Origin: Microbulbifer thermotolerans
GTDB lineage: Bacteria > Pseudomonadota > Gammaproteobacteria > Pseudomonadales > Cellvibrionaceae
Direction: 5' to 3'
Assembly: GCF_900112305.1 (NCBI RefSeq)
Contig: NZ_FOKT01000002.1
Span: 186,001 to 250,000 of the forward strand
Length of the DNA stretch: 64,000 nucleotides
The translations under genes were made by a program, and so were the position numbers. How positions within the stretch are numbered: the stretch's first letter is position 1; each line of letters starts with the position of its first letter. The notes under the pieces are model-generated. The model did not search any database. It was given only the letters and a program-made list of their open reading frames with translations, and was not told the DNA's origin. Of this stretch, positions 1 through 64,000 are shown one piece after another.

Positions 1-1860
1 CTCGCCTCGGATATCAGCGAATTCCGCCAGTGGCGCACCAAGCTCGATGACCAACTGCGCGCGGGCCAGGTAAAGGCCGGTTTTGACATTTACAATCGCT
101 TCCGCCTGCGCCTGACAGATCGGCTCAACAATATTCTCAACCAGCTGGACAAAGGCCTGCCGGCCTTCGACTTCACCCGCGACGAATACCTCGAATTGGA
201 CCGCGAAGACAGCGACTGGCCGGCCTCCATTAGCGCCGCTGATGAACTGTGGCGCAAACGCCTTAAAAGCAGCGTGCTCAACCTGCGCCTGACAGGCAAG
301 AAAGATGAGGAAATCCGCGACTTGCTGGTACGGCGCTACAAAGGCCAGCTGAAACGAATCCACCAACAAAGCAGCGATGACGTCTTTGAGCTCTACATGA
401 ATTCTCTGACCCGTCTGTACGATCCGCACAGCAACTACCTGTCACCGCGCTCACTGGAAAACTTCAATATGAGTATGTCGCTGTCCCTGGAAGGGATCGG
501 CGCAGTGTTGCAAATGGAGGACGAATACACCAAGGTGGCACGCTTGGTTGCCGGCGGTCCGGCCGATCGCTCTGGCAAGCTCAAGCCCAATGACAAGATT
601 GTCGCGGTCGGCCAGGGCAAAGAAGGCGAAATGGTCGATGTCGTCGGCTGGCGCCTGGACGATGTGGTTGACCTGATTCGCGGCGAAGCGGGTAGCTACG
701 TGCGCCTGGAAACCATCCCCACTGGTGGGGACGGCACCCACAGAACCATCCTGATCAAGCGCAGCAAGGTGAAACTAGAGGATCAGGCCGCGAAAAAGGC
801 GACCTTTGAATTCTCCGACGGTGAAAAAACGTACAAAATCGGCGTCATCAACCTGCCGACCTTCTATATCGATTTCGAGGCCTACCGTCGGCGCGATCCC
901 AACTATAAAAGCACCACTCGCGATGTCGCCAAGTTGCTTGAGGAGCTGAAAGCGGAAAAAGTAGACGGCATCATCCTCGACCTGCGCAACAACGGTGGCG
1001 GCTCTCTGCAGGAAGCCACGATGCTCACCGACCTCTTCATCGATCAGGGGCCGGTAGTGCAGATTCGCCATGCCAATGAACAGATATCGCGCCACAACCG
1101 CTCCCGCTCGCGTGCCATGTACCGTGGCCCTCTGATGGTTTTGATTAACCGCCTGTCCGCATCCGCATCGGAGATCTTTGCCGGCGCTATTCAGGACTAC
1201 AATCGCGGGCTGGTTGTGGGCAACCAGTCCTTTGGTAAGGGTACAGTACAGACAATGGCGCCTTTGAAGGAAGGCCAGCTGAAGATCACTCAATCCAAGT
1301 TCTACCGCGTATCCGGTGACAGCACGCAACACGCCGGGGTAACCCCGGATATACAGATGCCGCGCCTGATCGATGTGGAAACTGTCGGAGAGAGTGCCTA
1401 TGACACGGCCCTGCCCTGGGACCGAATCCACGCGGTGCCCCACGCCAAATATTTCAATCTCAAGGAGCTCCTGCCGTCACTGATCAGCAAACACCAGCAA
1501 CGCACGGCGGCGGACCCGGATTTTATTTTCCTGCGCGAACAATTCCAGTTCGAGACCGAGCGCGCGGATCAGGAATATGTATCCCTGAACGAAAAGACGC
1601 GCGAAATGGAACGCAAAGAATTGAACGAGCGCCTGCTCACAATGGAAAACCGCCGCCGCACCGCCAAAGGCCTGGAGCCGTATAAAACCTTTGAAGAGTA
1701 TGAGGAAAGCGAATCAGAAGAAGTGGCAAATATCGGCGGGCCTGTGGAAATCAAACTGGAAAAAGACCCGATTCTGAACGAGGCCGGTTATATCATGGCT
1801 GACTTTATCAGCCTCTACGACAAAATCGCCAAGTCGCCACCCCAAGTGGCAAACTTCTGA
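1..1860 (+). CDS. prc: Tail-specific protease Prc/Tsp (5' truncated)
   Basis: Periplasmic C-terminal processing protease of family S41A, which degrades or trims proteins with non-polar C-termini. The frame is open from base 1, so the start lies outside the window; 619 residues are visible against about 680 in E. coli Tsp. A PDZ domain lies near nt 480-760 (ending in a GGPADRSGKLKPND stretch). The S41 core follows: the LRNNGGGS strand, the nucleophile Ser at codon 1162-1164 (in SASASEIFAG), Asp at +11 residues and the general-base Lys at +25 (codon 1237-1239, FGKGTVQ). This spacing matches the Tsp Ser/Asp/Lys set. The C-terminal DUF3340-like helical tail is rich in Glu and Arg. An apparent start at 196 is an internal TTG leucine codon. 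Confidence 0.95.
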   Translation, partial: LASDISEFRQWRTKLDDQLRAGQVKAGFDIYNRFRLRLTDRLNNILNQLDKGLPAFDFTRDEYLELDREDSDWPASISAADELWRKRLKSSVLNLRLTGKKDEEIRDLLVRRYKGQLKRIHQQSSDDVFELYMNSLTRLYDPHSNYLSPRSLENFNMSMSLSLEGIGAVLQMEDEYTKVARLVAGGPADRSGKLKPNDKIVAVGQGKEGEMVDVVGWRLDDVVDLIRGEAGSYVRLETIPTGGDGTHRTILIKRSKVKLEDQAAKKATFEFSDGEKTYKIGVINLPTFYIDFEAYRRRDPNYKSTTRDVAKLLEELKAEKVDGIILDLRNNGGGSLQEATMLTDLFIDQGPVVQIRHANEQISRHNRSRSRAMYRGPLMVLINRLSASASEIFAGAIQDYNRGLVVGNQSFGKGTVQTMAPLKEGQLKITQSKFYRVSGDSTQHAGVTPDIQMPRLIDVETVGESAYDTALPWDRIHAVPHAKYFNLKELLPSLISKHQQRTAADPDFIFLREQFQFETERADQEYVSLNEKTREMERKELNERLLTMENRRRTAKGLEPYKTFEEYEESESEEVANIGGPVEIKLEKDPILNEAGYIMADFISLYDKIAKSPPQVANF

Positions 1861-1927
1861 AAGGTCCCCGGGCGAGAGTCACAAGGGGCCCGGTGGAAGG
1901 TAATCAGACTCACAGCAAAATGATTCA

Positions 1928-1955
1928 GGCCGGGCATGCCCCGGCCCTTTTCTTT
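1928..1955 (+). terminator. Rho-independent terminator after prc
   Basis: A 7-bp all-GC stem (GGCCGGG/CCCGGCC) with a 5-nt loop is followed by a T-rich run (TTTTCTTT). It lies 67 bases after the prc stop and ends 18 bases before the xthA start, so the two genes are probably separate transcription units, or xthA gets only readthrough. Confidence 0.75.
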
Positions 1956-1973
1956 GTTTGGGGAACACAATAA

Positions 1974-2789
1974 ATGAAAGTTGTCTCTTTTAATGTCAAC
2001 AGTATCCGCGCGCGCCTGCACCAACTGAAGGCGTTGGTTGATTCTCATCAGCCCGACATCATCGGTCTGCAGGAAACCAAAGTCACAGACGAGGATTTTC
2101 CGGTGGACGAGGTTCGGAATCTGGGCTACGAATTGATATTTTTCGGTCAGAAGACACACTATGGCGTCGCCCTGCTTTCACGCTTTCCCTTTATCGATCG
2201 CGAATACGGTTTTCCCGGAGATGACGATAATGCACAGCGGCGAATGGTCATGGGAAAATTCGATATCGGCAGCGATAAACCTCTGACGGTTATCAACGGC
2301 TATTTCCCCCAGGGCGAAAACCGCGAACACCCGGTGAAGTTTCCCAATAAACGCAAATACTACGCAGACCTGGAAGACTACCTGCAGACCACCTGCAGCC
2401 CAGAGGCGCCCGTATTGGTAATCGGCGATATGAACGTCTCCCCTACCGACCAGGATATCGGCATTGGCGAACAGAATCGTAAACGCTGGTTGCGCGACGG
2501 CAAATGCAGTTTTTTACCGGAAGAACGCGAATGGCTGCAAAAGATCCAGGATTGGGGACTGGAGGATACTTTCCGCGCACGTTATCCCGATAGCGATAAC
2601 GTATTCAGCTGGTTCGACTATCGAAGCCGTGGCTTTGAACGGGATCCCAAGCGCGGCCTTCGCATCGATCTGATTCTGGCGAGCAAACCACTGGCGGAAA
2701 AATGTGTAGATGCCGGTGTGGATTATGATATCCGCAGCATGGAGCGCCCATCAGACCACGCTCCCGTGTGGGCCCAATTCGACATATAA
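1974..2789 (+). CDS. xthA: Exodeoxyribonuclease III
   Basis: AP endonuclease and 3'-5' exonuclease of base excision repair, of the Mg-dependent endonuclease/exonuclease/phosphatase fold. 271 residues, close to E. coli XthA (268). Family motifs are present in order: [10 protein letters not shown] at the N-terminus, LQETKV (metal-binding Glu), [13 protein letters not shown] (catalytic Asp and Asn), RIDLILAS, and C-terminal SDHAPV carrying the catalytic Asp-His. ATG start with a GGGGAACACAATAA leader. It stands alone after a terminator, with no operon partner. Confidence 0.97.
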
Positions 2790-2934
2790 GCCCACTCTGG
2801 TTCATTTCTCAAAAATACTATTCACCCTGTGAGACGCTCAGGCTATGAAATATTCTTCTCATTGTCTGAGCGCCTTGCCCCCACTACCGTACTCACACGA
2901 ATCAGCTAGAGCTGCATAAGCAGGAACTCCCGGT

Positions 2935-4026
2935 TTATTGCACGATGGCCGCGGATTTTATCTGGGCCCAGACTTTCATTCCCGGCTCAATGCGCAACCG
3001 CGCCAGTGATTTTCGCGTCAGGCTGGCAATAATGTAACTGTCCCCGCATTTCAAGCGCACCAAGGCTGTCGCTTCATTACTGCCCGCCCCGATTTCACAT
3101 ACTTCAACCGGCAGTCGATTGAGAACACTTGTGTCATCGCGCGCTTCCAGCGCCAGACTCACATCGCGAGCCAATATGCGTACGCGCAGCGCTTCTTTCC
3201 CCAGATCGCTGTTGTCGGGCAGCCAAAGTTCTCCGCCGGAGAAGCCGATGCGTACCAGGTGCCAACGGCTATCCCGCTCCAGCACCTTGCCCGTAAGCAC
3301 CACTCCCGCCTCCTCGCCGAATCCCAATGGCAAATTCAGCTGTGAGAGGACATCGGACACCGCGCCCTGCGCCGCCACCCTGCCTTTGTCCAGTACCAGT
3401 AAATAATCCGCGAGGCGCGCCACCTCATACATTGAGTGGCTGACATACAGGATGGGAATAGCAAACTCCGCACGCAATCGCTCCAGATACGGCAAAATTT
3501 CCTGCTTGCGCGCCATATCCAGAGACGCCAGTGGCTCATCCATCAACAGCAGACGTGGGCGGATCAATAGTGCGCGCGCAATGGCCACGCGCTGGCGCTC
3601 TCCTCCCGACATTTGGTCGGGATAGCGATCCAGTACAGGCTCTATACCCATCAGAGCGATTACCCGCTGAACCATTTTCGGTTGGCAATGACCACCGGAG
3701 CGTTTTAGCGCGTATTCCAGGTTGTCTCGGCCGCACAAATGGGGAAACAGACTGGCTTCCTGAAAAACATACCCCAGCTGCCGCTTATGGGTTGGAAGAA
3801 AATTCTTTTCGTCCTGCCAGGTTTCCCCGTTGACGATCAGCCGCCCCCTGTCGATTTTTTGCAGCCCTGCGATGCAGCGCAACAGGGTAGTCTTCCCGGA
3901 CCCCGAATGACCGAAAATCGCAATGATCCCACTGCCGGGCAGCATTGCGTCCACGTCCAGGCAGAAGGATTGTCCTCGCTCTGATGGAAATGCGATGTGA
4001 AAGCGCGCGCGAATAGTGTCCGGCAT
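2935..4026 (-). CDS. modC: Molybdate ABC transporter ATP-binding protein ModC
   Basis: Cytoplasmic ATPase that powers molybdate import. The 363 residues contain Walker A (GHSGSGKTT), the ABC signature (SGGERQRVAIARALL), Walker B (LLMDEPLASLD) and the switch His (YVSHS). A C-terminal Mop/TOBE domain (about residues 290-363) is typical of ModC and senses bound molybdate. The ATG at 4026 overlaps the modB TGA by one base (TGATG), indicating translational coupling. An upstream in-frame TTG would add three residues but is less likely. Last gene of modABC. Confidence 0.95.
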   Translation of the reverse strand: MPDTIRARFHIAFPSERGQSFCLDVDAMLPGSGIIAIFGHSGSGKTTLLRCIAGLQKIDRGRLIVNGETWQDEKNFLPTHKRQLGYVFQEASLFPHLCGRDNLEYALKRSGGHCQPKMVQRVIALMGIEPVLDRYPDQMSGGERQRVAIARALLIRPRLLLMDEPLASLDMARKQEILPYLERLRAEFAIPILYVSHSMYEVARLADYLLVLDKGRVAAQGAVSDVLSQLNLPLGFGEEAGVVLTGKVLERDSRWHLVRIGFSGGELWLPDNSDLGKEALRVRILARDVSLALEARDDTSVLNRLPVEVCEIGAGSNEATALVRLKCGDSYIIASLTRKSLARLRIEPGMKVWAQIKSAAIVQ

Positions 4027-4721
4027 CAAACCCAATACCGCAGGCCGGGACGGTGCGCCCGGTGTTGGAACAAATACAGGCCCAGCAGCACGATGAAAGA
4101 AAATACCAGCATGGCGCCGGCCAGTCGGTGGGCCTTGGCATAGTCGAGCATTTCGACATAATCATAAATCTGCACAGACACCACACGGGTCTCTTCTGGA
4201 ATATTGCCTCCAATCATCAATATCATGCCGAACTCACCAACGGTGTGGGCAAAACCCAAAATGGTTGCAGTGACAAAACCCGGCCGTGCCAGGGGCAATA
4301 CCACAGTAAAAAAGCGATCCCAGGGGCCCGCACGCAATGTCGCTGCCACTTCGAGAGGGCGGTCTCCGAGTGCCTCCACGGCATTCTGTATTGGCTGAAC
4401 AACAAAGGGTAAGGAGTAGAATAAAGAGGCCAGTACCAAGCCCCAGAAAGTGAACGGGAGTGTTCCCAGCCCCAGGGCCAGAGTGAGCTGGCCCACCGGG
4501 CCATTCGGCCCCATTGCCAGCAGCAGATAAAAGCCCAGTACCGTGGGCGGTAGAACTAGCGGCAGGGCCACTATTGCTCCAACGGGCCCCTTCCAGCGCG
4601 AGTGGGTTTTCGCCAGCCACCACGCAATGGGCGTACCAATAAACAGTAACAACAACGTAACAGTACCCGCGAGACGCAACGTCAGCCAGATAGCCGACCA
4701 GTCCGCTTGAGAAAAACCCAT
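4026..4721 (-). CDS. modB: Molybdate ABC transporter permease ModB
   Basis: Inner-membrane channel subunit for molybdate, 231 residues with about five to six hydrophobic helices. The permease EAA loop, which docks on ModC, is visible as [18 protein letters not shown]. The ATG at 4721 is preferred over a TTG nine bases upstream because a GGGAGG ribosome site lies nine bases before the ATG and abuts the TTG. The start lies 14 bases past the modA stop, and the stop overlaps modC. Confidence 0.94.
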
Positions 4722-4735
4722 ACCCGGCAACCTCC

Positions 4736-5494
4736 CTAGCGGGACTCAGGAAGCCTGTATCCGTAGGAGCGGATAATGGCCCTGGCCTTGTCTCCGCGAA
4801 CGAAGCGGAGAAATGTAGCAGCAGCTGCGCTATTGCTGCCTGACAAGAGCACCGCATCCTGCCGGATCGGGTGGTATAAGTGGCTTGGCACAATCCAGGT
4901 GGCCCCTGTATCGATACGCCCGTTATGCATCACTTGCGAGAGTGCCACAAATCCCAACTCCGCATTACCACTGGCGACAAACTGATAGGTCTGTGCAATA
5001 TTTTCTCCCCGTACCCATTTTGCCTGAGTGCTTTTCTGCAAGCCGAGATTGTGCAGCACTTCTTCCGCAGCCACACCGTAGGGCGCCAATTTTGAATTCG
5101 CCAGGGCCAATCTGTTATAGGTGCCTTCACGCAATACCGAGATACCGTCACTCAGCAGATCCGGACTGGCCGACCAGAGGACCAAGCCGCCGATTGCATA
5201 GGTGAAGCGACTGCCGGGCACGGTGAATCCCTCTCTCTCCAAAGCCTCGGGCTTGGCAGTATCGGCGGAAAAGAACAACTGGAAAGGCGCACCGTTTTTG
5301 ATTTGGGCATAGAACTTACCGGAAGAGCCAAAGGAAAGTATGACTCGGTGTCCTGTGGACTTTTCGAATTCCGCCGCGATCTCTTTCATCGCGGGGGTGA
5401 AGTTGGACGCTACTGCGACTCTCACATCCTCCGCAGCCGCTGGCAGACCAGTAAGCGCAAAAAGCAAACAGAGCACCAACTGGCACACTCTCAT
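4736..5494 (-). CDS. modA: Molybdate-binding periplasmic protein ModA
   Basis: Solute-binding protein that captures molybdate (or tungstate) in the periplasm and delivers it to ModB. The start is set at [16 protein letters not shown], a signal peptide ending near AAAEDV, because GGAGG precedes this ATG at good spacing; a 16-residue upstream extension in the same frame is unlikely. 252 residues. Ligand-binding features include [15 protein letters not shown] near the mature N-terminus, SFGSSGKF, and the NSKLAPYG region. First gene of modABC; a ModE-like box lies 43-66 bases upstream. Confidence 0.95.
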
Positions 5495-5536
5495 CAGAAA
5501 AACCTCCGTTATGGGGCGGACCCGAGACTTCCCGGG

Positions 5537-5560
5537 CGCCATATACTGGAATATGTAGCG
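5537..5560. promoter_or_regulatory. Putative ModE box upstream of modA
   Basis: Two inverted half-sites, CGCCATATA and TATGTAGCG, are separated by six bases. They resemble the E. coli-type ModE operator (half-sites like CGnTATATA, spacer 6-7). Each half-site has one or two differences. The position just upstream of modA suits molybdate-dependent repression. No modE gene is in this window. The match was made by eye. Confidence 0.55.
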
Positions 5561-5582
5561 GTTACCGACAAGCCCAGCGATA

Positions 5583-5678
5583 GCGCTCTTTTTAGGTAGA
5601 CGCTAAACACTCTCTTTGGATAGCCTCCGAATACTCTGTTTGGGTACCCCCAGGATACTCTCTTTGGAGGGTTTCTGA
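5583..5678. repeat. Four imperfect 24-bp tandem repeats upstream of modA
   Basis: Units at 5583-5606, 5607-5630, 5631-5654 and 5655-5678 share an ACTCTnTTTGG core followed by a variable half. Units 2-4 are clearest; the first is more diverged. On the minus strand the period equals eight codons and one frame reads repeated [P/L]-[K/N]-R-V-x-x-x-Y, but that frame has only a TTG start and no ribosome site. It is best treated as a non-coding or regulatory repeat unless expression is shown. It is not a CRISPR: there are no spacers and the units are short. Confidence 0.7.
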
Positions 5679-5821
5679 TTGTTTCGCGTGAGTGCTGTTG
5701 CTGGTTCCGTAGGCTCAAGCAATGGGATGCTTGACTCAACAGGGTACGACTCGGTCTCTATGATGCTCGCCCCTGTATCCCAGGACATCGCCGTGTTTTC
5801 CCTTCAACCCTGCTGTGCCTT

Positions 5822-5862
5822 TATATATTCGCCAAACCATATATAATGAAAAACGTATATAT
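5822..5862. promoter_or_regulatory. Putative ArsR operator/promoter region
   Basis: Three AT steps (TATATATT, CATATATAAT, GTATATATTT) form overlapping imperfect dyads directly upstream of arsR. AT-rich dyads near the start are usual for autoregulated ArsR repressors, whose release by arsenite opens the operon. The exact operator cannot be fixed by eye. Confidence 0.4.
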
Positions 5863-5883
5863 TTGAGCGCCAAGGGTAGCTAC

Positions 5884-6228
5884 TTGAATCCATTAACGTT
5901 TTACAAATGCCTCGGCGACGAAACCCGCCTGCGTTGTCTGCTGCTAATCGCCCACGAAGGCGAATTGTGTGTATGTGAGCTGACCGAGGCGCTTGCGGTC
6001 AGTCAACCCAAAGTGTCGCGCCACCTGGCACAGCTTCGAAGCTGCGGCCTGCTGCGGGACAGACGTCAGGGCCAGTGGATCTTTTACCGTTTGGAGCCGG
6101 CCCTGCCCTCTTGGGTCACATCTGTCCTAAACCAGACCCTGGATGCCAATCGGACATTTATCCGGGACAACCTGCGCAGTCTCAGCCTAATGGTCGATCG
6201 CCCCAACCGCTGCTGTGATACCGGCTGA
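5884..6228 (+). CDS. arsR: ArsR-family arsenite-responsive repressor
   Basis: Winged-helix metalloregulator that represses the ars operon until As(III) binds. 114 residues from a TTG start chosen because AAGGG lies about seven bases upstream and the family begins about here (NPLTFYKCLGDETRL). The helix bearing CVCEL (Cys29, Cys31) is the classic As/Sb site at the start of the recognition domain, followed by the recognition helix SQPKVSRHLAQLR. A C-terminal Cys pair (110-111) may be a third ligand source. A longer frame to 5815 runs back into the AT-rich operator and is probably not translated. First gene of arsR-arsC-acr3-arsH. Confidence 0.9.
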   Translation: MNPLTFYKCLGDETRLRCLLLIAHEGELCVCELTEALAVSQPKVSRHLAQLRSCGLLRDRRQGQWIFYRLEPALPSWVTSVLNQTLDANRTFIRDNLRSLSLMVDRPNRCCDTG

Positions 6229-6296
6229 CGTTTCTCCAGGGAAATCACCTCCCCCTCAAAGCCCAATGACCTTAACGAGCACAAGAGCCAAAAACC

Positions 6297-6770
6297 GTGA
6301 AATTACTTTTTATTTGTACCCACAATCGCTGCCGCAGCATTTTGAGCGAGGCGATTACCAATCATTTGGCCCAGGGCCGCATCACTGCCTACAGCGCCGG
6401 TAGTCAGCCAGCGGGACAGGTACATCCCTTGTCCCTCAAGTACCTCGAAGCCCGCGGCATCAGCACCGCTGGCCTGAAAAGTCAGTCCTGGGACGATTTT
6501 TCGGACGTAGAACCTGATGCAGTCATTACCGTCTGTGACAACGCCGCCAACGAAAGCTGTCCGGTGTGGTTCGGCAACACAGTCAAGGTCCATTGGGGAC
6601 TACCAGACCCATCGAAACTAGACGCGCCCGAAGAAGTGCTCGAATCCGCGTTCAACTCTGTCATGGACACCATTGAAGGGCGCATTCGCAAGTTGCTGGC
6701 ACTCGCGCCGGAACGCATGTCGCCATCTGAACTGCAAGCCGCACTGGAATCCATCGCCAAAGAGGACTAA
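6297..6770 (+). CDS. arsC: Arsenate reductase, thioredoxin-coupled type
   Basis: Reduces As(V) to As(III) in the cytoplasm. 157 residues of the low-molecular-weight phosphatase fold. The P-loop CTHNRCR (Cys7 to Arg13, CX5R) is the nucleophile site. Cys80 (in VCDNA) and Cys88 provide the Cys relay seen in the S. aureus-type enzyme, so thioredoxin rather than glutaredoxin is the likely reductant. GTG start at 6297; only a weak ribosome site is visible. The stop lies four bases before the acr3 ATG. Confidence 0.92.
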
Positions 6771-6774
6771 TCCC

Positions 6775-7803
6775 ATGGGAGTTTTTGAGCGCTATCTGAC
6801 TTTGTGGGTGGGGCTGTGCATTGTTGCCGGTGTCACTTTGGGCAATTTGTTTCCAGGCTTGTTTGAGTGGTTTGCCGCCCAGGAAGTTGCCCATGTCAAC
6901 ATTCCTGTCGCCCTGTTCATTTGGGTAATGATCTACCCGATGATGGTTCAGGTAGACTTTTTCGCCATCAAGGATGTCGGCAAAAAGCCCAAGGGCCTGT
7001 TCCTGACGCTATTTATCAACTGGCTGGTTAAGCCTTTCACAATGGCGGCTCTGGGCTGGCTGTTTTTCCGGGTAATCTTCGCCGATCTCGTCGATCCTCA
7101 GACCGCAACCGAGTACATTGCTGGGATGATCCTGCTCGGTGTAGCCCCCTGCACGGCAATGGTGTTTGTCTGGAGCCATTTGACCGAAGGTGATGCCAAC
7201 TACACCCTGGTTCAGGTTTCAGTAAACGACCTGATCATGATCTTTGCGTTTGCTCCCATTGCCGGATTCCTGCTCGGCGTCAGTGATGTCACTGTACCCT
7301 GGGACACGCTGTTGCTATCTGTTCTGCTTTATGTGGTCATTCCCCTGGTGGCCGGCGTCATTACACGCAAGAAACTGGATTCTGGCACCAGTCATGAGCG
7401 CTTGAATCATTTCATTCACAGACTCAAGCCGGTATCCATTGCCGGCCTGCTGGCCACCGTAGTTCTGCTGTTTGGCTTCCAGGCGGAAACCATCATGGCC
7501 CAGCCCTTGGCAATTGTCCTGATCGCCATTCCGTTGCTGATACAGACCTATGGCATTTTCGCTATCGCCTATGCCGCTGCCAGAGCGATACGTCTGCCAC
7601 ACAATGTTGCCGCGCCGGCCTGTATGATCGGCACCTCTAACTTTTTTGAACTCGCAGTGGCGGTGGCCATATCCCTGTTCGGCCTCAACTCTGGTGCAGC
7701 TCTGGCCACTGTCGTCGGTGTGCTGGTGGAAGTGCCGGTGATGCTCACCCTGGTGGCCTTCGCCAACCGCACGCGCCATTGGTTTGGAGGAGCCCCGGCA
7801 TGA
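6775..7803 (+). CDS. acr3: Arsenite efflux permease of the ACR3 family
   Basis: Inner-membrane exporter of As(III), 342 residues with about ten hydrophobic helices in the BART-superfamily arrangement. Conserved segments include [25 protein letters not shown] (the conserved Cys needed in ACR3 proteins) and [11 protein letters not shown]. The ATG at 6775 starts just after the arsC stop; a 34-residue upstream extension in frame overlaps arsC and is rejected. Its stop overlaps the arsH start (ATGA). Confidence 0.95.
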
Positions 7804-8528
7804 ACAGTAACGATCTCCCCAATGTCAGACCAGAATGCTTGCAACCCATTGACCAGGACAAGTTGCAGGCGGAAATAAGTGCAACTAAGCCGAGGATACT
7901 CCTGCTCTACGGATCACTTCGTGCGCGATCCTTCAGCCGGCTCGCAGCAGAGGAGGCACGCCGCCTGCTGGATGCTTTCGGCGCGGAGACACGTATGTTC
8001 AACCCTGCCGGCCTTCCGCTACCGGACGGCGCCGACCAAAGCCATCCGAAGGTACAGGAACTACGTGAACTCGCTCAGTGGTGCGACGGCATGGTTTGGT
8101 CATCACCAGAACGACACGGCGCCATGACCTCTGTTATGAAGGCCCAAATTGATTGGCTCCCACTGTCGATGGGTGGTGTGCGCCCAACTCAGGGAAAAAC
8201 CCTTGCCCTGATGCAAGTCTGTGGCGGCTCGCAGTCCTTCAACGCCGTCAATCAAATGCGCGTACTGGGACGATGGATGCGTATGGTGACCATACCCAAC
8301 CAGTCATCGGTGCCGAAAGCCTGGTTGGAGTTCGATGACAACGACAGAATGAAACTATCATCCTTCTACGATAGGATTGTGGATGTGATGGAGGAGTTGA
8401 TGAAATTTACCCTGCTCCTGAAAGACAAAAAGGATTACTTTGTCGACCGTTATTCAGAGCGCAAGGAAACTGAAGAGGAGTTCCGCAAACGCATTGACCA
8501 GCGCGCGTTACAAAACCCTGAGAGCTAG
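7800..8528 (+). CDS. arsH: ArsH, NADPH-dependent FMN oxidoreductase
   Basis: Flavodoxin-fold protein of arsenic operons, known in other bacteria to oxidise trivalent organoarsenicals and reduce quinones. 242 residues; the ATG overlaps the acr3 TGA. The FMN phosphate loop [13 protein letters not shown] and the [20 protein letters not shown] segment are diagnostic. Its presence suggests defence against methylated or aromatic arsenicals as well as inorganic arsenic. Last gene of the operon. No strong terminator follows in the 188 bases before the next gene. Confidence 0.94.
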
Positions 8529-8716
8529 GGGGCCGCTGAAAACTGCCATTTATCAAGTCGCGCTCAGGCATTGAGATGGCCTCTCCGGAGCGCACGATAA
8601 CCCCAATGTATTCAGTGGCTGGGAAAGCCAGTCCTATACCTGGGATTCTTACCTAGTCTCGAATGATGTCGTTACCACCGGGAAGCGCATGAATCAGCGC
8701 TTCCCGGCAGAAAAAC

Positions 8717-9502
8717 TCACTCACCCAGTGCCCGATTGAGAACTGCAGCCAACCTTACGCCGCCCTGGCGCAGTCGCAGCGCAACGATTTCCCGATTGCG
8801 CAGATAGTAGTCCTCTCCGAGTGCCTTCTCGGTAGTGTAGGCGTGACTGTGCACCAAGCGTTGGGATTCTGCGGCCCACTCTGTCTTATCGCCGCTCAAC
8901 CATCGGCTTTGCTGTTGTTCATCAATCACTTCCAGCTGTGCACTGGCGTATTTTTTCCAATCCTGCACAAATCCAGCGGGCAAATACACGTCCCAAAGCG
9001 AGTGCAGATTGGTTGGAAAACCGAAAAAGCGAACTTCTATATCATTGCCCCCCCGATCGGCCGCCAAGCCGGTATGCAACGGCTGATGTAGATCACCGAT
9101 AAAATGCGCGACAAACATCAGAGCCTCTGCGCGCTCACTCTCTATCACATTGCGATCGCTCAGTTTCTTCTCAAAATTTTCGATTGCTTTAAGAATGCAT
9201 CCCGCCGGCGGACAATCACGCGCCTCCCGGTACCCATCCCAATGGCGCGGAAGGCTGATGTAATGCATAGGGGCTGCCCAGTCATAGCGCCGGTCACTAC
9301 GGATACGGTCCGCCCAAGTGGATGCCTCGGCCAGGCTGGGTTCCCCAGCGATTTTCAGCAAACGGCTAACTTTAGTTTTGGTCTCTGGCTGCAAATAATG
9401 CCATGCGATTTCACCAACTATCCGGTGCCCGTCTGCCCCCCAGGCAAAAGCACCAGCACTGACACCACATAAGACAAAAAGAAAAGCCAAGCGAAGTAAC
9501 AT
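8717..9502 (-). CDS. Secreted S1/P1-type nuclease
   Basis: Zinc-dependent nuclease or phosphodiesterase expected to degrade single-stranded nucleic acids outside the cytoplasm. 261 residues from MLLRLAFLFVLCGVSA, a signal peptide cleaved before WGADGH, so that the mature protein begins with the Trp whose amino group binds zinc in this family. Further zinc ligands are seen in HFIGDLHQPLH and NLHSLWD. A 26-residue upstream extension is in frame but would bury the signal peptide. Divergent from the TonB-dependent receptor at 9775, with a shared 272-base promoter region. Confidence 0.9.
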   Translation of the reverse strand: MLLRLAFLFVLCGVSAGAFAWGADGHRIVGEIAWHYLQPETKTKVSRLLKIAGEPSLAEASTWADRIRSDRRYDWAAPMHYISLPRHWDGYREARDCPPAGCILKAIENFEKKLSDRNVIESERAEALMFVAHFIGDLHQPLHTGLAADRGGNDIEVRFFGFPTNLHSLWDVYLPAGFVQDWKKYASAQLEVIDEQQQSRWLSGDKTEWAAESQRLVHSHAYTTEKALGEDYYLRNREIVALRLRQGGVRLAAVLNRALGE

Positions 9503-9774
9503 CTTAATTTTGATCACCGAATTAATTCCCAGAAAAATGCGCGAACACTTTACCTCCTGGATATGACAAGAATTTAACAATAAACCGCCCCTTCATAAGG
9601 TTTGAGATACAGGCGCAATAAAATCTTCACTATTCCGTAAATATTTACTGTTAAAAAACGCGCTGGCTCAGATGCATACCTTGATTCACTGCGCCGACAA
9701 CAAAAGAAGTTAACCGCCAATAGATGGCTTCCTCACAACCATCCTTGTTGGCACTATCAGACCAGGAGAGTTTC

Positions 9775-12700
9775 ATGAAACGCTGCATATTCCCCCGCGC
9801 GCTGTTATCCGCCGCGGTGGTTTCCGCTATGGGCACTGCGCCTGTGGCATTTGCGCAGGAGACATCAGCAACCATTCGCGGCATCGTCACCGGGATGGAT
9901 GGTAAACCGGTAGACAATGCCAAGATTACCGTCGTTCACACTCCTTCTAACAGCCGCAGTGAAATTTTGAGCAGCGATTCGGGCCGTTTTAACCTAAAGG
10001 GACTTCGGGTTGGTGGCCCCTATACTATCCGTGTGCAATCCGACGAAGGCGAAGAAGTACTGGACGGGATCTACCTAAGTCTTGGCAAGCCACTGACATT
10101 GCCGATTGATCTGGCAGATTCTGAGCTTGACACAAACGGCGTCGAAGAAGTCGTAGTTACCGCGGAAGCACAGATTTTCAGCAACCGCGGCTCCACCAGC
10201 GTATTCGGCGAAGATCAGATCGCCAACGCCGCAACTTTTAACCGCGACCTAAAAGATGTAATTCGCTCGAACCCCCTGGCCGTCGTCAGCCCGGATGGTA
10301 ACGAATTGAGCATTGCCGGCACCAACCCCAAATACAACTCACTGACCATCGACAGCGTGGGCATCAACGATACTTTCGGCCTGCAATCGAATGGCTATCC
10401 AACTAACCGCCCGCCAATTTCCCTGGATGCCGTAGAACAAATCTCCCTTTCCTACGCACCCTTTGATGCGCGCAAAGGGAATTTTACCGGCGGTAATATT
10501 AATGCGGTAACCAAGTCCGGCACCAACGAATTCCATGGCAGCGCCTACCTTGAGTCCGTGCCCTGGTCAGGGACCGCAGAAGACGACAAACTGTCCGATG
10601 GCACCGAGTACGACATCGATAACGAAGAGGAAACCTACGGCGCCACGTTCAGTGGACCGCTGATTCAGGATAAACTTTTCTTCTTCACTTCCTACGAGAA
10701 GTGGGAAGAGGAAATCGAGTTTAACTACAATCTCAACACCCTCGAAAACCATGACGTAAGCGTTGAGGAGCTGTCTCGAGTACTAAACATCATGCAAGAT
10801 GTCTACGGTCTCAGCGACTCCGTGGGCTCCGCTCCCGACCCCGACAGCGACGAGAAAATTCTGGTCAAACTTGACTGGAACATCTCGGAAAACCATCGCG
10901 CGGATTTTACGTATAGCGATCAGGAAACCCGCTCAGCGCAAAATTACACTGACAGCGACGGCACCCTTAACCTCTCATCCAATCTCTGGACCATGGCCCA
11001 GGACACCACCTACTATACGGCGCACTTGTTCTCCGATTGGAGCGACGTGTTCAGTACCGAGGTGAACCTGTCCTACAAGGAGTACGAGCAGGCCTCGCTG
11101 ACTAACTCCAGTTGGGGTGAAATCAATGTGCGGACCGACAATGGTACTATTGTGGCTGGTGCAGATGAAAACCGCCACGCCAACATACTGGCGAATGAGG
11201 TTTGGAACTTTGGTGTGCATGGCACCTACATGGCTGAAAAAGCCCAGTACCGTTTCGGCGCGGAAATCGAAGACACCTGGAACTATAACGTCTACGGTCG
11301 CCATGCCTCCGGTACCTGGAGCTTTGACAGCATCGATGATTTTGAAAATCGTGTAATCGGTGACTTCCAGTACAGCAATGCCTACACCAATAACGTCGAC
11401 GATATCGCATATGACGTGAATGGCAAAACCTACTCGCTCTATGGCGATGTCACCCTGGAGCCATTCTCCGGTTTCGAGCTGGTGGCCGGTCTGCGCTATG
11501 AGACACTCACTGTCGACGACGCTCCCAACCGCAACAGCCATTTTGAGGAAACATACGGCTACGCCAATAACGAAAATCTCGATGGGCGCGATATATGGCT
11601 ACCGAGAGTCAGCTTCAACTGGAATCTGCGTGACGATCTGACCCTACGCGGTGGCATGGGCCGATTTAGTGGCGGCATGCCGCTGGTATGGGTAGCCAAT
11701 GCCTACACAAATGATGGCACCACCAAAGACTCTGTCTATCTCACCGATCTGGACCCAAGCGCGGTAAACTTTACCAGTGTGCCCCAGGTGGCAATGGATA
11801 CGCTAGCACCCGGAGCCGGCAGTACAAACAGTATCGATCCGGATTTTGAGCTGCCGTCAGATTGGCGCTACCAACTCGCCGTGGACTACGCCTTTGATAT
11901 TCCCGGTGTCGGAGAAGGGTTTAACTGGACCACAGAGCTAACCTATGTAGACCGTCAGGACTCCGTTTTCTGGCGCGACCTGTCCCGGGTAGACAATGGC
12001 GATAGGACTGTGGACGGCGGTCGTATTATCTGGGACAACGTCTATGCGGGTACCGAGTACGAGGACAACTACGATCTCGAGTTAACCAATGTGGACGATG
12101 GCGGTCGCAGTATCATCTGGTCTACCAGCCTGGACAAAACGTTTGAAAACGGACTGTCACTCAACCTGTCTTATGTCCATCAAGACATCACAGAAGTCAA
12201 TCCTGGCACCAGCTCGACTGCGGAATCCAATTTCCAGTACGAAGTTGTTGAGAACCGCAACGTCCCACTTGAGGATACCGCCTACTACGAAATTGAACAC
12301 CGCTTTGTGCTGAATCTGGGCTATCGCAAGGAGTTCGTTCCCGGTTACGCCACCAACTTCAATCTGTTCCTGGAGCGCCGCTCCGGTCGCCCGTTCTCTT
12401 GGACTCTGGGCGCGTACCGCGATGGCGACCTCGGAGATCAAACAAACTTCGACGATTCCGATGTCTACCTCGCCTACATTCCCTCCGGTGCCGACGATCC
12501 CGCCATGGATTTTGAGAACGGCCTGAGCTACGCGGAGATCATGGAAATTGCAAAGGCGGCGGGCGTTTCAGGCGCAGCTGGCGGCTTCGTGGACAAGTAT
12601 TCCGACAACATGCCCTGGGTCACCACTATGGACTTGGCTATCACTCAGGAAGTACCAGGCTTGCTACCGGAACATCGCGGCGTGGTTTACCTGACCATCG

Positions 12701-12909
12701 ATAACTTCGCCAACCTGTTGAACGATGACTGGGGCAAGGTGTACGACATTCAGTACCCGCAACAGATTCTGTTTGACTACGACGTCAACGAAGACGGCCA
12801 GTATGTTTACTACGAGCCTTTTGGCGGTCTGAATACGAAAAACTACACCCGTTTTCAGGCTGAGGAATCCACCTGGCGAGTAAAACTGGGACTGAAATAT
12901 AACTTCTGA
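9775..12909 (+). CDS. Oar-like TonB-dependent receptor with N-terminal CarboxypepD_reg domain
   Basis: Outer-membrane active transporter, 1044 residues. A signal peptide (MKRCIFPRALLSAAVV to VAFAQ) is followed by a carboxypeptidase-regulatory-like beta-sandwich (about residues 30-115, ATIRGIVTGMDGKPV), a TonB-box-like EEVVVTAEA, a plug domain and a long beta-barrel ending in YNF with the terminal Phe needed for BAM insertion. AGGAG lies seven bases before the ATG; an in-frame extension to 9724 is not supported. The Oar type is associated with peptide, protein or polymer uptake in other bacteria; the substrate here is unknown. Divergent from a secreted nuclease. Confidence 0.9.
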   Translation: MKRCIFPRALLSAAVVSAMGTAPVAFAQETSATIRGIVTGMDGKPVDNAKITVVHTPSNSRSEILSSDSGRFNLKGLRVGGPYTIRVQSDEGEEVLDGIYLSLGKPLTLPIDLADSELDTNGVEEVVVTAEAQIFSNRGSTSVFGEDQIANAATFNRDLKDVIRSNPLAVVSPDGNELSIAGTNPKYNSLTIDSVGINDTFGLQSNGYPTNRPPISLDAVEQISLSYAPFDARKGNFTGGNINAVTKSGTNEFHGSAYLESVPWSGTAEDDKLSDGTEYDIDNEEETYGATFSGPLIQDKLFFFTSYEKWEEEIEFNYNLNTLENHDVSVEELSRVLNIMQDVYGLSDSVGSAPDPDSDEKILVKLDWNISENHRADFTYSDQETRSAQNYTDSDGTLNLSSNLWTMAQDTTYYTAHLFSDWSDVFSTEVNLSYKEYEQASLTNSSWGEINVRTDNGTIVAGADENRHANILANEVWNFGVHGTYMAEKAQYRFGAEIEDTWNYNVYGRHASGTWSFDSIDDFENRVIGDFQYSNAYTNNVDDIAYDVNGKTYSLYGDVTLEPFSGFELVAGLRYETLTVDDAPNRNSHFEETYGYANNENLDGRDIWLPRVSFNWNLRDDLTLRGGMGRFSGGMPLVWVANAYTNDGTTKDSVYLTDLDPSAVNFTSVPQVAMDTLAPGAGSTNSIDPDFELPSDWRYQLAVDYAFDIPGVGEGFNWTTELTYVDRQDSVFWRDLSRVDNGDRTVDGGRIIWDNVYAGTEYEDNYDLELTNVDDGGRSIIWSTSLDKTFENGLSLNLSYVHQDITEVNPGTSSTAESNFQYEVVENRNVPLEDTAYYEIEHRFVLNLGYRKEFVPGYATNFNLFLERRSGRPFSWTLGAYRDGDLGDQTNFDDSDVYLAYIPSGADDPAMDFENGLSYAEIMEIAKAAGVSGAAGGFVDKYSDNMPWVTTMDLAITQEVPGLLPEHRGVVYLTIDNFANLLNDDWGKVYDIQYPQQILFDYDVNEDGQYVYYEPFGGLNTKNYTRFQAEESTWRVKLGLKYNF

Positions 12910-12923
12910 TCCCCATCCCCAAA

Positions 12924-12944
12924 AGCCGGCGCTCTGCGCCGGCT
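12924..12944. terminator. Strong hairpin after the TonB-dependent receptor
   Basis: A perfect 9-bp stem (AGCCGGCGC/GCGCCGGCT) with a TCT loop lies 15 bases after the receptor stop. The downstream T-run is poor, so it may be a weak intrinsic terminator or a stabilising 3' hairpin. It sits between convergent genes. Confidence 0.5.
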
Positions 12945-13053
12945 CCCAGCTTTCCAGGGGTGGCCCGGGGCTTGCTGCATGTTGCCAACCCGACCGCCCG
13001 CGTATTCGACAAGTCATTGTGGACGCTTGCGCGGTGTCGCGGAAGCGGAGCGC

Positions 13054-15264
13054 TCAGGCGTTACCCAGCCAGCGATCCAGAGTTTCCCGCAGCAGATCCT
13101 TGCTCAATGGCTTGGTCAGAAAATCGTCCATACCCGCCGCGAGGCAACGACCCTCGAACTGCTCTTCCGTTGTACTAGTCAAAGCGATAATAGGCAGCCG
13201 ATCTTCCGGCTTGTGCTCGGCCTCCCAGTGGCGCAGACTCTCGATAATCTCGGCACTGCGCTCAGTATTCTGCTGGCAATCCACCAATAGCAGGTCGTAA
13301 TCGCTTTCCGTCAATTGCCCGAGGGCATCCTCGGTCGAGGCAGCCACATCCACGCGGTAGCCAAGTGCCTGCAGCATCTCCTCAGTCACCCCCTGGTGCT
13401 GGCGCGACTCTTCGATCAGCAACAACGAATACTGGCGCGGTTGACCGCCGCCGCTGGAAACGATACGTCGGCTGGCTTTTTTTGGCGCACCGAAGAGACG
13501 TTTAATCAGCGCATCGTGCAACTCTTTGCGCGTTACCGGCCGCCCGAGGTATAGAGCGCCAGACACGAAATGTAACAGCGATGTAAACTGCGACTTATGC
13601 CCATAGGCCCCAAGGCATATCAGTTTACACTCCTCAAGTTCGGGGTCCGCCCGCTGCAGAAATCCGCCCACAGCCTCCAGCAGTTGGGAATCTCCCATAG
13701 CCGGCGCCAATATCACCAGCTGTTTGCGTTCCAGAGCCATGCGGAACGCCTCCTCCACCTTGTCTGCGGTATCCGGTGTCCACTTGACGGTGCCGACATC
13801 CATACCGAAGGAACGCATCATCTGCGCCAAACCGGCGACAAACAGGCCTTTCTGATGTAACAGCAGCACTTCACTGTCTTGCAGGCGCCGATCCGGCGTC
13901 AGGTACACGCGCTGGTTCGGCTCCATCGCGAATTTGATCACCACTTGATAGCGATTGCCCTCGGGGGTCGAATACAATTGCAAATGACCGCCCATCGCCT
14001 CTGCCAGCCCCTTGGCGATTGACAGGCCGAGCCCCGTAATGACTTCGGTGCTATCCAAGCTAGAAAAGGTTCCGAACAGTGCCTTCTCATCCGGCAGCGT
14101 CTCGCCCTGGCCATCGTCGCTGAGACTGATGGTCAACTGCCCCTCGGCATTGCTGATCGGTGTGAAGCTGACCTGCCCCCAGAGTTCCCCTACTTGTGCC
14201 ATCACGGTGGCGGAATCCACCAGATTACGAATCAGCTGGGCAGTCTTGCGGTTGTCACCAGTAACCATCACCGGTAGGTTGTCATCGATCTGGAAGTTAA
14301 ACTCCAGGCGCTGACGGTGGGCGACGCGTGCGGCGAACTTAAAAGACTTCTCGATCGTTCTGACGAGATTAAAGGGGCCGTGGCGCAAGCGGATGTTCTT
14401 GCGTGCTACCCGCGTGTAGAGACCCACATTATCTACCAGTTTGAGCTGTTGACTGCTCGCTGTTTTGGCAAGCTTTACCCAAGCCTTCTGCCGTTCGGAG
14501 AGGGGCTCAGCCTCGAGCAGTGCCAGCGCGCCAAGGGAATCCGACAGCTGGCTGCGAAATTCCTGCCCCACATTGGCAATAAACTCATTGGTCAGGTCCG
14601 CCGCCGCCAGTGATTGCTTCCGCTCCGCCGCCAAGTGGCTAGCGCGCTGCTGTAATTCCTGCATTGCCGCAAGGCGGTCCCAGTAGTTTTCTGATCGCCG
14701 GCGCGCCTGATGGGCGGTCAACCATACAAAGGCGATGGTAAGGGCACCGTAGATAGTGCCGATAATCTCACCAGACAGACTGGCCACTAGCGCCGCGGGT
14801 ACCAGGGATAGGGAGATAAACCAAGTCAGGAAGCGGTGATAAGGCGAGAATACAGAGGTAACACTGGAGCAAAAGATTACCGAATACAGCCAGAGAAAGT
14901 GCGTTTCCGGCACAAAACCCAACAGCCATACATGGCAAAAAAGAATGCCCCCCCACCAGGCAGCCCCCAGCGTGGAGGCGATAAAATAGTGGCGGCGCCA
15001 GCGATGGGGACCGGAGGAATAAAGGTAGTTGAAACGGAAGACGTAATAACCGCGCAGGAGTGTCAGCAGCAAGAAACCGATTGCCAACACCAGCAGTAGT
15101 TTCGGCGCTTCTATACGCATATCGCCGACGGCCGCGGCGACTGCCAGGGCTGCGAGAGAAAACAGCATGCCGCGCCGGCTGTATTTGACCATACGGGTGT
15201 CGGTCACTCGGCAGACGCGGCGGTCCTTCTGAACCTTGAGTTCGGGGCGATCGAATATCGGCAT
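13054..15264 (-). CDS. Hybrid histidine kinase-like protein lacking the phospho-accepting His
   Basis: 736-residue membrane protein. About five or six hydrophobic helices occupy residues 33-185, then a coiled-coil linker (190-225), a HisKA-like helix, an HATPase domain (about 297-447), a degenerate receiver-like domain (463-590) and a C-terminal receiver (611-736). The H-box reads FIANVGQEFRSQL, so the usual His is Gln234. The N-box Asn is replaced (NLVDSA), while DDGQG and GLGLSIAKGLAEAMGG keep G-box character. The last receiver keeps Asp662 and Lys718, but its acidic pair is Glu618-Glu619. The first receiver lacks the Asp, having Ala-Pro there. It probably acts as a pseudokinase or scaffold. 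It follows the DUF2788 gene by 22 bases. Confidence 0.85.
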   Translation of the reverse strand: MPIFDRPELKVQKDRRVCRVTDTRMVKYSRRGMLFSLAALAVAAAVGDMRIEAPKLLLVLAIGFLLLTLLRGYYVFRFNYLYSSGPHRWRRHYFIASTLGAAWWGGILFCHVWLLGFVPETHFLWLYSVIFCSSVTSVFSPYHRFLTWFISLSLVPAALVASLSGEIIGTIYGALTIAFVWLTAHQARRRSENYWDRLAAMQELQQRASHLAAERKQSLAAADLTNEFIANVGQEFRSQLSDSLGALALLEAEPLSERQKAWVKLAKTASSQQLKLVDNVGLYTRVARKNIRLRHGPFNLVRTIEKSFKFAARVAHRQRLEFNFQIDDNLPVMVTGDNRKTAQLIRNLVDSATVMAQVGELWGQVSFTPISNAEGQLTISLSDDGQGETLPDEKALFGTFSSLDSTEVITGLGLSIAKGLAEAMGGHLQLYSTPEGNRYQVVIKFAMEPNQRVYLTPDRRLQDSEVLLLHQKGLFVAGLAQMMRSFGMDVGTVKWTPDTADKVEEAFRMALERKQLVILAPAMGDSQLLEAVGGFLQRADPELEECKLICLGAYGHKSQFTSLLHFVSGALYLGRPVTRKELHDALIKRLFGAPKKASRRIVSSGGGQPRQYSLLLIEESRQHQGVTEEMLQALGYRVDVAASTEDALGQLTESDYDLLLVDCQQNTERSAEIIESLRHWEAEHKPEDRLPIIALTSTTEEQFEGRCLAAGMDDFLTKPLSKDLLRETLDRWLGNA

Positions 15265-15286
15265 GGAAATCTTCTCTGCTTGGCGG

Positions 15287-15490
15287 TTAGCCTATGCCCA
15301 TAAGTTCGACCAGGACCGTCTTAATCAGAAACCCGAGCAGCCCCAGCCCCAGGGCAATAAACAGAATGAAAGTGCCGAAACGTCCCGCCTTGGACTCCTT
15401 CGCCAGGTTCCAGACGATGAAGATCATAAAAAGAATGAGTCCGCCAACTCCCACCCAGAGGGAATACAATTCGAACTGCTCAAACGACAT
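15287..15490 (-). CDS. DUF2788 small membrane protein
   Basis: 67 residues with two hydrophobic helices separated by a basic cytoplasmic loop (NLAKESKAGRFGTF), which matches my memory of the DUF2788 family of gammaproteobacteria; its function is not known. The start is taken at MSFEQFELYS; an upstream 29-residue extension in frame lacks family character. Probably co-transcribed with the kinase-like gene downstream. Confidence 0.8.
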   Translation of the reverse strand: MSFEQFELYSLWVGVGGLILFMIFIVWNLAKESKAGRFGTFILFIALGLGLLGFLIKTVLVELMGIG

Positions 15491-15586
15491 GCGGCTACCC
15501 CCCAAAAAATTGGCGCGCATTGTACAGCGGTTGGCGGCCAGTGGTAAGAGACTAAGCCCGTGGGCGCCCCTCTTCAAGTCCGCCAG

Positions 15587-15856
15587 TCAGGCGCCTTGGT
15601 AGTGGTCGCCATCATTGACTTTGGTGCCACACTTCAGGCGCCGCAGCTCGTTATCCCGGTAGCGGCTGTCGTACCAGCACCGGGGCAAGACCTCTCCCGA
15701 TAAGAAACGCAACAGCGTTTTATCGAACACCTCCGGATCTTGCATTTCCTCGCCCCAGAGATAGCGCCCGACAACGGTCAGCTCATAGGGGTTAACCAGG
15801 GTGACGACATCCGCCACCTCAACCAAATGGTTGGTGTTTATATCTTTGAACAGCAT
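15587..15856 (-). CDS. Small conserved hypothetical protein
   Basis: 89 residues from MLFKDINTNHLVEV. It is soluble, with no signal peptide and no motif I can assign. It reads as a compact beta-rich domain ending in an acidic/His tail and contains EEMQDPEVFDK and GEVLPRCWYDSRYRD. Similar short proteins exist in Pseudomonas-like genomes, as I remember them, under varied names and without proven function. Alternative in-frame starts lie at 15868 and 15907. It lies 96 bases upstream of the DUF2788 gene on the same strand. Confidence 0.65.
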   Translation of the reverse strand: MLFKDINTNHLVEVADVVTLVNPYELTVVGRYLWGEEMQDPEVFDKTLLRFLSGEVLPRCWYDSRYRDNELRRLKCGTKVNDGDHYQGA

Positions 15857-16103
15857 ATCGCCACCCATTACAGCACTCTTATCAAAGTATAGGGATTTTG
15901 GCGCCATTTACGTGGCTGGTGGCGATACATGACGATCTAGGAGCCTCCCAACCCTTTTAATATATCGAAAGATTCAGCGTCTTATCGACGATAAACATCG
16001 AAAAAACAGGAGATAGCCGTCTATATAGACAACAATCTATCGAACCAATGATTAGAGGAAACTCCGATTAAGTCGACTGACCGCTGTAGGTGGTACTGGC
16101 TGC

Positions 16104-16586
16104 TCACCCTTCCAGAGTCAGCCGTGCCGAAACCATACCCTCTTCCTGCAAGGCATCCATGTTGAGCGTACGAATAGTGAAACGCTGCTGTATCAGATTA
16201 TTCAGCCAGGGTTGTATATCCTGATAGCGCGCCTCCTCGATCCAGAGCCGAATACGGGTATCCCCCTCGGGTTCAAAGCGTTTAATGGTGATTTTGTGTT
16301 GCTTCGCCGCAGCGGTAACCCGCTGCAATAAAGTGCCCGATGCCTGACCCGCCGCTCCCGGCTCCAACTGTTCCAGTACCGGGCGCTGGGATTCAATCCA
16401 GGCTACCAATTGCCGGGATTCCTCTGCGCGCGCCAGGGCGCCATCGAAAAAGTGTTTGGCCGGTAAAAAGAGTCCGTAGATGAGCAACATACTACCGAGG
16501 AACAGGATCAATACCCCCAAGGCTCTCTGGTCGCTGGGAGGCAGAGCCAGCCACTTTTGCTGCCACTGTTCGATTTGTTCTTTCAT
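16104..16586 (-). CDS. gspM: Type II secretion protein GspM
   Basis: Inner-membrane assembly-platform component that pairs with GspL. 160 residues: a short cytoplasmic N-terminus, one membrane helix (about residues 22-42, ALGVLILFLGSMLLIYGLF), then a periplasmic ferredoxin-like domain. The ATG overlaps the stop of an 11-codon ORF (ATGA), which suggests coupled translation. Last gene of the operon; no gspN follows. Confidence 0.88.
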   Translation of the reverse strand: MKEQIEQWQQKWLALPPSDQRALGVLILFLGSMLLIYGLFLPAKHFFDGALARAEESRQLVAWIESQRPVLEQLEPGAAGQASGTLLQRVTAAAKQHKITIKRFEPEGDTRIRLWIEEARYQDIQPWLNNLIQQRFTIRTLNMDALQEEGMVSARLTLEG

Positions 16587-16618
16587 TGTGCTTGAATCAC
16601 CAACATATTTCGTGTCAT
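16583..16618 (-). CDS. 11-codon ORF coupled to gspM
   Basis: An ATG preceded at eight bases by GGAGGAG, the best ribosome site in this part of the operon, opens a frame encoding MTRNMLVIQAQ. Its TGA overlaps the gspM ATG. gspM itself has no convincing ribosome site, so this mini-ORF may load ribosomes for it. It may instead be the decayed start of a longer gspM reading frame. Confidence 0.45.
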   Translation of the reverse strand: MTRNMLVIQAQ

Positions 16619-16681
16619 TCCAACAGCTCCTCCGGGACCACACGAGGGCTCACCGCCACACTGTAGTTTCTCTACGCCTTG

Positions 16682-17986
16682 TCAGCGCAGCCTGATTCTT
16701 CCCGAAACCCCTTTTTCCAGCTCGTTGGCTCCCAGCAGATCGGCGCGGAATTCTCCCTCGGAAAGACGGCTGACCAGGGTATCCAGATCCGTGAGGTTGG
16801 CTGCCTGCAGCTGCAGCACCATTTCCCCCCGATTACCGTCAAAGCGGAGCGACTGCAATTTCAGGTCACGCCCTTTTTGCTGCTCCCAAACCCGGCTTAG
16901 CAATTGCATCTGGCTACCAAAGCCGCCACCACTAGCACTCGCCCTTTTCAGGTAGCCCTCGATTTGCCGGCGGATATCCACACCGGGCCTGTCTTGCGGG
17001 AACAATTCGGTGAACAACGCTCGAGCTTGCTGCTCGGCATTGCTGGCACGCCACTGGAAATAGCCGCCTGCAGCAGCGAAAAGTAGCAACTGTGCCACAA
17101 AGCAGGCTGCGGCAACTTTGACCGGACGATGCCACCAGTTACGCTCTTCTTCACCGCCCGCCAGTTCAAACTCACCGGTCATCAAGTTGACCAAAGGTCC
17201 CAACTTACAACGAGCGAGCATTACCTCTTCGGCAGGGCCTTCGATCAGCTCCAGCTGGTCGCCGAACAGGGATTCCAACTCCGCGAGGATCATGCCATCC
17301 CCATCGCCAGCCCCAAGCAGTTGGATGCGCGGTGCTCCCTCTTCATCTCCACGCAAGCTCCCTAGCAGCGGCTGAAGGTACTGGCGCCGCACGGAGAGGC
17401 CATATCCCTTCTTGTGCCAAATATGCGCCTGCGCCCCATCCAGCCAGAGCACGATATCGCCCTCGAGCAGATCGAGTAGTTGATATTCCGGCAATACCGC
17501 TGCTACCGGCCATCCCAGCCGTTGCAACTGGCTGTGCAAGGCTTCCATTTTTTCTGTGGCCGCAGCGTAAACACTGCAAGTGTCGCCCCGGCGGGCCTGG
17601 CAGACAAAGTGCAGCTCCTCTACGTCTTCCGCCAAACGCTCTTCGACCATGTAGCCGATCGCCCTACTCTGGCGGCGTGCAGCCTTGGGAATTGTCTCCA
17701 AACCGGTCCACACCCAATTGCCTGGCACCAGCAGCAAGGCCCGCGCACCCTCGGGAAAACTGAGCTGTAGCGCATTTTCCTCGCTGGCCAAATCACCATC
17801 CGGACAGAAAGCGCGTACAAAGTCATCGTCCAATGCCACTGCGCGCCACCCATCGCGACTCCAGCATTGCAGTTGCAACCTGCGGTCGCCGCTATCCGGG
17901 CAGGAAAGGCGCAGCAACATCAGTTGTCGTGCGGGCGCGGATGCCGGCGCACTTTTTACCGGATGAAATTTGTTGATCGCAATCAT
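16682..17986 (-). CDS. gspL: Type II secretion protein GspL
   Basis: Bitopic inner-membrane protein linking the GspE ATPase to the periplasmic platform. 434 residues: a cytoplasmic actin-like domain (about residues 20-285, with VPGNWVWTGLETIPKAARRQ and VMLARCKLGPLVNLMTGEF), one membrane helix near residues 300-318 (VAAACFVAQLLLFAAAGGYF), and a periplasmic ferredoxin-like domain. It begins 15 bases after the gspK stop. The 96-base gap to gspM is longer than usual and holds the 11-codon ORF. Confidence 0.92.
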   Translation of the reverse strand: MIAINKFHPVKSAPASAPARQLMLLRLSCPDSGDRRLQLQCWSRDGWRAVALDDDFVRAFCPDGDLASEENALQLSFPEGARALLLVPGNWVWTGLETIPKAARRQSRAIGYMVEERLAEDVEELHFVCQARRGDTCSVYAAATEKMEALHSQLQRLGWPVAAVLPEYQLLDLLEGDIVLWLDGAQAHIWHKKGYGLSVRRQYLQPLLGSLRGDEEGAPRIQLLGAGDGDGMILAELESLFGDQLELIEGPAEEVMLARCKLGPLVNLMTGEFELAGGEEERNWWHRPVKVAAACFVAQLLLFAAAGGYFQWRASNAEQQARALFTELFPQDRPGVDIRRQIEGYLKRASASGGGFGSQMQLLSRVWEQQKGRDLKLQSLRFDGNRGEMVLQLQAANLTDLDTLVSRLSEGEFRADLLGANELEKGVSGRIRLR

Positions 17987-18001
17987 AGGGCTTCAATACT
18001 G

Positions 18002-18985
18002 TTAATTCGCTTCAGCCGTTTTGTAATTCAGGAGTTCCCGCATTGCGACTCCCGAAAACTCACGGCGCTGTCTTTGCACCACCCTGGCCTCACCGCTGGC
18101 TTCGTCCAGCTGCAGTGTACTTTCCCAATACTGTTGGTAATCCCCATCGGCTCCCAGCTGAACCGCGATGCGTGCCAGGAAATATTGGCTGTGGAATACG
18201 AACCCATTGCTATTGGTGATGCCATAGCTGGCCAGCTGAGAGCGCTCGTGAAAAACGCCACCCGACTCCCGGAAACCAAGAATGTCTGCCGTCTTAGCCT
18301 GTGGATCCAGTGCTTCGATCAACTCTGCCGGGGCAAAATTAATGTTGATTGCAGTGCCCGACTCCGGCAGAGCACAGAGAAAAGGCTGCAGCTTCTGCCA
18401 GTCTTCCATTTCCATTCCCTGCACGGCTACCAGCTCAGAAACGTCCGTGATCAGGGTGTCCGGGGTTCTGTGGGCCAGTTCACGGCCCAAATAGCCGTCA
18501 TCCTCAGTGCCGGAAAGCAATGGCGTATCGCCCGCATCGACCCAGTCCATAATTGACTTGGCCAGCTCCGTATTGCCACTGATATTGCGTACCAGCCGCT
18601 CAAACGCCTCACGGTCCGCACTGGACACGTTGTTAACAAGATTATTAACATTAAAACAAGAGTGTAAGTCTTTGATATTAATGCGAATTCTTCCGTTGTC
18701 CGGATTAAAAGCCAGAGCCTTCTGCGCCCAGGCCTCATGCGCGGTGTCCGCGGACTCACTCGCCTCCCGGTCAACTTCATAGTCTTTCTCCAAAGCCACC
18801 CGCGCCCAGACTTCTGCACCTGTCACAAATTCAGCCAGCTGGGTGTTGGCAAGCAGTGCCCCAGTTCGGGTCACTGCGACGCGGTTGCGGGTGATGGCGT
18901 GAGTAACTGCCGCGATGGCAATCACCATCACTAACAATACAGTGATCAGGGCGACGCCCCGCTGACGCTGGAAGGACTCAATCAT
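18002..18985 (-). CDS. gspK: Type II secretion minor pseudopilin GspK
   Basis: Tip pseudopilin that caps the T2SS pseudopilus with GspI and GspJ. 327 residues, the large size typical of GspK. The prepilin site is RQRG followed by VALITVLLVMVIA. As is normal for GspK, position +5 is not Glu. Calcium-site-like acidic residues and the NINFAPAELIEAL segment support the call. The ATG at 18985 overlaps the gspJ stop by eight bases; an in-frame extension upstream lies inside gspJ. Confidence 0.93.
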   Translation of the reverse strand: MIESFQRQRGVALITVLLVMVIAIAAVTHAITRNRVAVTRTGALLANTQLAEFVTGAEVWARVALEKDYEVDREASESADTAHEAWAQKALAFNPDNGRIRINIKDLHSCFNVNNLVNNVSSADREAFERLVRNISGNTELAKSIMDWVDAGDTPLLSGTEDDGYLGRELAHRTPDTLITDVSELVAVQGMEMEDWQKLQPFLCALPESGTAININFAPAELIEALDPQAKTADILGFRESGGVFHERSQLASYGITNSNGFVFHSQYFLARIAVQLGADGDYQQYWESTLQLDEASGEARVVQRQRREFSGVAMRELLNYKTAEAN

Positions 18986-19703
18986 CCGCGCGCTCCGAAC
19001 TGTCGTCATCCTCACCGTCATCACCGCTAGTTCCAGTGCTGCCAGTACTTCCCGTGGGAGTCACTTGCGGCAGAGAGAAGAGGCGGCGCATTTCTCCGCC
19101 GGAGCGGGTGACGAGCACAAACTCTATGGCCCGCGGCAGGCTTGTTTGTACATTCCCCGTGGAAGAAGCCGAGGTGATAGGCGGCCATTGGTCCAGCCAG
19201 GTTTCAGTGTTTGCATCGTAGTAGCGGAGACTCAGGCTTTCGACACCGGCGAGCAGCGGTTCAGTCAAGGGCTCGGAGTCCGGTGCGCGGTCGAGTACTT
19301 GCCAGCGGCTGCGCAGCAACACTGCCGCAGGCTCCTCCTCGAACCCGTCGTCATCACCTTCGGCGAAGCCGATGCTGTAGCTCAGCCGCTGCAGCTCACC
19401 GCGGGGCTCCCCTGTCAGGTTGGCGGCACCGAGGCGGGTGAATTCCAGTTCGTCCGTATCCCCACGCAGCGCCGGCTCGTAGCCGTTGTAGGCGTTTTTC
19501 ACGGGGCGCGCGGTCAACTGGCGCAGATCATCATCAATGCGGTACATGGTCATGGAAAAGCGCCTGAGTTCTTCAGCGCGCAATTCCAACACCCGATCTG
19601 TGCCGTTAAAGGTGTCCAGCAATGCGTATGAGCCGATGCTGATAATGGATACCAGCACCAACACGACAAGAATCTCGATCAGAGTGAAGCCGCGCTGCCC
19701 CAT
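18978..19703 (-). CDS. gspJ: Type II secretion minor pseudopilin GspJ
   Basis: Minor pseudopilin of the tip complex, 241 residues. MGQRG followed by FTLIEILVVLVLVS is a standard prepilin leader with Glu5. The ATG at 19703 is just downstream of the gspI stop (19705); a 24-residue upstream extension is Arg-rich and lies within gspI. The C-terminus carries an unusual Thr/Gly/Ser-rich then acidic tail (GSTGSTGTSGDDGEDDDSSE) not typical of the family. Confidence 0.92.
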   Translation of the reverse strand: MGQRGFTLIEILVVLVLVSIISIGSYALLDTFNGTDRVLELRAEELRRFSMTMYRIDDDLRQLTARPVKNAYNGYEPALRGDTDELEFTRLGAANLTGEPRGELQRLSYSIGFAEGDDDGFEEEPAAVLLRSRWQVLDRAPDSEPLTEPLLAGVESLSLRYYDANTETWLDQWPPITSASSTGNVQTSLPRAIEFVLVTRSGGEMRRLFSLPQVTPTGSTGSTGTSGDDGEDDDSSERADD

Positions 19704-19704
19704 G

Positions 19705-20208
19705 TCATTCCTCCTTCGCCGCCCAGGCGTCGAGGGTGAGCGTGGGGTTTTCCGCCTCCGGCGTCGCCACCTCAATGGCTATATGGCGCATACGCGCTTC
19801 GGTGGTGGATTCTACGCGTACAGTAACTTGCCATTCGCGCTCACCGACAGGCACCAGTTCAGACTTATCGCCCAGCGGCGGCCAGGGGCTCCTCACTCGC
19901 AACTCGGCCAATACTTGCTGAGCCACCCAATTGGCCGCCAGTCGCTCTTCCATCGCCATTTGCTGACGCACGCTATCCTGCATTGTCTTGAGAACACTGA
20001 CTGCAATTACACCGAAGATCACCAGCGCCACAAGCACCTCGACCAGGGTGAAACCGCCCTGCTTCCGGGAGCGAGAGGCAGTGCCAGGAGACACTCTGGG
20101 GTTACCGGTATAGCGTCTGCGCGCACAAGGACAGCAGTGCGAATTAAAAGCACGGGGCTGAGCGGGCGGTGCTGACAAGCCACAAGCCGCGAACCTTTGT
20201 TTATTCAT
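19705..20208 (-). CDS. gspI: Type II secretion minor pseudopilin GspI
   Basis: Minor pseudopilin that initiates pseudopilus assembly. The core after the cleavage site is standard: KQGG followed by FTLVEVLVALVIFG, then a short globular domain (167 codons in total). If translation starts at the ATG overlapping the gspH stop (ATGAATAA), the leader is about 52 residues, Arg- and Cys-rich, and far longer than normal. A GTG at 20094 would give a leader of about 14 residues, but no good ribosome site is visible for it. Gene identity is sure, the start is not. Confidence 0.88.
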   Translation of the reverse strand: MNKQRFAACGLSAPPAQPRAFNSHCCPCARRRYTGNPRVSPGTASRSRKQGGFTLVEVLVALVIFGVIAVSVLKTMQDSVRQQMAMEERLAANWVAQQVLAELRVRSPWPPLGDKSELVPVGEREWQVTVRVESTTEARMRHIAIEVATPEAENPTLTLDAWAAKEE

Positions 20209-20842
20209 CGCTTTGCCACTCGAGCTTTATCCCGTCCAGGCTGTTGTAGGAGATAAACGCGCCCCGACTGATATCCTTGTCCTCCAACAGATAGAAAGCC
20301 AGCTCCACCGGCAGAATTTCTCCGCTTGATAGAGCGACAAAATGGGGGGATGGCTGCTTTTTTTTGCTCTTTTCCTCGGCCGCGAACTCAGCCGGGGCCG
20401 CAACGGGCATCTGCGCTTCTTCCAGCACTTCCAGGCGCATATTGTCCGGCAGCTGATGCGCAACAAAACGCGCTGCTGATTTCGTCCCGCTATCTTCCAG
20501 CGTCTCCCACTGCAGTTGCGCGGAGTTAAAACGCACTACGGCGTAGCCATCGGGCTCGATCACCACACCGTAATGGGCCCGGTCGATCAACGCCCTGTCC
20601 GCCACCAATTGCAGCAGCGCCGCGAGACGTTGAACTTCAGAGCGCCAGGCGCGGGCACCGGAATTGCCGAGGGACAACCCTGCCATGCCCGCCAGGGTGG
20701 CGATGATGACAATCACCACCAGCACTTCGATCAGGGTAAAGCCCTTTTGCCGGGCCGGGTGCCAGGAACCAGCGGCCCGAGACACTGCCTGCCTGCGAAC
20801 CCGACCGCCCCGGACGGACTGAAGCCGGTGTGTCATCCCCAT
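20201..20842 (-). CDS. gspH: Type II secretion minor pseudopilin GspH
   Basis: Minor pseudopilin, 213 codons. The prepilin site ARQKG followed by FTLIEVLVVIVIIATLAG is preceded by about 33 residues rich in Arg, instead of the usual 5-10. An internal GTG in the same frame would give a leader of about 15 residues. The ATG at 20842 lies five bases beyond the gspG stop, favouring coupling. The globular domain contains an unusual Lys-rich insertion (EEKSKKKQPS). Confidence 0.88.
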   Translation of the reverse strand: MGMTHRLQSVRGGRVRRQAVSRAAGSWHPARQKGFTLIEVLVVIVIIATLAGMAGLSLGNSGARAWRSEVQRLAALLQLVADRALIDRAHYGVVIEPDGYAVVRFNSAQLQWETLEDSGTKSAARFVAHQLPDNMRLEVLEEAQMPVAAPAEFAAEEKSKKKQPSPHFVALSSGEILPVELAFYLLEDKDISRGAFISYNSLDGIKLEWQSDE

Positions 20843-20847
20843 CGGAC

Positions 20848-21276
20848 TCAGAGTTCAGCGGCAAAAATGTCGGCCGCTTCACCTTCGCCACCGGGCTTGC
20901 CGTCAGCGCCGAGACTGAAGAGGTCGTAGGGGCCATCGCTGCCCGGACTGATGTACTGATATTCATTGCCCCAGGGATCCTTGGGCGCCTTTTTGAGGTA
21001 GGGTTCCGTCCAGTTTTTCGCCTCGGGAAAACCGGACGGCTTGCTCACCAGCGCCTGTAAACCCTGCTCGGAGCTCGGGTAGACGAAATTGTCCATGCGG
21101 TACATGTCCAGCGCAGTTTCGATCGCGCGGAGATCCACCTGTGCCGCTTTTACGCGCGCCTCACCCGTGCGGCCCAAGACATTCGGGACCACAAGAGCTC
21201 CCAACACGCCAAGAATCACGATTACCACCATGATTTCGATCAACGTAAAGCCGCCGCTTTTTCGCAAAGTTTTCAT
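20848..21276 (-). CDS. gspG: Type II secretion major pseudopilin GspG
   Basis: Main subunit of the pseudopilus. 142 residues with a short leader, KSGG followed by FTLIEIMVVIVILGVLGALVVP, and the conserved WGNEYQY and DGPYDLFSLGADG segments that form the calcium-binding loop. The ATG at 21276 is preceded by a strong AGGAAG ribosome site, fitting the high expression needed for a major subunit. Confidence 0.96.
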   Translation of the reverse strand: MKTLRKSGGFTLIEIMVVIVILGVLGALVVPNVLGRTGEARVKAAQVDLRAIETALDMYRMDNFVYPSSEQGLQALVSKPSGFPEAKNWTEPYLKKAPKDPWGNEYQYISPGSDGPYDLFSLGADGKPGGEGEAADIFAAEL

Positions 21277-21306
21277 CTTCCTTTTTCCTCGCCTCGATAC
21301 AGGCAT

Positions 21307-22521
21307 CTAAACCACCAGTTGATTCATACTCATAATGGGCATCATGATAGCCATGACGATAAACAAAACGATACCGGCCATCAGCAGTAACATGGCCGGT
21401 TCAAATAGGCTGACAAAAGCCGTCACCGCCCCCTGGAGGTCCTGCTCCTGGGATTCAGCGGCGCGGCCAAGCATTTCGTCCAATGTGCCAGAGGATTCAC
21501 CGCTGGCGATCATATAGATCATCATGGGGGGAAAATATTCCACATCCTCCAAAGCCTTGCGCAGGCTTCCGCCTTCCCGCACGTTCTTTTGGGCAATCTG
21601 CAGGCGCTCCTTGAGAAAATCGTTGCTCATAACGCCACTGGCGATACCCATTGCCTGCACCAGGGGTACGCTGCTGCCGGTCAATATGGCCAGGGTTCCC
21701 ACATAGCGGGCGCTCTGGCTGCCGCGTACCAGCCAGCCGATCATTGGCAGCTCGAGTAACTTGTGATGAAAGCGATACCGCACCGCCGGACGGCGCAGCA
21801 ACACTGCAATCGCGACAACCAAGGCCGCTACAGCTGGCGGCACCAACCAGCCCCAGGCGGAAATAAAGTCGCTAAATGCAACCAGTATCCGCGTTGGTAG
21901 GGGCAGGACTTGGCCGGTACCAGTGAAAACCTCTATTACATCCGGCACCACATAGACCATCAGGCCTGTCACAACCAAAATACAGATCACCACCAGTACC
22001 GCAGGATAGATCAGCGCCAGCTGCACCTTCTGGCGGAATTTCTGCTGGTTTTCCGTGTAGTCTCCGAGGCGTTCCAAGACGGCGTCCAGGTGTCCTGAGT
22101 GCTCTCCCGCTTCCACGGTGGCGCGGTACAGCTTGGGAAAGGCACGCGGAAAACTGCTCAAAGACTGAGCGAAACTGTGTCCTTCCAGTACTTTGCCCCG
22201 CACAGCCAAAACGATGCGGCGAATTTTCTGATTTCGGGTCTGATTGGCAATGGCACCGAGCGCCTCTTCGAGTGGAATACCGGCGCGCAACAGCGTTGCT
22301 ATTTGGCGTGTGAGGAGCGCCAGGTGCTTAATACTGAGCCCTGGGCTACCGGAGAAAAGTCGGGCACTGCCGTTGCCCGTTTCAGTGGCCGGGGCCACCT
22401 CCAGCGGTACCAACCCCTTGGCACGCAACTGTTGACGCGCGGCGCGCGCGCTGTCTGCCTCCAGGGTCCCACGGCTCTTGCGCCCGGAATCCGTCAGGGC
22501 TGTGTATTCAAAGGCCCCCAC
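21307..22521 (-). CDS. gspF: Type II secretion inner-membrane protein GspF
   Basis: Polytopic platform protein, 404 residues, with two T2SSF domains (about residues 70-195 and 270-395) and three membrane helices. Motifs include FEYTALTDSGRKSRGTLEAD at the N-terminus and the paired EAGEHSGHLD/ASGESSGTLDEML signatures of the repeated domain. GTG start with GGAGG nine bases upstream. A 60-base gap separates it from gspE. Confidence 0.95.
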   Translation of the reverse strand: MGAFEYTALTDSGRKSRGTLEADSARAARQQLRAKGLVPLEVAPATETGNGSARLFSGSPGLSIKHLALLTRQIATLLRAGIPLEEALGAIANQTRNQKIRRIVLAVRGKVLEGHSFAQSLSSFPRAFPKLYRATVEAGEHSGHLDAVLERLGDYTENQQKFRQKVQLALIYPAVLVVICILVVTGLMVYVVPDVIEVFTGTGQVLPLPTRILVAFSDFISAWGWLVPPAVAALVVAIAVLLRRPAVRYRFHHKLLELPMIGWLVRGSQSARYVGTLAILTGSSVPLVQAMGIASGVMSNDFLKERLQIAQKNVREGGSLRKALEDVEYFPPMMIYMIASGESSGTLDEMLGRAAESQEQDLQGAVTAFVSLFEPAMLLLMAGIVLFIVMAIMMPIMSMNQLVV

Positions 22522-22581
22522 CGTCAGGTACCTCCAGGCCCGGACAAACGAGATTCAGGCTGGCAAAACGGTGTGCTTTTT

Positions 22582-24078
22582 TTACGATTCTTGTGTAACA
22601 CGCAACACCTCCTCCAGTGAAGTGATACCCGCGAGCACCTTGGCCACACCGTCCTCGCGAATGCTCGGTGCCACCTTGCGCGCCTCGGCCACCAACTTGC
22701 TTTCAGAGGCGCGATCGTGAATGAGTTGGCGCATGACTTCATTGACCGGCACCAGCTCGTAGATGCCCACGCGCCCGACATAGCCGCTGTGGTTACATTG
22801 CTCGCAGCCATTGGGGCGGTATATGGCGGCATCCACGGAAGGATCTAACCCCAACAACTGGCGCTCGTTACTGTCTGGCGCGTGGGGCTGTTTGCACTCC
22901 GGGCACAGGACCCGCACCAAGCGCTGGGCCAGAACACCAATCAGGCTGGACGACAGCAGGAAAGGCTCGATCCCCATATCCACCAGACGTGTCACCGCCC
23001 CCAGGGCAGTGTTGGTATGCAATGTGGATAGCACCAAGTGCCCGGTGAGACTTGCCTGGATCGCAATCTGCATGGTTTCGAGATCACGAATCTCCCCCAC
23101 CATAACGACATCCGGGTCCTGACGCAGAATAGCGCGCAGACCGCGGGCAAAGGTCATATCCGCCTTGGTGTTGACCTGGGTCTGCCCCACCCCCTCCAGG
23201 TTGTATTCCACCGGGTCCTCGACAGTCAGGATGTTTTTTTCCCGGTTATTGATCGAACCGAGGCCGGCATAGAGCGTGGTGGTTTTACCAGAGCCGGTCG
23301 GTCCGGTGACCAGCAGAATTCCGTGGGGACGTGACAATAAGTCCGTCATGACCTTGAGGTCCCGGTCAGACATACCCAGCTTGGTCAGGTCCATACGGCC
23401 CGCCTGCTTGTCGAGAAGGCGCATCACCACACGCTCACCGGCGGAAGACGGCATGGTGGAAACCCGCACATCCACTTCACGCCCCGCCATCAACAAAGAG
23501 ATGCGACCGTCCTGGGGAACACGCTTCTCCGCGATATCCAGTTTCGCCATTACTTTGATACGGGATACCAGTAGCGGCGCCAGAGCCCGCCGCGGCTGTA
23601 GCACCTCGCGCAGGACGCCGTCCACCCGGAAGCGGACCACCAGGCGCTTCTCAAACGTCTCGATATGAATATCCGAGGCCCCCTGTTTGAGGGACTCGGC
23701 AAAGATTGCGTTGATCAGCTTGACGATAGGGGCGTCGTCTTCCTGCTCCAGCAGATCTTCCGCCTCCGGCAGGGAGTCCACCACCGCGGCCAGATCCAGC
23801 TCTTCACCAAGCCCTTCCACCTCGGACAGATTGCCACCTTCGCGGTTCTCGTACTGGCGCTGAAGTTCGGCCTGAAAGGCTTCCTCTTCCACAGCTTCCA
23901 AGTCCACCGCACATCCGCACAGGCGCTGTACCTCCGCCAGCACCGTGGGGTCCAACGGCTCAACATAACGGCAACTCGGGCAGCCGTTGCTGTCACCCAG
24001 CAACACCCGATGGCGCTTGGCGAAGGCATAGGGGAGACGCCGCACCGCACTTATTGTGTCTACAGCTTCCGACGTCAT
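22582..24078 (-). CDS. gspE: Type II secretion ATPase GspE
   Basis: Hexameric cytoplasmic ATPase driving pseudopilus assembly. 498 residues with Walker A GPTGSGKT (259-266), an Asp box (DPVEYNLEGV), Walker B (DPDVVMVGEIRD), a His box (GHLVLSTLHTN) and the C-terminal zinc module with Cys392, 395, 425 and 428. The N-terminal domain also contains CPSC and CGC (Cys33, 36, 54, 56), which I do not recall in XcpR-type proteins. ATG overlaps the gspD stop (ATGA). Confidence 0.96.
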   Translation of the reverse strand: MTSEAVDTISAVRRLPYAFAKRHRVLLGDSNGCPSCRYVEPLDPTVLAEVQRLCGCAVDLEAVEEEAFQAELQRQYENREGGNLSEVEGLGEELDLAAVVDSLPEAEDLLEQEDDAPIVKLINAIFAESLKQGASDIHIETFEKRLVVRFRVDGVLREVLQPRRALAPLLVSRIKVMAKLDIAEKRVPQDGRISLLMAGREVDVRVSTMPSSAGERVVMRLLDKQAGRMDLTKLGMSDRDLKVMTDLLSRPHGILLVTGPTGSGKTTTLYAGLGSINNREKNILTVEDPVEYNLEGVGQTQVNTKADMTFARGLRAILRQDPDVVMVGEIRDLETMQIAIQASLTGHLVLSTLHTNTALGAVTRLVDMGIEPFLLSSSLIGVLAQRLVRVLCPECKQPHAPDSNERQLLGLDPSVDAAIYRPNGCEQCNHSGYVGRVGIYELVPVNEVMRQLIHDRASESKLVAEARKVAPSIREDGVAKVLAGITSLEEVLRVTQES

Positions 24079-26054
24079 TTCCCGACTTCCGCCTCCAGCA
24101 CTTCGACCGGCGCCTCCTGATCGCCATCGTCATAACTGCCACTGGGTGGCAACAGATCCGGCAGCACGTCACCCCTATGCCAGTCCCAAATCAAGCTGGT
24201 CCTGTCTTTCAAATTCATCTGTTTTTGCTGAAGGTCGAGATAACGCCTGCGGGTCTCTTCATATCCCGCCACTTGGGTACTGAGGATTCTGGGGCGCAAA
24301 AACACCATCAGGTTGGTTTTGGTTACGTCTTTGTTGCTCGTTCTGAAAAGACGTCCGATCCCGGGAATATCTCCCAGCAGCGGCACCTTGGACTTGGTCT
24401 CAGTAACTGTATCTTCAATCAGGCCGCCGAGCACCAGTATGGCGCCGTCATCGATTAAAACCTTGGTCCTAATTTCCCGCTTGCTGGTGATGATGTCGGA
24501 AGCCCCGGTGGCCGCTTCAGCCGTTACAGGCAGGACATTCTCTACTGTCTGTTCTATCTCCAGCGTAACGGAGTTGTTGTTATTGACCCTGGGCGTTACT
24601 TTCAAGGTAGTGCCCACATCCTGGCGCTGGATGGTGGTGAATGGATCGCTGGTACTCCCGGAAAGCAGCTGTTCGCCGGTAATAAATGGCACATTCTGAC
24701 CCACTAGGATTTCCGCTTCCTCATTGTCGAGCGCCATAATCGTAGGGGTAGACAGAATATTCGCGTTGTTTTCCGTTGCGAGCGCATTAATTGCCACACG
24801 GATATCGGTGCCGCTGATATAACCCAGGTTCAAACCGCTGCCGATGAGCGAAGCGGGACTGAGAGAAAATGGGTTAAAGGGCAGAATTTCGTTGCCGTCG
24901 TCATCTTCTAAAGGCACATCAGAGGCATCATTATTAAAGCCCGCAAAAACGTCGTCGTCGGCACCGGCGATCCATTTAATACCGAGCTCACTTGTGGTGC
25001 CCTCAGACACTTCGACAATAATCGCTTCGATCAGCACTTGGGCACGGCGCACATCCAGCTTGGCAATAACCTCTTTCATGGTTTGCAGCAGGGACGGCGG
25101 CGCGGTAAGTACCAGTGAGTTGAGGGATTCGTTGACCTGAATACTGACCTCGACATCCGCGGCCTGCTGATCCTTCTCAGTCTTCTGGATACTTCCGCTC
25201 ATTCCTTCGAGGATCGGTTTCAGATCCGCGGCGTTGGCATATTGCACGTAAACGACCGCAGTATTACCTTCGCCCGTCAGCGGTTGGTCGAGACGGTGAA
25301 TCACGTTCTTAAGCTGCTGGCGGGTGACGGGGTCGCCGGTCAGCAGCACACTGTTGGAGCGCTCATCAACAGCAATACGCAGAGGCTGCACTTCGTTGCC
25401 GGCCTTGCCTCCGGATTGCAGCAGTTCAGTCAACACCTGCTTTATTTCCTTGGCAGAAGCAAACTGCAGAGGCACCAGTTCTATGTCGATGGCTCCCGCG
25501 CGATCCAACTGTTTTACCAGACGCACTATCTGGTCGATGTTCGCAGCCCGATCGGCAATGATCAGTGTATTTGTGTCGGCATAGGCCGCCAAGTGGCCAG
25601 TCTGGGGGATGAGGGGGCGCAGCATGGCGATCAGTTGTGCTGCGGAAATATTCTCGACACGCACGGTACGCACCACCAGAGACTCCCCTGGAACACGCAC
25701 CCCGTCGTCTGTCACCGGAATGGCCTGCTGCTTGGCCAGCGCGTCTGGTACCACCTTCCATGTACTACCCTGCTCCACCAGGCTGAAGCCATTGACCTGC
25801 AGCACGGACATAAAGACCTCAAAGGCCTCCTCATGAGTCATCGGGTCGCCGGCGACCACGGTGACTTTGCCCTTCACATTCGGGTGCACAATGATATTTT
25901 TGCCGGTGAAATCGGCGGCCCAGTTGATCAGGTCGCGAATGTCGGCATTGTCCAGAGATAGGGTAACTCTTTCCGGAGGCTGAGCCAGTACTGCGATAGA
26001 TATCAACAATCCCAGGCCGACAGCAAGCAGCCGCTGACAGAACATCCTCTTCAT
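24075..26054 (-). CDS. gspD: Type II secretion outer-membrane secretin GspD
   Basis: Secretin forming the outer-membrane gate. 659 residues: a signal peptide ending near VLAQPPE, an N0 domain (about residues 28-95), N1-N3 repeats (about 125-340), then the secretin beta-barrel with the gate region (SEGTTSELGIKWIAGAD, then VTPRVNNNNSVTLEIEQTVE) and LVLGGLIEDTVTETKSKVPLLGDIPG. A C-terminal extension of about 60 residues may be the S-domain. It lies 53 bases downstream of gspC. Confidence 0.96.
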   Translation of the reverse strand: MKRMFCQRLLAVGLGLLISIAVLAQPPERVTLSLDNADIRDLINWAADFTGKNIIVHPNVKGKVTVVAGDPMTHEEAFEVFMSVLQVNGFSLVEQGSTWKVVPDALAKQQAIPVTDDGVRVPGESLVVRTVRVENISAAQLIAMLRPLIPQTGHLAAYADTNTLIIADRAANIDQIVRLVKQLDRAGAIDIELVPLQFASAKEIKQVLTELLQSGGKAGNEVQPLRIAVDERSNSVLLTGDPVTRQQLKNVIHRLDQPLTGEGNTAVVYVQYANAADLKPILEGMSGSIQKTEKDQQAADVEVSIQVNESLNSLVLTAPPSLLQTMKEVIAKLDVRRAQVLIEAIIVEVSEGTTSELGIKWIAGADDDVFAGFNNDASDVPLEDDDGNEILPFNPFSLSPASLIGSGLNLGYISGTDIRVAINALATENNANILSTPTIMALDNEEAEILVGQNVPFITGEQLLSGSTSDPFTTIQRQDVGTTLKVTPRVNNNNSVTLEIEQTVENVLPVTAEAATGASDIITSKREIRTKVLIDDGAILVLGGLIEDTVTETKSKVPLLGDIPGIGRLFRTSNKDVTKTNLMVFLRPRILSTQVAGYEETRRRYLDLQQKQMNLKDRTSLIWDWHRGDVLPDLLPPSGSYDDGDQEAPVEVLEAEVGK

Positions 26055-26107
26055 TATGTATCTGGCTCTTCTGATTTTTTTAAAATGGTCTTGGCAAAAA
26101 AATTCAA

Positions 26108-26791
26108 TTAATTTCTGCGTTCAGCACGGTGCTTCCGCGCTTGGGCGCGCAACTCTTCCAAGCGTTCGCGGATAGATTGCTGCTTCTCCGAGCGATTGGC
26201 CCCGGTGGCCGCGCTAATTTCAGCCGCTTGGCGAATATAATTAGAATAATTGCGCAACGGGACGCTGGGGCGACCATCCTCGTCTGGATAAGTCAGCTTT
26301 TCCATTTTGCCGTTACGGCGCAGAACAATATGGTCAACAGCCACAGAATAGAGTTCCGCGCCACCCGGAAGTCTGTCGCCAATATAAACACGTTGCGCCG
26401 GCTTGCCCTTTTCCGCCACCAGGGCGCTGGCCCTTTCCTTTACACTGCTGTCCAGTACGCCAGACAGCACTAGATTGAGCTGAGTGATAGGGATGTTCGA
26501 CAGGTCCAAGTCCAGCTGTGGCGCCTTCTCTACAGAGGCCACGCCGAAGAACGGAGTATCTGGGATTGAGGCTGCCCGCTGGATTCGCGCGGTACGGCTA
26601 CTGCGCTCGACCAGCAGTGACTCCGCCTGTTCAGCGGGCATCAGCAGCGAGCCATAGGCCATCAAATTGACCAACAGCCAGCCGGCGATCACAGCTACGG
26701 AAACAACGGCGCTACGCGGCAAGGGTTTGCGCTGCTCTCGCGACGCAAATCTGGCACCGATGACCCCAACGGCTCGCTTTACTGCGGACAT
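26108..26791 (-). CDS. gspC: Type II secretion protein GspC
   Basis: Bitopic inner-membrane protein that contacts the secretin N0 domain. 227 residues: a basic cytoplasmic tail, one membrane helix (about residues 29-48), and a periplasmic homology region containing FFGVASVEKAPQLDLDLSNI and GDRLPGGAELYSVAVDHIVLRRNGK. Instead of a PDZ domain the C-terminus is a charged coiled-coil-like helix (RERLEELRAQARKHRAERRN), as in XcpP-type proteins. ATG at 26791 is preferred over a TTG two codons earlier. First gene of the operon. Confidence 0.9.
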   Translation of the reverse strand: MSAVKRAVGVIGARFASREQRKPLPRSAVVSVAVIAGWLLVNLMAYGSLLMPAEQAESLLVERSSRTARIQRAASIPDTPFFGVASVEKAPQLDLDLSNIPITQLNLVLSGVLDSSVKERASALVAEKGKPAQRVYIGDRLPGGAELYSVAVDHIVLRRNGKMEKLTYPDEDGRPSVPLRNYSNYIRQAAEISAATGANRSEKQQSIRERLEELRAQARKHRAERRN

Positions 26792-27015
26792 GAACAAACC
26801 TGTATATCAGCGCAACGATTGACTGAATTTATTGATTATTGACGCCTATTCTCTTTCGTCATTTAACGAAAGGCAACGTTCTGGAAGCTTTGGATGATAC
26901 TGCATAGAAATCACACATTCCTAGCCGCACTTCGCTTCACGCCTCTTCCTACGGCAATTATTGGATCGAAAGAAAATTTAGGCGCCACAGGTGCTCGGGC
27001 CGTACACGACCTGAA

Positions 27016-27046
27016 CCAAAAGAAAGGGCGGCTCAATGCCGCCCTT
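27016..27046 (-). terminator. Intrinsic terminator after etfA
   Basis: A 9-bp stem (AAGGGCGGC/GCCGCCCTT) with a 5-nt loop lies 30 bases beyond the etfA stop. On the minus strand it is followed by TTTCTTTTGG. It separates etfBA from the gsp operon on the same strand. Confidence 0.75.
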
Positions 27047-27076
27047 CCAGCTGCAGTTCAGTATATTAATCGATGA

Positions 27077-28006
27077 TTACAACTTTGTTTCAAACTCAGG
27101 TATCACTTTGAAAAGATCATCAACCAGGCCGTAGTCGGCAACCGAGAAAATCGGCGCCTCCTCATCCTTGTTGATCGCCACAATCACTTTGGAGTCCTTC
27201 ATGCCCGCCAAGTGCTGGATAGCACCGGAAATACCCACGGCGATATAGAGGTCCGGCGCGACAATCTTACCCGTCTGCCCCACCTGCATATCATTGGGCA
27301 CAAAACCGGCATCCACCGCAGCGCGGGAAGCGCCCACTGCGGCTCCGAGCTTGTCTGCCAGTTTGTAGAGCATTTCGAAGTTCTCACCGCTCTGCATACC
27401 CCGGCCGCCGGAGACGATCACGCGGGCGGAAGTCAGCTCCGGACGGTCGGAGGCAGCAAGCTCTTCACCAACGAAGGTGGAAACACCGGCATCCTCAACG
27501 ATAGTGACGCTTTCGACCGCCGCACTACCGCCTTCAGCCGCCACCGGATCAAATGCAGTTGCACGCACAGTGACCACCTTGATGGTGTCTGAGCTTTGTA
27601 CAGTTGCGATCACATTTCCGGCGTAGATCGGGCGCTTAAAGGTATCAGCGGCCTCCACGGCGATGATGTCGGAAATAGGCTGCACGTCCAGCAGGGCCGC
27701 TGCGCGCGGTAGCATATTCTTACCAGTGGTGGTAGCTGGCGCCAGGATATGGCTGTAGTCTTTGCCCAGATCTGCAACCAGTTTGGCCACGTTTTCCGCC
27801 AGTTGATGCTCGTAGGCGGCATTGTCCGCAACCAACACTTTGCTCACACCCTCGATTTTGGCGGCGGCTTCGCTGGCGGCAGCGCAGTTCGCACCTGCAA
27901 CCAAAAGGTGGATATCGTCACCAATCGCCTTGGCCGCGGCGATGGTATTGAGCGTAGCGCCCTTGATCTCGGCGTTGTCGTGTTCCGCAATAACCAGAAT
28001 GCTCAT
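27077..28006 (-). CDS. etfA: Electron transfer flavoprotein alpha subunit
   Basis: FAD-carrying subunit of ETF, which accepts electrons from acyl-CoA and other flavin dehydrogenases. 309 residues. The C-terminal FAD domain contains [55 protein letters not shown] and [12 protein letters not shown]; these are the diagnostic ETF-alpha motifs. The ATG shares one base with the etfB stop (TGATG), so the subunits are translationally coupled. Confidence 0.97.
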
Positions 28007-28755
28007 CAGATTACCTTCGCCTCGTTTTTCAGTTTATCTACCAGTTCGTCCACGCTCTCCACTTTGACACCAGCCTTACGCTCAGCAGGCGGCTCAACCT
28101 TAAGTGTCTTGGTGCGCGGAGCGATATCCACCCCGAGCTCATCCGGAGTCGTGGTATCAAGCGGCTTCTTCTTCGCCTTCATGATATTGGGCAGAGAGGC
28201 ATAACGCGGCTCATTCAAACGCAGGTCGGTGGTGACAATGGCCGGCAGCTTCAATTCCAGCGTCTGTAGGCCGCCATCGATTTCACGGGTTACTTTAACC
28301 TTCTCACCCTCAACGGTGACCTCAGAGGCAAAAGTGCCCTGCCCCATGCCGGTAAGGGCCCCGAGCATTTGGCCAGTCTGATTGTTGTCACCGTCAATCG
28401 ACTGCTTACCCAGAATCACCAGCTGCGGCTCCTCTTTCTCTACGATGGCCTTCAGGCACTTGGCCACTGCCAGCGGCTGCAATTCAGCGTCGGTCTCTAC
28501 CAGGATGCCCCGGTCGGCACCCAGTGCCAAGGCAGTGCGAATTTGCTCCTGACACTGTTTGGGGCCCATGGAAACGGCGACTATCTCGCTGACAACGCCC
28601 TTCTCTTTCAAGCGGACCGCCTCTTCTACAGCAATTTCGCAGAAGGGGTTGATAGACATTTTTACGTTGGCGGTGTCGACGTCAGAGCCATCCGCCTTCG
28701 GGCGGACCTTGACGTTGTAGTCCACAACGCGTTTCACAGCTACTAGAACTTTCAT
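28006..28755 (-). CDS. etfB: Electron transfer flavoprotein beta subunit
   Basis: AMP-binding partner of EtfA. 249 residues, with [20 protein letters not shown] at the N-terminus, [18 protein letters not shown], and the ETF-beta signature region around [33 protein letters not shown]. First gene of etfBA, 77 bases downstream of a PsrA-like palindrome. Confidence 0.97.
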
Positions 28756-28831
28756 GGAAATCCCGTCTTCAATAAGCCTTTTGGGAGCCGCGACTGATTG
28801 TTCACAATCGCGAACGGATAGGGTCTAGCGG

Positions 28832-28847
28832 TCAAACAACTGTTTGA
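28832..28847. promoter_or_regulatory. PsrA-like palindrome between etfBA and the ETF dehydrogenase gene
   Basis: TCAAAC-AACT-GTTTGA is an inverted repeat matching the published Pseudomonas PsrA pattern C/GAAAC-N2-4-GTTTG/C. PsrA is a long-chain-fatty-acid-responsive TetR regulator of beta-oxidation genes. It lies 77 bases before etfB and 346 bases before the divergent gene, so etfBA is the likelier target. No PsrA gene is recognised in the window. Confidence 0.5.
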
Positions 28848-29192
28848 ACGGCGTGTATGGTGGCCCTTCTATACCTCAAAATCAATAGCCAAATAGAGAG
28901 CCTCACCGTCATTCAGCAAATCTATTTCTGTGTATAAAAAGGGGCAATTCAGCCACCTAAGCCATTGAAATGCGGCGTATTTGCCACACTAATTGAATAG
29001 TCCTGCAATTGGTAGGGCTGTTTGAATCGCTATATACTTCGCGGCCAATGATAGCCAGGATTCACACCGATAACTTATTGCCTTTGTGAATACCCGCTGT
29101 TGGAGGGGCCGGGAAGCCTTGCGGCATGCCCCCGCACCTGAAGTAGCCCAAGTGGGCTCCCAGAACCCATAGAATAAACAGAGGAGAGCGCC

Positions 29193-30830
29193 GTGGAACG
29201 CGAATCAATGGAATACGACGTAGTGATAGTCGGTGCCGGCCCCTCCGGCTTGGCGGCGGCCTGCAAACTGCGCCAGCTCAATGAAGATATCTCCGTGTGT
29301 GTAGTGGAGAAAGGTTCCGAAGTCGGTGCCCATATCCTCTCCGGGGCAGTCTTTGAGCCCACAGCCCTTAACGAACTATTCCCGGACTGGAAAGAGCGCG
29401 GCGCCCCCCTCAATACCGAGGTAAAAGGTGACGACATCTACGTTATGCGCAGCGCCGACAAGGCGATGCGGGTACCCAGCTTCTTTGTACCCAACACCAT
29501 GCACAACGAGGGCAACTATATCATCAGCCTCGGCAACCTGTGCCGCTGGCTGGCGGAACAAGCCGAGGCCCTGGGTGTGGAAATTTTCCCCGGCTTCGCC
29601 GCCGCAGAAGTGCTCTACAACGAAGACGGCTCTGTGAAAGGCATCGCCACTGGTGATATGGGCGTAGCCGCCGACGGCTCTCACAAGGATTCCTACATGC
29701 CCGGCATGGAGTTGCATGCCAAATACACGCTCTTCGCCGAGGGCTGTCGCGGCCACCTTGGCAAACAATTGATCGAGCGCTTCAAACTCGCTGATGGTAA
29801 AGACCCACAGCACTACGGCATCGGTATCAAGGAAATCTGGAAGGTTGCCGACGACAAGCACAAGCCCGGCCTGGTTGTGCACACCGCCGGTTGGCCGCTG
29901 GATGAAAGTAACTCCCACGGCGGGGGCTTCCTCTATCACCTGGAGGACAACCAAGTGGTGGTGGGCTTGATCACTGACCTAGCCTATAGCAATCCCCATG
30001 TCAGCCCCTTCGACGAATTCCAGCGCTACAAACATCACCCCGTGATCAAACAGTACCTGGAAGGCGGTCAGCGCGTTGCCTATGGTGCCCGCGCTATCAC
30101 TAAAGGCGGCCTCCAGTCTCAGCCCAAAATGACATTTCCCGGCGGCCTGCTGATCGGTGACAACGCCGGTACCCTCAACTTCGCCAAGATCAAAGGCAAC
30201 CATACCGCGATGAAATCCGGTATGATCGCTGCCGAAGTGATTGTCGAAGCACTTAAAGCGGGGCGCACCAACGACGAGCTGAATGAATACACCGACAGGT
30301 ACCGCGACAGCTGGGCCTGGAAGGAGCTCTACAAACAGCGCAATTTCGGTCCGGCACAGCACAAGTGGGGCAATATCCTCGGCTCCGCCTACGCCTTTAT
30401 CGATATCAACATTTTCCAGGGCAAACTGCCTTGGACGCTGAGTGACTCCAAGGCGGATCACGCCCAACTAAAACCGGCTGCGGATTGTAAGAAAATCGAC
30501 TATCCGAAGCCCGATGGGGTACTCAGCTTCGACAAGCTGTCATCGGTATTTATTTCCAATACCAACCACGAGGAAGATCAGCCTTGTCACCTGACGTTAA
30601 AGGATGACGAAATTCCCTTGAATCACAATTTACCCATCTATGACGAGCCGGCCCAGCGCTACTGCCCCGCCGGAGTTTACGAGGTCGTCGAGGAAGCGGG
30701 TAAACAGCGCTTTCAGATCAATGCCCAGAACTGTGTGCACTGCAAAACTTGTGACATTAAAGATCCAACCCAGAACATCGTTTGGGTGGCTCCTGAGGGA
30801 GGCGGCGGCCCCAACTACCCAAATATGTAA
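29193..30830 (+). CDS. Electron transfer flavoprotein-ubiquinone oxidoreductase
   Basis: Membrane-associated flavoprotein that passes electrons from reduced ETF to ubiquinone. 545 residues. FAD site VVIVGAGPSGLAAACKLRQ at the N-terminus; second FAD segment GGLLIGDNAGTLNFAKIKGNH; C-terminal 4Fe-4S site from CPAGVY (first Cys) and CVHCKTC. GTG start with AGAGGAG seven bases upstream; an ATG five codons later has no matching ribosome site. Divergent from etfBA and functionally linked to it. Confidence 0.96.
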   Translation: MERESMEYDVVIVGAGPSGLAAACKLRQLNEDISVCVVEKGSEVGAHILSGAVFEPTALNELFPDWKERGAPLNTEVKGDDIYVMRSADKAMRVPSFFVPNTMHNEGNYIISLGNLCRWLAEQAEALGVEIFPGFAAAEVLYNEDGSVKGIATGDMGVAADGSHKDSYMPGMELHAKYTLFAEGCRGHLGKQLIERFKLADGKDPQHYGIGIKEIWKVADDKHKPGLVVHTAGWPLDESNSHGGGFLYHLEDNQVVVGLITDLAYSNPHVSPFDEFQRYKHHPVIKQYLEGGQRVAYGARAITKGGLQSQPKMTFPGGLLIGDNAGTLNFAKIKGNHTAMKSGMIAAEVIVEALKAGRTNDELNEYTDRYRDSWAWKELYKQRNFGPAQHKWGNILGSAYAFIDINIFQGKLPWTLSDSKADHAQLKPAADCKKIDYPKPDGVLSFDKLSSVFISNTNHEEDQPCHLTLKDDEIPLNHNLPIYDEPAQRYCPAGVYEVVEEAGKQRFQINAQNCVHCKTCDIKDPTQNIVWVAPEGGGGPNYPNM

Positions 30831-30841
30831 GCGACCTATTC

Positions 30842-30870
30842 AAAAAGCGCCCAATGGGCGCTTTTTTTGT
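30842..30870 (+). terminator. Intrinsic terminator after the ETF dehydrogenase gene
   Basis: An 11-bp perfect stem (AAAAAGCGCCC/GGGCGCTTTTT) with a 3-nt loop and a run of seven T lies 12 bases after the stop. The A-run on its left makes it potentially bidirectional. Confidence 0.9.
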
Positions 30871-30894
30871 TTATGTTACGCACAAACGGAGCAT

Positions 30895-30928
30895 AAAAAA
30901 ACCGAATGCCCAAACAGCATCCGGTTTT
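30895..30928 (-). terminator. Intrinsic terminator after the TonB-dependent receptor
   Basis: A stem AAAACCGGATGC/GCATTCGGTTTT (minus strand, one mismatch) with a 7-nt loop is followed by a seven-T run. It lies about 105 bases beyond the receptor stop and faces the previous terminator, giving a convergent pair. Confidence 0.8.
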
Positions 30929-31033
30929 AATGTGCCTTCCATTGCGCATATCCAACGGTTGCTATCCGCAACCGGTTTATTCCCTGTGAACTTCTCCTTG
31001 TTATTGGATTTAGTCGTTGCTAAATTTGGCTGC

Positions 31034-33754
31034 TTAGAACTTATACTGGGCACTCAGCATAAACGATTGCCCCGGTTTCTCCTCGAAGACAATCACGTCG
31101 CTGCGCTCGATTTCTACGGCTTCATCCAACAGGTTCTGAATCTTGGCCTTGACAGTGATTTCCTGGGTGGGGTACCAGGAATACGTCAGGTCAAGAGAGT
31201 GGAATGGCTGCTCGAACGCATCCGGAGCACCGTTACGGCCGGCCAGGTACAGCCGTTCACCGAAGACATTGTAGCCCAGGGTGGCCGCATGGGCGCCGTC
31301 CGGAGAATCGAAGCCCACCAGCATATTGACAACATACTCCGAGGCGCCCGTCATCTCTCTTACCGGATTGGTAGGCGCATCCGCTTCAGAGCCGGCGACC
31401 AGTTCAGAATCCTGCAAGGTGATATTGCCCTGCACGAAGAAGCTATCCATGATTCCGCCGAGGAATTCCAGCGTCTTCAGGCCCTCAATTTCGACACCCG
31501 TGATTTCTCCGGACTCAGCATTAATTATTTCGCGGGCCACGTTGGTATCACTGGAAGCCAATTCGAAAAATTCGATCGGGTCCGCAATATCCTTGTAATA
31601 AACGGATACTGTGAGGTTGTCGCCGTTATCAAAGAACCACTCTGCACGTACATCGTAGTTATTGATTTCAGATGGCCGAACATTCGGATTACCCTTCACC
31701 TGCTCATCGGTAATCGGATCGATATAAATCGCATCAGTGATTTCGCGCAAGTCCGGCCGCACCGCGGTCTTACTGGCAGCGAAACGCAGCTGGAAGGTTT
31801 CCGCCCACAAGGAACCCATATAAGTCAAAGAGAGCGAAGGATAAACTGCGTCTTCGGTAAAGGTGGCATTTTTCAGCGCCTCAACGTCCATAGTAATCTG
31901 TGGGTCGTCGATGCTGTAGCCGTAGGGGTTCCAGTCTAGAGCGACTTGACTGTAGTCTTCCCAACGGGCTCCGGCGGCAATACGCCAGGTTTCATTAAGC
32001 GTCCAGTCCACTTTACCGAAAGCAGCGTCGGTGGTGGTAGCGGCAATATAGCTCTGATTATTTGTGCCAGCCCGGTCGAAAACATAGTTGTTATTTGGAT
32101 CAGTAATTTGCTTGTCACTGAAAACCTGATCCAGGGATCCGCTCAAAGAATCCGGATCCGCTACGCTCAACGCTCCGAGACGGAACTCGGTTTCCTTGTA
32201 AGTCCGCCCTTTCTCAGTGCGAGAAAAACCACCACTCAACTCAAGAGTCGAGCTGGAGAATTCCATAGGCACCATCGCGGACCAACCGTAGCTCGTTACT
32301 TCATCTTCCAATTCTGTAAAGCGGAACCCTGAGCTGTTTACACCGACACTGACGGTTGAACTTATCGCTTCGCCATTTTCCTTGGTAATGGTATCAGCGC
32401 TTACGCTAACCTCATTGGGGATACTTGTCTCGGCCGTGGCGTCCGAATAAAACCATTCCAGCACCAACTCCTCGGGCACCCAGTCCAGGTAAGAGCCGAA
32501 CAGTGCCTTGGTTTCAGGGCCCAATGAGTGGCGCCCCTTCGCTTGATGTAAAAGCAAATCGCGCTCTTCATACTTAATGGTGTACTCGCGGAAGCCCCGC
32601 CCATCGGAAACTTCACGGTTTTCGTTGAAGTAATCGCGAATCGCGGTCTCGTCGTCAGTATTGCGCAGGTAGAGACTGGTTGTGGAAACCTCATGCTCAT
32701 CCGCGTAACGCAACCCAAGGTTTAAGTTGCCGCTGAGGTCCACCGAGTATGTAGACTTGTTCTGAGTGTCTATACGTTCTTCCGGAAAACCGTAGCTGCG
32801 CTTGATACGCTCTTCCTCTCTCCACCTGCTCTTGTAGGAGCCGCCGGCCAGGAAACCCAGCTCCCAGCTGTCCCCGATGTAAAACCGATTACCAACACTG
32901 GCTTTTACATCGCTATCGGGGCTACTAGACTCTTCCTCGATCGCGATATCGCGATTTAGACTCAGGGCCAGTTCACGGTTCAGCGCCTGTGCGGCAGCAA
33001 TGGCCTCTTGAGGCGAGCCGTACTCGTTACCTTCAGATTCGAGCGTGGTGCGGATTTCGCTGACGCCCAGACTCCCCTTAAAGCGCTGCAAAGCTGTTGC
33101 CAGTTCTGACGGCAGTGCCCGGGTTCCATCATCCGTCCCGAATACATCGTCGTCACCGCCATCATAGGTCAGTACATCGCCTTCCGTTTCCGTATTGAAC
33201 CCGGTACCCAGTTCAAGGGAATAGGTCAAAGCATCCGGGATGCCCTTGGTACGGATATCCACGTTACCGCCACCAAAACTCGCGGCCTGATCGGCGGAAT
33301 AGGACTTCTGCACCGCCAGGGAGTCCACGACAGAAGTGGGAAATATATCCAGGGGAATCACGTTGCGTGTGAGATCCGGCGATGGCACGGCAGCGCCATT
33401 CAGTGTCGTACTGGAGTAGCGCTCTCCTAGGCCGCGCACATAGACAAATTTGTCGTTCACCAAAGACAAGCCGGATACCCTGCGCAGCGCTGCGGCCACT
33501 GTGGAATCGCCCACACGACCGATCATCTCGGAACCGAGAATATCCGTCACGACTTCTTCTTCCAGGCGTTCATTGATCAGCAATTCAGCCGAGTCACGCA
33601 GACGCCCCTGCACCATCACTTCTTCGATCTGCTGGGCTTGCGGGCTCAGCACATTGTCCATTTCCACCTGCGCCCATGTGTTGGGGGCAACTGCTGAGGC
33701 CGTGGCGATAGCCAGTACCAACGGCGCTCTCTGATATTTATCGATTTTAACCAT
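31034..33754 (-). CDS. TonB-dependent receptor paired with a lipoprotein
   Basis: Outer-membrane active transporter, 906 residues. A signal peptide (MVKIDKYQRAPLVLAIATAS to TWAQ) is followed by a TonB-box-like IEEVMVQG, a plug domain with VSGLSLVNDKFVYVRGLGERY, NGAAVPSPDL and KSYSADQAASFGGGNVDI, then a barrel ending in SAQYKF with terminal Phe. The substrate is not evident. It lies 129 bases downstream of a lipoprotein gene on the same strand, suggesting a receptor plus surface lipoprotein uptake unit. An AAGAGG ribosome site precedes the ATG. Confidence 0.9.
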   Translation of the reverse strand: MVKIDKYQRAPLVLAIATASAVAPNTWAQVEMDNVLSPQAQQIEEVMVQGRLRDSAELLINERLEEEVVTDILGSEMIGRVGDSTVAAALRRVSGLSLVNDKFVYVRGLGERYSSTTLNGAAVPSPDLTRNVIPLDIFPTSVVDSLAVQKSYSADQAASFGGGNVDIRTKGIPDALTYSLELGTGFNTETEGDVLTYDGGDDDVFGTDDGTRALPSELATALQRFKGSLGVSEIRTTLESEGNEYGSPQEAIAAAQALNRELALSLNRDIAIEEESSSPDSDVKASVGNRFYIGDSWELGFLAGGSYKSRWREEERIKRSYGFPEERIDTQNKSTYSVDLSGNLNLGLRYADEHEVSTTSLYLRNTDDETAIRDYFNENREVSDGRGFREYTIKYEERDLLLHQAKGRHSLGPETKALFGSYLDWVPEELVLEWFYSDATAETSIPNEVSVSADTITKENGEAISSTVSVGVNSSGFRFTELEDEVTSYGWSAMVPMEFSSSTLELSGGFSRTEKGRTYKETEFRLGALSVADPDSLSGSLDQVFSDKQITDPNNNYVFDRAGTNNQSYIAATTTDAAFGKVDWTLNETWRIAAGARWEDYSQVALDWNPYGYSIDDPQITMDVEALKNATFTEDAVYPSLSLTYMGSLWAETFQLRFAASKTAVRPDLREITDAIYIDPITDEQVKGNPNVRPSEINNYDVRAEWFFDNGDNLTVSVYYKDIADPIEFFELASSDTNVAREIINAESGEITGVEIEGLKTLEFLGGIMDSFFVQGNITLQDSELVAGSEADAPTNPVREMTGASEYVVNMLVGFDSPDGAHAATLGYNVFGERLYLAGRNGAPDAFEQPFHSLDLTYSWYPTQEITVKAKIQNLLDEAVEIERSDVIVFEEKPGQSFMLSAQYKF

Positions 33755-33800
33755 TACACAGGCCTCTTAATCGTTCCTGTTAACACTGCGGTAGAATCAA

Positions 33801-33838
33801 ACGGGGCGCCGACTCCCGCTGAGAAAGTGGCGCCCCGT
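33801..33838 (-). terminator. Hairpin between the lipoprotein and receptor genes
   Basis: A perfect 10-bp GC-rich stem (ACGGGGCGCC/GGCGCCCCGT) with an 18-nt loop, followed on the minus strand by TTTGATTCT. The weak T-run suggests partial termination or mRNA stabilisation, which could lower receptor expression relative to the upstream lipoprotein. Confidence 0.45.
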
Positions 33839-33883
33839 GGGATCAGGGAGCGAGTCCCCAACCATTTCTACAACTTATATTTC

Positions 33884-35533
33884 TTATTGCTCGAACCACA
33901 GTGCCTGCGCGCGGCTGCCTTCATGCAAGCCATATGTCCAGCCTTGAGTCCAATCGGTACCACCCTGGCTCAGAGCGCCAAAGTAAGCGCGGGAAATTGG
34001 GGAAATCGCAACAGCGGCATCGTTGACACGCATATTGGCGGTATCGATAGAGTAAACAGCCGGTGTGCCCTCAAGCAGTTGCAGCTCCGTGCTGTTCATA
34101 GCTGTTGCATCCACAGCGCCAGTTACATCGGCGAAGACGTTGTTGTTGGCAACAGCCCAGTCTTCCAGAGAGTCTGCACCGACAGGACCGCCTTTGGTCT
34201 TATCTTCACAGGCGAAGATATTGGACTCGATCTGCACTTCTGAGCCCGACTCGGCTTCGGCCAGCGTTTCGGTACTCTCTACACGCAGACAGTAATTGCT
34301 GCCTTCCGCCCCATTCTCATCAGCGGTGAAAGAGGCCACCACCATGGAATTGGTAATTTTCGGGAAGATACCTTCGCGGAAACGCCAGCCGGCACCCGGA
34401 TCGTGTGTACCACCAGCCTGGGCGGAAATAATGCAGGTTAGTCCGTTGATTGTCGGGCGACTGTTCAAGCCGGCGGCAATCAGAGCTGAGTAGTCATTAC
34501 TGTCACTGTAGCTGCCAATGCCATCCGCCTCGATACAGTGGTTGCCGTCGGCTTCAGCCTGAATCACCAGCGCATTGGTGATAGAGCCCTGCCAGCCTTC
34601 GTCGATATCGATGGCGTCGTCACGTACATACAGAGCCACATAGTTGTCAAAACTTACCGCACCACCGAACATTTCAATGCCGTCGTCATAAGTGGAATAA
34701 ACCTGCAGGTTTTTGACGATAGTTCCACTACCCACGGCGCTGAAAGTGATACCGTTCAGCTCGTCACCATTGGCTACTTCGGCACCGGTGTGCTTAACAC
34801 GGACATATTCGAGCTGGCCGGAATTGTCTTCATTATTGTCACCGCCGTAGTTGGATTGATCCTTGCCGGCGGCACCTTCTGCCAGCACGTGACACTCGGA
34901 AGTTTTCAGGTTGCCATCATAGGCGCATTTATTGGTAATACCGAAGCCATTGATCACCATACCGCCCCACTGCTGCACATCATCAAAGGCAACAGTTCCG
35001 TCTATGGCATCAGATGTGGAAGTAAAAGTGATCGGGTCCGTAGCGGTACCGACTGCGAAGATCTGAGATCCGCGATTGATTACGATAAATTTGGAACTGT
35101 CGGGGAAAGCGATGGTCGAACCCGCCTCGATGGTGAGTTTGGCGCCATCGCCACCTTCAGTGATACCAGCCGCAGCCATAGTAGCATCGTCATCATAGTT
35201 GTTACCGACGAACAGGCTTCCTTCGAAAATATGCACACCACTATTGTCCAGAGCCGGAATATACAGGTCGACAGTCAACGGGTTACCGGAATCTACGAAG
35301 CTAGCAGAGTATGTGCAGTGTGTGCCATCAAAGCTTCCCTGTTTGACTTGACCGCTCTTTTCATAAGATGCACAGGGATTGTCTGAGCTGTCGCTGCTAC
35401 CGCCACCACTTGTGGAGTTGTCAACGGAATTGTCGACAGTAGTAGGATTAATATCGATACCACCACTATCACAACCAGCCAACAACGCGGAAATTGCGGC
35501 TGCCAGCAGAAGTTTATTGTTTACTCGCTTCAT
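33884..35533 (-). CDS. Large cysteine-rich lipoprotein, probable beta-helix, partner of the TonB-dependent receptor
   Basis: 549 residues. A lipoprotein signal (LLAG followed by Cys21) precedes a Ser/Asn/Asp-rich linker (about residues 22-52). The rest is built of irregular short beta repeats rich in Asn, Asp and Gly (for example DDGIEMFGGAVSFDNYVALY and VRDDAIDIDEGWQG), which suggests a right-handed parallel beta-helix. Eight further Cys occur, enough for disulphides in a secreted fold. I do not know its function. Its place directly upstream of a TonB-dependent receptor gene suggests substrate capture at the cell surface, which is inference. AGGGGG ribosome site before the ATG. Confidence 0.8.
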   Translation of the reverse strand: MKRVNNKLLLAAAISALLAGCDSGGIDINPTTVDNSVDNSTSGGGSSDSSDNPCASYEKSGQVKQGSFDGTHCTYSASFVDSGNPLTVDLYIPALDNSGVHIFEGSLFVGNNYDDDATMAAAGITEGGDGAKLTIEAGSTIAFPDSSKFIVINRGSQIFAVGTATDPITFTSTSDAIDGTVAFDDVQQWGGMVINGFGITNKCAYDGNLKTSECHVLAEGAAGKDQSNYGGDNNEDNSGQLEYVRVKHTGAEVANGDELNGITFSAVGSGTIVKNLQVYSTYDDGIEMFGGAVSFDNYVALYVRDDAIDIDEGWQGSITNALVIQAEADGNHCIEADGIGSYSDSNDYSALIAAGLNSRPTINGLTCIISAQAGGTHDPGAGWRFREGIFPKITNSMVVASFTADENGAEGSNYCLRVESTETLAEAESGSEVQIESNIFACEDKTKGGPVGADSLEDWAVANNNVFADVTGAVDATAMNSTELQLLEGTPAVYSIDTANMRVNDAAVAISPISRAYFGALSQGGTDWTQGWTYGLHEGSRAQALWFEQ

Positions 35534-36195
35534 ATTTCCCCCTACAGGAAGTGTTGCAATTTTTGGCAGCTGAAAACCTGTTTTTCTAACTCAGCTGTGC
35601 GTCCTGAATTTGGGTTCCGATCTTCAGGCTGCCCTGAAACTGTGACTTGTTTTATTCGCCAGAGCGATTCGGACGCGGGGGAGTTTAGGAAGGGAATGTT
35701 GCGAAAATGTTACTCTTGGAGTTTTTTTTCAAAAAACCTGTAATATATTTTCATCTCAATAAACAAATGACATTTTTATTGCAATAAGGTTTCAGAAGTA
35801 CAAATATCGGACAAATTTGCAGGTAGTCGCGGCAATCAATTTTCCAGTTATTATTACAGTAAACCGAAATGACATCGCGTCCAGGGGTACTTGTCGAATC
35901 AAAAGGGAAAATTACCAGCGGATGCCGGGCGGCAGTTGGTAAAGTGATAGAGTATATCCCGCGCGCTGACCAAGTGCGGCCTACCCCAAGAGAGCCACTG
36001 ATTCATGCGCAGCGCTCACCCGCGGGCCAGTTCACCCAATAGTGATTTGTCGCGACAAAGTGAGAAACCGGGGGAGTCTCTGACGATGTCGTTTCATGAC
36101 GGAAAGGTTGCTTTGGCGCCAAACAAGAAACTCAGGTGATGAAGTGACCACCCCAAAGCCCACTCCCCCACCTGCATTCGTCATAGGTTACCTAG
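35534..36195. other. Gene-poor AT-rich stretch with several perfect palindromes
   Basis: No reading frame with coding character was seen in these 662 bases. The left end must hold the lipoprotein/receptor promoter. Perfect palindromes are TTATTGCAATAA (35776-35787), TTTGTCGCGACAAA (36046-36059) and TTTGGCGCCAAA (36112-36123). They look like operators, but no gene starts nearby on the right side. Confidence 0.6.
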
Positions 36196-36408
36196 GGAAC
36201 CTCTGATTAATCCGCGTGAATACTATGGTAGGTTTTGGGGCGCTCAGCCAATAGGACGGATATTTCGAAAACGCACGAGTACTTCCCTGTAGCTCCGTCG
36301 GATACATCCCTGTATCCGACGGTTTCGAAATATCCATCCTCTCACCAGAGCTTCTCATCTGCCCGCGAAGAATCTCTGCCACCAGAAAGTGAATGAATCA
36401 GAAGTTCC
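36196..36408. mobile_element. 213-bp MITE-like element with CTAG target duplication
   Basis: Terminal inverted repeats of about 16-19 bp: GGAACCTCTGATTAAT at the left and its near-complement, ending CAGAAGTTCC, at the right. It is flanked on both sides by CTAG (36192-36195 and 36409-36412), a 4-bp target duplication of the YTAR kind used by IS5-family transposases. Inside is a nested inverted repeat, GGATATTTCGAAA with TTTCGAAATATCC, around a perfect CGTCGGATACA/TGTATCCGACG hairpin. It encodes no transposase, so a full-length IS elsewhere must have mobilised it. The right CTAG supplies the stop codon of the DUF1285 gene. Confidence 0.8.
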
Positions 36409-36963
36409 CTAGTAACTACCGAGCAGAAATTGTTCACCATCACTGTGTAACCACAGCTGACGGCAGTTCTCGCCCGCCCTGTCCTCGGCCCAATCCACCA
36501 GCTGATAATAAACTTGACGGGAAATCCGCGCCTCTAGGCCTTGACGCACCTCTATGTAGGGAATCTGCAAGGGGGGATCACCGTAGGGTTTCAGTTGCCA
36601 GCCGCGACCGGATTCCAGCGGTACTATGTCCCCGGTATTTGAAGTAAAAAGCAGACACTCGCGCCCGGCTTCCACCCCCTTTGCCACCTGTGTGGCAATA
36701 AAGGGCACATCTTCAACACGAATACGTAGCTTCTCTACCGGAGTGACCAAAAAGTAGTCATCACCTTCCCGCTTGAGAACGCTGGCGAACAACTTGACTA
36801 GGGGCTGACGCCGAATCTCGACCCCCTCATGGATCCAGCGCCCATCGCGTCGAATGACCAAATCCATATCGCCGCAAAAGTCCGGATTCCACTTGTGTAC
36901 CGGAGGATGGCCGGAAAACTCCCGTTGCATGCGCTGCAGCGTTTCAAACAGACTCTCAGCCAA
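36409..36963 (-). CDS. DUF1285 family protein
   Basis: 184-residue soluble protein matching DUF1285 in length and in the segments HKWNPDFCGDMDLVIRRDGRWIHEG, DDYFLVTPVEKLRIRVEDVPF and IPYIEVRQGLEARISRQVYY. The function is unknown. TTG start with GAGGG at good spacing, nine bases after the TetR gene, hence an operon with it. Its TAG stop lies in the CTAG duplication of the MITE-like element. Confidence 0.85.
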   Translation of the reverse strand: MAESLFETLQRMQREFSGHPPVHKWNPDFCGDMDLVIRRDGRWIHEGVEIRRQPLVKLFASVLKREGDDYFLVTPVEKLRIRVEDVPFIATQVAKGVEAGRECLLFTSNTGDIVPLESGRGWQLKPYGDPPLQIPYIEVRQGLEARISRQVYYQLVDWAEDRAGENCRQLWLHSDGEQFLLGSY

Positions 36964-36972
36964 GACAGGCCC

Positions 36973-37635
36973 TCACCGGTTCAAATTATCTGCCGCCTCG
37001 CCAGCGGGACGGCGGCCGGAGATATCGCCGATATGCACGCCGACATCCATGATGAACTCCATCAACCCTTCTCGATCCTCGATGACATTGGCAAAGGATT
37101 TAGAGTGGTACAACTCAACCGCACCCTGCACCAGCGCCCAGTAGGTGGAATAGTAGTAGTAGGCTGGGACTTTTTTCAGCACACCCTGCTCCATACGCCG
37201 CTCGAAGACCCGGTTCAGAGCAGAGGCATTGGAATTGCGAATCGCGTGCAATTCTTCGATCATCTCCGGCGCCAGATTCAATGCAATAATTTTCTCCTCG
37301 AGACGCTGGAACAGGCGGTCCTTGGAAGGGTCAGCCATACGCGATTCGAAGTATGCCCGGGCGGGCGCTGTGATATCACCCTGTTCCGCCGCCGCCAGCG
37401 CGGTCTTGAGGCGCTCGGTCAAGGACTTCTCATAGTCCATTAACAAACGCATGTAAATCTCTGTTTTTGAAATGAAATGCTTGTAGATCGTACCCTTGCC
37501 GATATCCACGCGTTCGGCGATCTGCTCCACGGTGACCTTCTCTTCACCGTGCTCCAACAGGAGTTCCAGCGCTGCATCCAGAATGCGCTGCTCGCGGGCG
37601 CGAAAACGCTGCACTTTCTCTTTTGCCTTGTCCAT
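36973..37635 (-). CDS. TetR-family transcriptional regulator
   Basis: 220 residues. The N-terminal helix-turn-helix is clear: RILDAALELLLEHGEEKVTVEQIAERVDIGKGTIYKHFISKTEIY (about residues 17-61). The C-terminal ligand domain has no recognisable signature. It does not look like PsrA. The ATG at 37635 (MDKAKEKVQ) is chosen over in-frame starts further upstream that run into a palindrome. Likely autoregulated through 37689-37702, and possibly controls the divergent tesB. Confidence 0.88.
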   Translation of the reverse strand: MDKAKEKVQRFRAREQRILDAALELLLEHGEEKVTVEQIAERVDIGKGTIYKHFISKTEIYMRLLMDYEKSLTERLKTALAAAEQGDITAPARAYFESRMADPSKDRLFQRLEEKIIALNLAPEMIEELHAIRNSNASALNRVFERRMEQGVLKKVPAYYYYSTYWALVQGAVELYHSKSFANVIEDREGLMEFIMDVGVHIGDISGRRPAGEAADNLNR

Positions 37636-37688
37636 ACTTCCGACCTTACCTGTCCGCATACCTAAACTTGGAGACTGAAATTGACTAT

Positions 37689-37702
37689 TCATTCATGAAT
37701 GA
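37689..37702. promoter_or_regulatory. Putative TetR operator
   Basis: TCATTCATGAATGA is a perfect 14-bp palindrome, 54 bases upstream of the chosen TetR start and within the divergent region facing tesB. Palindromes of this size at this position are typical TetR autoregulatory sites. Confidence 0.5.
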
Positions 37703-37992
37703 TAGGCAATTCGCGCAGCTTGGGAAAGCAGAGCCCAAAAATAGTGTCGGTTTAACGCCGCCGCTCCTGTGAGAGATTCATTTGGAGGTAAGCCCGGTCA
37801 AGGCTGCCCTGAGCGGGCGTGCGGACATCCCACATCTGGCAACTGGGCCGCTTGAAAGCCCACAAGGACATGCCCCTTGATCAATTCCGCAATGGCCAAA
37901 GCACCAACTATTGCTATTATCCCCAGCCAAAGGGCAAGCCTGCGCGCTTCCTCATGCTGACTAGCAACATTTCAAAAAAAGGCAGTACCACC

Positions 37993-38841
37993 ATGCTGGA
38001 CAAGCTGAGCAAATTACTCGATGTCGAAGAGCTGGACCACAACCTGTTCCGCAGCCGTCATCACGTGGAAAACTATCGCAAGATCCTCTTCGGGGGACAG
38101 GTGCTGGGGCAAGCCTTAATGGCGGCGAGCCGCACTGTAAAGGAGCGACTGCCCCACTCGCTGCACGCTTACTTCTTGCGTCCTGGAAGTAGTGAATTAC
38201 CGGTCATCTATGATGTCGACCCTATTCGGGATGGCGGCAGCTTTACTACCCGGCGCGTGGTGGCCAAGCAAAGGGGCCGCGCCATCTTTAATATGTCCGC
38301 CTCCTTCCAAATTGAGGAGCCCGGCTTCGATCACCAGGCAGCCATGCCCAGTGGCGACATTCCTGAACCTGAGCGGCTTAAGAACACACAGCAATTGGCC
38401 GCAGAAGCTGGCCTTCCCACTGTCCAACATGACCAGCGCCGGTATATGGTCGATTTTCGGCCCGTGGACCCCCACAGTTACTTCAACTCGGAGGCTCGAG
38501 AGGCGCGCTGCATGTTCTGGTTTCGAGTCGAGGGCGAAATGTCCGACGATCCGTTGGAACACCGCTGCGCGCTCAGCTACGCCTCTGATATCGCCCTGCT
38601 CGGCACTAGTCTGCAGCCCCACCCTATGTCCCTATTCGATCCGCATCTGATGCCGGCCAGCCTCGATCACGCCATGTGGTTCCACCGGAAGTTTCGGGCT
38701 GATAACTGGCTTCTCTATGTGACCGACAGCCCGTCAGCAAGTGGTGCGCGGGGCTTTTGCCGAGGCCAAATTTTCACTCGCGAGGGCGTTTTGGTCGCCT
38801 CTACGGCCCAGGAGGGTCTGATTCGGCAAATTAAAAAGTAA
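37993..38841 (+). CDS. tesB: Acyl-CoA thioesterase II
   Basis: Hydrolyses acyl-CoA thioesters. 282 residues in a double hot-dog fold, close to E. coli TesB (286). Motifs are FGGQVLGQALMAA near the N-terminus and, in the second half, HRCALSYASDIALLGT (catalytic Asp), SLDHAMWFH and DNWLLYVTDSPSASGARGF (Thr/Gln catalytic region). The start is set at MLDKLSKLLDVEELDHN; a 58-residue upstream extension has no family character. Confidence 0.93.
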   Translation: MLDKLSKLLDVEELDHNLFRSRHHVENYRKILFGGQVLGQALMAASRTVKERLPHSLHAYFLRPGSSELPVIYDVDPIRDGGSFTTRRVVAKQRGRAIFNMSASFQIEEPGFDHQAAMPSGDIPEPERLKNTQQLAAEAGLPTVQHDQRRYMVDFRPVDPHSYFNSEAREARCMFWFRVEGEMSDDPLEHRCALSYASDIALLGTSLQPHPMSLFDPHLMPASLDHAMWFHRKFRADNWLLYVTDSPSASGARGFCRGQIFTREGVLVASTAQEGLIRQIKK

Positions 38842-38849
38842 ATCAATGG

Positions 38850-38877
38850 TTTACAGCGGGGAAATCGCTGCTATAAT
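38850..38877 (+). promoter_or_regulatory. Sigma-70 promoter of tRNA-Pro
   Basis: TTTACA (-35) and a perfect TATAAT (-10) with a 16-base spacer, followed by a GC-rich discriminator (GCGCCCCGC) as in stringently controlled stable-RNA promoters. The tRNA begins 35 bases after the -10 box. Confidence 0.8.
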
Positions 38878-38911
38878 GCGCCCCGCTTCACTGATGAAGC
38901 ACTTCAAATGT

Positions 38912-38988
38912 CGGTGAGTAGCGCAGCCTGGTAGCGCACTTCCTTCGGGAGGAAGGGGTCGGAGGTTCGAATCCTCTCTCACCGACCA
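38912..38988 (+). tRNA. tRNA-Pro (CGG)
   Basis: 77 bases including the encoded CCA. Acceptor stem CGGTGAG/CTCACCG; D arm GCGC/GCGC; anticodon stem CTTCC/GGAAG enclosing TTCGGGA, so the anticodon is CGG; T arm GGAGG-TTCGAAT-CCTCT. Confidence 0.96.
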
Positions 38989-39194
38989 ACTTCATATCAG
39001 CCAATAGCCTTCCCTACGTTTTCCCCGAGCTTCGCCCTATCAGCTTCTTATGGCGCACGCTTACGCTTATACCGCTCATACACAGCGCCCATCGGGCATC
39101 GAAATCCCCTTCCACTGAGCTTGAACCCTTGTCCAGGGCACCGTTACGCTTGCCCGTTGTCAAATCTGACTCAGGTTTCCAGATAGGCGTATCT

Positions 39195-40409
39195 ATGTCA
39201 TTGCGATTAGTTGTCTACCTTCTATTTTTACTGCCCACAGGGGCAATTGCTGATAGCTACAGCATTCTCTATCGTGCAGAATTCAACCCCGATTCCGGTA
39301 TGGCTGCAGTGGACATCCACCTCGACGGAGATAAGCTGCCCCGTGAACTGTCTCTCAATATTTCCTCAGGCCGCTATTCAGCCCTTGAAAGCGAATCCCC
39401 ACTGGAACTGCAAAAGAACAGAGCCATCTGGCGCCCACAGGGCACCAGAGCCAAACTGAGCTACAAATTTACGGTCGACAACCGCAAAGGCAGCGGCAGC
39501 TACGACTCCCTGATGACCGACCAGTGGGCCATACTCCGCTCCGATAAGCTGATCCCCTCAATGGCGGTCACCGGTGGCGGGCAGTCCAAGGCGGAGCTAC
39601 AGCTGGTGCTGCCCGAAGGGTGGTCATCGGAACTTCCCTACGAAAAAATCAGCACACATCACTACCAGCTAAAAGACCCAGGGCGCCGCTTTGTGCGCCC
39701 CAAGGGGTGGATGATTATCGGTGAGATCGGCAGCCGCCAGGACACCATCGCCGGTGTCTATACAAAAGTGGCCGCCCCTAAGGAGCAAAAGGTTCGCCGT
39801 CAGGATACCCTGGCGTTCCTCAATTGGACCCTGCCGGCCTTGAAAGAGGTATTTCCCCAGTTCCCGGATCGCTTGTTGATCGTCAGTGCAGGCAACCCAA
39901 TGTGGCGCGGCGGCCTGTCTGGCACCCGCTCACTGTTTATGCACGCCGACAGACCCTTGATCAGCGGCAACCGCACCAGCAGCACCATTCATGAACTGGT
40001 GCACGTGGCGACGGGGATCAGCGCCGGAGATGACCAAAGCGACTGGATTGTCGAAGGTTTAGCGGAATTCTACGCGGTGGAAATCCTGCGCCGAACCAAC
40101 GGTATCGGCCAGCGCCGTTACGATGAGGCTATGGACAAACTGGCCAAGTGGGGCCAACAAGCACCCAGCCTGCTGGTCAAGCGTTCCTCCGGCCCGATCA
40201 CCGCGCGCGCCGTCGGTGTTATGCGCCAGCTTGATCAGGAAATTCGTGCAGCGACTGATGGCAAGGCCTGTATTGACGACATCGCCCGGCGCTTGGCGGA
40301 AAAACGAGGCAAAGTGACACTCCAACGACTACAGAAACTGGCCGAGGAAGTTGCCGGACATCCCGTTGAAGCCCTGAACATTGAAAATTTGGGCGAGCGC
40401 AATTCCTAA
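39195..40409 (+). CDS. Exported gluzincin-type metallopeptidase, uncharacterised
   Basis: 404 residues. A signal peptide (MSLRLVVYLLFLLPTGAIAD) is followed by a beta-rich N-terminal half (about residues 25-200), then an alpha-helical zinc domain with HELVH at 266-270 and WIVEGLAEFYA at about 284-294. HExxH followed by a Glu in a WxxEG context is the M1/M61-like zinc ligand set, here with 16 intervening residues. No PDZ domain is seen, so it is not a standard M61 enzyme. Periplasmic or secreted. The ribosome site is weak; an upstream 22-residue extension is in frame. Confidence 0.75.
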   Translation: MSLRLVVYLLFLLPTGAIADSYSILYRAEFNPDSGMAAVDIHLDGDKLPRELSLNISSGRYSALESESPLELQKNRAIWRPQGTRAKLSYKFTVDNRKGSGSYDSLMTDQWAILRSDKLIPSMAVTGGGQSKAELQLVLPEGWSSELPYEKISTHHYQLKDPGRRFVRPKGWMIIGEIGSRQDTIAGVYTKVAAPKEQKVRRQDTLAFLNWTLPALKEVFPQFPDRLLIVSAGNPMWRGGLSGTRSLFMHADRPLISGNRTSSTIHELVHVATGISAGDDQSDWIVEGLAEFYAVEILRRTNGIGQRRYDEAMDKLAKWGQQAPSLLVKRSSGPITARAVGVMRQLDQEIRAATDGKACIDDIARRLAEKRGKVTLQRLQKLAEEVAGHPVEALNIENLGERNS

Positions 40410-40423
40410 GCCAGCAGACAGAC

Positions 40424-40465
40424 AAAAAAAAGCCCTGACGACGGGGGGGGGGAGAGCGTCAGGGC
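40424..40465 (-). terminator. Minus-strand intrinsic terminator with a G10 loop run
   Basis: A 9-bp stem (GCCCTGACG/CGTCAGGGC) encloses a loop with ten consecutive G (40443-40452). The T-run is only on the minus strand (complement of eight A at 40424-40431), so it would stop leftward transcripts. No protein gene on that strand lies close upstream. Confidence 0.55.
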
Positions 40466-40805
40466 CAAGACCATTAGGAGTGAAACTTGGAGGATTTCAT
40501 CCTTACTACACAGCGGGCGAGTACCTAGCAGAGCGCCCTACCGGCATTACCGCGCACGCTTGGGGGGAATCGTGCTAGCCAGTTAAATTCAAGTATCGAT
40601 CAAGGCTGATAAATTGCCAGCACTGTCTTAAAGAAATTTAGAACAATTGGAAATAGCTGCCCGCCATCTAAAACAAATCGTTATTAAGTAGACGCCCTGC
40701 ATAAAAAATCACCACTCACCACCCCGCTCCACGGCTTCCTCAAGCTGTGGGGCTGTATCCGGCGGAATATCAGCCTATGGAAAAGCCGAATTACTCAAGC
40801 TCTGC
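40466..40805. other. Non-coding stretch with a hairpin
   Basis: No credible gene. The clearest structure is a 9-bp hairpin at 40729-40750 (CCACGGCTT/AAGCTGTGG, one wobble pair). The rest is unremarkable AT-rich sequence. Confidence 0.5.
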
Positions 40806-40833
40806 TTGACTAATCCAAACCAGCCCCTAGAAT
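40806..40833 (+). promoter_or_regulatory. Sigma-70 promoter for the tRNA-Cys/tRNA-Leu leader
   Basis: TTGACT (-35) and TAGAAT (-10) with a 16-base spacer, followed by AGCGCC, resembling the tRNA-Pro promoter discriminator. Predicted transcription start near 40840, about 207 bases before tRNA-Cys. Confidence 0.6.
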
Positions 40834-40839
40834 AGCGCC

Positions 40840-41047
40840 TTCTTACCCGCCAGCGGCGCGTAAGTATAAGAAAATGCTAGGATTTTTGGTTTCAATCCGA
40901 TAAAATCCGCAGCGTTTTCCGCTCCGGGAGGGGCCTTCCCGGTCGCCGGTACCGAAGTGCGCTGCGAAGTGCAATTCGCATCCGGAGCGCAAATAATGCG
41001 CCGGTCGTATCAAACCGGCAGAGGAATAGCTCGAATTTTGACACAAT
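40840..41047 (+). ncRNA. Structured leader or small RNA upstream of tRNA-Cys
   Basis: The predicted transcript begins with a stable hairpin (40842-40864, CTTAC-CGCC/GGCG-GTAAG, one C-C mismatch). Further on an 8-bp helix CGCTCCGG/CCGGAGCG (40920-40927 with 40982-40989) encloses TGCGAA/TTCGCA (40963-40968 with 40975-40980). A competing hairpin CCGGGA/TCCCGG (40924-40929 with 40937-40942) would exclude the 8-bp helix. It resembles none of 4.5S, 6S, RNase P or tmRNA as far as I can tell. It may be a processed 5' leader or a stable small RNA. Confidence 0.4.
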
Positions 41048-41121
41048 GGCTAGGTGGCAGAGTGGTTATGCAGCGGACTGCAACTCCGTGTACGCCGGTT
41101 CGATTCCGACCCTAGCCTCCA
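41048..41121 (+). tRNA. tRNA-Cys (GCA)
   Basis: 74 bases including CCA. Acceptor GGCTAGG/CCTAGCC; anticodon stem GCGGA/TCCGT with loop CTGCAAC, anticodon GCA; T loop TTCGATT. First tRNA of a Cys-Leu pair, the order usual near pgsA in Pseudomonas-like genomes, though the tRNA-Gly often found there is absent. Confidence 0.96.
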
Positions 41122-41199
41122 TTTTCTTTTTGCAGGCTTACCCCTGTGGAGTCTGTAAATGGTGAGGCAATAGATACACACTACCTCACCCAGCTGCCC

Positions 41200-41286
41200 G
41201 CCCGGGTGGTGGAATCGGTAGACACAGGAGACTTAAAATCTCCCGGCCTCACGGCCGTGCCGGTTCAAGTCCGGCCCCGGGCACCA
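41200..41286 (+). tRNA. tRNA-Leu (TAA)
   Basis: 87 bases including CCA, with the long variable arm of class II tRNAs. Acceptor GCCCGGG/CCCGGGC; anticodon stem GGAGA/TCTCC with loop CTTAAAA, anticodon TAA; variable arm CGGCCTCACGGCCGT; T loop TTCAAGT. It lies 78 bases after tRNA-Cys, so probably the same transcript. Confidence 0.96.
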
Positions 41287-41448
41287 AAAATCCTTTCAGA
41301 AGCGTGTATTGTACCCAATTCAATCCCTAGACCGGCACGCCCAAACCACCAACTTTCCACGCACCGTGAAATGGCGGAACTACGACCTCCTATACTGAAA
41401 ATAGCGGTCTAAAGTACAGGCCGGATGCAGTAAAGGGAGCATCGCGCT

Positions 41449-41646
41449 ATGGCGACAATCACCTGGGCATGCCTGGAATGCGGCACGGAGAGCCGCAAAC
41501 CCATCGATGCCAGAGACGACATCTCGGCGAGGGCGCTGATCCGCCAATTACGGGAAGACTTTGATAGAGGGGAAAACCTATTCCACTGCGCTGTTGGCGA
41601 GTGCGGCGGCAAAATGTATCCAGTGAGAATCGAGGGCATTCAGTAG
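41449..41646 (+). CDS. 65-residue putative zinc-ribbon protein
   Basis: A small acidic protein with CLECG near residue 8 and CAVGECGG near residue 47, spacing that suggests a zinc ribbon or knuckle. GGGAG lies nine bases before the ATG. No family is recognised. It stands alone between tRNA-Leu and pgsA (opposite strand). Confidence 0.55.
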   Translation: MATITWACLECGTESRKPIDARDDISARALIRQLREDFDRGENLFHCAVGECGGKMYPVRIEGIQ

Positions 41647-41729
41647 CAAGCCACGCCCCACGAATTCACCGCTTGGCCTCTGGACGATACGCGCGGCACA
41701 CTGTCGCAATGCATTTGGCGAACCGGAAA

Positions 41730-42299
41730 TCAGGATTGGTCGCCACTCCCTTCACTTGTCAGCGCAGGCCAGGCCGCACGCAAATAGAGCATCATGCTCC
41801 ACAGAGTAAGTGCGGCGGCCACATAGAGGAGCACATACCCCAGGATTTCCATCAGGGGGTATTCACGCACATCAAAGGCAAGCAGAACGATAATCGCCGC
41901 AATCTGCGCGGTTGTCTTTACCTTCCCGATATAGGAAACGGCCACACTACTGCGCTTACCCAGCTCCGCCATCCACTCTCTTAGACCAGACACGGCAATT
42001 TCCCGGCCAATAATGACAGCGGCGGCAATGGTGAACCACGGACTCTTGTGCAACCCAACCAATAAAACCAAGGCGGTGGCAACCATCAGCTTATCGGCAA
42101 CCGGATCGAGGAAAGCACCAAACGGGGTGCTCTGATTCATTTTGCGCGCCAGGTAACCATCAAGCCAGTCGGTGGCCGCGGCAGCGGCAAAAATGATGGC
42201 GGACGCGAGGTAGCTCCACTTATACGGCAGATAGAAGACCAGCACAAATACAGGTATAAGCGCGACGCGAAGGAGTGTCAGTTGATTGGCGAGTGTCAT
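41730..42299 (-). CDS. pgsA: CDP-diacylglycerol-glycerol-3-phosphate 3-phosphatidyltransferase
   Basis: Commits CDP-diacylglycerol to phosphatidylglycerol and cardiolipin synthesis at the inner membrane. 189 residues with about five or six membrane helices. The CDP-alcohol phosphotransferase motif DG-x2-AR-x8-G-x3-D-x3-D is complete in [20 protein letters not shown] and the following VADK. It lies downstream of gacA-uvrC on the same strand across a 293-base gap in which I see nothing notable. Confidence 0.96.
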
Positions 42300-42592
42300 G
42301 CTAACTGCTGGTCCTTTATTTCACCTGTAAACAGGCTCCTAAAAACTGAGGCGTAACTTAGAGCCTGATCACGCTAAATTCAATAGTCGCGGTAAGGCTC
42401 CAGGCGGCCGGAAGAAGGCGCGAGGAGTTTGACTTTAAACTAGATGTGCGATAGGCAGCGCGATTTGACCTATTATGGAGCAGCGGCCTCCACTTTGACT
42501 GTTGAATTGCGTCGGTGCTGGACCCGGCAAGCACCGTCGCGAATTCGAACATTATAGCCCTACTCCCGCTCACTGGGGCGAGTAATTCCCCC

Positions 42593-44407
42593 CTACTCAT
42601 TATGCAAGGCGGAGTAAATTTCTTGGGCCAGTTTGCAGCTGATTCCCTCCACGCCAGCGATTTCATCGACTGAGGCACGGCGGATTTCTTGTAAGCCGCC
42701 AAAGTGGCGTAAAAGAGCCCGGCGCCGCGCTGGGCCGACGCCGGAAATTCCTTCTAGCGGTGACTCCCTGCGTTTCTTGTCGCGGCGTTGACGATGACCA
42801 GTGATGGCAAAGCGGTGTGCTTCATCACGCACCTGCTGGATCAAATGGAGTGCCGGCGAATCGGCGGACAATACCATTTCCTTATTGCTGGAAACCACAT
42901 GCAGCGTTTCAAAACCGGCCTTGCGGGTCGTTCCCTTAGCGACACCGACAATCTGTACACCGACAATACCTAGCTGATTCAATACTTCCACCGCCTGCCG
43001 CACTTGGCCCTTGCCGCCGTCGATCAAAAGAATATTGGGGAACTTACCCTCTCCACTCGACAAACGCGTGTAGCGCCTCTTCAGGGCTTGCCCCATGGCC
43101 GCGTAATCGTCCCCTGGGCGGATATTTTCAATGTTGAATCGGCGGTAATCTGACTTCACCGCTCCCCCAGTATCAAAAACCACACAGGATGCAACGGTGG
43201 CTTCGCCGCTGGAGTGGCTGATGTCGAAGCACTCCAGCCGTTCCGGCAACTGTTCGAGGCCCAAGGCGTCTTGCAACGCCTCAAATCGACTTTGCAATTT
43301 CTGCTGTGCCGCTGTACGGCTACTCAAATTCTGCTCCGCCGCCTGGCCGGCCATGGCGACCCAGGTGGCCCGACTGCCGCGCAGGCGATACACAATACTT
43401 ACATCCCGACCGCTTTGCGACTTCAGCGCTTCTTGCAATACCCCCTCATCCTCCAGGGGCTCCGGGACGAGAATTTCCCGAGGCACCTCGCGCTGACTGC
43501 CAAGATAGAACTGAGGGATAAAGGCGGACAACAACTCGGAGTTCGACAGGCCCAGGCGCTCCTCGGGAAAATAACTGCGGCTTCCCAGTATGCGGCCCTG
43601 GCGGACAAATAAAATATGTACGCAACAGGAGCCGCCCTGACTCGCCACACCCAGAACATCCACATCGCCGTGGGACCGTTCTGCGACCTGGTCTGCCTGC
43701 AGACGACGCAGAGCTGAGATTTGATCCCGCAGGCGCGCCGCTTTTTCGAACTCCAATGCCCTGGCGGCAGCATCCATCTCATCCGCCAATTCGCGGAGAA
43801 TTTTGTCGCTTTTACCGGCCAGGAACATCTCCGCATGGCGGACGTCCCGACGGTATTCCTCTTCACTGACCAAGCCGACACAGGGCGCTGTACAGCGCTG
43901 GATTTGGTACTGCAAACAAGGGCGCGAGCGGTTGCGAAAAACACTGTCCTCGCAGGAGCGGATACGGAAGGTTTTCTGTAGAAAGTTCAAGCTGTCGCGC
44001 ACTGACGATGCATTGGGAAACGGTCCGAAATACTGCCCTTTTTTTCTCTTCGCCCCGCGGTGAAAGGCGATGCGCGGAAAGGTGTCACGGCTGGAGAGAA
44101 ATATATAGGGATAGCCTTTGTCATCTTTCAGCATGACATTGTAAGGCGGGCGCTGGGATTTAATCAGGCTCTGCTCCAGCACCAGGGCCTCGGTTTCACT
44201 GCGGGTAACCGTCACCTCGATGCTATCGATGCGCTGAACAAGCGCCATTGTCTTGGCGGTAAGACCTGAGGCGCGAAAATAGCTTGACAGACGGTTGCGA
44301 AGATTTTTTGCCTTACCTACATAAAGAATGCAGCCGTCGGCATCAAACATCTGGTAGACGCCAGGTTTTCGGGTAACGGTTTGCAGAAAACGCTTGCTGT
44401 CGAACAT
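42593..44407 (-). CDS. uvrC: Excinuclease ABC subunit C
   Basis: Makes both incisions in nucleotide excision repair. 604 residues. GIY-YIG nuclease domain at the N-terminus (PGVYQMFDADGCILYVGKAKN), a central Cys cluster (CLQYQIQRCTAPC), a UVR domain (about residues 200-235), an RNase H-like second nuclease domain (LECFDISHSSGE and LLIDGGKGQ) and a C-terminal helix-hairpin-helix pair (ISGVGPARRRALLRHFGG). ATG at 44407, one codon after an in-frame TTG. The gacA-uvrC order is classical. Confidence 0.97.
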   Translation of the reverse strand: MFDSKRFLQTVTRKPGVYQMFDADGCILYVGKAKNLRNRLSSYFRASGLTAKTMALVQRIDSIEVTVTRSETEALVLEQSLIKSQRPPYNVMLKDDKGYPYIFLSSRDTFPRIAFHRGAKRKKGQYFGPFPNASSVRDSLNFLQKTFRIRSCEDSVFRNRSRPCLQYQIQRCTAPCVGLVSEEEYRRDVRHAEMFLAGKSDKILRELADEMDAAARALEFEKAARLRDQISALRRLQADQVAERSHGDVDVLGVASQGGSCCVHILFVRQGRILGSRSYFPEERLGLSNSELLSAFIPQFYLGSQREVPREILVPEPLEDEGVLQEALKSQSGRDVSIVYRLRGSRATWVAMAGQAAEQNLSSRTAAQQKLQSRFEALQDALGLEQLPERLECFDISHSSGEATVASCVVFDTGGAVKSDYRRFNIENIRPGDDYAAMGQALKRRYTRLSSGEGKFPNILLIDGGKGQVRQAVEVLNQLGIVGVQIVGVAKGTTRKAGFETLHVVSSNKEMVLSADSPALHLIQQVRDEAHRFAITGHRQRRDKKRRESPLEGISGVGPARRRALLRHFGGLQEIRRASVDEIAGVEGISCKLAQEIYSALHNE

Positions 44408-44510
44408 CAAAAATCAACTGAAGATGGCGGATCCGCCGCATCGATTGCTACCACGCTAACGCCGCTGGGCGCTAACGTGGAGCACAGCCCCGCCAATCGG
44501 ATACGGAAAT

Positions 44511-45164
44511 TTACAAGGCGGCCTCAGGATCCAGTATCTGATGCTTTACCGCCAGTAAAGTCAATTCCACGTCACTGTGGATGCCGAGCTTGTCGAAAAT
44601 CCGGTAGCGGTAACTGTTAACCGTCTTCGGACTCACCGAAAGGGTATCGGCAATTTCCGCGACTTTGCTGCCATTGACGATCATAATAGCAGTCTGCAGC
44701 TCACGCTCCGACAGCGCGTCGAACGGCGTATTTTTTTCGCTATTGCCGCTGACATTGCGCAGCGCCAATTTGGTCGCCATGGAGGTGCTGATGTAGACGT
44801 CACCCGCGTACACTGTGCGAATCGCCTTGACCATTTCTTCCAGGTCCGCGCCCTTGGTGACATACCCCTTCGCACCAGCCTGCATCAGCCGGCCGGGAAA
44901 GAGGTCGTCATCCAATGCACTGACCGCGATCACCTTGGTCTCAGGGCAACGGTTCAACAGCTTACGGGTCGCTTCCAATCCGCCCATGCCCGGCATCCTG
45001 ACATCCATCAGGATCACATCGGCCTCCGTTTGGCGAAGGAAAGCGAGTGCCTCTTCGCCACAGTTCGCTTCGCCGACGACTTGTATGCCGTTGACGTCAC
45101 CCAACATGCGCGAAATCCCCATACGCACGAGGTCGTGATCGTCCACCACTAAGACTTTGATCAA
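44511..45164 (-). CDS. gacA: GacA/UvrY-type response regulator
   Basis: LuxR-type response regulator that, with a GacS/BarA kinase, activates CsrA-sequestering small RNAs in relatives. 217 residues. Receiver domain with acidic pair in VLVVDDHDLVRMG, the phospho-acceptor Asp in VILMDVRMPGMGG and the switch Lys in GYVTKG. Helix-turn-helix LSERELQTAIMIVNGSKVAEIA with SVSPKTVNSYRYRIFDKLGI. The TTG at 45164 fits the family N-terminus (LIKVLVVDDHD); a GTG nine codons upstream is the alternative. Confidence 0.93.
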   Translation of the reverse strand: MIKVLVVDDHDLVRMGISRMLGDVNGIQVVGEANCGEEALAFLRQTEADVILMDVRMPGMGGLEATRKLLNRCPETKVIAVSALDDDLFPGRLMQAGAKGYVTKGADLEEMVKAIRTVYAGDVYISTSMATKLALRNVSGNSEKNTPFDALSERELQTAIMIVNGSKVAEIADTLSVSPKTVNSYRYRIFDKLGIHSDVELTLLAVKHQILDPEAAL

Positions 45165-45376
45165 ATTAGCCCCAACTACGGATATATGCACCGGCCACGC
45201 TGCGCGCTCTTTGCGGCCGCATGCGTTCTATTAACTGCTTTCTTGTTTTGCTCAGCGAGTCTGTTGCCCGCTATCAATTTACCTACAGTGCTGGCTGCAA
45301 CATACCAGACAAATAAGCCGCTGCAAAGCGAAGCAAGCGGTTCAAAGTCCGCCAAATTTAGACGCTGGAACAGTAT

Positions 45377-46057
45377 TCAGTTTTTGGTAAAACCGGTTCT
45401 AATAGCGCGGAAAGTCAAGCTGATTCTGCCGCCCAATTCGCGCGCACTTTTTGACACTCCGTGCAGCCAATGGCGTTGTACGGCACCGGATGTCAGTAAC
45501 AGAGAACCATTGGGAAGTAAAACAGAGAGGCGCTTCCCTCCCGCACGCGGCTTAAACCCGAGGCTGCGTTCCTGCCCGAGGCTGACGGTGGCCACCACCG
45601 GCCAATCTCCCAGCGCCTTTTCGTCATCGGCGTGCCAGCCCATGCTGTCCTCGCCCCCGCGATAGTAATTCGCCAATACCGAATTGAACTGAAAACCTTC
45701 CGCGCGCAAGCGTGACCGAAGCGCGGCAAGACAGTCATTCCAAGACTGCGGTCTCAGCTCAAGACCAGACCAACGATAGATTACTGCGGGATCAGCGACG
45801 AACGCATGAAGACGCGGTATCGGATATTGCTTGCCGAACAGACGCAACCGCGGCTGCTCCCATAACAACTCCTGCAAACAATTCCGGTAAATAACCGCGG
45901 TTTCGAGAGGCGAAATCCAGGTGGGAATGAGTAAAGCTTTTCCGGGAGGAAGCTTGATCCAATAGCTGTCCGCATAGGACGCCTTTAACGCGGCCGCGCG
46001 GGTGGCAAAAGCGGCCTCGTGCATTACACCCCCGCACACTTCAAAAGCCATCCCCAT
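45377..46057 (-). CDS. AlkB-like 2-oxoglutarate/Fe(II) dioxygenase
   Basis: Predicted dealkylase of nucleic acids or another substrate. About 226 residues. The AlkB core contains NSVLANYYRGGEDSMGWHADDE, with the HxD iron motif and the NYY strand, the distal iron His in QRHWLHGV and the 2-oxoglutarate Arg in GGRISLTFR. It resembles the ALKBH2/3-like branch more than E. coli AlkB. The start is uncertain: ATG at 46057 is eight bases from the murB stop, and 46024 is an alternative. Confidence 0.88.
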   Translation of the reverse strand: MGMAFEVCGGVMHEAAFATRAAALKASYADSYWIKLPPGKALLIPTWISPLETAVIYRNCLQELLWEQPRLRLFGKQYPIPRLHAFVADPAVIYRWSGLELRPQSWNDCLAALRSRLRAEGFQFNSVLANYYRGGEDSMGWHADDEKALGDWPVVATVSLGQERSLGFKPRAGGKRLSVLLPNGSLLLTSGAVQRHWLHGVSKSARELGGRISLTFRAIRTGFTKN

Positions 46058-46064
46058 CGCGGTC

Positions 46065-47096
46065 TCAGGGGTAGTAACGCGGTTCGGGTTCCAGATCGAC
46101 ACCGAACTTTGCGCGGATATCCGCCGCTATCTCCTCCGCCAGGCTGGTAACCTCTGCCCCACATCCGCCACCCGGATTTACCAGGACCAGCGCCTGACGA
46201 TCGTGCACGCCCACCGAGTTTCGGCGCACACCCCGCCAGCCTGCACGATCAATAAGCCAGCCGGCGGCCAGTTTCCACCCATCTCCTGAGGGGAAAGCCA
46301 CCAAGTCCGGATAAGACTTCTTAAGGTTCTGGTAGAAATCCGCGCCTACCACCGGGTTTTTGAAAAAACTGCCCACATTGGGGATGTCGTCTGGGGACGG
46401 CAGTTTGCTGTTGCGGATCTCAATCACCGCACGCGCGACATCCGCGGGACGGAGCTCGCCGGTCTGCACTCCCCGCTCGGCCAAATGTCGCTCCAGGGCC
46501 GGGTAATCGAGCTTCGGCCGCCAGTCATTCGGCAAAAATAGGGACACGCGGGTGATGATATAGCGGTCCCGGGCTGCTCTTTTAAAGACGCTGTCGCGGT
46601 AGCCGAACTGGCAATCGGCGGCGGGAAATTCCCGCAGTTCTCCGGTGGCAATATGCACTGCCTGTAAACACTCAAACGTATCACGCAACTCCACCCCATA
46701 AGCACCGATATTCTGGATGGGTGCGGCGCCCATACTACCGGGAATCAGGGCCAGATTTTCCAGCCCTCCAATCCCCTGCTTTACTGTATGCATAACCAGA
46801 TGGTGCCAGTTCTCTCCAGCTGCCGCGCACAGACGTGTGCCACAAGAATCCTTTTCCAGCGACACCCCGCGGAGGGCCATATGGATCACCAGACCAGGAT
46901 AATCACTTGTCAGCACAATATTGCTGCCGCCACCCAAGGGAAGAATCGGCAATTTTTTCTCTTGCGCAAACGCCAGTGCCTCCCTTAGCTGCTCGAGACT
47001 TTCCACCCGAACAAAATAGGCCGCACGCGCCGCTATGGCCAGGGTGTTCAGGGGTTGCAGGTCGACATTGGTTTCCAAGCGCAATTGCTGCCTCAT
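46065..47096 (-). CDS. murB: UDP-N-acetylenolpyruvoylglucosamine reductase
   Basis: FAD- and NADPH-dependent enzyme of peptidoglycan precursor synthesis. 343 residues, E. coli-like type I. FAD-binding segments LPLGGGSNIVL and LIPGSMGAAPIQNIGAYGVE; catalytic region YRDSVFK (type I Tyr) and NVGSFFKNP (Ser proton donor). It starts one base after the kdsB stop. Confidence 0.96.
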   Translation of the reverse strand: MRQQLRLETNVDLQPLNTLAIAARAAYFVRVESLEQLREALAFAQEKKLPILPLGGGSNIVLTSDYPGLVIHMALRGVSLEKDSCGTRLCAAAGENWHHLVMHTVKQGIGGLENLALIPGSMGAAPIQNIGAYGVELRDTFECLQAVHIATGELREFPAADCQFGYRDSVFKRAARDRYIITRVSLFLPNDWRPKLDYPALERHLAERGVQTGELRPADVARAVIEIRNSKLPSPDDIPNVGSFFKNPVVGADFYQNLKKSYPDLVAFPSGDGWKLAAGWLIDRAGWRGVRRNSVGVHDRQALVLVNPGGGCGAEVTSLAEEIAADIRAKFGVDLEPEPRYYP

Positions 47097-47097
47097 A

Positions 47098-47865
47098 CTA
47101 GCCCAACAACTCCCGCATACGATGCAGGTCCGCCTCAGTATCTACCCCACCGGGAACCGCTTCGCAGGCATCCGCAACGTGAATATTTTCGTCGTGGTAC
47201 AGAAAACGCAGCTGCTCGAGCGCTTCAAATTGCTCCAACGGCGCCACTGGCCAGGAGACAAAACGATTTAGCAGTGCCACCCGGTAAGCATAGATTCCAA
47301 TATGGCGGCGCGCATTCAGACCTGCGGGCAACTCAGATGCATCGCCGGAAAAAGCATCGCGGGGCCAGGGCACCGGGGCGCGGGAGAAGTAACGGGCGAG
47401 GCCGGATTCAGCGGCGACTACCTTGACGATATTCGGATTGTGGAAGTCCTGCAATGTTTTGATGGGTTCAGCCAAGGTGGCAACACCCGCACGGGGATTG
47501 GCCGACAGATTGGCCGCCACTTGGTCAATCACCTTCGGCGGGATCAGTGGTTCATCCCCCTGCACATTAACCAGGATGCGGTCAGACGAGAGGCCGAGGA
47601 TAGTGGCAACCTCTTGCAGGCGGTCGGTACCCGACGCATGGTCCGGGGATGTCATACACACGTCACCGCCAAAAGCGCGCACCGCCTCCGCCACACGCTC
47701 ATCATCGGTGGCCACAACAACCCTATCAGCACTGCTCTGCAGCGCACGCCGATAGACGTGTTCAATCATCGGACTACCGGCGATATCCGCCAATGGTTTT
47801 CCCGGCAGGCGGCTGGATGAGAAGCGCGCGGGGATAACGACATCGAAAGAAAGACTATTGGTCAT
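47098..47865 (-). CDS. kdsB: 3-deoxy-manno-octulosonate cytidylyltransferase
   Basis: Activates KDO to CMP-KDO for lipopolysaccharide core assembly. 255 residues. [17 protein letters not shown] (nucleotide binding), [22 protein letters not shown] and [12 protein letters not shown] are all characteristic. Its start overlaps the lpxK 3' end by 11 bases, so the small Trm112-like gene often found between them is absent here. Confidence 0.97.
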
Positions 47866-48889
47866 CTTCGGAAAACTGCTTCAGATGCTGGTGAATTTTC
47901 TGGTAAAAAAGATCGGGCAGTCGGGCACTGACTTCCAGCGCCCACCAGTGGCTCTGCCAAAAATCGCGGCACTTGACCGCGTCTTTCATTGTCATGATCA
48001 CCGGTGTCACGCCGTCGAATTGCAATTCCTGCGGACTGAACTGGTGATGATCGGGGAAAGGCCGCTCCATCACCTGATAACCCATTTGGCGCAGCTCGTG
48101 GAAAAAACGCTGGGGATTGCCGATGGCGGCGACCCCGTAAACAGGCCCCGGCCCTGGCCCCGATGCAAGCTTCAGTTGCGAAATCTGATCCAAGTTGAAT
48201 TGATGCCAGGCAGCGGGCTGCAGCTGCATTGAGAAAGCCAGCAGCTCACCGCACTGTTCTCTGACATGTTCCGCCGCCTCGCCGTTGGACACCACCAGAT
48301 CCACTTCCCGCAGCCGCTCCGGCGGCTCACGCAGGGGGCCCCGGGGCAGCATACGTCCGTTACCGAGGCCGCGCTGGCCGTCCACAACGCAAATTTCAAG
48401 GCTGCGCCACAGTTTGTAATGTTGCAGGCCATCGTCAGACAAGATGACATTGCACTGGTGATAATCTATCAAGGCCTGCGCAGCCTCTGTGCGGTCCGGC
48501 GATACCATCACCGGCAGACCGGTAATCAGGTGCAGCATCAATGGCTCATCGCCGGATTCGAGAGGATGGGACTGCGCAGTGACCTGATAGGGATAGCGTT
48601 TGGCCCGACCACCATAGCCACGACTGATAATCCCCGGGTTCCAGCCTCGCTCCCGCAGCCACCGGCCCAGTTCGGCCACCAGCGGGGTTTTGCCCGCACC
48701 GCCGGTGGTTATATTTCCGACCACAATGACAGGAACAGACAATGGCGCTGGCGGCTCCGCAAGCTCCGCTCGCCGGCGTCTCGCACTCACCTGCCGATAC
48801 AGATGTTCCAGGGGCGCCAGCAGCGGCAGCGAGTTCCCCTCACCTCCCTGCGGATACCAGCGTCTGTTGAACCAGTTTTCCAGTGACAT
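47855..48889 (-). CDS. lpxK: Tetraacyldisaccharide 4'-kinase
   Basis: Phosphorylates the lipid A disaccharide at 4'. 344 residues, with membrane association through the N-terminal region. The P-loop is [14 protein letters not shown]. Other family segments are [29 protein letters not shown] and [11 protein letters not shown]. It lies 92 bases downstream of msbA, fitting a lipid A synthesis and export cluster. Confidence 0.96.
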
Positions 48890-48981
48890 ATATCAGTTGC
48901 ACAATTTGTGAGAAATCACAGGCGCGGATAATGAATCAGCCCCTTGGATACCCCTTGTGGTGATTTCCGTCCGTCACAAAC

Positions 48982-50805
48982 TCAGCGTTGCTGTTGTAGC
49001 AGCGCCGCGTAGCGGCCACCTTTGGCGAGCAGGGAGGCGTGATCACCACTTTCAACGACTCTGCCCTGCTCCATCACCAGAATGCAGTCAGCGTTTTCGA
49101 TGGTGCTCAGGCGGTGGGCTATGACAAAAGTAGTCCGGTTTTTCATTACTTCCGCCAGGGCCGATTGAATCGCGCGTTCCGATTCATTATCCAAGGCCGA
49201 TGTTGCCTCGTCCAAAATCAATATAGGGGCATCTTTCAGTAATGCTCGGGCAATCGCCAGGCGCTGGCGCTGTCCGCCGGACAACATCTGTGCATTATCG
49301 CCCAACACCGTTTGCAAGCCCTGGGGCAACTCTTCGATAAAATCCCGCGCGTGGGCCAGTTCTACCGCGCGCTGAACATCTTCCAGGCTGGCACCTTCCA
49401 ACTCACCGTAAGCGATATTGCGATAAACCGTATCGTTGAACAGCACAATATTCTGAGACACCATACTGATTTGATGGCGCAGATCAGCGAGCCGAAGCTC
49501 CCCGGTATCGACCCCATCCAGCAGTATGCGGCCGCTGCTCGGCTCGTAGAAGCGCGCCAGCAGGCTGACCAACGTGCTCTTGCCTGATCCCGAGGCTCCG
49601 ACCAGCGCCACCGTCTGCCCCGGCTTTACGGAAAAGTTGATATCCGTCAACACCGGCGGTGCGGAACTGTCGTAACTGAAACCGAGATTCTCGAAGGTGA
49701 CCTCACCGCGCACCGGTTCCCGCAGCTGTGCCCTCCCCCCCTGCGGTTCCTTGGGCGCATCCATCACTTCAAAGATACTCTCTGCCGCGGCAATGCCCTT
49801 CTGAATGTCGGCAAAAACCTCCGACAAGCTGCGCACCGGTTTTGCCAGTGACGCCGCAGCACCGATGTACGCCGCAAACACGCCAGCTGTCATCGCTTCA
49901 ACCATTCCCGGCGCCAGGGCCAACCAGACAATGGTCGCGGTGGACAGCCCGACGAGGATCTGGATCACCGAGACACTGGCGTTATCCGCAACAACCAGCT
50001 TCATAAACTGCTGGCGGTTATTGTCGCTGGCAGTTTCAAAACGCGCATTTTCATACTGCTGGCCACCGTACATACGCACCACCTGATAGCCGTTGATGGC
50101 TTCCTGAGTGACATGTGTCACATCCCCCATGGTGTTCTGAATCCGATGGCTCAGTTTGCGAAAACGCTTGCCGACACTACGTACAATGAAGGCAATAAAC
50201 GGCGCAAAGAGGAAAAAAGTCAGTGTCAGTTTCCAATTCACCAGTAGTAGATAAACGAGCAGGCCAATCGTGGTGAAAGACTCGCGGATCAAGACCTTCA
50301 CCGCCTTGGTGATGGAGTTGGTCACCTGCTCCACGTTGTAGGAAACTTTGGAGATCAGATAAGCACCGGTGTAGCGGTCAAAGTAAGCGCTGGGCAGCTG
50401 ACCGATACTTTTGAACAGCGCCGTACGCAACTGATGAATCACCGCCCGCGCCACATAGGCGAGTCCGTAGCTGCCAATAAAATTACCGCAGGCCCGCAGC
50501 ACAATTATCAACAACATGGCCAGCGGAATGAGCCAACGCGCCGTCGGCTGCGGCATTACACCGCCAGGGAACCAGGCGGCGACATACTTGGCGAGAAAAC
50601 CGCGACTCTCCTGAACCCCGGCGCCAACCGCGTCGAGCAGCAGCTCAGTCACCGCAATCAGACTGACCCCCATAGTGGAGAACAGCAAAAAGCCGAACAC
50701 AGAAACGGCAAAGATCGGCCAGTGCGGCAGCGCGTAGGAAAGCAAACGGCGGTAGGTTTCCGCCCCGCGCCGCGGTTTGCTCGGGGGCGTGTTGACTCTA
50801 TTCAT
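48982..50805 (-). CDS. msbA: Lipid A export ATP-binding/permease MsbA
   Basis: Homodimeric ABC flippase for lipid A-core across the inner membrane. 607 residues: six membrane helices (about residues 25-330) and an ATPase domain with Walker A GASGSGKST, signature LSGGQRQRLAIARALL, Walker B ILILDEATSALD and switch His in VIAHRLST. The gene order msbA-lpxK-kdsB supports lipid A as substrate over other exporters. Confidence 0.93.
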   Translation of the reverse strand: MNRVNTPPSKPRRGAETYRRLLSYALPHWPIFAVSVFGFLLFSTMGVSLIAVTELLLDAVGAGVQESRGFLAKYVAAWFPGGVMPQPTARWLIPLAMLLIIVLRACGNFIGSYGLAYVARAVIHQLRTALFKSIGQLPSAYFDRYTGAYLISKVSYNVEQVTNSITKAVKVLIRESFTTIGLLVYLLLVNWKLTLTFFLFAPFIAFIVRSVGKRFRKLSHRIQNTMGDVTHVTQEAINGYQVVRMYGGQQYENARFETASDNNRQQFMKLVVADNASVSVIQILVGLSTATIVWLALAPGMVEAMTAGVFAAYIGAAASLAKPVRSLSEVFADIQKGIAAAESIFEVMDAPKEPQGGRAQLREPVRGEVTFENLGFSYDSSAPPVLTDINFSVKPGQTVALVGASGSGKSTLVSLLARFYEPSSGRILLDGVDTGELRLADLRHQISMVSQNIVLFNDTVYRNIAYGELEGASLEDVQRAVELAHARDFIEELPQGLQTVLGDNAQMLSGGQRQRLAIARALLKDAPILILDEATSALDNESERAIQSALAEVMKNRTTFVIAHRLSTIENADCILVMEQGRVVESGDHASLLAKGGRYAALLQQQR

Positions 50806-50930
50806 GCAATATTGTGGCTGGGCCCACTCGCGGTTTTATCGCATGGACAGGCATCAGCACACGCACGCCAGCGGAGGCTGGACATACCCAAATGTACGAC
50901 CTGCGAATTGCTCCAAAACCAACTGGGCAG

Positions 50931-51350
50931 TTAATCCTGTTCCGGCTGCCGCGTGGTGATACTGAGGTTCACAAAGCCCAGCTGCCCCGCGGCGTCCATG
51001 GCCCGCACCACGGCCTGATGTTGGGCGGTGGCGTCGGCCGTGATGACAAGAGGTCGATTGTACTCGCCCGCGGAAGCTTCTGACAGCGCCGATTTCAACG
51101 TGGACAGTTTTTTATTGATCAAGGCGCGCCCGTTGACCGAATAGGAACCGTCCGCAGCGATCAGTATCTCCAGCGCTCGGGGTTGCTCCTGAGCCTGAGG
51201 CCCCGCCGCCTCAGGCAAATTCAGCTTCAGGTGGCTTTCCTTGGTAAAAGTGGTGGAAACCATAAAGAAAATCAGCAGCAGGAAGACCACGTCGATCAAC
51301 GGCGTCAGGTTGACCCCATCCTGCTCCTTGGGCTGACGGCGAAACTGCAT
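50931..51350 (-). CDS. exbD: ExbD/TolR-family proton channel subunit
   Basis: 139 residues: a short cytoplasmic tail, one membrane helix with the proton-conducting Asp (NLTPLIDVVFLLLIFFMVST), and a periplasmic domain. It pairs with the ExbB-like protein just upstream to energise a TonB-type partner. No tonB is adjacent, so it may serve the receptors elsewhere in this window. It starts six bases after the exbB stop. Confidence 0.9.
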   Translation of the reverse strand: MQFRRQPKEQDGVNLTPLIDVVFLLLIFFMVSTTFTKESHLKLNLPEAAGPQAQEQPRALEILIAADGSYSVNGRALINKKLSTLKSALSEASAGEYNRPLVITADATAQHQAVVRAMDAAGQLGFVNLSITTRQPEQD

Positions 51351-51356
51351 TGCACA

Positions 51357-51977
51357 CTACTCCGCTTCAATACGGCGGTCACTGTGCAGCGCATCCACCA
51401 GCTTAACCGCTTCCTGTTCCATGGTGACGACAATGGTATCCACGCGGCGCTGGAAGTAACGGTGGGCCATCAAGGCGGGAATGGCGACCGTCAGCCCCGC
51501 AGCGGTGGTGATCAGTGCCTGACTGATGCCTCCAGCCAGTATGCCGGCATTCCCGGTCCCCTCAAGCATAATGGCGGTAAACACCTGTATCATGCCGAGG
51601 ACGGTACCCAGCAGACCAATCAGCGGCGCCACCGCAGCGATGGTACCCAGTGCGCCGAGGAAACGTTCCAGCTCATGCACCACTTGGCCAGCCGCTTCTT
51701 CGATACTGTCTTTCATCACTTCGCGGCCGTGACGGGAGTTGGAAAGGCCCGCGGCGAAAATGCGCCCCAGCGGCGAAGAATCCCGCAGCTCCTTCAATTT
51801 TTCACCATTAATTTGATTATTTTTCAACCAACCCCAAACGTCACCGAGCAGAGTGCGCGGCGCGACACGGCGTGGATTGAGGCTCCACAAGCGCTCGATA
51901 CAGATGGCGATAACAGCGACGGAACAAAGCAATATCGGCAGCATCAGCCAGCCGCCAGATTTTATTATCTCTAACAC
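51357..51977 (-). CDS. exbB: ExbB/TolQ/MotA-family proton channel protein
   Basis: 206 residues with three membrane helices (about residues 10-28, 110-135 and 150-175). The family core AAVAPLIGLLGTVLGMIQVF and ITTAAGLTVAIPALMAHRYF is intact. GTG start. Located between comEC and exbD, the usual place in Pseudomonas-like genomes. Confidence 0.92.
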   Translation of the reverse strand: MLEIIKSGGWLMLPILLCSVAVIAICIERLWSLNPRRVAPRTLLGDVWGWLKNNQINGEKLKELRDSSPLGRIFAAGLSNSRHGREVMKDSIEEAAGQVVHELERFLGALGTIAAVAPLIGLLGTVLGMIQVFTAIMLEGTGNAGILAGGISQALITTAAGLTVAIPALMAHRYFQRRVDTIVVTMEQEAVKLVDALHSDRRIEAE

Positions 51978-52022
51978 TTTTCTCAGATCCTTGACTGCGG
52001 ATGAAAAAATTGGATGGAGACT

Positions 52023-54503
52023 CTACCACAGCTGGCTCCGGCGGCTAAGTCTCCACTCGGCATCTGCCCCATCCGTGTGATCCGCATACCAAAACCGCGG
52101 TGCCGCCCGCGCGACTTCCACCAAAGGCGCCCCGGCGCCCCGCATCCAGGTAAATACCAATGCCCCGCTTTTAGCGGTACTAAACAGCGCCGCACCACTG
52201 GCCGCATAACGGGCAACGACATCCGGGTGCGGATGACCGAAGTGATGGCGGAAACCAGCGCTGAAAACCACCCTACGCGGCGCGGCCCACGCGATCAACG
52301 CATTCGACGATGAACTGCGCGATCCGTGATGGGGCGCCAGCAACAGGTCCACCGGGCCCGAAAGCGGATAGGACTTGGCTAACTGCCGCTCCACTTCCGC
52401 GGGTACGTCTCCTGCCAGTAGTATTTGAACGCCGTGCCACTCGATCACGGCAACGCAACTGTGATCGTTTTCTTCCCCAGTGATATCTGTCGAATCAGGC
52501 CAGAGCCAACGCAACCGTAAATCGCCCAAAATTTCTTCACCACCAGCCACACAAGGGCTTGTCCTCCGGGCTTTTTCCCCCAACCGGCGCTCCAGTCGAC
52601 CGGGCGCGATCAAGTGTGCCACCGGCAACGATTCCGCCAGCCCCGCGAAGCCGCCGGCGTGATCCCTATCCCCGTGACTGACCACTACCGTATCCAGAGC
52701 GAGCACCCCCTCTCCGATCAGATAGGGAACGATGATCTCTCTACCCGCGCTCCAACCCGAACCGGAAATGGGCCCGGTGTCGTAAAGCAGCCGCTGTCGC
52801 GGCGTGTGCACCACCACCGCCAGCCCCTGCCCAACATCCAGCACGGTCACACGGAGCCATTCCCCCTCCCCCACCCTTGGCAAAAACGGCAGCAATGGGG
52901 GCAATAAAAGCAGCCAGCCGAGGTTGCGCCCAGGCAAACCGGGTGGCAACAAAAGCAACACCGCCCCCAAGGCGGAAAGCACAAGCAAGCCCACCTCAGC
53001 CGGAGGCCCCAATATCTGCCAGGAAGGCAGTAGATTGTGTCCACCGCCGAGAAAATGCATCAACGCGTCCAGCTGCCAGGCGGCAAAGTTGATGCACCAG
53101 GCCCCGGGGGTCGTGACCAGCAGCAGTACGCCGAGCATCAAGGGTGGCAAAACCAAAAATCCGAGCCAGGGAATTGCAATCAGGTTGAGCAGCAGCCCTC
53201 CCGGACTGAAACCGGAAAAAAACACCAATGATGGTAATAACAGGGCCACAGTGACCAGCCACTGGCTGCGCAACAGACCCGCGGTGCTTCCCAGTAAGCG
53301 CCCCCCGCGTTTGTGCGCTTGGCAAAGATACTGGCGGCCCCGGAACCCCAACAAGAGGGCGCCAACAGCGATGAATGAGAGCCAGAAGCCGGCACCGTAA
53401 AACGCCAGAGGTTGAATTGTCAGTACCAGAGCCAGGGCCAGGGCATAGGCGAAACCACTACTGATACGGCGCCGCCACTGCCAAACCAATAACAGCACCC
53501 AGGTCATGACCAGCGCGCGCTGTGCGGAAAGTGGCGCGCCGGCCAACAGGGTATAAATCAGAGAGGCGCTGAGCGCGAATAGTAGCGTTATGCCCCTGGG
53601 CGTGGCCCCAGTGCAGATTCCGATCGCCCGCCCGAGCAGGCCGCCGACCAGCATAAAAAAACCGGTGACCATGCCAACGTGTAGACCCGAAATCGCCAGC
53701 AGATGAGCGGTTCCCGTTTCCCGCAACAACCGCTGGTCGCCAGCATCAATACCACCTCTGTCGCCGAGCAGCAGCGCGCTCAACAGCTCTCCCCGCGTCT
53801 CTGCAGTCTCCAACAGCTTGTCGCGCAGCCAGTGGCGCAGCGCCGGTATCCCCGGCTGGAGCCCCAGGTACTGTGGCGGTTGAACTTGCGGATGCACATA
53901 GCCGGTGGCGTAAACTCCACGCCGTAACAACCACCCCTCGTAATCGAAGCCGTGTGGATTGACGCTGCCCCGCGGAGGTTTCAGTCTCACTGGCAGCAGC
54001 CAGAGGCTGCCGCCACGCAGCTGCGTCAACACACCCTCGTCGATACTGTACCAAGTGAGATCCAACAGCTGCCCCTGCAAGGGCGGCGACAAGTCACGAC
54101 CATGAACGCGCAGCACCCGCACACTGAAACGTACACTGCTCGTAGCTGCTGCCTCGTCAAACGCGGATTCGGTCAAACTTGGCCGGGGCAGGGAAACCAC
54201 TTGCACTTCCACCAGGAAATTCGCACCGTGGGCAGACAGAGGTAGACGCTGTTCCAGCGCATGCTGGTTGTGCCACAAGCCCCAACCAGCCCCGAGCAAC
54301 GTGGCGATAAACGGAACCGACAACCAGCCGCGGCCCGGAAGTATAAGTACCGGAGCCAGTATTACGACGCCGAAGGTGGCCAGCTCGCTCCAGGAAGGGA
54401 GCTGCGGCAAACTGCCCACAAAGACAATGGCCAGAGCATAGGCCCAAAGCAAGGCCGTTGGTGACATTACCCTTTGTCTGACTGCACTAGTTGCCTGTTC
54501 CAT
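52023..54503 (-). CDS. comEC: DNA internalization competence protein ComEC/Rec2
   Basis: Inner-membrane channel for single-stranded DNA during natural transformation. 826 residues: an N-terminal OB-like periplasmic domain (DUF4131), the Competence domain with LAISGLHVG, many membrane helices, and a C-terminal metallo-beta-lactamase domain with VVSHGDRDHAGG, LLAGDVP and APHHGSRSS. The metal ligands needed for nuclease activity appear present. Alternative ATG 12 codons downstream. Confidence 0.94.
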   Translation of the reverse strand: MEQATSAVRQRVMSPTALLWAYALAIVFVGSLPQLPSWSELATFGVVILAPVLILPGRGWLSVPFIATLLGAGWGLWHNQHALEQRLPLSAHGANFLVEVQVVSLPRPSLTESAFDEAAATSSVRFSVRVLRVHGRDLSPPLQGQLLDLTWYSIDEGVLTQLRGGSLWLLPVRLKPPRGSVNPHGFDYEGWLLRRGVYATGYVHPQVQPPQYLGLQPGIPALRHWLRDKLLETAETRGELLSALLLGDRGGIDAGDQRLLRETGTAHLLAISGLHVGMVTGFFMLVGGLLGRAIGICTGATPRGITLLFALSASLIYTLLAGAPLSAQRALVMTWVLLLVWQWRRRISSGFAYALALALVLTIQPLAFYGAGFWLSFIAVGALLLGFRGRQYLCQAHKRGGRLLGSTAGLLRSQWLVTVALLLPSLVFFSGFSPGGLLLNLIAIPWLGFLVLPPLMLGVLLLVTTPGAWCINFAAWQLDALMHFLGGGHNLLPSWQILGPPAEVGLLVLSALGAVLLLLPPGLPGRNLGWLLLLPPLLPFLPRVGEGEWLRVTVLDVGQGLAVVVHTPRQRLLYDTGPISGSGWSAGREIIVPYLIGEGVLALDTVVVSHGDRDHAGGFAGLAESLPVAHLIAPGRLERRLGEKARRTSPCVAGGEEILGDLRLRWLWPDSTDITGEENDHSCVAVIEWHGVQILLAGDVPAEVERQLAKSYPLSGPVDLLLAPHHGSRSSSSNALIAWAAPRRVVFSAGFRHHFGHPHPDVVARYAASGAALFSTAKSGALVFTWMRGAGAPLVEVARAAPRFWYADHTDGADAEWRLSRRSQLW

Positions 54504-54818
54504 GGCCCCTGCTCTGCTGATCAGCGCTATTGATGCTGTACCACTTTTATAGGGAACTGCTGATTTACCCCTTTAGACGTTGTAAACCGAACCGAGAATG
54601 CAAAATCTACCTGAAAAGACCAAAAAACAACCACATTAAACGGTCATTTGCCGCCCCACCAAAAGGCATTACAAAGTCACAAAACTTTAAAAAAAATGCC
54701 ATTTTTAACACATTTGTAATAATTCCCGCTCAAAATCCGCGCAATTCGAGGCAGGCCGACATTTGGACATCACATGGCCGCTCTCGATTAAAAAACCAAA
54801 AACTGCGCGAGAACACTG
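54504..54818. other. Divergent intergenic region between comEC and the porin gene
   Basis: AT-rich region, presumably carrying the porin promoter; TTAACA and TAATAAT around 54700-54725 are candidates. AGGGAACTGCTGATT at 54551-54565 resembles one end of the MITE at 36196, but no second end was found. No gene was seen. Confidence 0.5.
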
Positions 54819-55757
54819 ATGAAAAAGACGGTAATCTACCTGGCTGTCGCCATGGTACCGGCGCTGGCTGCGGCCCAAGACGATACAATAACCTTTTACG
54901 GCAAGGCCAATGTGGCCTTCCAGTCCGCCGACGAAGGCGATAGTTCTGTCACCGATGTCAAGAGCAACGCCTCTCGCCTGGGTATTAAGGGCGCCCTGCC
55001 CCTGGATAATGGTGTCAAGGCGATCTACAAGATGGAGTACCAAGTGGATATCGATGGCGATGCCGAAGAGACCTTCGAGCAACGCAATATCTACGCTGGT
55101 CTGGAAGGCGGTTTCGGTCAGGTCATTGCCGGCAAGTTTGATACCCCTCTGAAAGTCGCCCAAAACAAAGTCGACCAGTTCAATGATCTTGAAGGCGATA
55201 TCAAGAGCGTTATCACCAGAAGCGACAACAGGGAGTCCAACAACCTGCAGTACACGACCCCATCGTTTGGTGGATTCAGGTTGTCCGCAGCCTACATCAG
55301 CAATCGTGAAGAAGTGATCGGCACTGATGACTCGGGCAGCGACATTACCCGCGACGACGGCACCTCCGTATCTGTGGCCTATGACAATAACGGGGTATAT
55401 TTAGCCTATGCCTACGACATGAGTGTCGAGGCCAATGATTGGGATGTACAGCGATTTGTCGCCCAATACGGCATAGGCCCGGTACAGGTGGGCGCACTCT
55501 TCGAAGAACAGCAAAAGGCAGACGGAAGCACCCAGGACGGCTGGCTAGCCTCCGCCGCGTACAAAATCAACCAGTGGACTGTAAAAGCACAATACGGGCA
55601 ATCGGATATTGTTGTAACCGATGCGGAAACCTTCAGCCTGGGCCTTGATTTCCATTTCTCCAGAGCGGTCAAGGTATTCGGATTTTACACCGATGAAACC
55701 GCGGCAGACGATTACGACCGCAGCTATTTCGGCATAGGCACTGAGTTGAAATTCTGA
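54819..55757 (+). CDS. Gram-negative porin
   Basis: Outer-membrane general or specific porin, 312 residues. Signal peptide MKKTVIYLAVAMVPALAAAQ, then ITFYGKANVAFQSAD and SRLGIKGALPLDNGVKAIYKMEY, the usual start of 16-strand porins. EQRNIYAGLEGGFGQVIAGKFDTP precedes a constriction-loop-like segment. The C-terminus is FGIGTELKF, with terminal Phe. Followed by an intrinsic terminator, so monocistronic. Confidence 0.93.
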   Translation: MKKTVIYLAVAMVPALAAAQDDTITFYGKANVAFQSADEGDSSVTDVKSNASRLGIKGALPLDNGVKAIYKMEYQVDIDGDAEETFEQRNIYAGLEGGFGQVIAGKFDTPLKVAQNKVDQFNDLEGDIKSVITRSDNRESNNLQYTTPSFGGFRLSAAYISNREEVIGTDDSGSDITRDDGTSVSVAYDNNGVYLAYAYDMSVEANDWDVQRFVAQYGIGPVQVGALFEEQQKADGSTQDGWLASAAYKINQWTVKAQYGQSDIVVTDAETFSLGLDFHFSRAVKVFGFYTDETAADDYDRSYFGIGTELKF

Positions 55758-55783
55758 TCAGTAGCACGCGCAACACTGAGAAA

Positions 55784-55812
55784 AGCCCCGGAAACCGGGG
55801 CTGTTTATTTTG
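55784..55812 (+). terminator. Intrinsic terminator after the porin gene
   Basis: An 8-bp GC-rich stem (AGCCCCGG/CCGGGGCT) with an AAA loop followed by GTTTATTTT, 26 bases after the porin stop. Confidence 0.85.
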
Positions 55813-55932
55813 GCAAAGGAAACCGAATGAGCGCGAGAATACTATGCCTGTATTCCGCCAAGAGAACTCTGAGCGATTAGCATGTGCACTATAGCTGGCG
55901 CACGGGTATTTCTGCGGCCGACCGGAAATTGC

Positions 55933-57381
55933 TCAAGTGACAAATAAAGCCATAAACGCATCCACCGGCGTCTGCTCCAGTTGTTTCCGATCACTGCACA
56001 ACGCATAAATTTCCTCGCAGCGGTGCCGAGGAAAGCGCGTCCCCAGGTTCGTTGTAAATTTCTTTTCCAGAAGTGGGATGCCCTCTTTGCGGCGCCGGCG
56101 GTGTCCTACCGGATACACCACTTCCACTTTCTCCGTCGCAGAGCCGTCATTGAAGAACACTTGCACCGCATTGGCAATGGAGCGACGGTGCGGGTCCAGA
56201 TAGTCCCGCGAATAGCCAGGGTCCTCCCGCACCTCCATCTTGTTGCGCAAAGTGTCAATCTGCGGGTGCGCTCGATGAAAACTATCCTCGTAGTGCTCCG
56301 ACCGCAGTTCACCAAAGAGTAGCGCTACCGCCGTCATATACTGTAAACAGTGATCCCGGTCGGCGGCATTGTCCAATGGCCCGTCCTTACAGATGATGCG
56401 GATGGCGGATTCCTGGGTGTTGACTACGATCCGAGTGATCTCGTCGATACGTTCTTTCACCACCGGATGCAGCTGTACCGCAGCCTCACAGGCAGTCTGG
56501 CCATGAAACTCCGCGGGAAAAGAGATCTTAAACAGTGTGTTTTCCATCACATAGCTGCCATAGGGGCGTTGAAAACGGAAACGCCCGCCAGAGAAACACA
56601 CATCGTAAAACCCCCATTGTTTCCGGGTCAGCACGGACGGAATTCCCATTTCCCCGCGCATAGCAATATCCGCCAAGTACACCCCGCGTGAGGTGGCATC
56701 ACCAGCCGCCCAGGATTTGCGTGAACCGGTATTGGGCGCATGGCGATAGGTACGTAGTGCGCCGCCATCTGCCCAAGCCTGGGAGAGCGCCGCCATAATC
56801 TGCTCGCGCGTACCACCCATTAGTCTGGCGGCCACTGCCGTGGAGGCAACACGCACCAGCAGCACATGATCGAGCCCGACCCGGTTGAAGCTGTTCTCCA
56901 GCGCCAGTACACCCTGTATCTCGTGTGCCCGGATCATTGCATCGAGCACTGCCCGCATCATCAGAGGGGGGCGGCCCAGAGCCGTATTCTTCTGCGACAG
57001 ATAATCGGCGACCGCCAAAATTGCGCCGAGATTGTCCGAGGGATGGCCCCACTCTGCAGCAAGCCAGGTGTCGTTGTAATCCAGCCAGCGCACCATGCAG
57101 CCGATATCCCAGGCAGCTTTGACGGGATCCAGTTGAAACTGGGTACCCGGAACCCTCGCTCCCCGGGGTACCCAGGTCCCCGGAACGATTGGCCCCAGGA
57201 GTTTGGTACATTCGGGGTAGCGCAGCGCCAAGAATCCGCACCCCAAGGTATCCATCAGGCAGTAACGCGCCGTATCCCAGGCTACTTCTGAGTCTATCCG
57301 GTACTTCAGGACATAATCGGCGATATCCTGGATCACGCCATCGTATTCCGGACGGCTATTTTGCCTGGAATTGACACGCAT
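55933..57381 (-). CDS. prpD: 2-methylcitrate dehydratase PrpD
   Basis: Iron-sulphur-independent dehydratase of the MmgE/PrpD family that converts 2-methylcitrate to 2-methylaconitate. 482 residues, like E. coli PrpD (483). Segments [46 protein letters not shown] and [22 protein letters not shown] are characteristic. Last gene of the prp cluster. It coexists with the alternative AcnD/PrpF route. Confidence 0.95.
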
Positions 57382-57516
57382 TTTGGTTTCCTTCGAGCGT
57401 TCAACGCCGCTTGGTGCCGCGTCTTGAAAACCCGGGCATAAACGAATGAGAGATTTCTTGGCAGAGGATAGATAAAAACGGGAGCCTCGGATGGGCCCCC
57501 GGCGGGGATTGTGTTT

Positions 57517-58695
57517 TTAGAAGCAATCGCCGGGCACCCGCACCCAGCCTTCCATCAGTACCCGCGCGCTGCGGCTCATGACCACCTTCGTCGCCCGCCA
57601 GCTGCCGTCGATAATCTCGGCCTCAGCGCCGACGCTCAGGGTTCCAGAGGGGTGGCCGAAGGTGACTGAGTTGCGCCCCCCTCCCCCAGCAGCCTGATTC
57701 ACCAGCGTGCCGGGAATAGCGGCCGCAGTGCCAATGGCGACAGCGGCAGTGCCCATCATGGCGTGGTGCAGCTTGCCCATGGAGAGCGCACGCACCAACA
57801 GATCGATATCCTTCGACGCAACGGGCTTTCCGCTGGAGGCAACATAATCCCTGGGCGGCGCAACAAACGCTACCTTGGGGGTATGCTGACGTATGGCTGC
57901 GTCTTCCGGCCTTTCGATCAAGCCCATTTTGACCGCACCGTGGGCGCGAATGGTCTCGAACATAGCCAGCGCCTTGTCGTCGCCATTGATAGCTTCCTGC
58001 AACTCCGTACCCGTACACCCGATCTCGTCCGCGCTGAGGAAAATAGTGGGGATCCCGGCATTGATCATGGTCGCCTGTACAGTACCGACACCGGGAACCT
58101 CCAGTTGGTCCACCAAGTTACCGCTGGGAAACAAAGCCCCCTCACCGTCCGCAGGATCCATAAACTCTATGCGTATCTCCGCGGCGGGAAAAGTGACCCC
58201 ATCCAGTTCGAAATCGCCGGTTTCCTGTACCTCGCCGTTGGTGACGGGGACATGGGCAACGATGGTCTTGCCGATATTGGCCTGCCAGATGCGCACCGTG
58301 CAGATACCGTTATCCGGAATCCGGTTGCTGTCGATCAACCCGGAACTGATGGCAAATGCACCAACGGCCGCAGTTAAATTGCCGCAGTTGCCGGACCAAT
58401 CCACAAAGGGCTTATCGATGGAAACCTGGCCGAAGAGGTAATCCACGTCGTGATCTGGCTTTGTGCTTTCGGACAGGATGACTGTTTTACTGGTACTGGA
58501 GGTGGCGCCACCCATGCCATCAGTCTGCTTGCCGTAGGGGTCGGGGCTGCCGATGACCCGCAACAGGAACTTGTCCCGCGCCTCGCCGGGGACCTGGGCA
58601 GCCTGAGGTAGATCCCGCAGGCGGAAGAAAACCCCTTTACTGGTGCCTCCGCGCATATAGGTCGCGGGCACCTTGATTTGCGGAACGAAACTCAC
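57517..58695 (-). CDS. prpF: 2-methylaconitate cis-trans isomerase PrpF
   Basis: Isomerises the 2-methylaconitate isomer made by AcnD to the form used by aconitase. 392 residues in a diaminopimelate-epimerase-like fold. MRGGTSKGVFF, DGMGGATSSTSKTVI, GNCGNLTAAVGAFAI and MGKLHHAMMGTAAVAIG match the family. The GTG start overlaps the acnD TGA (GTGA). Confidence 0.96.
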   Translation of the reverse strand: MSFVPQIKVPATYMRGGTSKGVFFRLRDLPQAAQVPGEARDKFLLRVIGSPDPYGKQTDGMGGATSSTSKTVILSESTKPDHDVDYLFGQVSIDKPFVDWSGNCGNLTAAVGAFAISSGLIDSNRIPDNGICTVRIWQANIGKTIVAHVPVTNGEVQETGDFELDGVTFPAAEIRIEFMDPADGEGALFPSGNLVDQLEVPGVGTVQATMINAGIPTIFLSADEIGCTGTELQEAINGDDKALAMFETIRAHGAVKMGLIERPEDAAIRQHTPKVAFVAPPRDYVASSGKPVASKDIDLLVRALSMGKLHHAMMGTAAVAIGTAAAIPGTLVNQAAGGGGRNSVTFGHPSGTLSVGAEAEIIDGSWRATKVVMSRSARVLMEGWVRVPGDCF

Positions 58696-61298
58696 GATTG
58701 CGCCCCCTTGGCCTCAGCTTCGAGAAAATCCCTGGCAAAACGCTGCAATACACCGCCGGCTTCGTAAATGGAAACCTCTTCCGCTGTATCCAGACGGCAA
58801 GTCACCGGCACGTCGACACTTTCCCCATTGGAGCGGTGAATGATCAGTGTCAAAGTGGCGCGTGGTTTGCGTTCACCGATCACATCAAAGGTCTCGGTGC
58901 CATCAATTCCCAGTGTCTTGCGGGTAGTGCCCGGCTGGAATTCCAACGGCAGCACGCCCATGCCGATCAGATTGGTGCGATGAATGCGCTCAAACCCCTC
59001 GGCGACGATGACCTCGACGCCGGCCAGACGCACGCCTTTCGCAGCCCAGTCGCGCGAAGAACCCTGGCCGTAGTCGGCACCGGCGACAATGATCAGCGGC
59101 TGCTTGCGCTCCATATAGGTCTCAATCGCTTCCCACATACGGGTTACCCGACCGTCCGGCTCTATCCGCGCCAGAGAGCCCTGAATGACCTCGCCCTTTT
59201 CATCCCGCACCATTTCGTTCAGCAGTTTTGGATTGGCGAAGGTGGCACGCTGGGCAGTCAGGTGGTCTCCGCGGTGCGTCGCGTAGGAGTTAAAGTCCTC
59301 TTCCGGCAGACCCATTTTGGCCAGATACTCACCGGCGGCACTGTCCGGCAGAATGGCGTTGGACGGCGACAAATGATCGGTGGTGATATTGTCCCCAAGG
59401 ACCGCCAGCGGGCGCATGCCACGCATGGTGCGTTCGCCGGCCAAGGCTCCTTCCCAGTAGGGCGGACGGCGGATATAGGTGCTCTTCGGGCGCCAGTCGT
59501 AGAGTGGGCTGGCGGCCGTCGCCGACGCTTCCTTCACTTCAAACATGGGAATATAGACTTGGCGGAACTGTTCCGGCTTGACGCTCTGGCGGACGATTTC
59601 GTCTATCTCCTCGTCGCTCGGCCAAATATCCTTGAGCGTAACCGGCTTGCCATCTGGGTCGTAGCCCAGGGTGTCTTTTTCAATATCGAAGCGGATGGTG
59701 CCGGCAATGGCATAAGCCACCACCAATGGCGGCGAGGCCAGAAAGGCCTGTTTGGCATAGGGGTGGATCCGACCATCGAAGTTGCGGTTGCCGGACAACA
59801 CCGCGGTTGCATAGAGATCGCGCTCGATCACTTCCCGCTGGATCTCTGGTGCCAGCGCACCGCTCATCCCATTGCAGGTAGTGCAGGCAAAGGCCACCAC
59901 ACCAAAGCCCAGCTGTTCCAGTTCCGTCAGCAAACCGGCCTCTTCGAGGTACATTTTCACCGTTTTGGAACCCGGTGCCAGAGAGGTTTTTACCCACGGC
60001 TTGCGGATCAGCCCCAAGCGGTTGGCATTACGGGCGAGCAAGCCGGCGGCAATCATATTGCGCGGATTGCTGGTATTGGTGCAGCTAGTGATCGCGGCGA
60101 TGATCACGGCACCATCTGGCATCAGGCCCTCTTCCTCCTTCCACGCTTTAGCAATACCGCGGCTCGCCAGTTGCGATGCCGGCAAGAGGGCGTGGGGGTT
60201 GGATGGGCCGGCCAGGTTGCGGCTCACCGACGACAGGTCAAAGCGCAGCACCCGCTCGTATTCCGCTTCTTTTAATGTACCGGCCCATAGGCCGGCCTGC
60301 TTGGCGAAAACTTCCACTAACTGCACTTGTTCGTCGTCGCGGCCTGTCAGTTTCAGGTAGTCGATGGTCTGTTCATCGATATAGAACATGGCCGCAGTGG
60401 CGCCGTACTCGGGAGTCATATTGGAGATGGTGGCGCGGTCCCCCAAGGTCAAATTGGCAGCACCCTCACCGAAAAACTCCAGATAAGCACCGACCACTCG
60501 CTCCCGGCGCAGAAATTCCGTCAATGCCAGCACCAGGTCGGTACCAGTGATACCGGGCTGCAGTTTACCGGTCAACTCGACGCCGACAATATCCGGCAAC
60601 CGCATCCAGGACGCCCGACCGAGCATAACACTCTCCGCTTCGAGGCCGCCGACACCGACGGAAATCACGCCCAGTGCATCCACCATCGGCGTATGGCTGT
60701 CAGTGCCGACACAGGAATCCGGAAAAGCCACCCCATCGCGAACCTGCACAACAGGAGACATTTTTTCCAGATTGATCTGGTGCATGATGCCATTTCCGGG
60801 CGGGATGACATCGACATTCTCAAACGCGGTCTTGGTCCAGTTGATAAAGTGAAAACGGTCTTCATTGCGCCGCTCTTCAATCGCGCGGTTTTTTTTGAAA
60901 GCGTCTTTCTCAAAACCCGCATGCTCCACCGCCAGCGAGTGATCGACAATCAGCTGGGTGGGCACCACTGGATTCACTTTGGAAGGGTCCCCCCCTTTCT
61001 CGGCAATGGCATCGCGCAGGCCGGCGAGATCCACCAGAGCCGTTTGCCCAAGTATATCGTGGCAGACGACGCGGGCCGGGAACCAGGGAAAGTCCCGCTC
61101 GCGCTTGCGCTCGATAATCTGTTTGAGTGAGTCGACCAATATCTCCGGCTCACAGCGACGCACCAAGTTTTCCGCCAGAATACGCGCGGTATAAGGCAGT
61201 TTGCTGTAGGCACCGGGCTCGATAGCGTCAACAGCGGCGCGGGTATCGAAGTAATCCAGATCCGTGCCGGGTAGCTTTTTACGGTAATCAGTATTCAT
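58692..61298 (-). CDS. acnD: Fe/S-dependent 2-methylcitrate dehydratase AcnD
   Basis: Aconitase-like enzyme that dehydrates 2-methylcitrate. 868 residues. The 4Fe-4S cluster ligands are the Cys in AITSCTNTSNP and the pair in ACTTCNG. Other aconitase segments are FPDSCVGTDSHTPMVDALG, ILGDNITTDHLSPSNAI and GADYGQGSSRDWAAKG. It lies next to prpF, which is the defining partner and separates it from housekeeping AcnA. A 190-base gap follows prpC. Confidence 0.96.
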   Translation of the reverse strand: MNTDYRKKLPGTDLDYFDTRAAVDAIEPGAYSKLPYTARILAENLVRRCEPEILVDSLKQIIERKRERDFPWFPARVVCHDILGQTALVDLAGLRDAIAEKGGDPSKVNPVVPTQLIVDHSLAVEHAGFEKDAFKKNRAIEERRNEDRFHFINWTKTAFENVDVIPPGNGIMHQINLEKMSPVVQVRDGVAFPDSCVGTDSHTPMVDALGVISVGVGGLEAESVMLGRASWMRLPDIVGVELTGKLQPGITGTDLVLALTEFLRRERVVGAYLEFFGEGAANLTLGDRATISNMTPEYGATAAMFYIDEQTIDYLKLTGRDDEQVQLVEVFAKQAGLWAGTLKEAEYERVLRFDLSSVSRNLAGPSNPHALLPASQLASRGIAKAWKEEEGLMPDGAVIIAAITSCTNTSNPRNMIAAGLLARNANRLGLIRKPWVKTSLAPGSKTVKMYLEEAGLLTELEQLGFGVVAFACTTCNGMSGALAPEIQREVIERDLYATAVLSGNRNFDGRIHPYAKQAFLASPPLVVAYAIAGTIRFDIEKDTLGYDPDGKPVTLKDIWPSDEEIDEIVRQSVKPEQFRQVYIPMFEVKEASATAASPLYDWRPKSTYIRRPPYWEGALAGERTMRGMRPLAVLGDNITTDHLSPSNAILPDSAAGEYLAKMGLPEEDFNSYATHRGDHLTAQRATFANPKLLNEMVRDEKGEVIQGSLARIEPDGRVTRMWEAIETYMERKQPLIIVAGADYGQGSSRDWAAKGVRLAGVEVIVAEGFERIHRTNLIGMGVLPLEFQPGTTRKTLGIDGTETFDVIGERKPRATLTLIIHRSNGESVDVPVTCRLDTAEEVSIYEAGGVLQRFARDFLEAEAKGAQS

Positions 61299-61488
61299 AT
61301 CAACTCACTGCATTAGCGATTTGCACTGCCGAAAATCTACAGCCATCCCTGATCCTGGAATGAGCAGCTCCAGAGCCTCGGCTACATAGAGGTAACCGGC
61401 AAAAGTACAGGCAGTACTCGTGACTTTTCAAACCCCAGTCCATGCCTGAGCGCACCGGCCCCAGCGGCGCGCCAGCCTGCGGCAATCC

Positions 61489-62616
61489 TTAACCGCGTTG
61501 GGAAATCGGTACGACCTTGCGCAATTCCGGTCCGATATATTCCGCGCTCGGGCGGATAATGCGGTTATCGGCGCGCTGCTCAAAGACGTGCGCAGCCCAG
61601 CCGGTTACCCGGGACATGACAAATATAGGTGTAAACAGTTTGGTCGGAATGCCCATAAAGTGATACGCGGAAGCATGGAAGAAGTCGGCGTTGCAGAACA
61701 ATTTTTTCTCTCGCCACATGACTTCCTCGCAACGTACAGAAACCGGATAGAGCACTTGGTCCCCAACGTCCGCGGCCAATTTTTCGGACCACTGTTTAAT
61801 AATGGCATTGCGCGGATCAGACTCGGTATAAACCGCGTGGCCAAAGCCCATGATTTTTTCCTTGCGCTCCAGCATTTTCAGCAGTTCCGCTTCGGCTTCG
61901 TCGGGGCTGGAGAACTTCTCGATCAATTCCATCGCCGCCTCGTTGGCGCCGCCGTGCAGCGGACCGCGGAGCGAGCCAATGGCACCGGTGATGCAGCTGA
62001 ACAGATCGGAAAGTGTGGATGCACAGACGCGCGCGGTGAAAGTGGAGGCGTTAAACTCGTGCTCCGCGTAGAGAATCAGGGAAACATTCATTACCTGCTC
62101 GTGCAGCGCATTGGGCTTCTCGCCCCGCAACATATGCAGAAAATGACCGCCGATGGAATCGTCATCCGTCTCGGTTTCAATACGCACCCCATCGTGGGTA
62201 AAGCGGTACCAGTAGCAAATAATCGACGGGAAGGCAGCCAGCAGGCGATTGGCTTTTTCCTGCTGCTGATCAAAAGACGCTTCGCCTTCCAGGTTACCCA
62301 ACATGGAGCAGCCGGTGCGCATCACGTCCATCGGGTGAGCATCTGCGGGAATGCGTTCGAGCACTTCTTTCAGCGCCTGCGGCAGCCCGCGCATGCCTTT
62401 GAGCACGCCTTTATAGTCTGCCAACTGCGCCTTGGTAGGCAGCTCACCGTAAAAAATCAGGTAGGCCACCTCTTCGAATTCGCAATTTTCCGCCAGATCC
62501 TTAACGTCGTAGCCTCGGTAAGTCAATCCGGAGCCGGAAACCCCCACGGTGGACAGCGCGGTTTTACCGGCGACCTGGCCACGCAGGCCTGCGCCTCCAA
62601 TTTTTTTCTCTGCCAT
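61489..62616 (-). CDS. prpC: 2-methylcitrate synthase PrpC
   Basis: Condenses propionyl-CoA with oxaloacetate. 375 residues of the citrate synthase superfamily. Catalytic segments are SLRGPLHGGANEAAMEL (His), GFGHAVYTESDPR (His) and FFHASAYHFMGIP followed by FTPIFVMSRVTGWAAHV (Asp replaced by the usual MMC arrangement). The start is taken at the second ATG (MAEKKIGGAGLRGQ) because GGGG lies eight bases upstream; the first ATG is two codons earlier. Confidence 0.95.
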   Translation of the reverse strand: MAEKKIGGAGLRGQVAGKTALSTVGVSGSGLTYRGYDVKDLAENCEFEEVAYLIFYGELPTKAQLADYKGVLKGMRGLPQALKEVLERIPADAHPMDVMRTGCSMLGNLEGEASFDQQQEKANRLLAAFPSIICYWYRFTHDGVRIETETDDDSIGGHFLHMLRGEKPNALHEQVMNVSLILYAEHEFNASTFTARVCASTLSDLFSCITGAIGSLRGPLHGGANEAAMELIEKFSSPDEAEAELLKMLERKEKIMGFGHAVYTESDPRNAIIKQWSEKLAADVGDQVLYPVSVRCEEVMWREKKLFCNADFFHASAYHFMGIPTKLFTPIFVMSRVTGWAAHVFEQRADNRIIRPSAEYIGPELRKVVPISQRG

Positions 62617-62719
62617 CTTCATTTCCCCTTGTCGATTTTATGTAAGGTTCTGTTAGGCATTGCCCAATTGGCTGATGCGGGAACAAGCAGTCTCTGTATA
62701 CCTGCACTCATCGCAGTAT

Positions 62720-63598
62720 TTACTTCTTAAACAGCTCGTCCAGCTTCTGCTCGAAGTCGTGGTAATTGAGATAGCTATACAATTCTTCGCGAGTCTGCAT
62801 AGTCTCAACCACGGCCTGTTGGTCGCCGTTTTGCAAAATACTGGTATAGACATTTTCCGCGGCCCGGCTCATAGCGCGAAATGCGGACAGTGGATACAGA
62901 ACAATGTCCGCCCCTGATTCCCCCAGTTCTTTGGCGTTGTACAACTTTGTTTTACCGAACTCGGTGATATTCGCGAGGATGGGCACATTTAGGGCATCCT
63001 TAAAAGCACGGTAGTGCGACAGCTCGGTAACCGCTTCGGCAAAGATGCCATCGGCACCCGCTTCAATGCAGGCTTGTGCACGGTCGATTGCAGCCTCAAG
63101 CCCCTCCTGTGCGAAAGCATCGGTGCGGGCCATGATAAAAAAGTCATCATCCGAACGTGCATCCACTGCCGCCTTGATACGGTCGACCATTTCTTCCTTG
63201 GAAACAATTTCTTTATTGGGGCGGTGACCGCAGCGTTTCTGAGCCACCTGGTCTTCGATATGCACAGCTGCGGCCCCGGCGCGGATCATCTCCTTGATGG
63301 TGCGGGCGATATTGAAAGCGCCGCCCCAGCCAGTATCTATATCCACCAGCAGTGGCAGGCTACTGGCCGCAGTGATACGCCGCACATCCTCGAGCACATT
63401 GTCGAGACTGGTCATTCCCAGGTCCGGCAAGCCGTATGACGCATTGGCAACACCGCCGCCGGACAGGTAAATCGCCTTGTGGCCAATGCGCTCCGCCATG
63501 ATGGCCGCGTAGGCATTGATGGTGCCCACTACCTGCAGCGGCTTGTTTTCTTCCAGTGCGCGGCGAAAACGAGCGCCGGGGCTAAGTTTCTGCTTCAT
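62720..63598 (-). CDS. prpB: 2-methylisocitrate lyase PrpB
   Basis: Cleaves 2-methylisocitrate to pyruvate and succinate. 292 residues of the PEP mutase/isocitrate lyase superfamily. The catalytic loop is [14 protein letters not shown] (family motif K[KR]CGH). The metal site is [19 protein letters not shown], with VHIEDQ and [11 protein letters not shown]. First structural gene of the prp cluster, nine bases downstream of the GntR gene. Confidence 0.97.
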
Positions 63599-63607
63599 GG
63601 GTCTACC

Positions 63608-64000
63608 TCAGTTATCTTGTGTCAGTTTCTGTTCGATATTGTGCCGGGAAGCGCGGATGTGCCGGCGCATCAGAAGCTCGGCCAGCTCACCATCTCCCGC
63701 CTCGATGGCTTCGATAATATGGCTGTGTTCACGGAAAGCCCGCTTGGCCCGGGGGCTGGGCATTCCCAATTGATAGCGGTACATGCGTACACGGTGGTAG
63801 AGCCGGTTGCACAAAGTATCGATCAGCAGTTGATTCTTGGAGGCCTGCACAATGCGAAAGTGGAAATCGAAATCGCCCTCCGGCTGGAAGTAAGCCTTGC
63901 CTGCCTGCAACTCTTCCTGCTGCTCGTGGCGGTCCAGCATTTGCTGCAATTCCGCCAAGTCCTCGTCACTGCGATGCGCCGCCGCCAGGCGGCAGGCCAT
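63608..64000 (-). CDS. GntR-family regulator with FCD domain (5' truncated)
   Basis: Only the C-terminal ligand domain lies in the window (about 130 residues); the frame is open to the last base and the helix-turn-helix is beyond it. FCD features include DFDFHFRIVQASKNQLLIDTL (metal-binding Asp and His) and EHSHIIEAIEAGDGELAELLMRRHI. Its place directly before prpB indicates control of propionate catabolism, as in Pseudomonas-like clusters. The apparent ATG at 64000 may be internal. Confidence 0.85.
   Translation of the reverse strand: MACRLAAAHRSDEDLAELQQMLDRHEQQEELQAGKAYFQPEGDFDFHFRIVQASKNQLLIDTLCNRLYHRVRMYRYQLGMPSPRAKRAFREHSHIIEAIEAGDGELAELLMRRHIRASRHNIEQKLTQDN

Follow-up and report, generated by a model that had tools for sequence, protein, structure and literature searches.

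A histidine kinase fold without its phospho-accepting histidine in Microbulbifer, and a possible RetS-like role

A hybrid histidine kinase whose H-box lacks histidine raises two questions: whether the protein is still a kinase and, if it is not, what may have preserved it. Such a gene lies in a 64,000-nucleotide stretch of the Microbulbifer thermotolerans genome (contig NZ_FOKT01000002.1; hereafter the window), where the H-box of the encoded protein reads NVGQEFRSQL, with Gln234 in the place of the phospho-accepting His (Table 1). An initial annotation of the letters had proposed that this protein does not phosphorylate itself in the normal way and is instead a scaffold or phosphate sink tied to another pathway. 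Few pseudo-histidine kinases are understood, and HisKA domains without His are about 1% of the total, 0.9% (722 of 76,471) in a published survey (PMC12632262, in excerpt).

Architecture and neighbourhood of the gene

Two parts of the protein have clear Pfam matches, a receiver at residues 615-729 (Response_reg, 2.8e-16) and an ATPase domain at residues 336-444 (HATPase_c, 6.4e-12); the HisKA match at residues 226-281 (2e-4) is below the cut-off, and no sensor domain was matched in Pfam. The H-box Pro is replaced as well as the His, by Gln239. The initial annotation had described the N-box Asn as replaced, and this applies to the second of two: in NLVDSA the first Asn (347) is retained and the second (351) is Ser. 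The G1 box (DDGQG) and G2 box (TGLGL) are retained. As had also been noted from the letters, receiver 1 is missing its acceptor Asp, and receiver 2 retains Asp662 and Lys718; every residue named in the initial annotation was confirmed. Receiver 1 further has Arg575 in the place of Lys, and receiver 2 retains Thr696, with EE as its acidic pair. Hydropathy gave three segments in the membrane part at a strict threshold and seven at a lax one. The AlphaFold2 model (44 aligned sequences; mean pLDDT 82.8, pTM 0.55) comprises a helical membrane region to about residue 190, followed by the long helices of DHp, the CA domain and both receiver folds.

Table 1. Features of the hybrid kinase gene and its upstream neighbour, in window positions
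Feature	Coordinates	Strand	Evidence or remark
Hybrid pseudo-histidine kinase gene	13054..15264	minus	ATG start, 736 aa + stop; orthologue in 48/48 Microbulbifer genomes
Membrane region, residues about 15-187	14704..15222	minus	About five to seven hydrophobic helices; AlphaFold2 block pLDDT 85-95, hydropathy
DHp (HisKA-like) domain, residues 205-285, dead H-box	14410..14652	minus	HisKA 2e-4; model helices 167-251 and 257-287
Gln234 codon (CAG) replacing phospho-accepting His	14563..14565	minus	Gln in 48/48 Microbulbifer
CA (HATPase_c) domain, residues 286-446, G1 and G2 boxes kept	13927..14409	minus	HATPase_c 6.4e-12
Ser351 codon replacing second N-box Asn	14212..14214	minus	Ser 46, Ala 2 of 48 Microbulbifer
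Receiver 1, pseudo-receiver, residues 465-590	13495..13872	minus	Without Asp, Arg replacing Lys
Receiver 2, residues 612-736	13057..13431	minus	Response_reg 2.8e-16; structural match to GacS D1 receiver 7qz2
Asp662 codon, phospho-acceptor position of receiver 2	13279..13281	minus	Asp in 48/48 Microbulbifer
Lys718 codon, receiver 2	13111..13113	minus	Lys in 48/48 Microbulbifer
DUF2788 small membrane protein, 67 aa	15287..15490	minus	PF10981 9.4e-23; 22 nt upstream of kinase gene, same direction

The DUF2788 gene adjoins the kinase at every one of the 47 other Microbulbifer loci. Across the family it does so at 93 of 126 loci, of which 16 have a His-bearing kinase and 77 do not; flanks of up to about 4 kb at 13 loci of family f28 and 17 of family f43 did not contain it. 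The suggestion that DUF2788 is a special partner of the dead kinase is thus weakened, because it flanks His-bearing kinases too. Judged by gene order, the kinase has kept this neighbour, in an operon-like arrangement, across part of the family, and the pairing does not mark the dead state. No RNA element reached the Rfam gathering score at 12900-16200, and a promoter scan gave one sigma-70-like site upstream of DUF2788, which was not above shuffles (2 found, mean 1.6). A 106-aa open reading frame upstream of DUF2788 (15587-15907, minus strand) has no Pfam match.

Conservation of the altered residues and distribution of orthologues

Orthologues of the kinase were found in all 48 Microbulbifer genomes (the window genome and 47 others), each as a full-length open frame, in 127 of 144 genomes of the family (E 1e-60), and in 59 of 390 genomes of the order, picked evenly out of a larger group and with family members counted in (E 1e-50). 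The initial annotation had suggested asking of such an alignment whether Gln234 and the altered N-box are conserved while Asp662 is kept, and this is what we found in Microbulbifer: all 48 genomes have Gln234, Asp662 and Lys718, and all lack the second N-box Asn. The codon for residue 234 is CAG in 45 and CAA in 2 of the 47 other genomes, among which Glu235 is unvarying. Because Gln occurs in 48 of 48 genomes, a sequencing error or local mutation behind Gln234 is ruled out, and the initial observation is both upheld and stronger than it was put. Orthologues with an intact His, which had been named as telling against the reading, do exist outside Microbulbifer, but inside the genus Gln is fixed.

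Other parts of the catalytic machinery persist in varying degree. Gly385 (G1) and Gly411 (G2) are found in 47 of the 47 other Microbulbifer orthologues and Gly413 in 43, and the EE acidic pair of receiver 2, found in 43 of 48, may bind Mg more weakly. Residue 238, which corresponds to the phosphatase Thr of HExxT, is Ser in the window protein and, among the 47 others, Ser in 46 and Gly in one, so the H-box here is QEFRS and not the RetS-type HExxT. Only one DHp column is mostly His, column 217 (His in 44 of 48); it is not part of the H-box, and the window protein has Gln there. Within the window genome, the one HisKA match of 16 that lacks His is the window kinase (H-boxes judged by eye). With DHp and CA folds in the model and Gln234 in every Microbulbifer genome, the protein has a histidine-kinase fold without the phospho-accepting His; on these residues it is almost certainly a pseudo-histidine kinase, which as a kind is already known. 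The dead-site state is fixed in the genus, and normal autophosphorylation would not be expected, as the initial annotation had held. The acceptor residues of the last receiver are likewise fixed, in line with its further proposal that this domain could take up phosphate.

The gene is also maintained under strong selection. In 19 Microbulbifer pairs with a synonymous distance of 0.05-0.9, which are not independent of one another, the median dN/dS was 0.111 for the whole gene; by part it rose from 0.019 in DHp through 0.055 in CA, 0.074 in receiver 2 and 0.092 in the membrane part to 0.273 in receiver 1. The dead DHp is therefore the most constrained domain and receiver 1 the least, by this measure. 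GQEFR is among the longest invariant runs of the kinase in the Microbulbifer alignment, and 12 of the 126 columns of receiver 1 are invariant across the genus. At the codon level, purifying selection is shown for the membrane, DHp, CA and receiver-2 parts.

Outside Microbulbifer the picture is more varied. The kinase alignment comprised the window protein and 167 others. Two fragments, L185 (which has His and Asn) and L189 (which is without the H-box region), entered neither the tree nor the count of both residues. Residue 234 in other genomes of the family is His, Gln, Ser, Asp, Gly, Asn, Lys, Ala, Arg or Thr. Among 126 family orthologues (window excluded), 7 have His and the second N-box Asn, 14 His alone and 105 neither; among the 39 that come from the order's other families, the numbers are 29, 4 and 6, respectively. 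An active His is thus found in 21 of the 127 family genomes that have the kinase, none of them Microbulbifer, although two of these 21 calls (L155 and L157) fall in frames without a recognisable H-box. The orthologue of genus g11 has both residues. On a FastTree kinase tree in which long branches meet (119 rows, motif columns removed, including the window, 11 of the 47 other Microbulbifer and 6 of the 17 f43 rows), there are at least six changes in the presence of His inside the family, and nine over the whole tree, if L155 and L157 are scored as lacking His, and eight and eleven if they are scored as His. Microbulbifer and genus g5 form one clade (support 100) with a long stem (1.11), and the single g5 genome shares the Gln for His and the lost second N-box Asn, with no HptB match and no polar-cluster-like FlhA. 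Because relatives in other families are mostly intact kinases, the dead state is derived; on the residues, an active ancestral kinase and repeated loss are most likely.

Orthologues eroded far further were observed at L138, L139 and L141-L162 (genera g2, g3, g4, g12, g13, g16, g19, g25, g28, g29 and g31). These have no recognisable H-box and few CA motifs, yet have long open frames; the receiver-2 Lys is lost in all of them and the Asp in many. In genera g3, g16, g19 and g31 the receiver-2 Asp is also lost, in all rows.

The HptB-HsbR-HsbA relay and the flagellum

In P. aeruginosa, PA1611, ErcS' and SagS feed HptB, which phosphorylates the receiver of HsbR, and HsbR in turn governs HsbA phosphorylation at Ser56 (PMC5085249, PMC6482189, both in excerpt); in other Pseudomonas the HptB-HsbR-HsbA module also sits with fliK (PMC5085249, in excerpt). 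A Pseudomonas-like module of this kind lies within the flagellar cluster of two g21 genomes, in the order fliJ - hsbA - hsbR - hptB - fliK (names assigned by eye). HptB matches (E 1e-6) were found in 0 of 48 Microbulbifer genomes versus 87 of 96 other genomes of the family, although in G058 and G123, two of these 87, the match is confined to long frames. HsbR was matched (E 1e-50) in 34 of the 48 Microbulbifer genomes and in 83 of the other 96 in the family, a few of the latter (e.g., G058, G124 and G125) with low, paralogue-like scores only. We examined all 34 Microbulbifer HsbR loci (L212-L226, L230, L231 and L242-L258) together with nine controls, of which one belongs to family f28 and the others to non-Microbulbifer genera of the family (eight loci). 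Asp57 of the HsbR receiver is Gly in 34 of 34 Microbulbifer versus Asp in 9 of 9 controls, the second acidic residue of this receiver is gone in all 34, and HptB is within the HsbR locus in 0 of 34 versus 9 of 9. In all 34, HsbR retains the Asp residues of its PP2C domain and its kinase N-box, and HsbA retains Ser56. The three Microbulbifer loci viewed for neighbours (L212, L213 and L226) showed no flagellar genes beside HsbR.

The HptB-HsbR-HsbA relay is thus disarmed in Microbulbifer along with the kinase, which is a new observation; the initial annotation had overlooked both the missing HptB and the altered HsbR receiver. In the literature searched, which covered DUF2788, Microbulbifer with HptB, pseudo-histidine kinases and repeated loss and left subscription papers mostly uncovered, we found nothing on this case, no mention of DUF2788 by name, and no report of a joint disarming of kinase, Hpt and receiver steps in a genus with both ends kept.

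The pseudokinase and HsbR are not inseparable. Fourteen of the 48 Microbulbifer genomes, that of the window included, are without HsbR (E 1e-50) and retain the pseudokinase, and on the Microbulbifer tree these are G026 alone, the window genome joined to an 11-genome clade at support 85, and G034, which is only 80% complete; HsbR has been lost two or more times within the genus. The persistence of the pseudokinase in these 14 genomes argues that its present role needs no HsbR. In the window genome itself HsbR was not found, matches stopping by residue 214 of 570; the longest was to L240, a 406-aa receiver-PP2C protein without the HsbR kinase domain, which we rejected as HsbR on its length and domains. 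No free-standing Hpt was found there (Pfam Hpt, E 0.01), and the Hpt domains of this genome are inside frames of 698, 2086 and 1086 aa, taken as CheA, ChpA and a GacS-like kinase. Elsewhere in the window genome, L016 (G000:C22:286547-286726, minus strand; 545-aa frame) has a HisKA-like stretch and a receiver but no CA match, and ends in an Hpt-like stretch with Gln in the His place (by eye; no Pfam match); it is perhaps a second degenerate relay protein.

FlhA resembling that of the g21 cluster is matched in 9 of 48 Microbulbifer genomes (E 1e-100), with none above 63% identity, and in 86 of 96 other family genomes. In the window genome, the interval G000:C5:341996-365397 contains L240, an Hpt within a frame about the size of CheA, and a 699-aa frame for a divergent FlhA. 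A His-bearing kinase is found in 0 of 53 family genomes without free-standing HptB, 48 of these being Microbulbifer, versus 21 of 74 with HptB, an association with only two to three independent contrasts behind it, too few for a significant result. In the remaining 53 of the 74 genomes with both kinase and HptB the His has been lost, so decay is not tied to the loss of HptB alone. In family f43 the kinases are intact, HsbR is found in 0 of 17 genomes, and a free-standing Hpt frame of 113-126 aa is found in at least 16 of 17; intact kinases without HsbR suggest that the output of the ancestor was possibly other than HsbR. An Hpt partner for the ancestral kinase would fit these distributions, whereas HsbR as its sole output would not.

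Resemblance to known systems and a possible present role

Several characterised proteins resemble the window kinase in part. Its best NCBIfam profile is BarA (1.4e-43) and it shares with BarA/GacS a kinase core followed by two receiver-like regions, but it has no HAMP or Hpt match (Pfam), lacks the His, and scores 149.2 bits against a cut-off of 890 for NF008318. The core aligned with GacS (7z8n; phmmer 1.2e-27; VIA-align Z 18.4, 280 aligned, rmsd 5.0), RetS (6dk7; Z 18.8, 216 aligned, rmsd 3.4) and the RetS-GacS complex (7n0e; Z 18.0), and receiver 2 with the GacS D1 receiver (7qz2; Z 19.0, 126 residues, rmsd 2.1), with which many other receivers tie; the solved-structure matches listed for the model are all in the kinase and receiver parts. 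The sensor of RetS is of the 7TMR-DISM type, and the window protein, unlike RetS, has no match to it (Pfam, E up to 1). DivL of Caulobacter has Tyr for His and PAS sensor domains and is not known to have receivers; it differs from the window kinase, which has Gln and not Tyr in the His place. DivL is nevertheless alike in fold (4q20) and in being a pseudo-histidine kinase kept for binding (PMC4211667, in excerpt). The best whole-model match is ShkA, also of Caulobacter (Z 22.0, 380 aligned, rmsd 10.4), with a kinase core, pseudo-receiver 1 and receiver 2; however, ShkA is an active kinase whose pseudo-receiver binds c-di-GMP (PMC7010744, in excerpt), whereas receiver 1 is the least conserved domain of the window protein. 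PA1611, ErcS' and SagS, likened here by their descriptions, are hybrid kinases that feed a separate Hpt, and PA1611 is described as a structural relative of GacS that interacts with RetS independently of its phosphorelay residues (PMC4866733, PMC5085249, both in excerpt); they are, however, described as active HptB donors, whereas the Microbulbifer kinase is without His and its genus without an HptB match.

The closest functional parallel is RetS of P. aeruginosa, a membrane hybrid kinase with two receivers that is unable to autophosphorylate; its receiver 2 takes phosphate from GacS, its HExxT motif confers a phosphatase activity, and its core inhibits GacS (PMC5992135, in excerpt). The phosphate sink of the initial annotation has a published precedent in this receiver 2. 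The window protein is like RetS in its GacS-like core fold (VIA-align of the model) and in retaining the acceptor Asp of receiver 2 in 48 of 48 genomes. RetS, however, has the His and Thr of HExxT and is without G-boxes (PMC5992135, in excerpt), and the window protein is the reverse. The residues of the window protein would allow RetS-like phosphate uptake by receiver 2, and its core might be fit for RetS-like inhibition of GacS; the phosphatase mechanism (mechanism 2 of RetS) is possibly missing because Ser238 takes the place of the HExxT Thr.

The protein probably acts now through binding, or by taking up phosphate from another kinase. We thus propose, tentatively and at slightly under even odds for the account as a whole, that the window protein is a former HptB-type hybrid kinase that is now a RetS-like regulator, plausibly of a GacS/BarA-like kinase. 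An ancestral kinase that donated phosphate to an HptB-type Hpt is somewhat more likely than not; that the present protein acts on GacS as RetS does is possible, though we lean somewhat against it. We infer HptB ancestry from co-loss and the GacS target from resemblance. The ancestor would have relayed phosphate from His to Asp, HptB and HsbR, like PA1611, ErcS' and SagS, and this relay would have been dismantled on loss of the polar flagellum. The conserved DHp/CA core would now pair with an active kinase and alter its activity, and receiver 2 would take phosphate from that kinase. Its likeliest partner may be the GacS/BarA-like kinase of the genome, which would tie a membrane signal to GacA. 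Such a kinase (L001, part of the 1086-aa frame) lies outside the window, with a BarA profile match at E 1.5e-162 and 543 bits against a cut-off of 890. A GacA-like response regulator was identified by motif search at 44514-45227 of the window (minus strand). The link to GacA, which the initial annotation had offered as mere speculation, is less idle in light of both genes and stays conjectural.

Alternatively, receiver 2 could be a sink or scaffold for some other kinase, or be charged by small phosphodonors, with no involvement of GacS. Asp662, Thr696 and Lys718 are kept. As the genome has no free-standing Hpt (E 0.01), phosphate from a protein would have to come from a kinase His or from one of the Hpt domains in the 698-, 2086- and 1086-aa frames; this reading nevertheless leaves the DHp being the most constrained domain unexplained, and we consider it unlikely. 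One could also envision a relay that works free of phosphate, the pseudokinase and the HsbR pseudo-receiver talking by binding and so carrying a signal from the membrane to the HsbR-HsbA switch. Both ends are kept with fixed replacements (Gln234 in 48 of 48, HsbR Gly57 in 34 of 34), the catalytic residues of HsbR-HsbA are intact, and DivL is a pseudokinase able to bind a receiver without chemistry (PMC4211667, in excerpt). However, the same pseudokinase is retained in the 14 of 48 genomes, including that of the window, that are without HsbR (E 1e-50), and we regard this relay as distinctly improbable. The broader claim it would imply, of a whole phosphorelay stripped of phosphate transfer in one genus, its two ends selected and communicating by binding alone, has an equally small chance.

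Slow decay of a functionless relic on its way to loss would accord with a relaxed receiver 1 and with the extent of erosion in other genera, of which g3, g16, g19 and g31 are without the receiver-2 Asp, but the full-length open frame in 48 of 48 Microbulbifer genomes and median dN/dS values of 0.11 (whole gene) and 0.02 (DHp) make it very unlikely. Nor does it seem at all probable that the protein is still a kinase, autophosphorylating on another residue. Nucleotide may still bind, given Gly385 and Gly411 in 47 of 47 others and Gly413 in 43; however, the mostly-His column 217 falls beyond the H-box and is occupied by Gln in the window protein, and none of the 48 genomes retains the second N-box Asn.

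Taken across the order, these proteins form a graded series, from intact kinases in other families, through His- and Gln-bearing forms in related genera, to a pseudokinase fixed in Microbulbifer, and the series comes with matching changes in the Hpt and the receiver. It makes testable at what point a kinase ceases to be one, what stays after that, and whether the HsbR-HsbA partner switch can run without receiver input.
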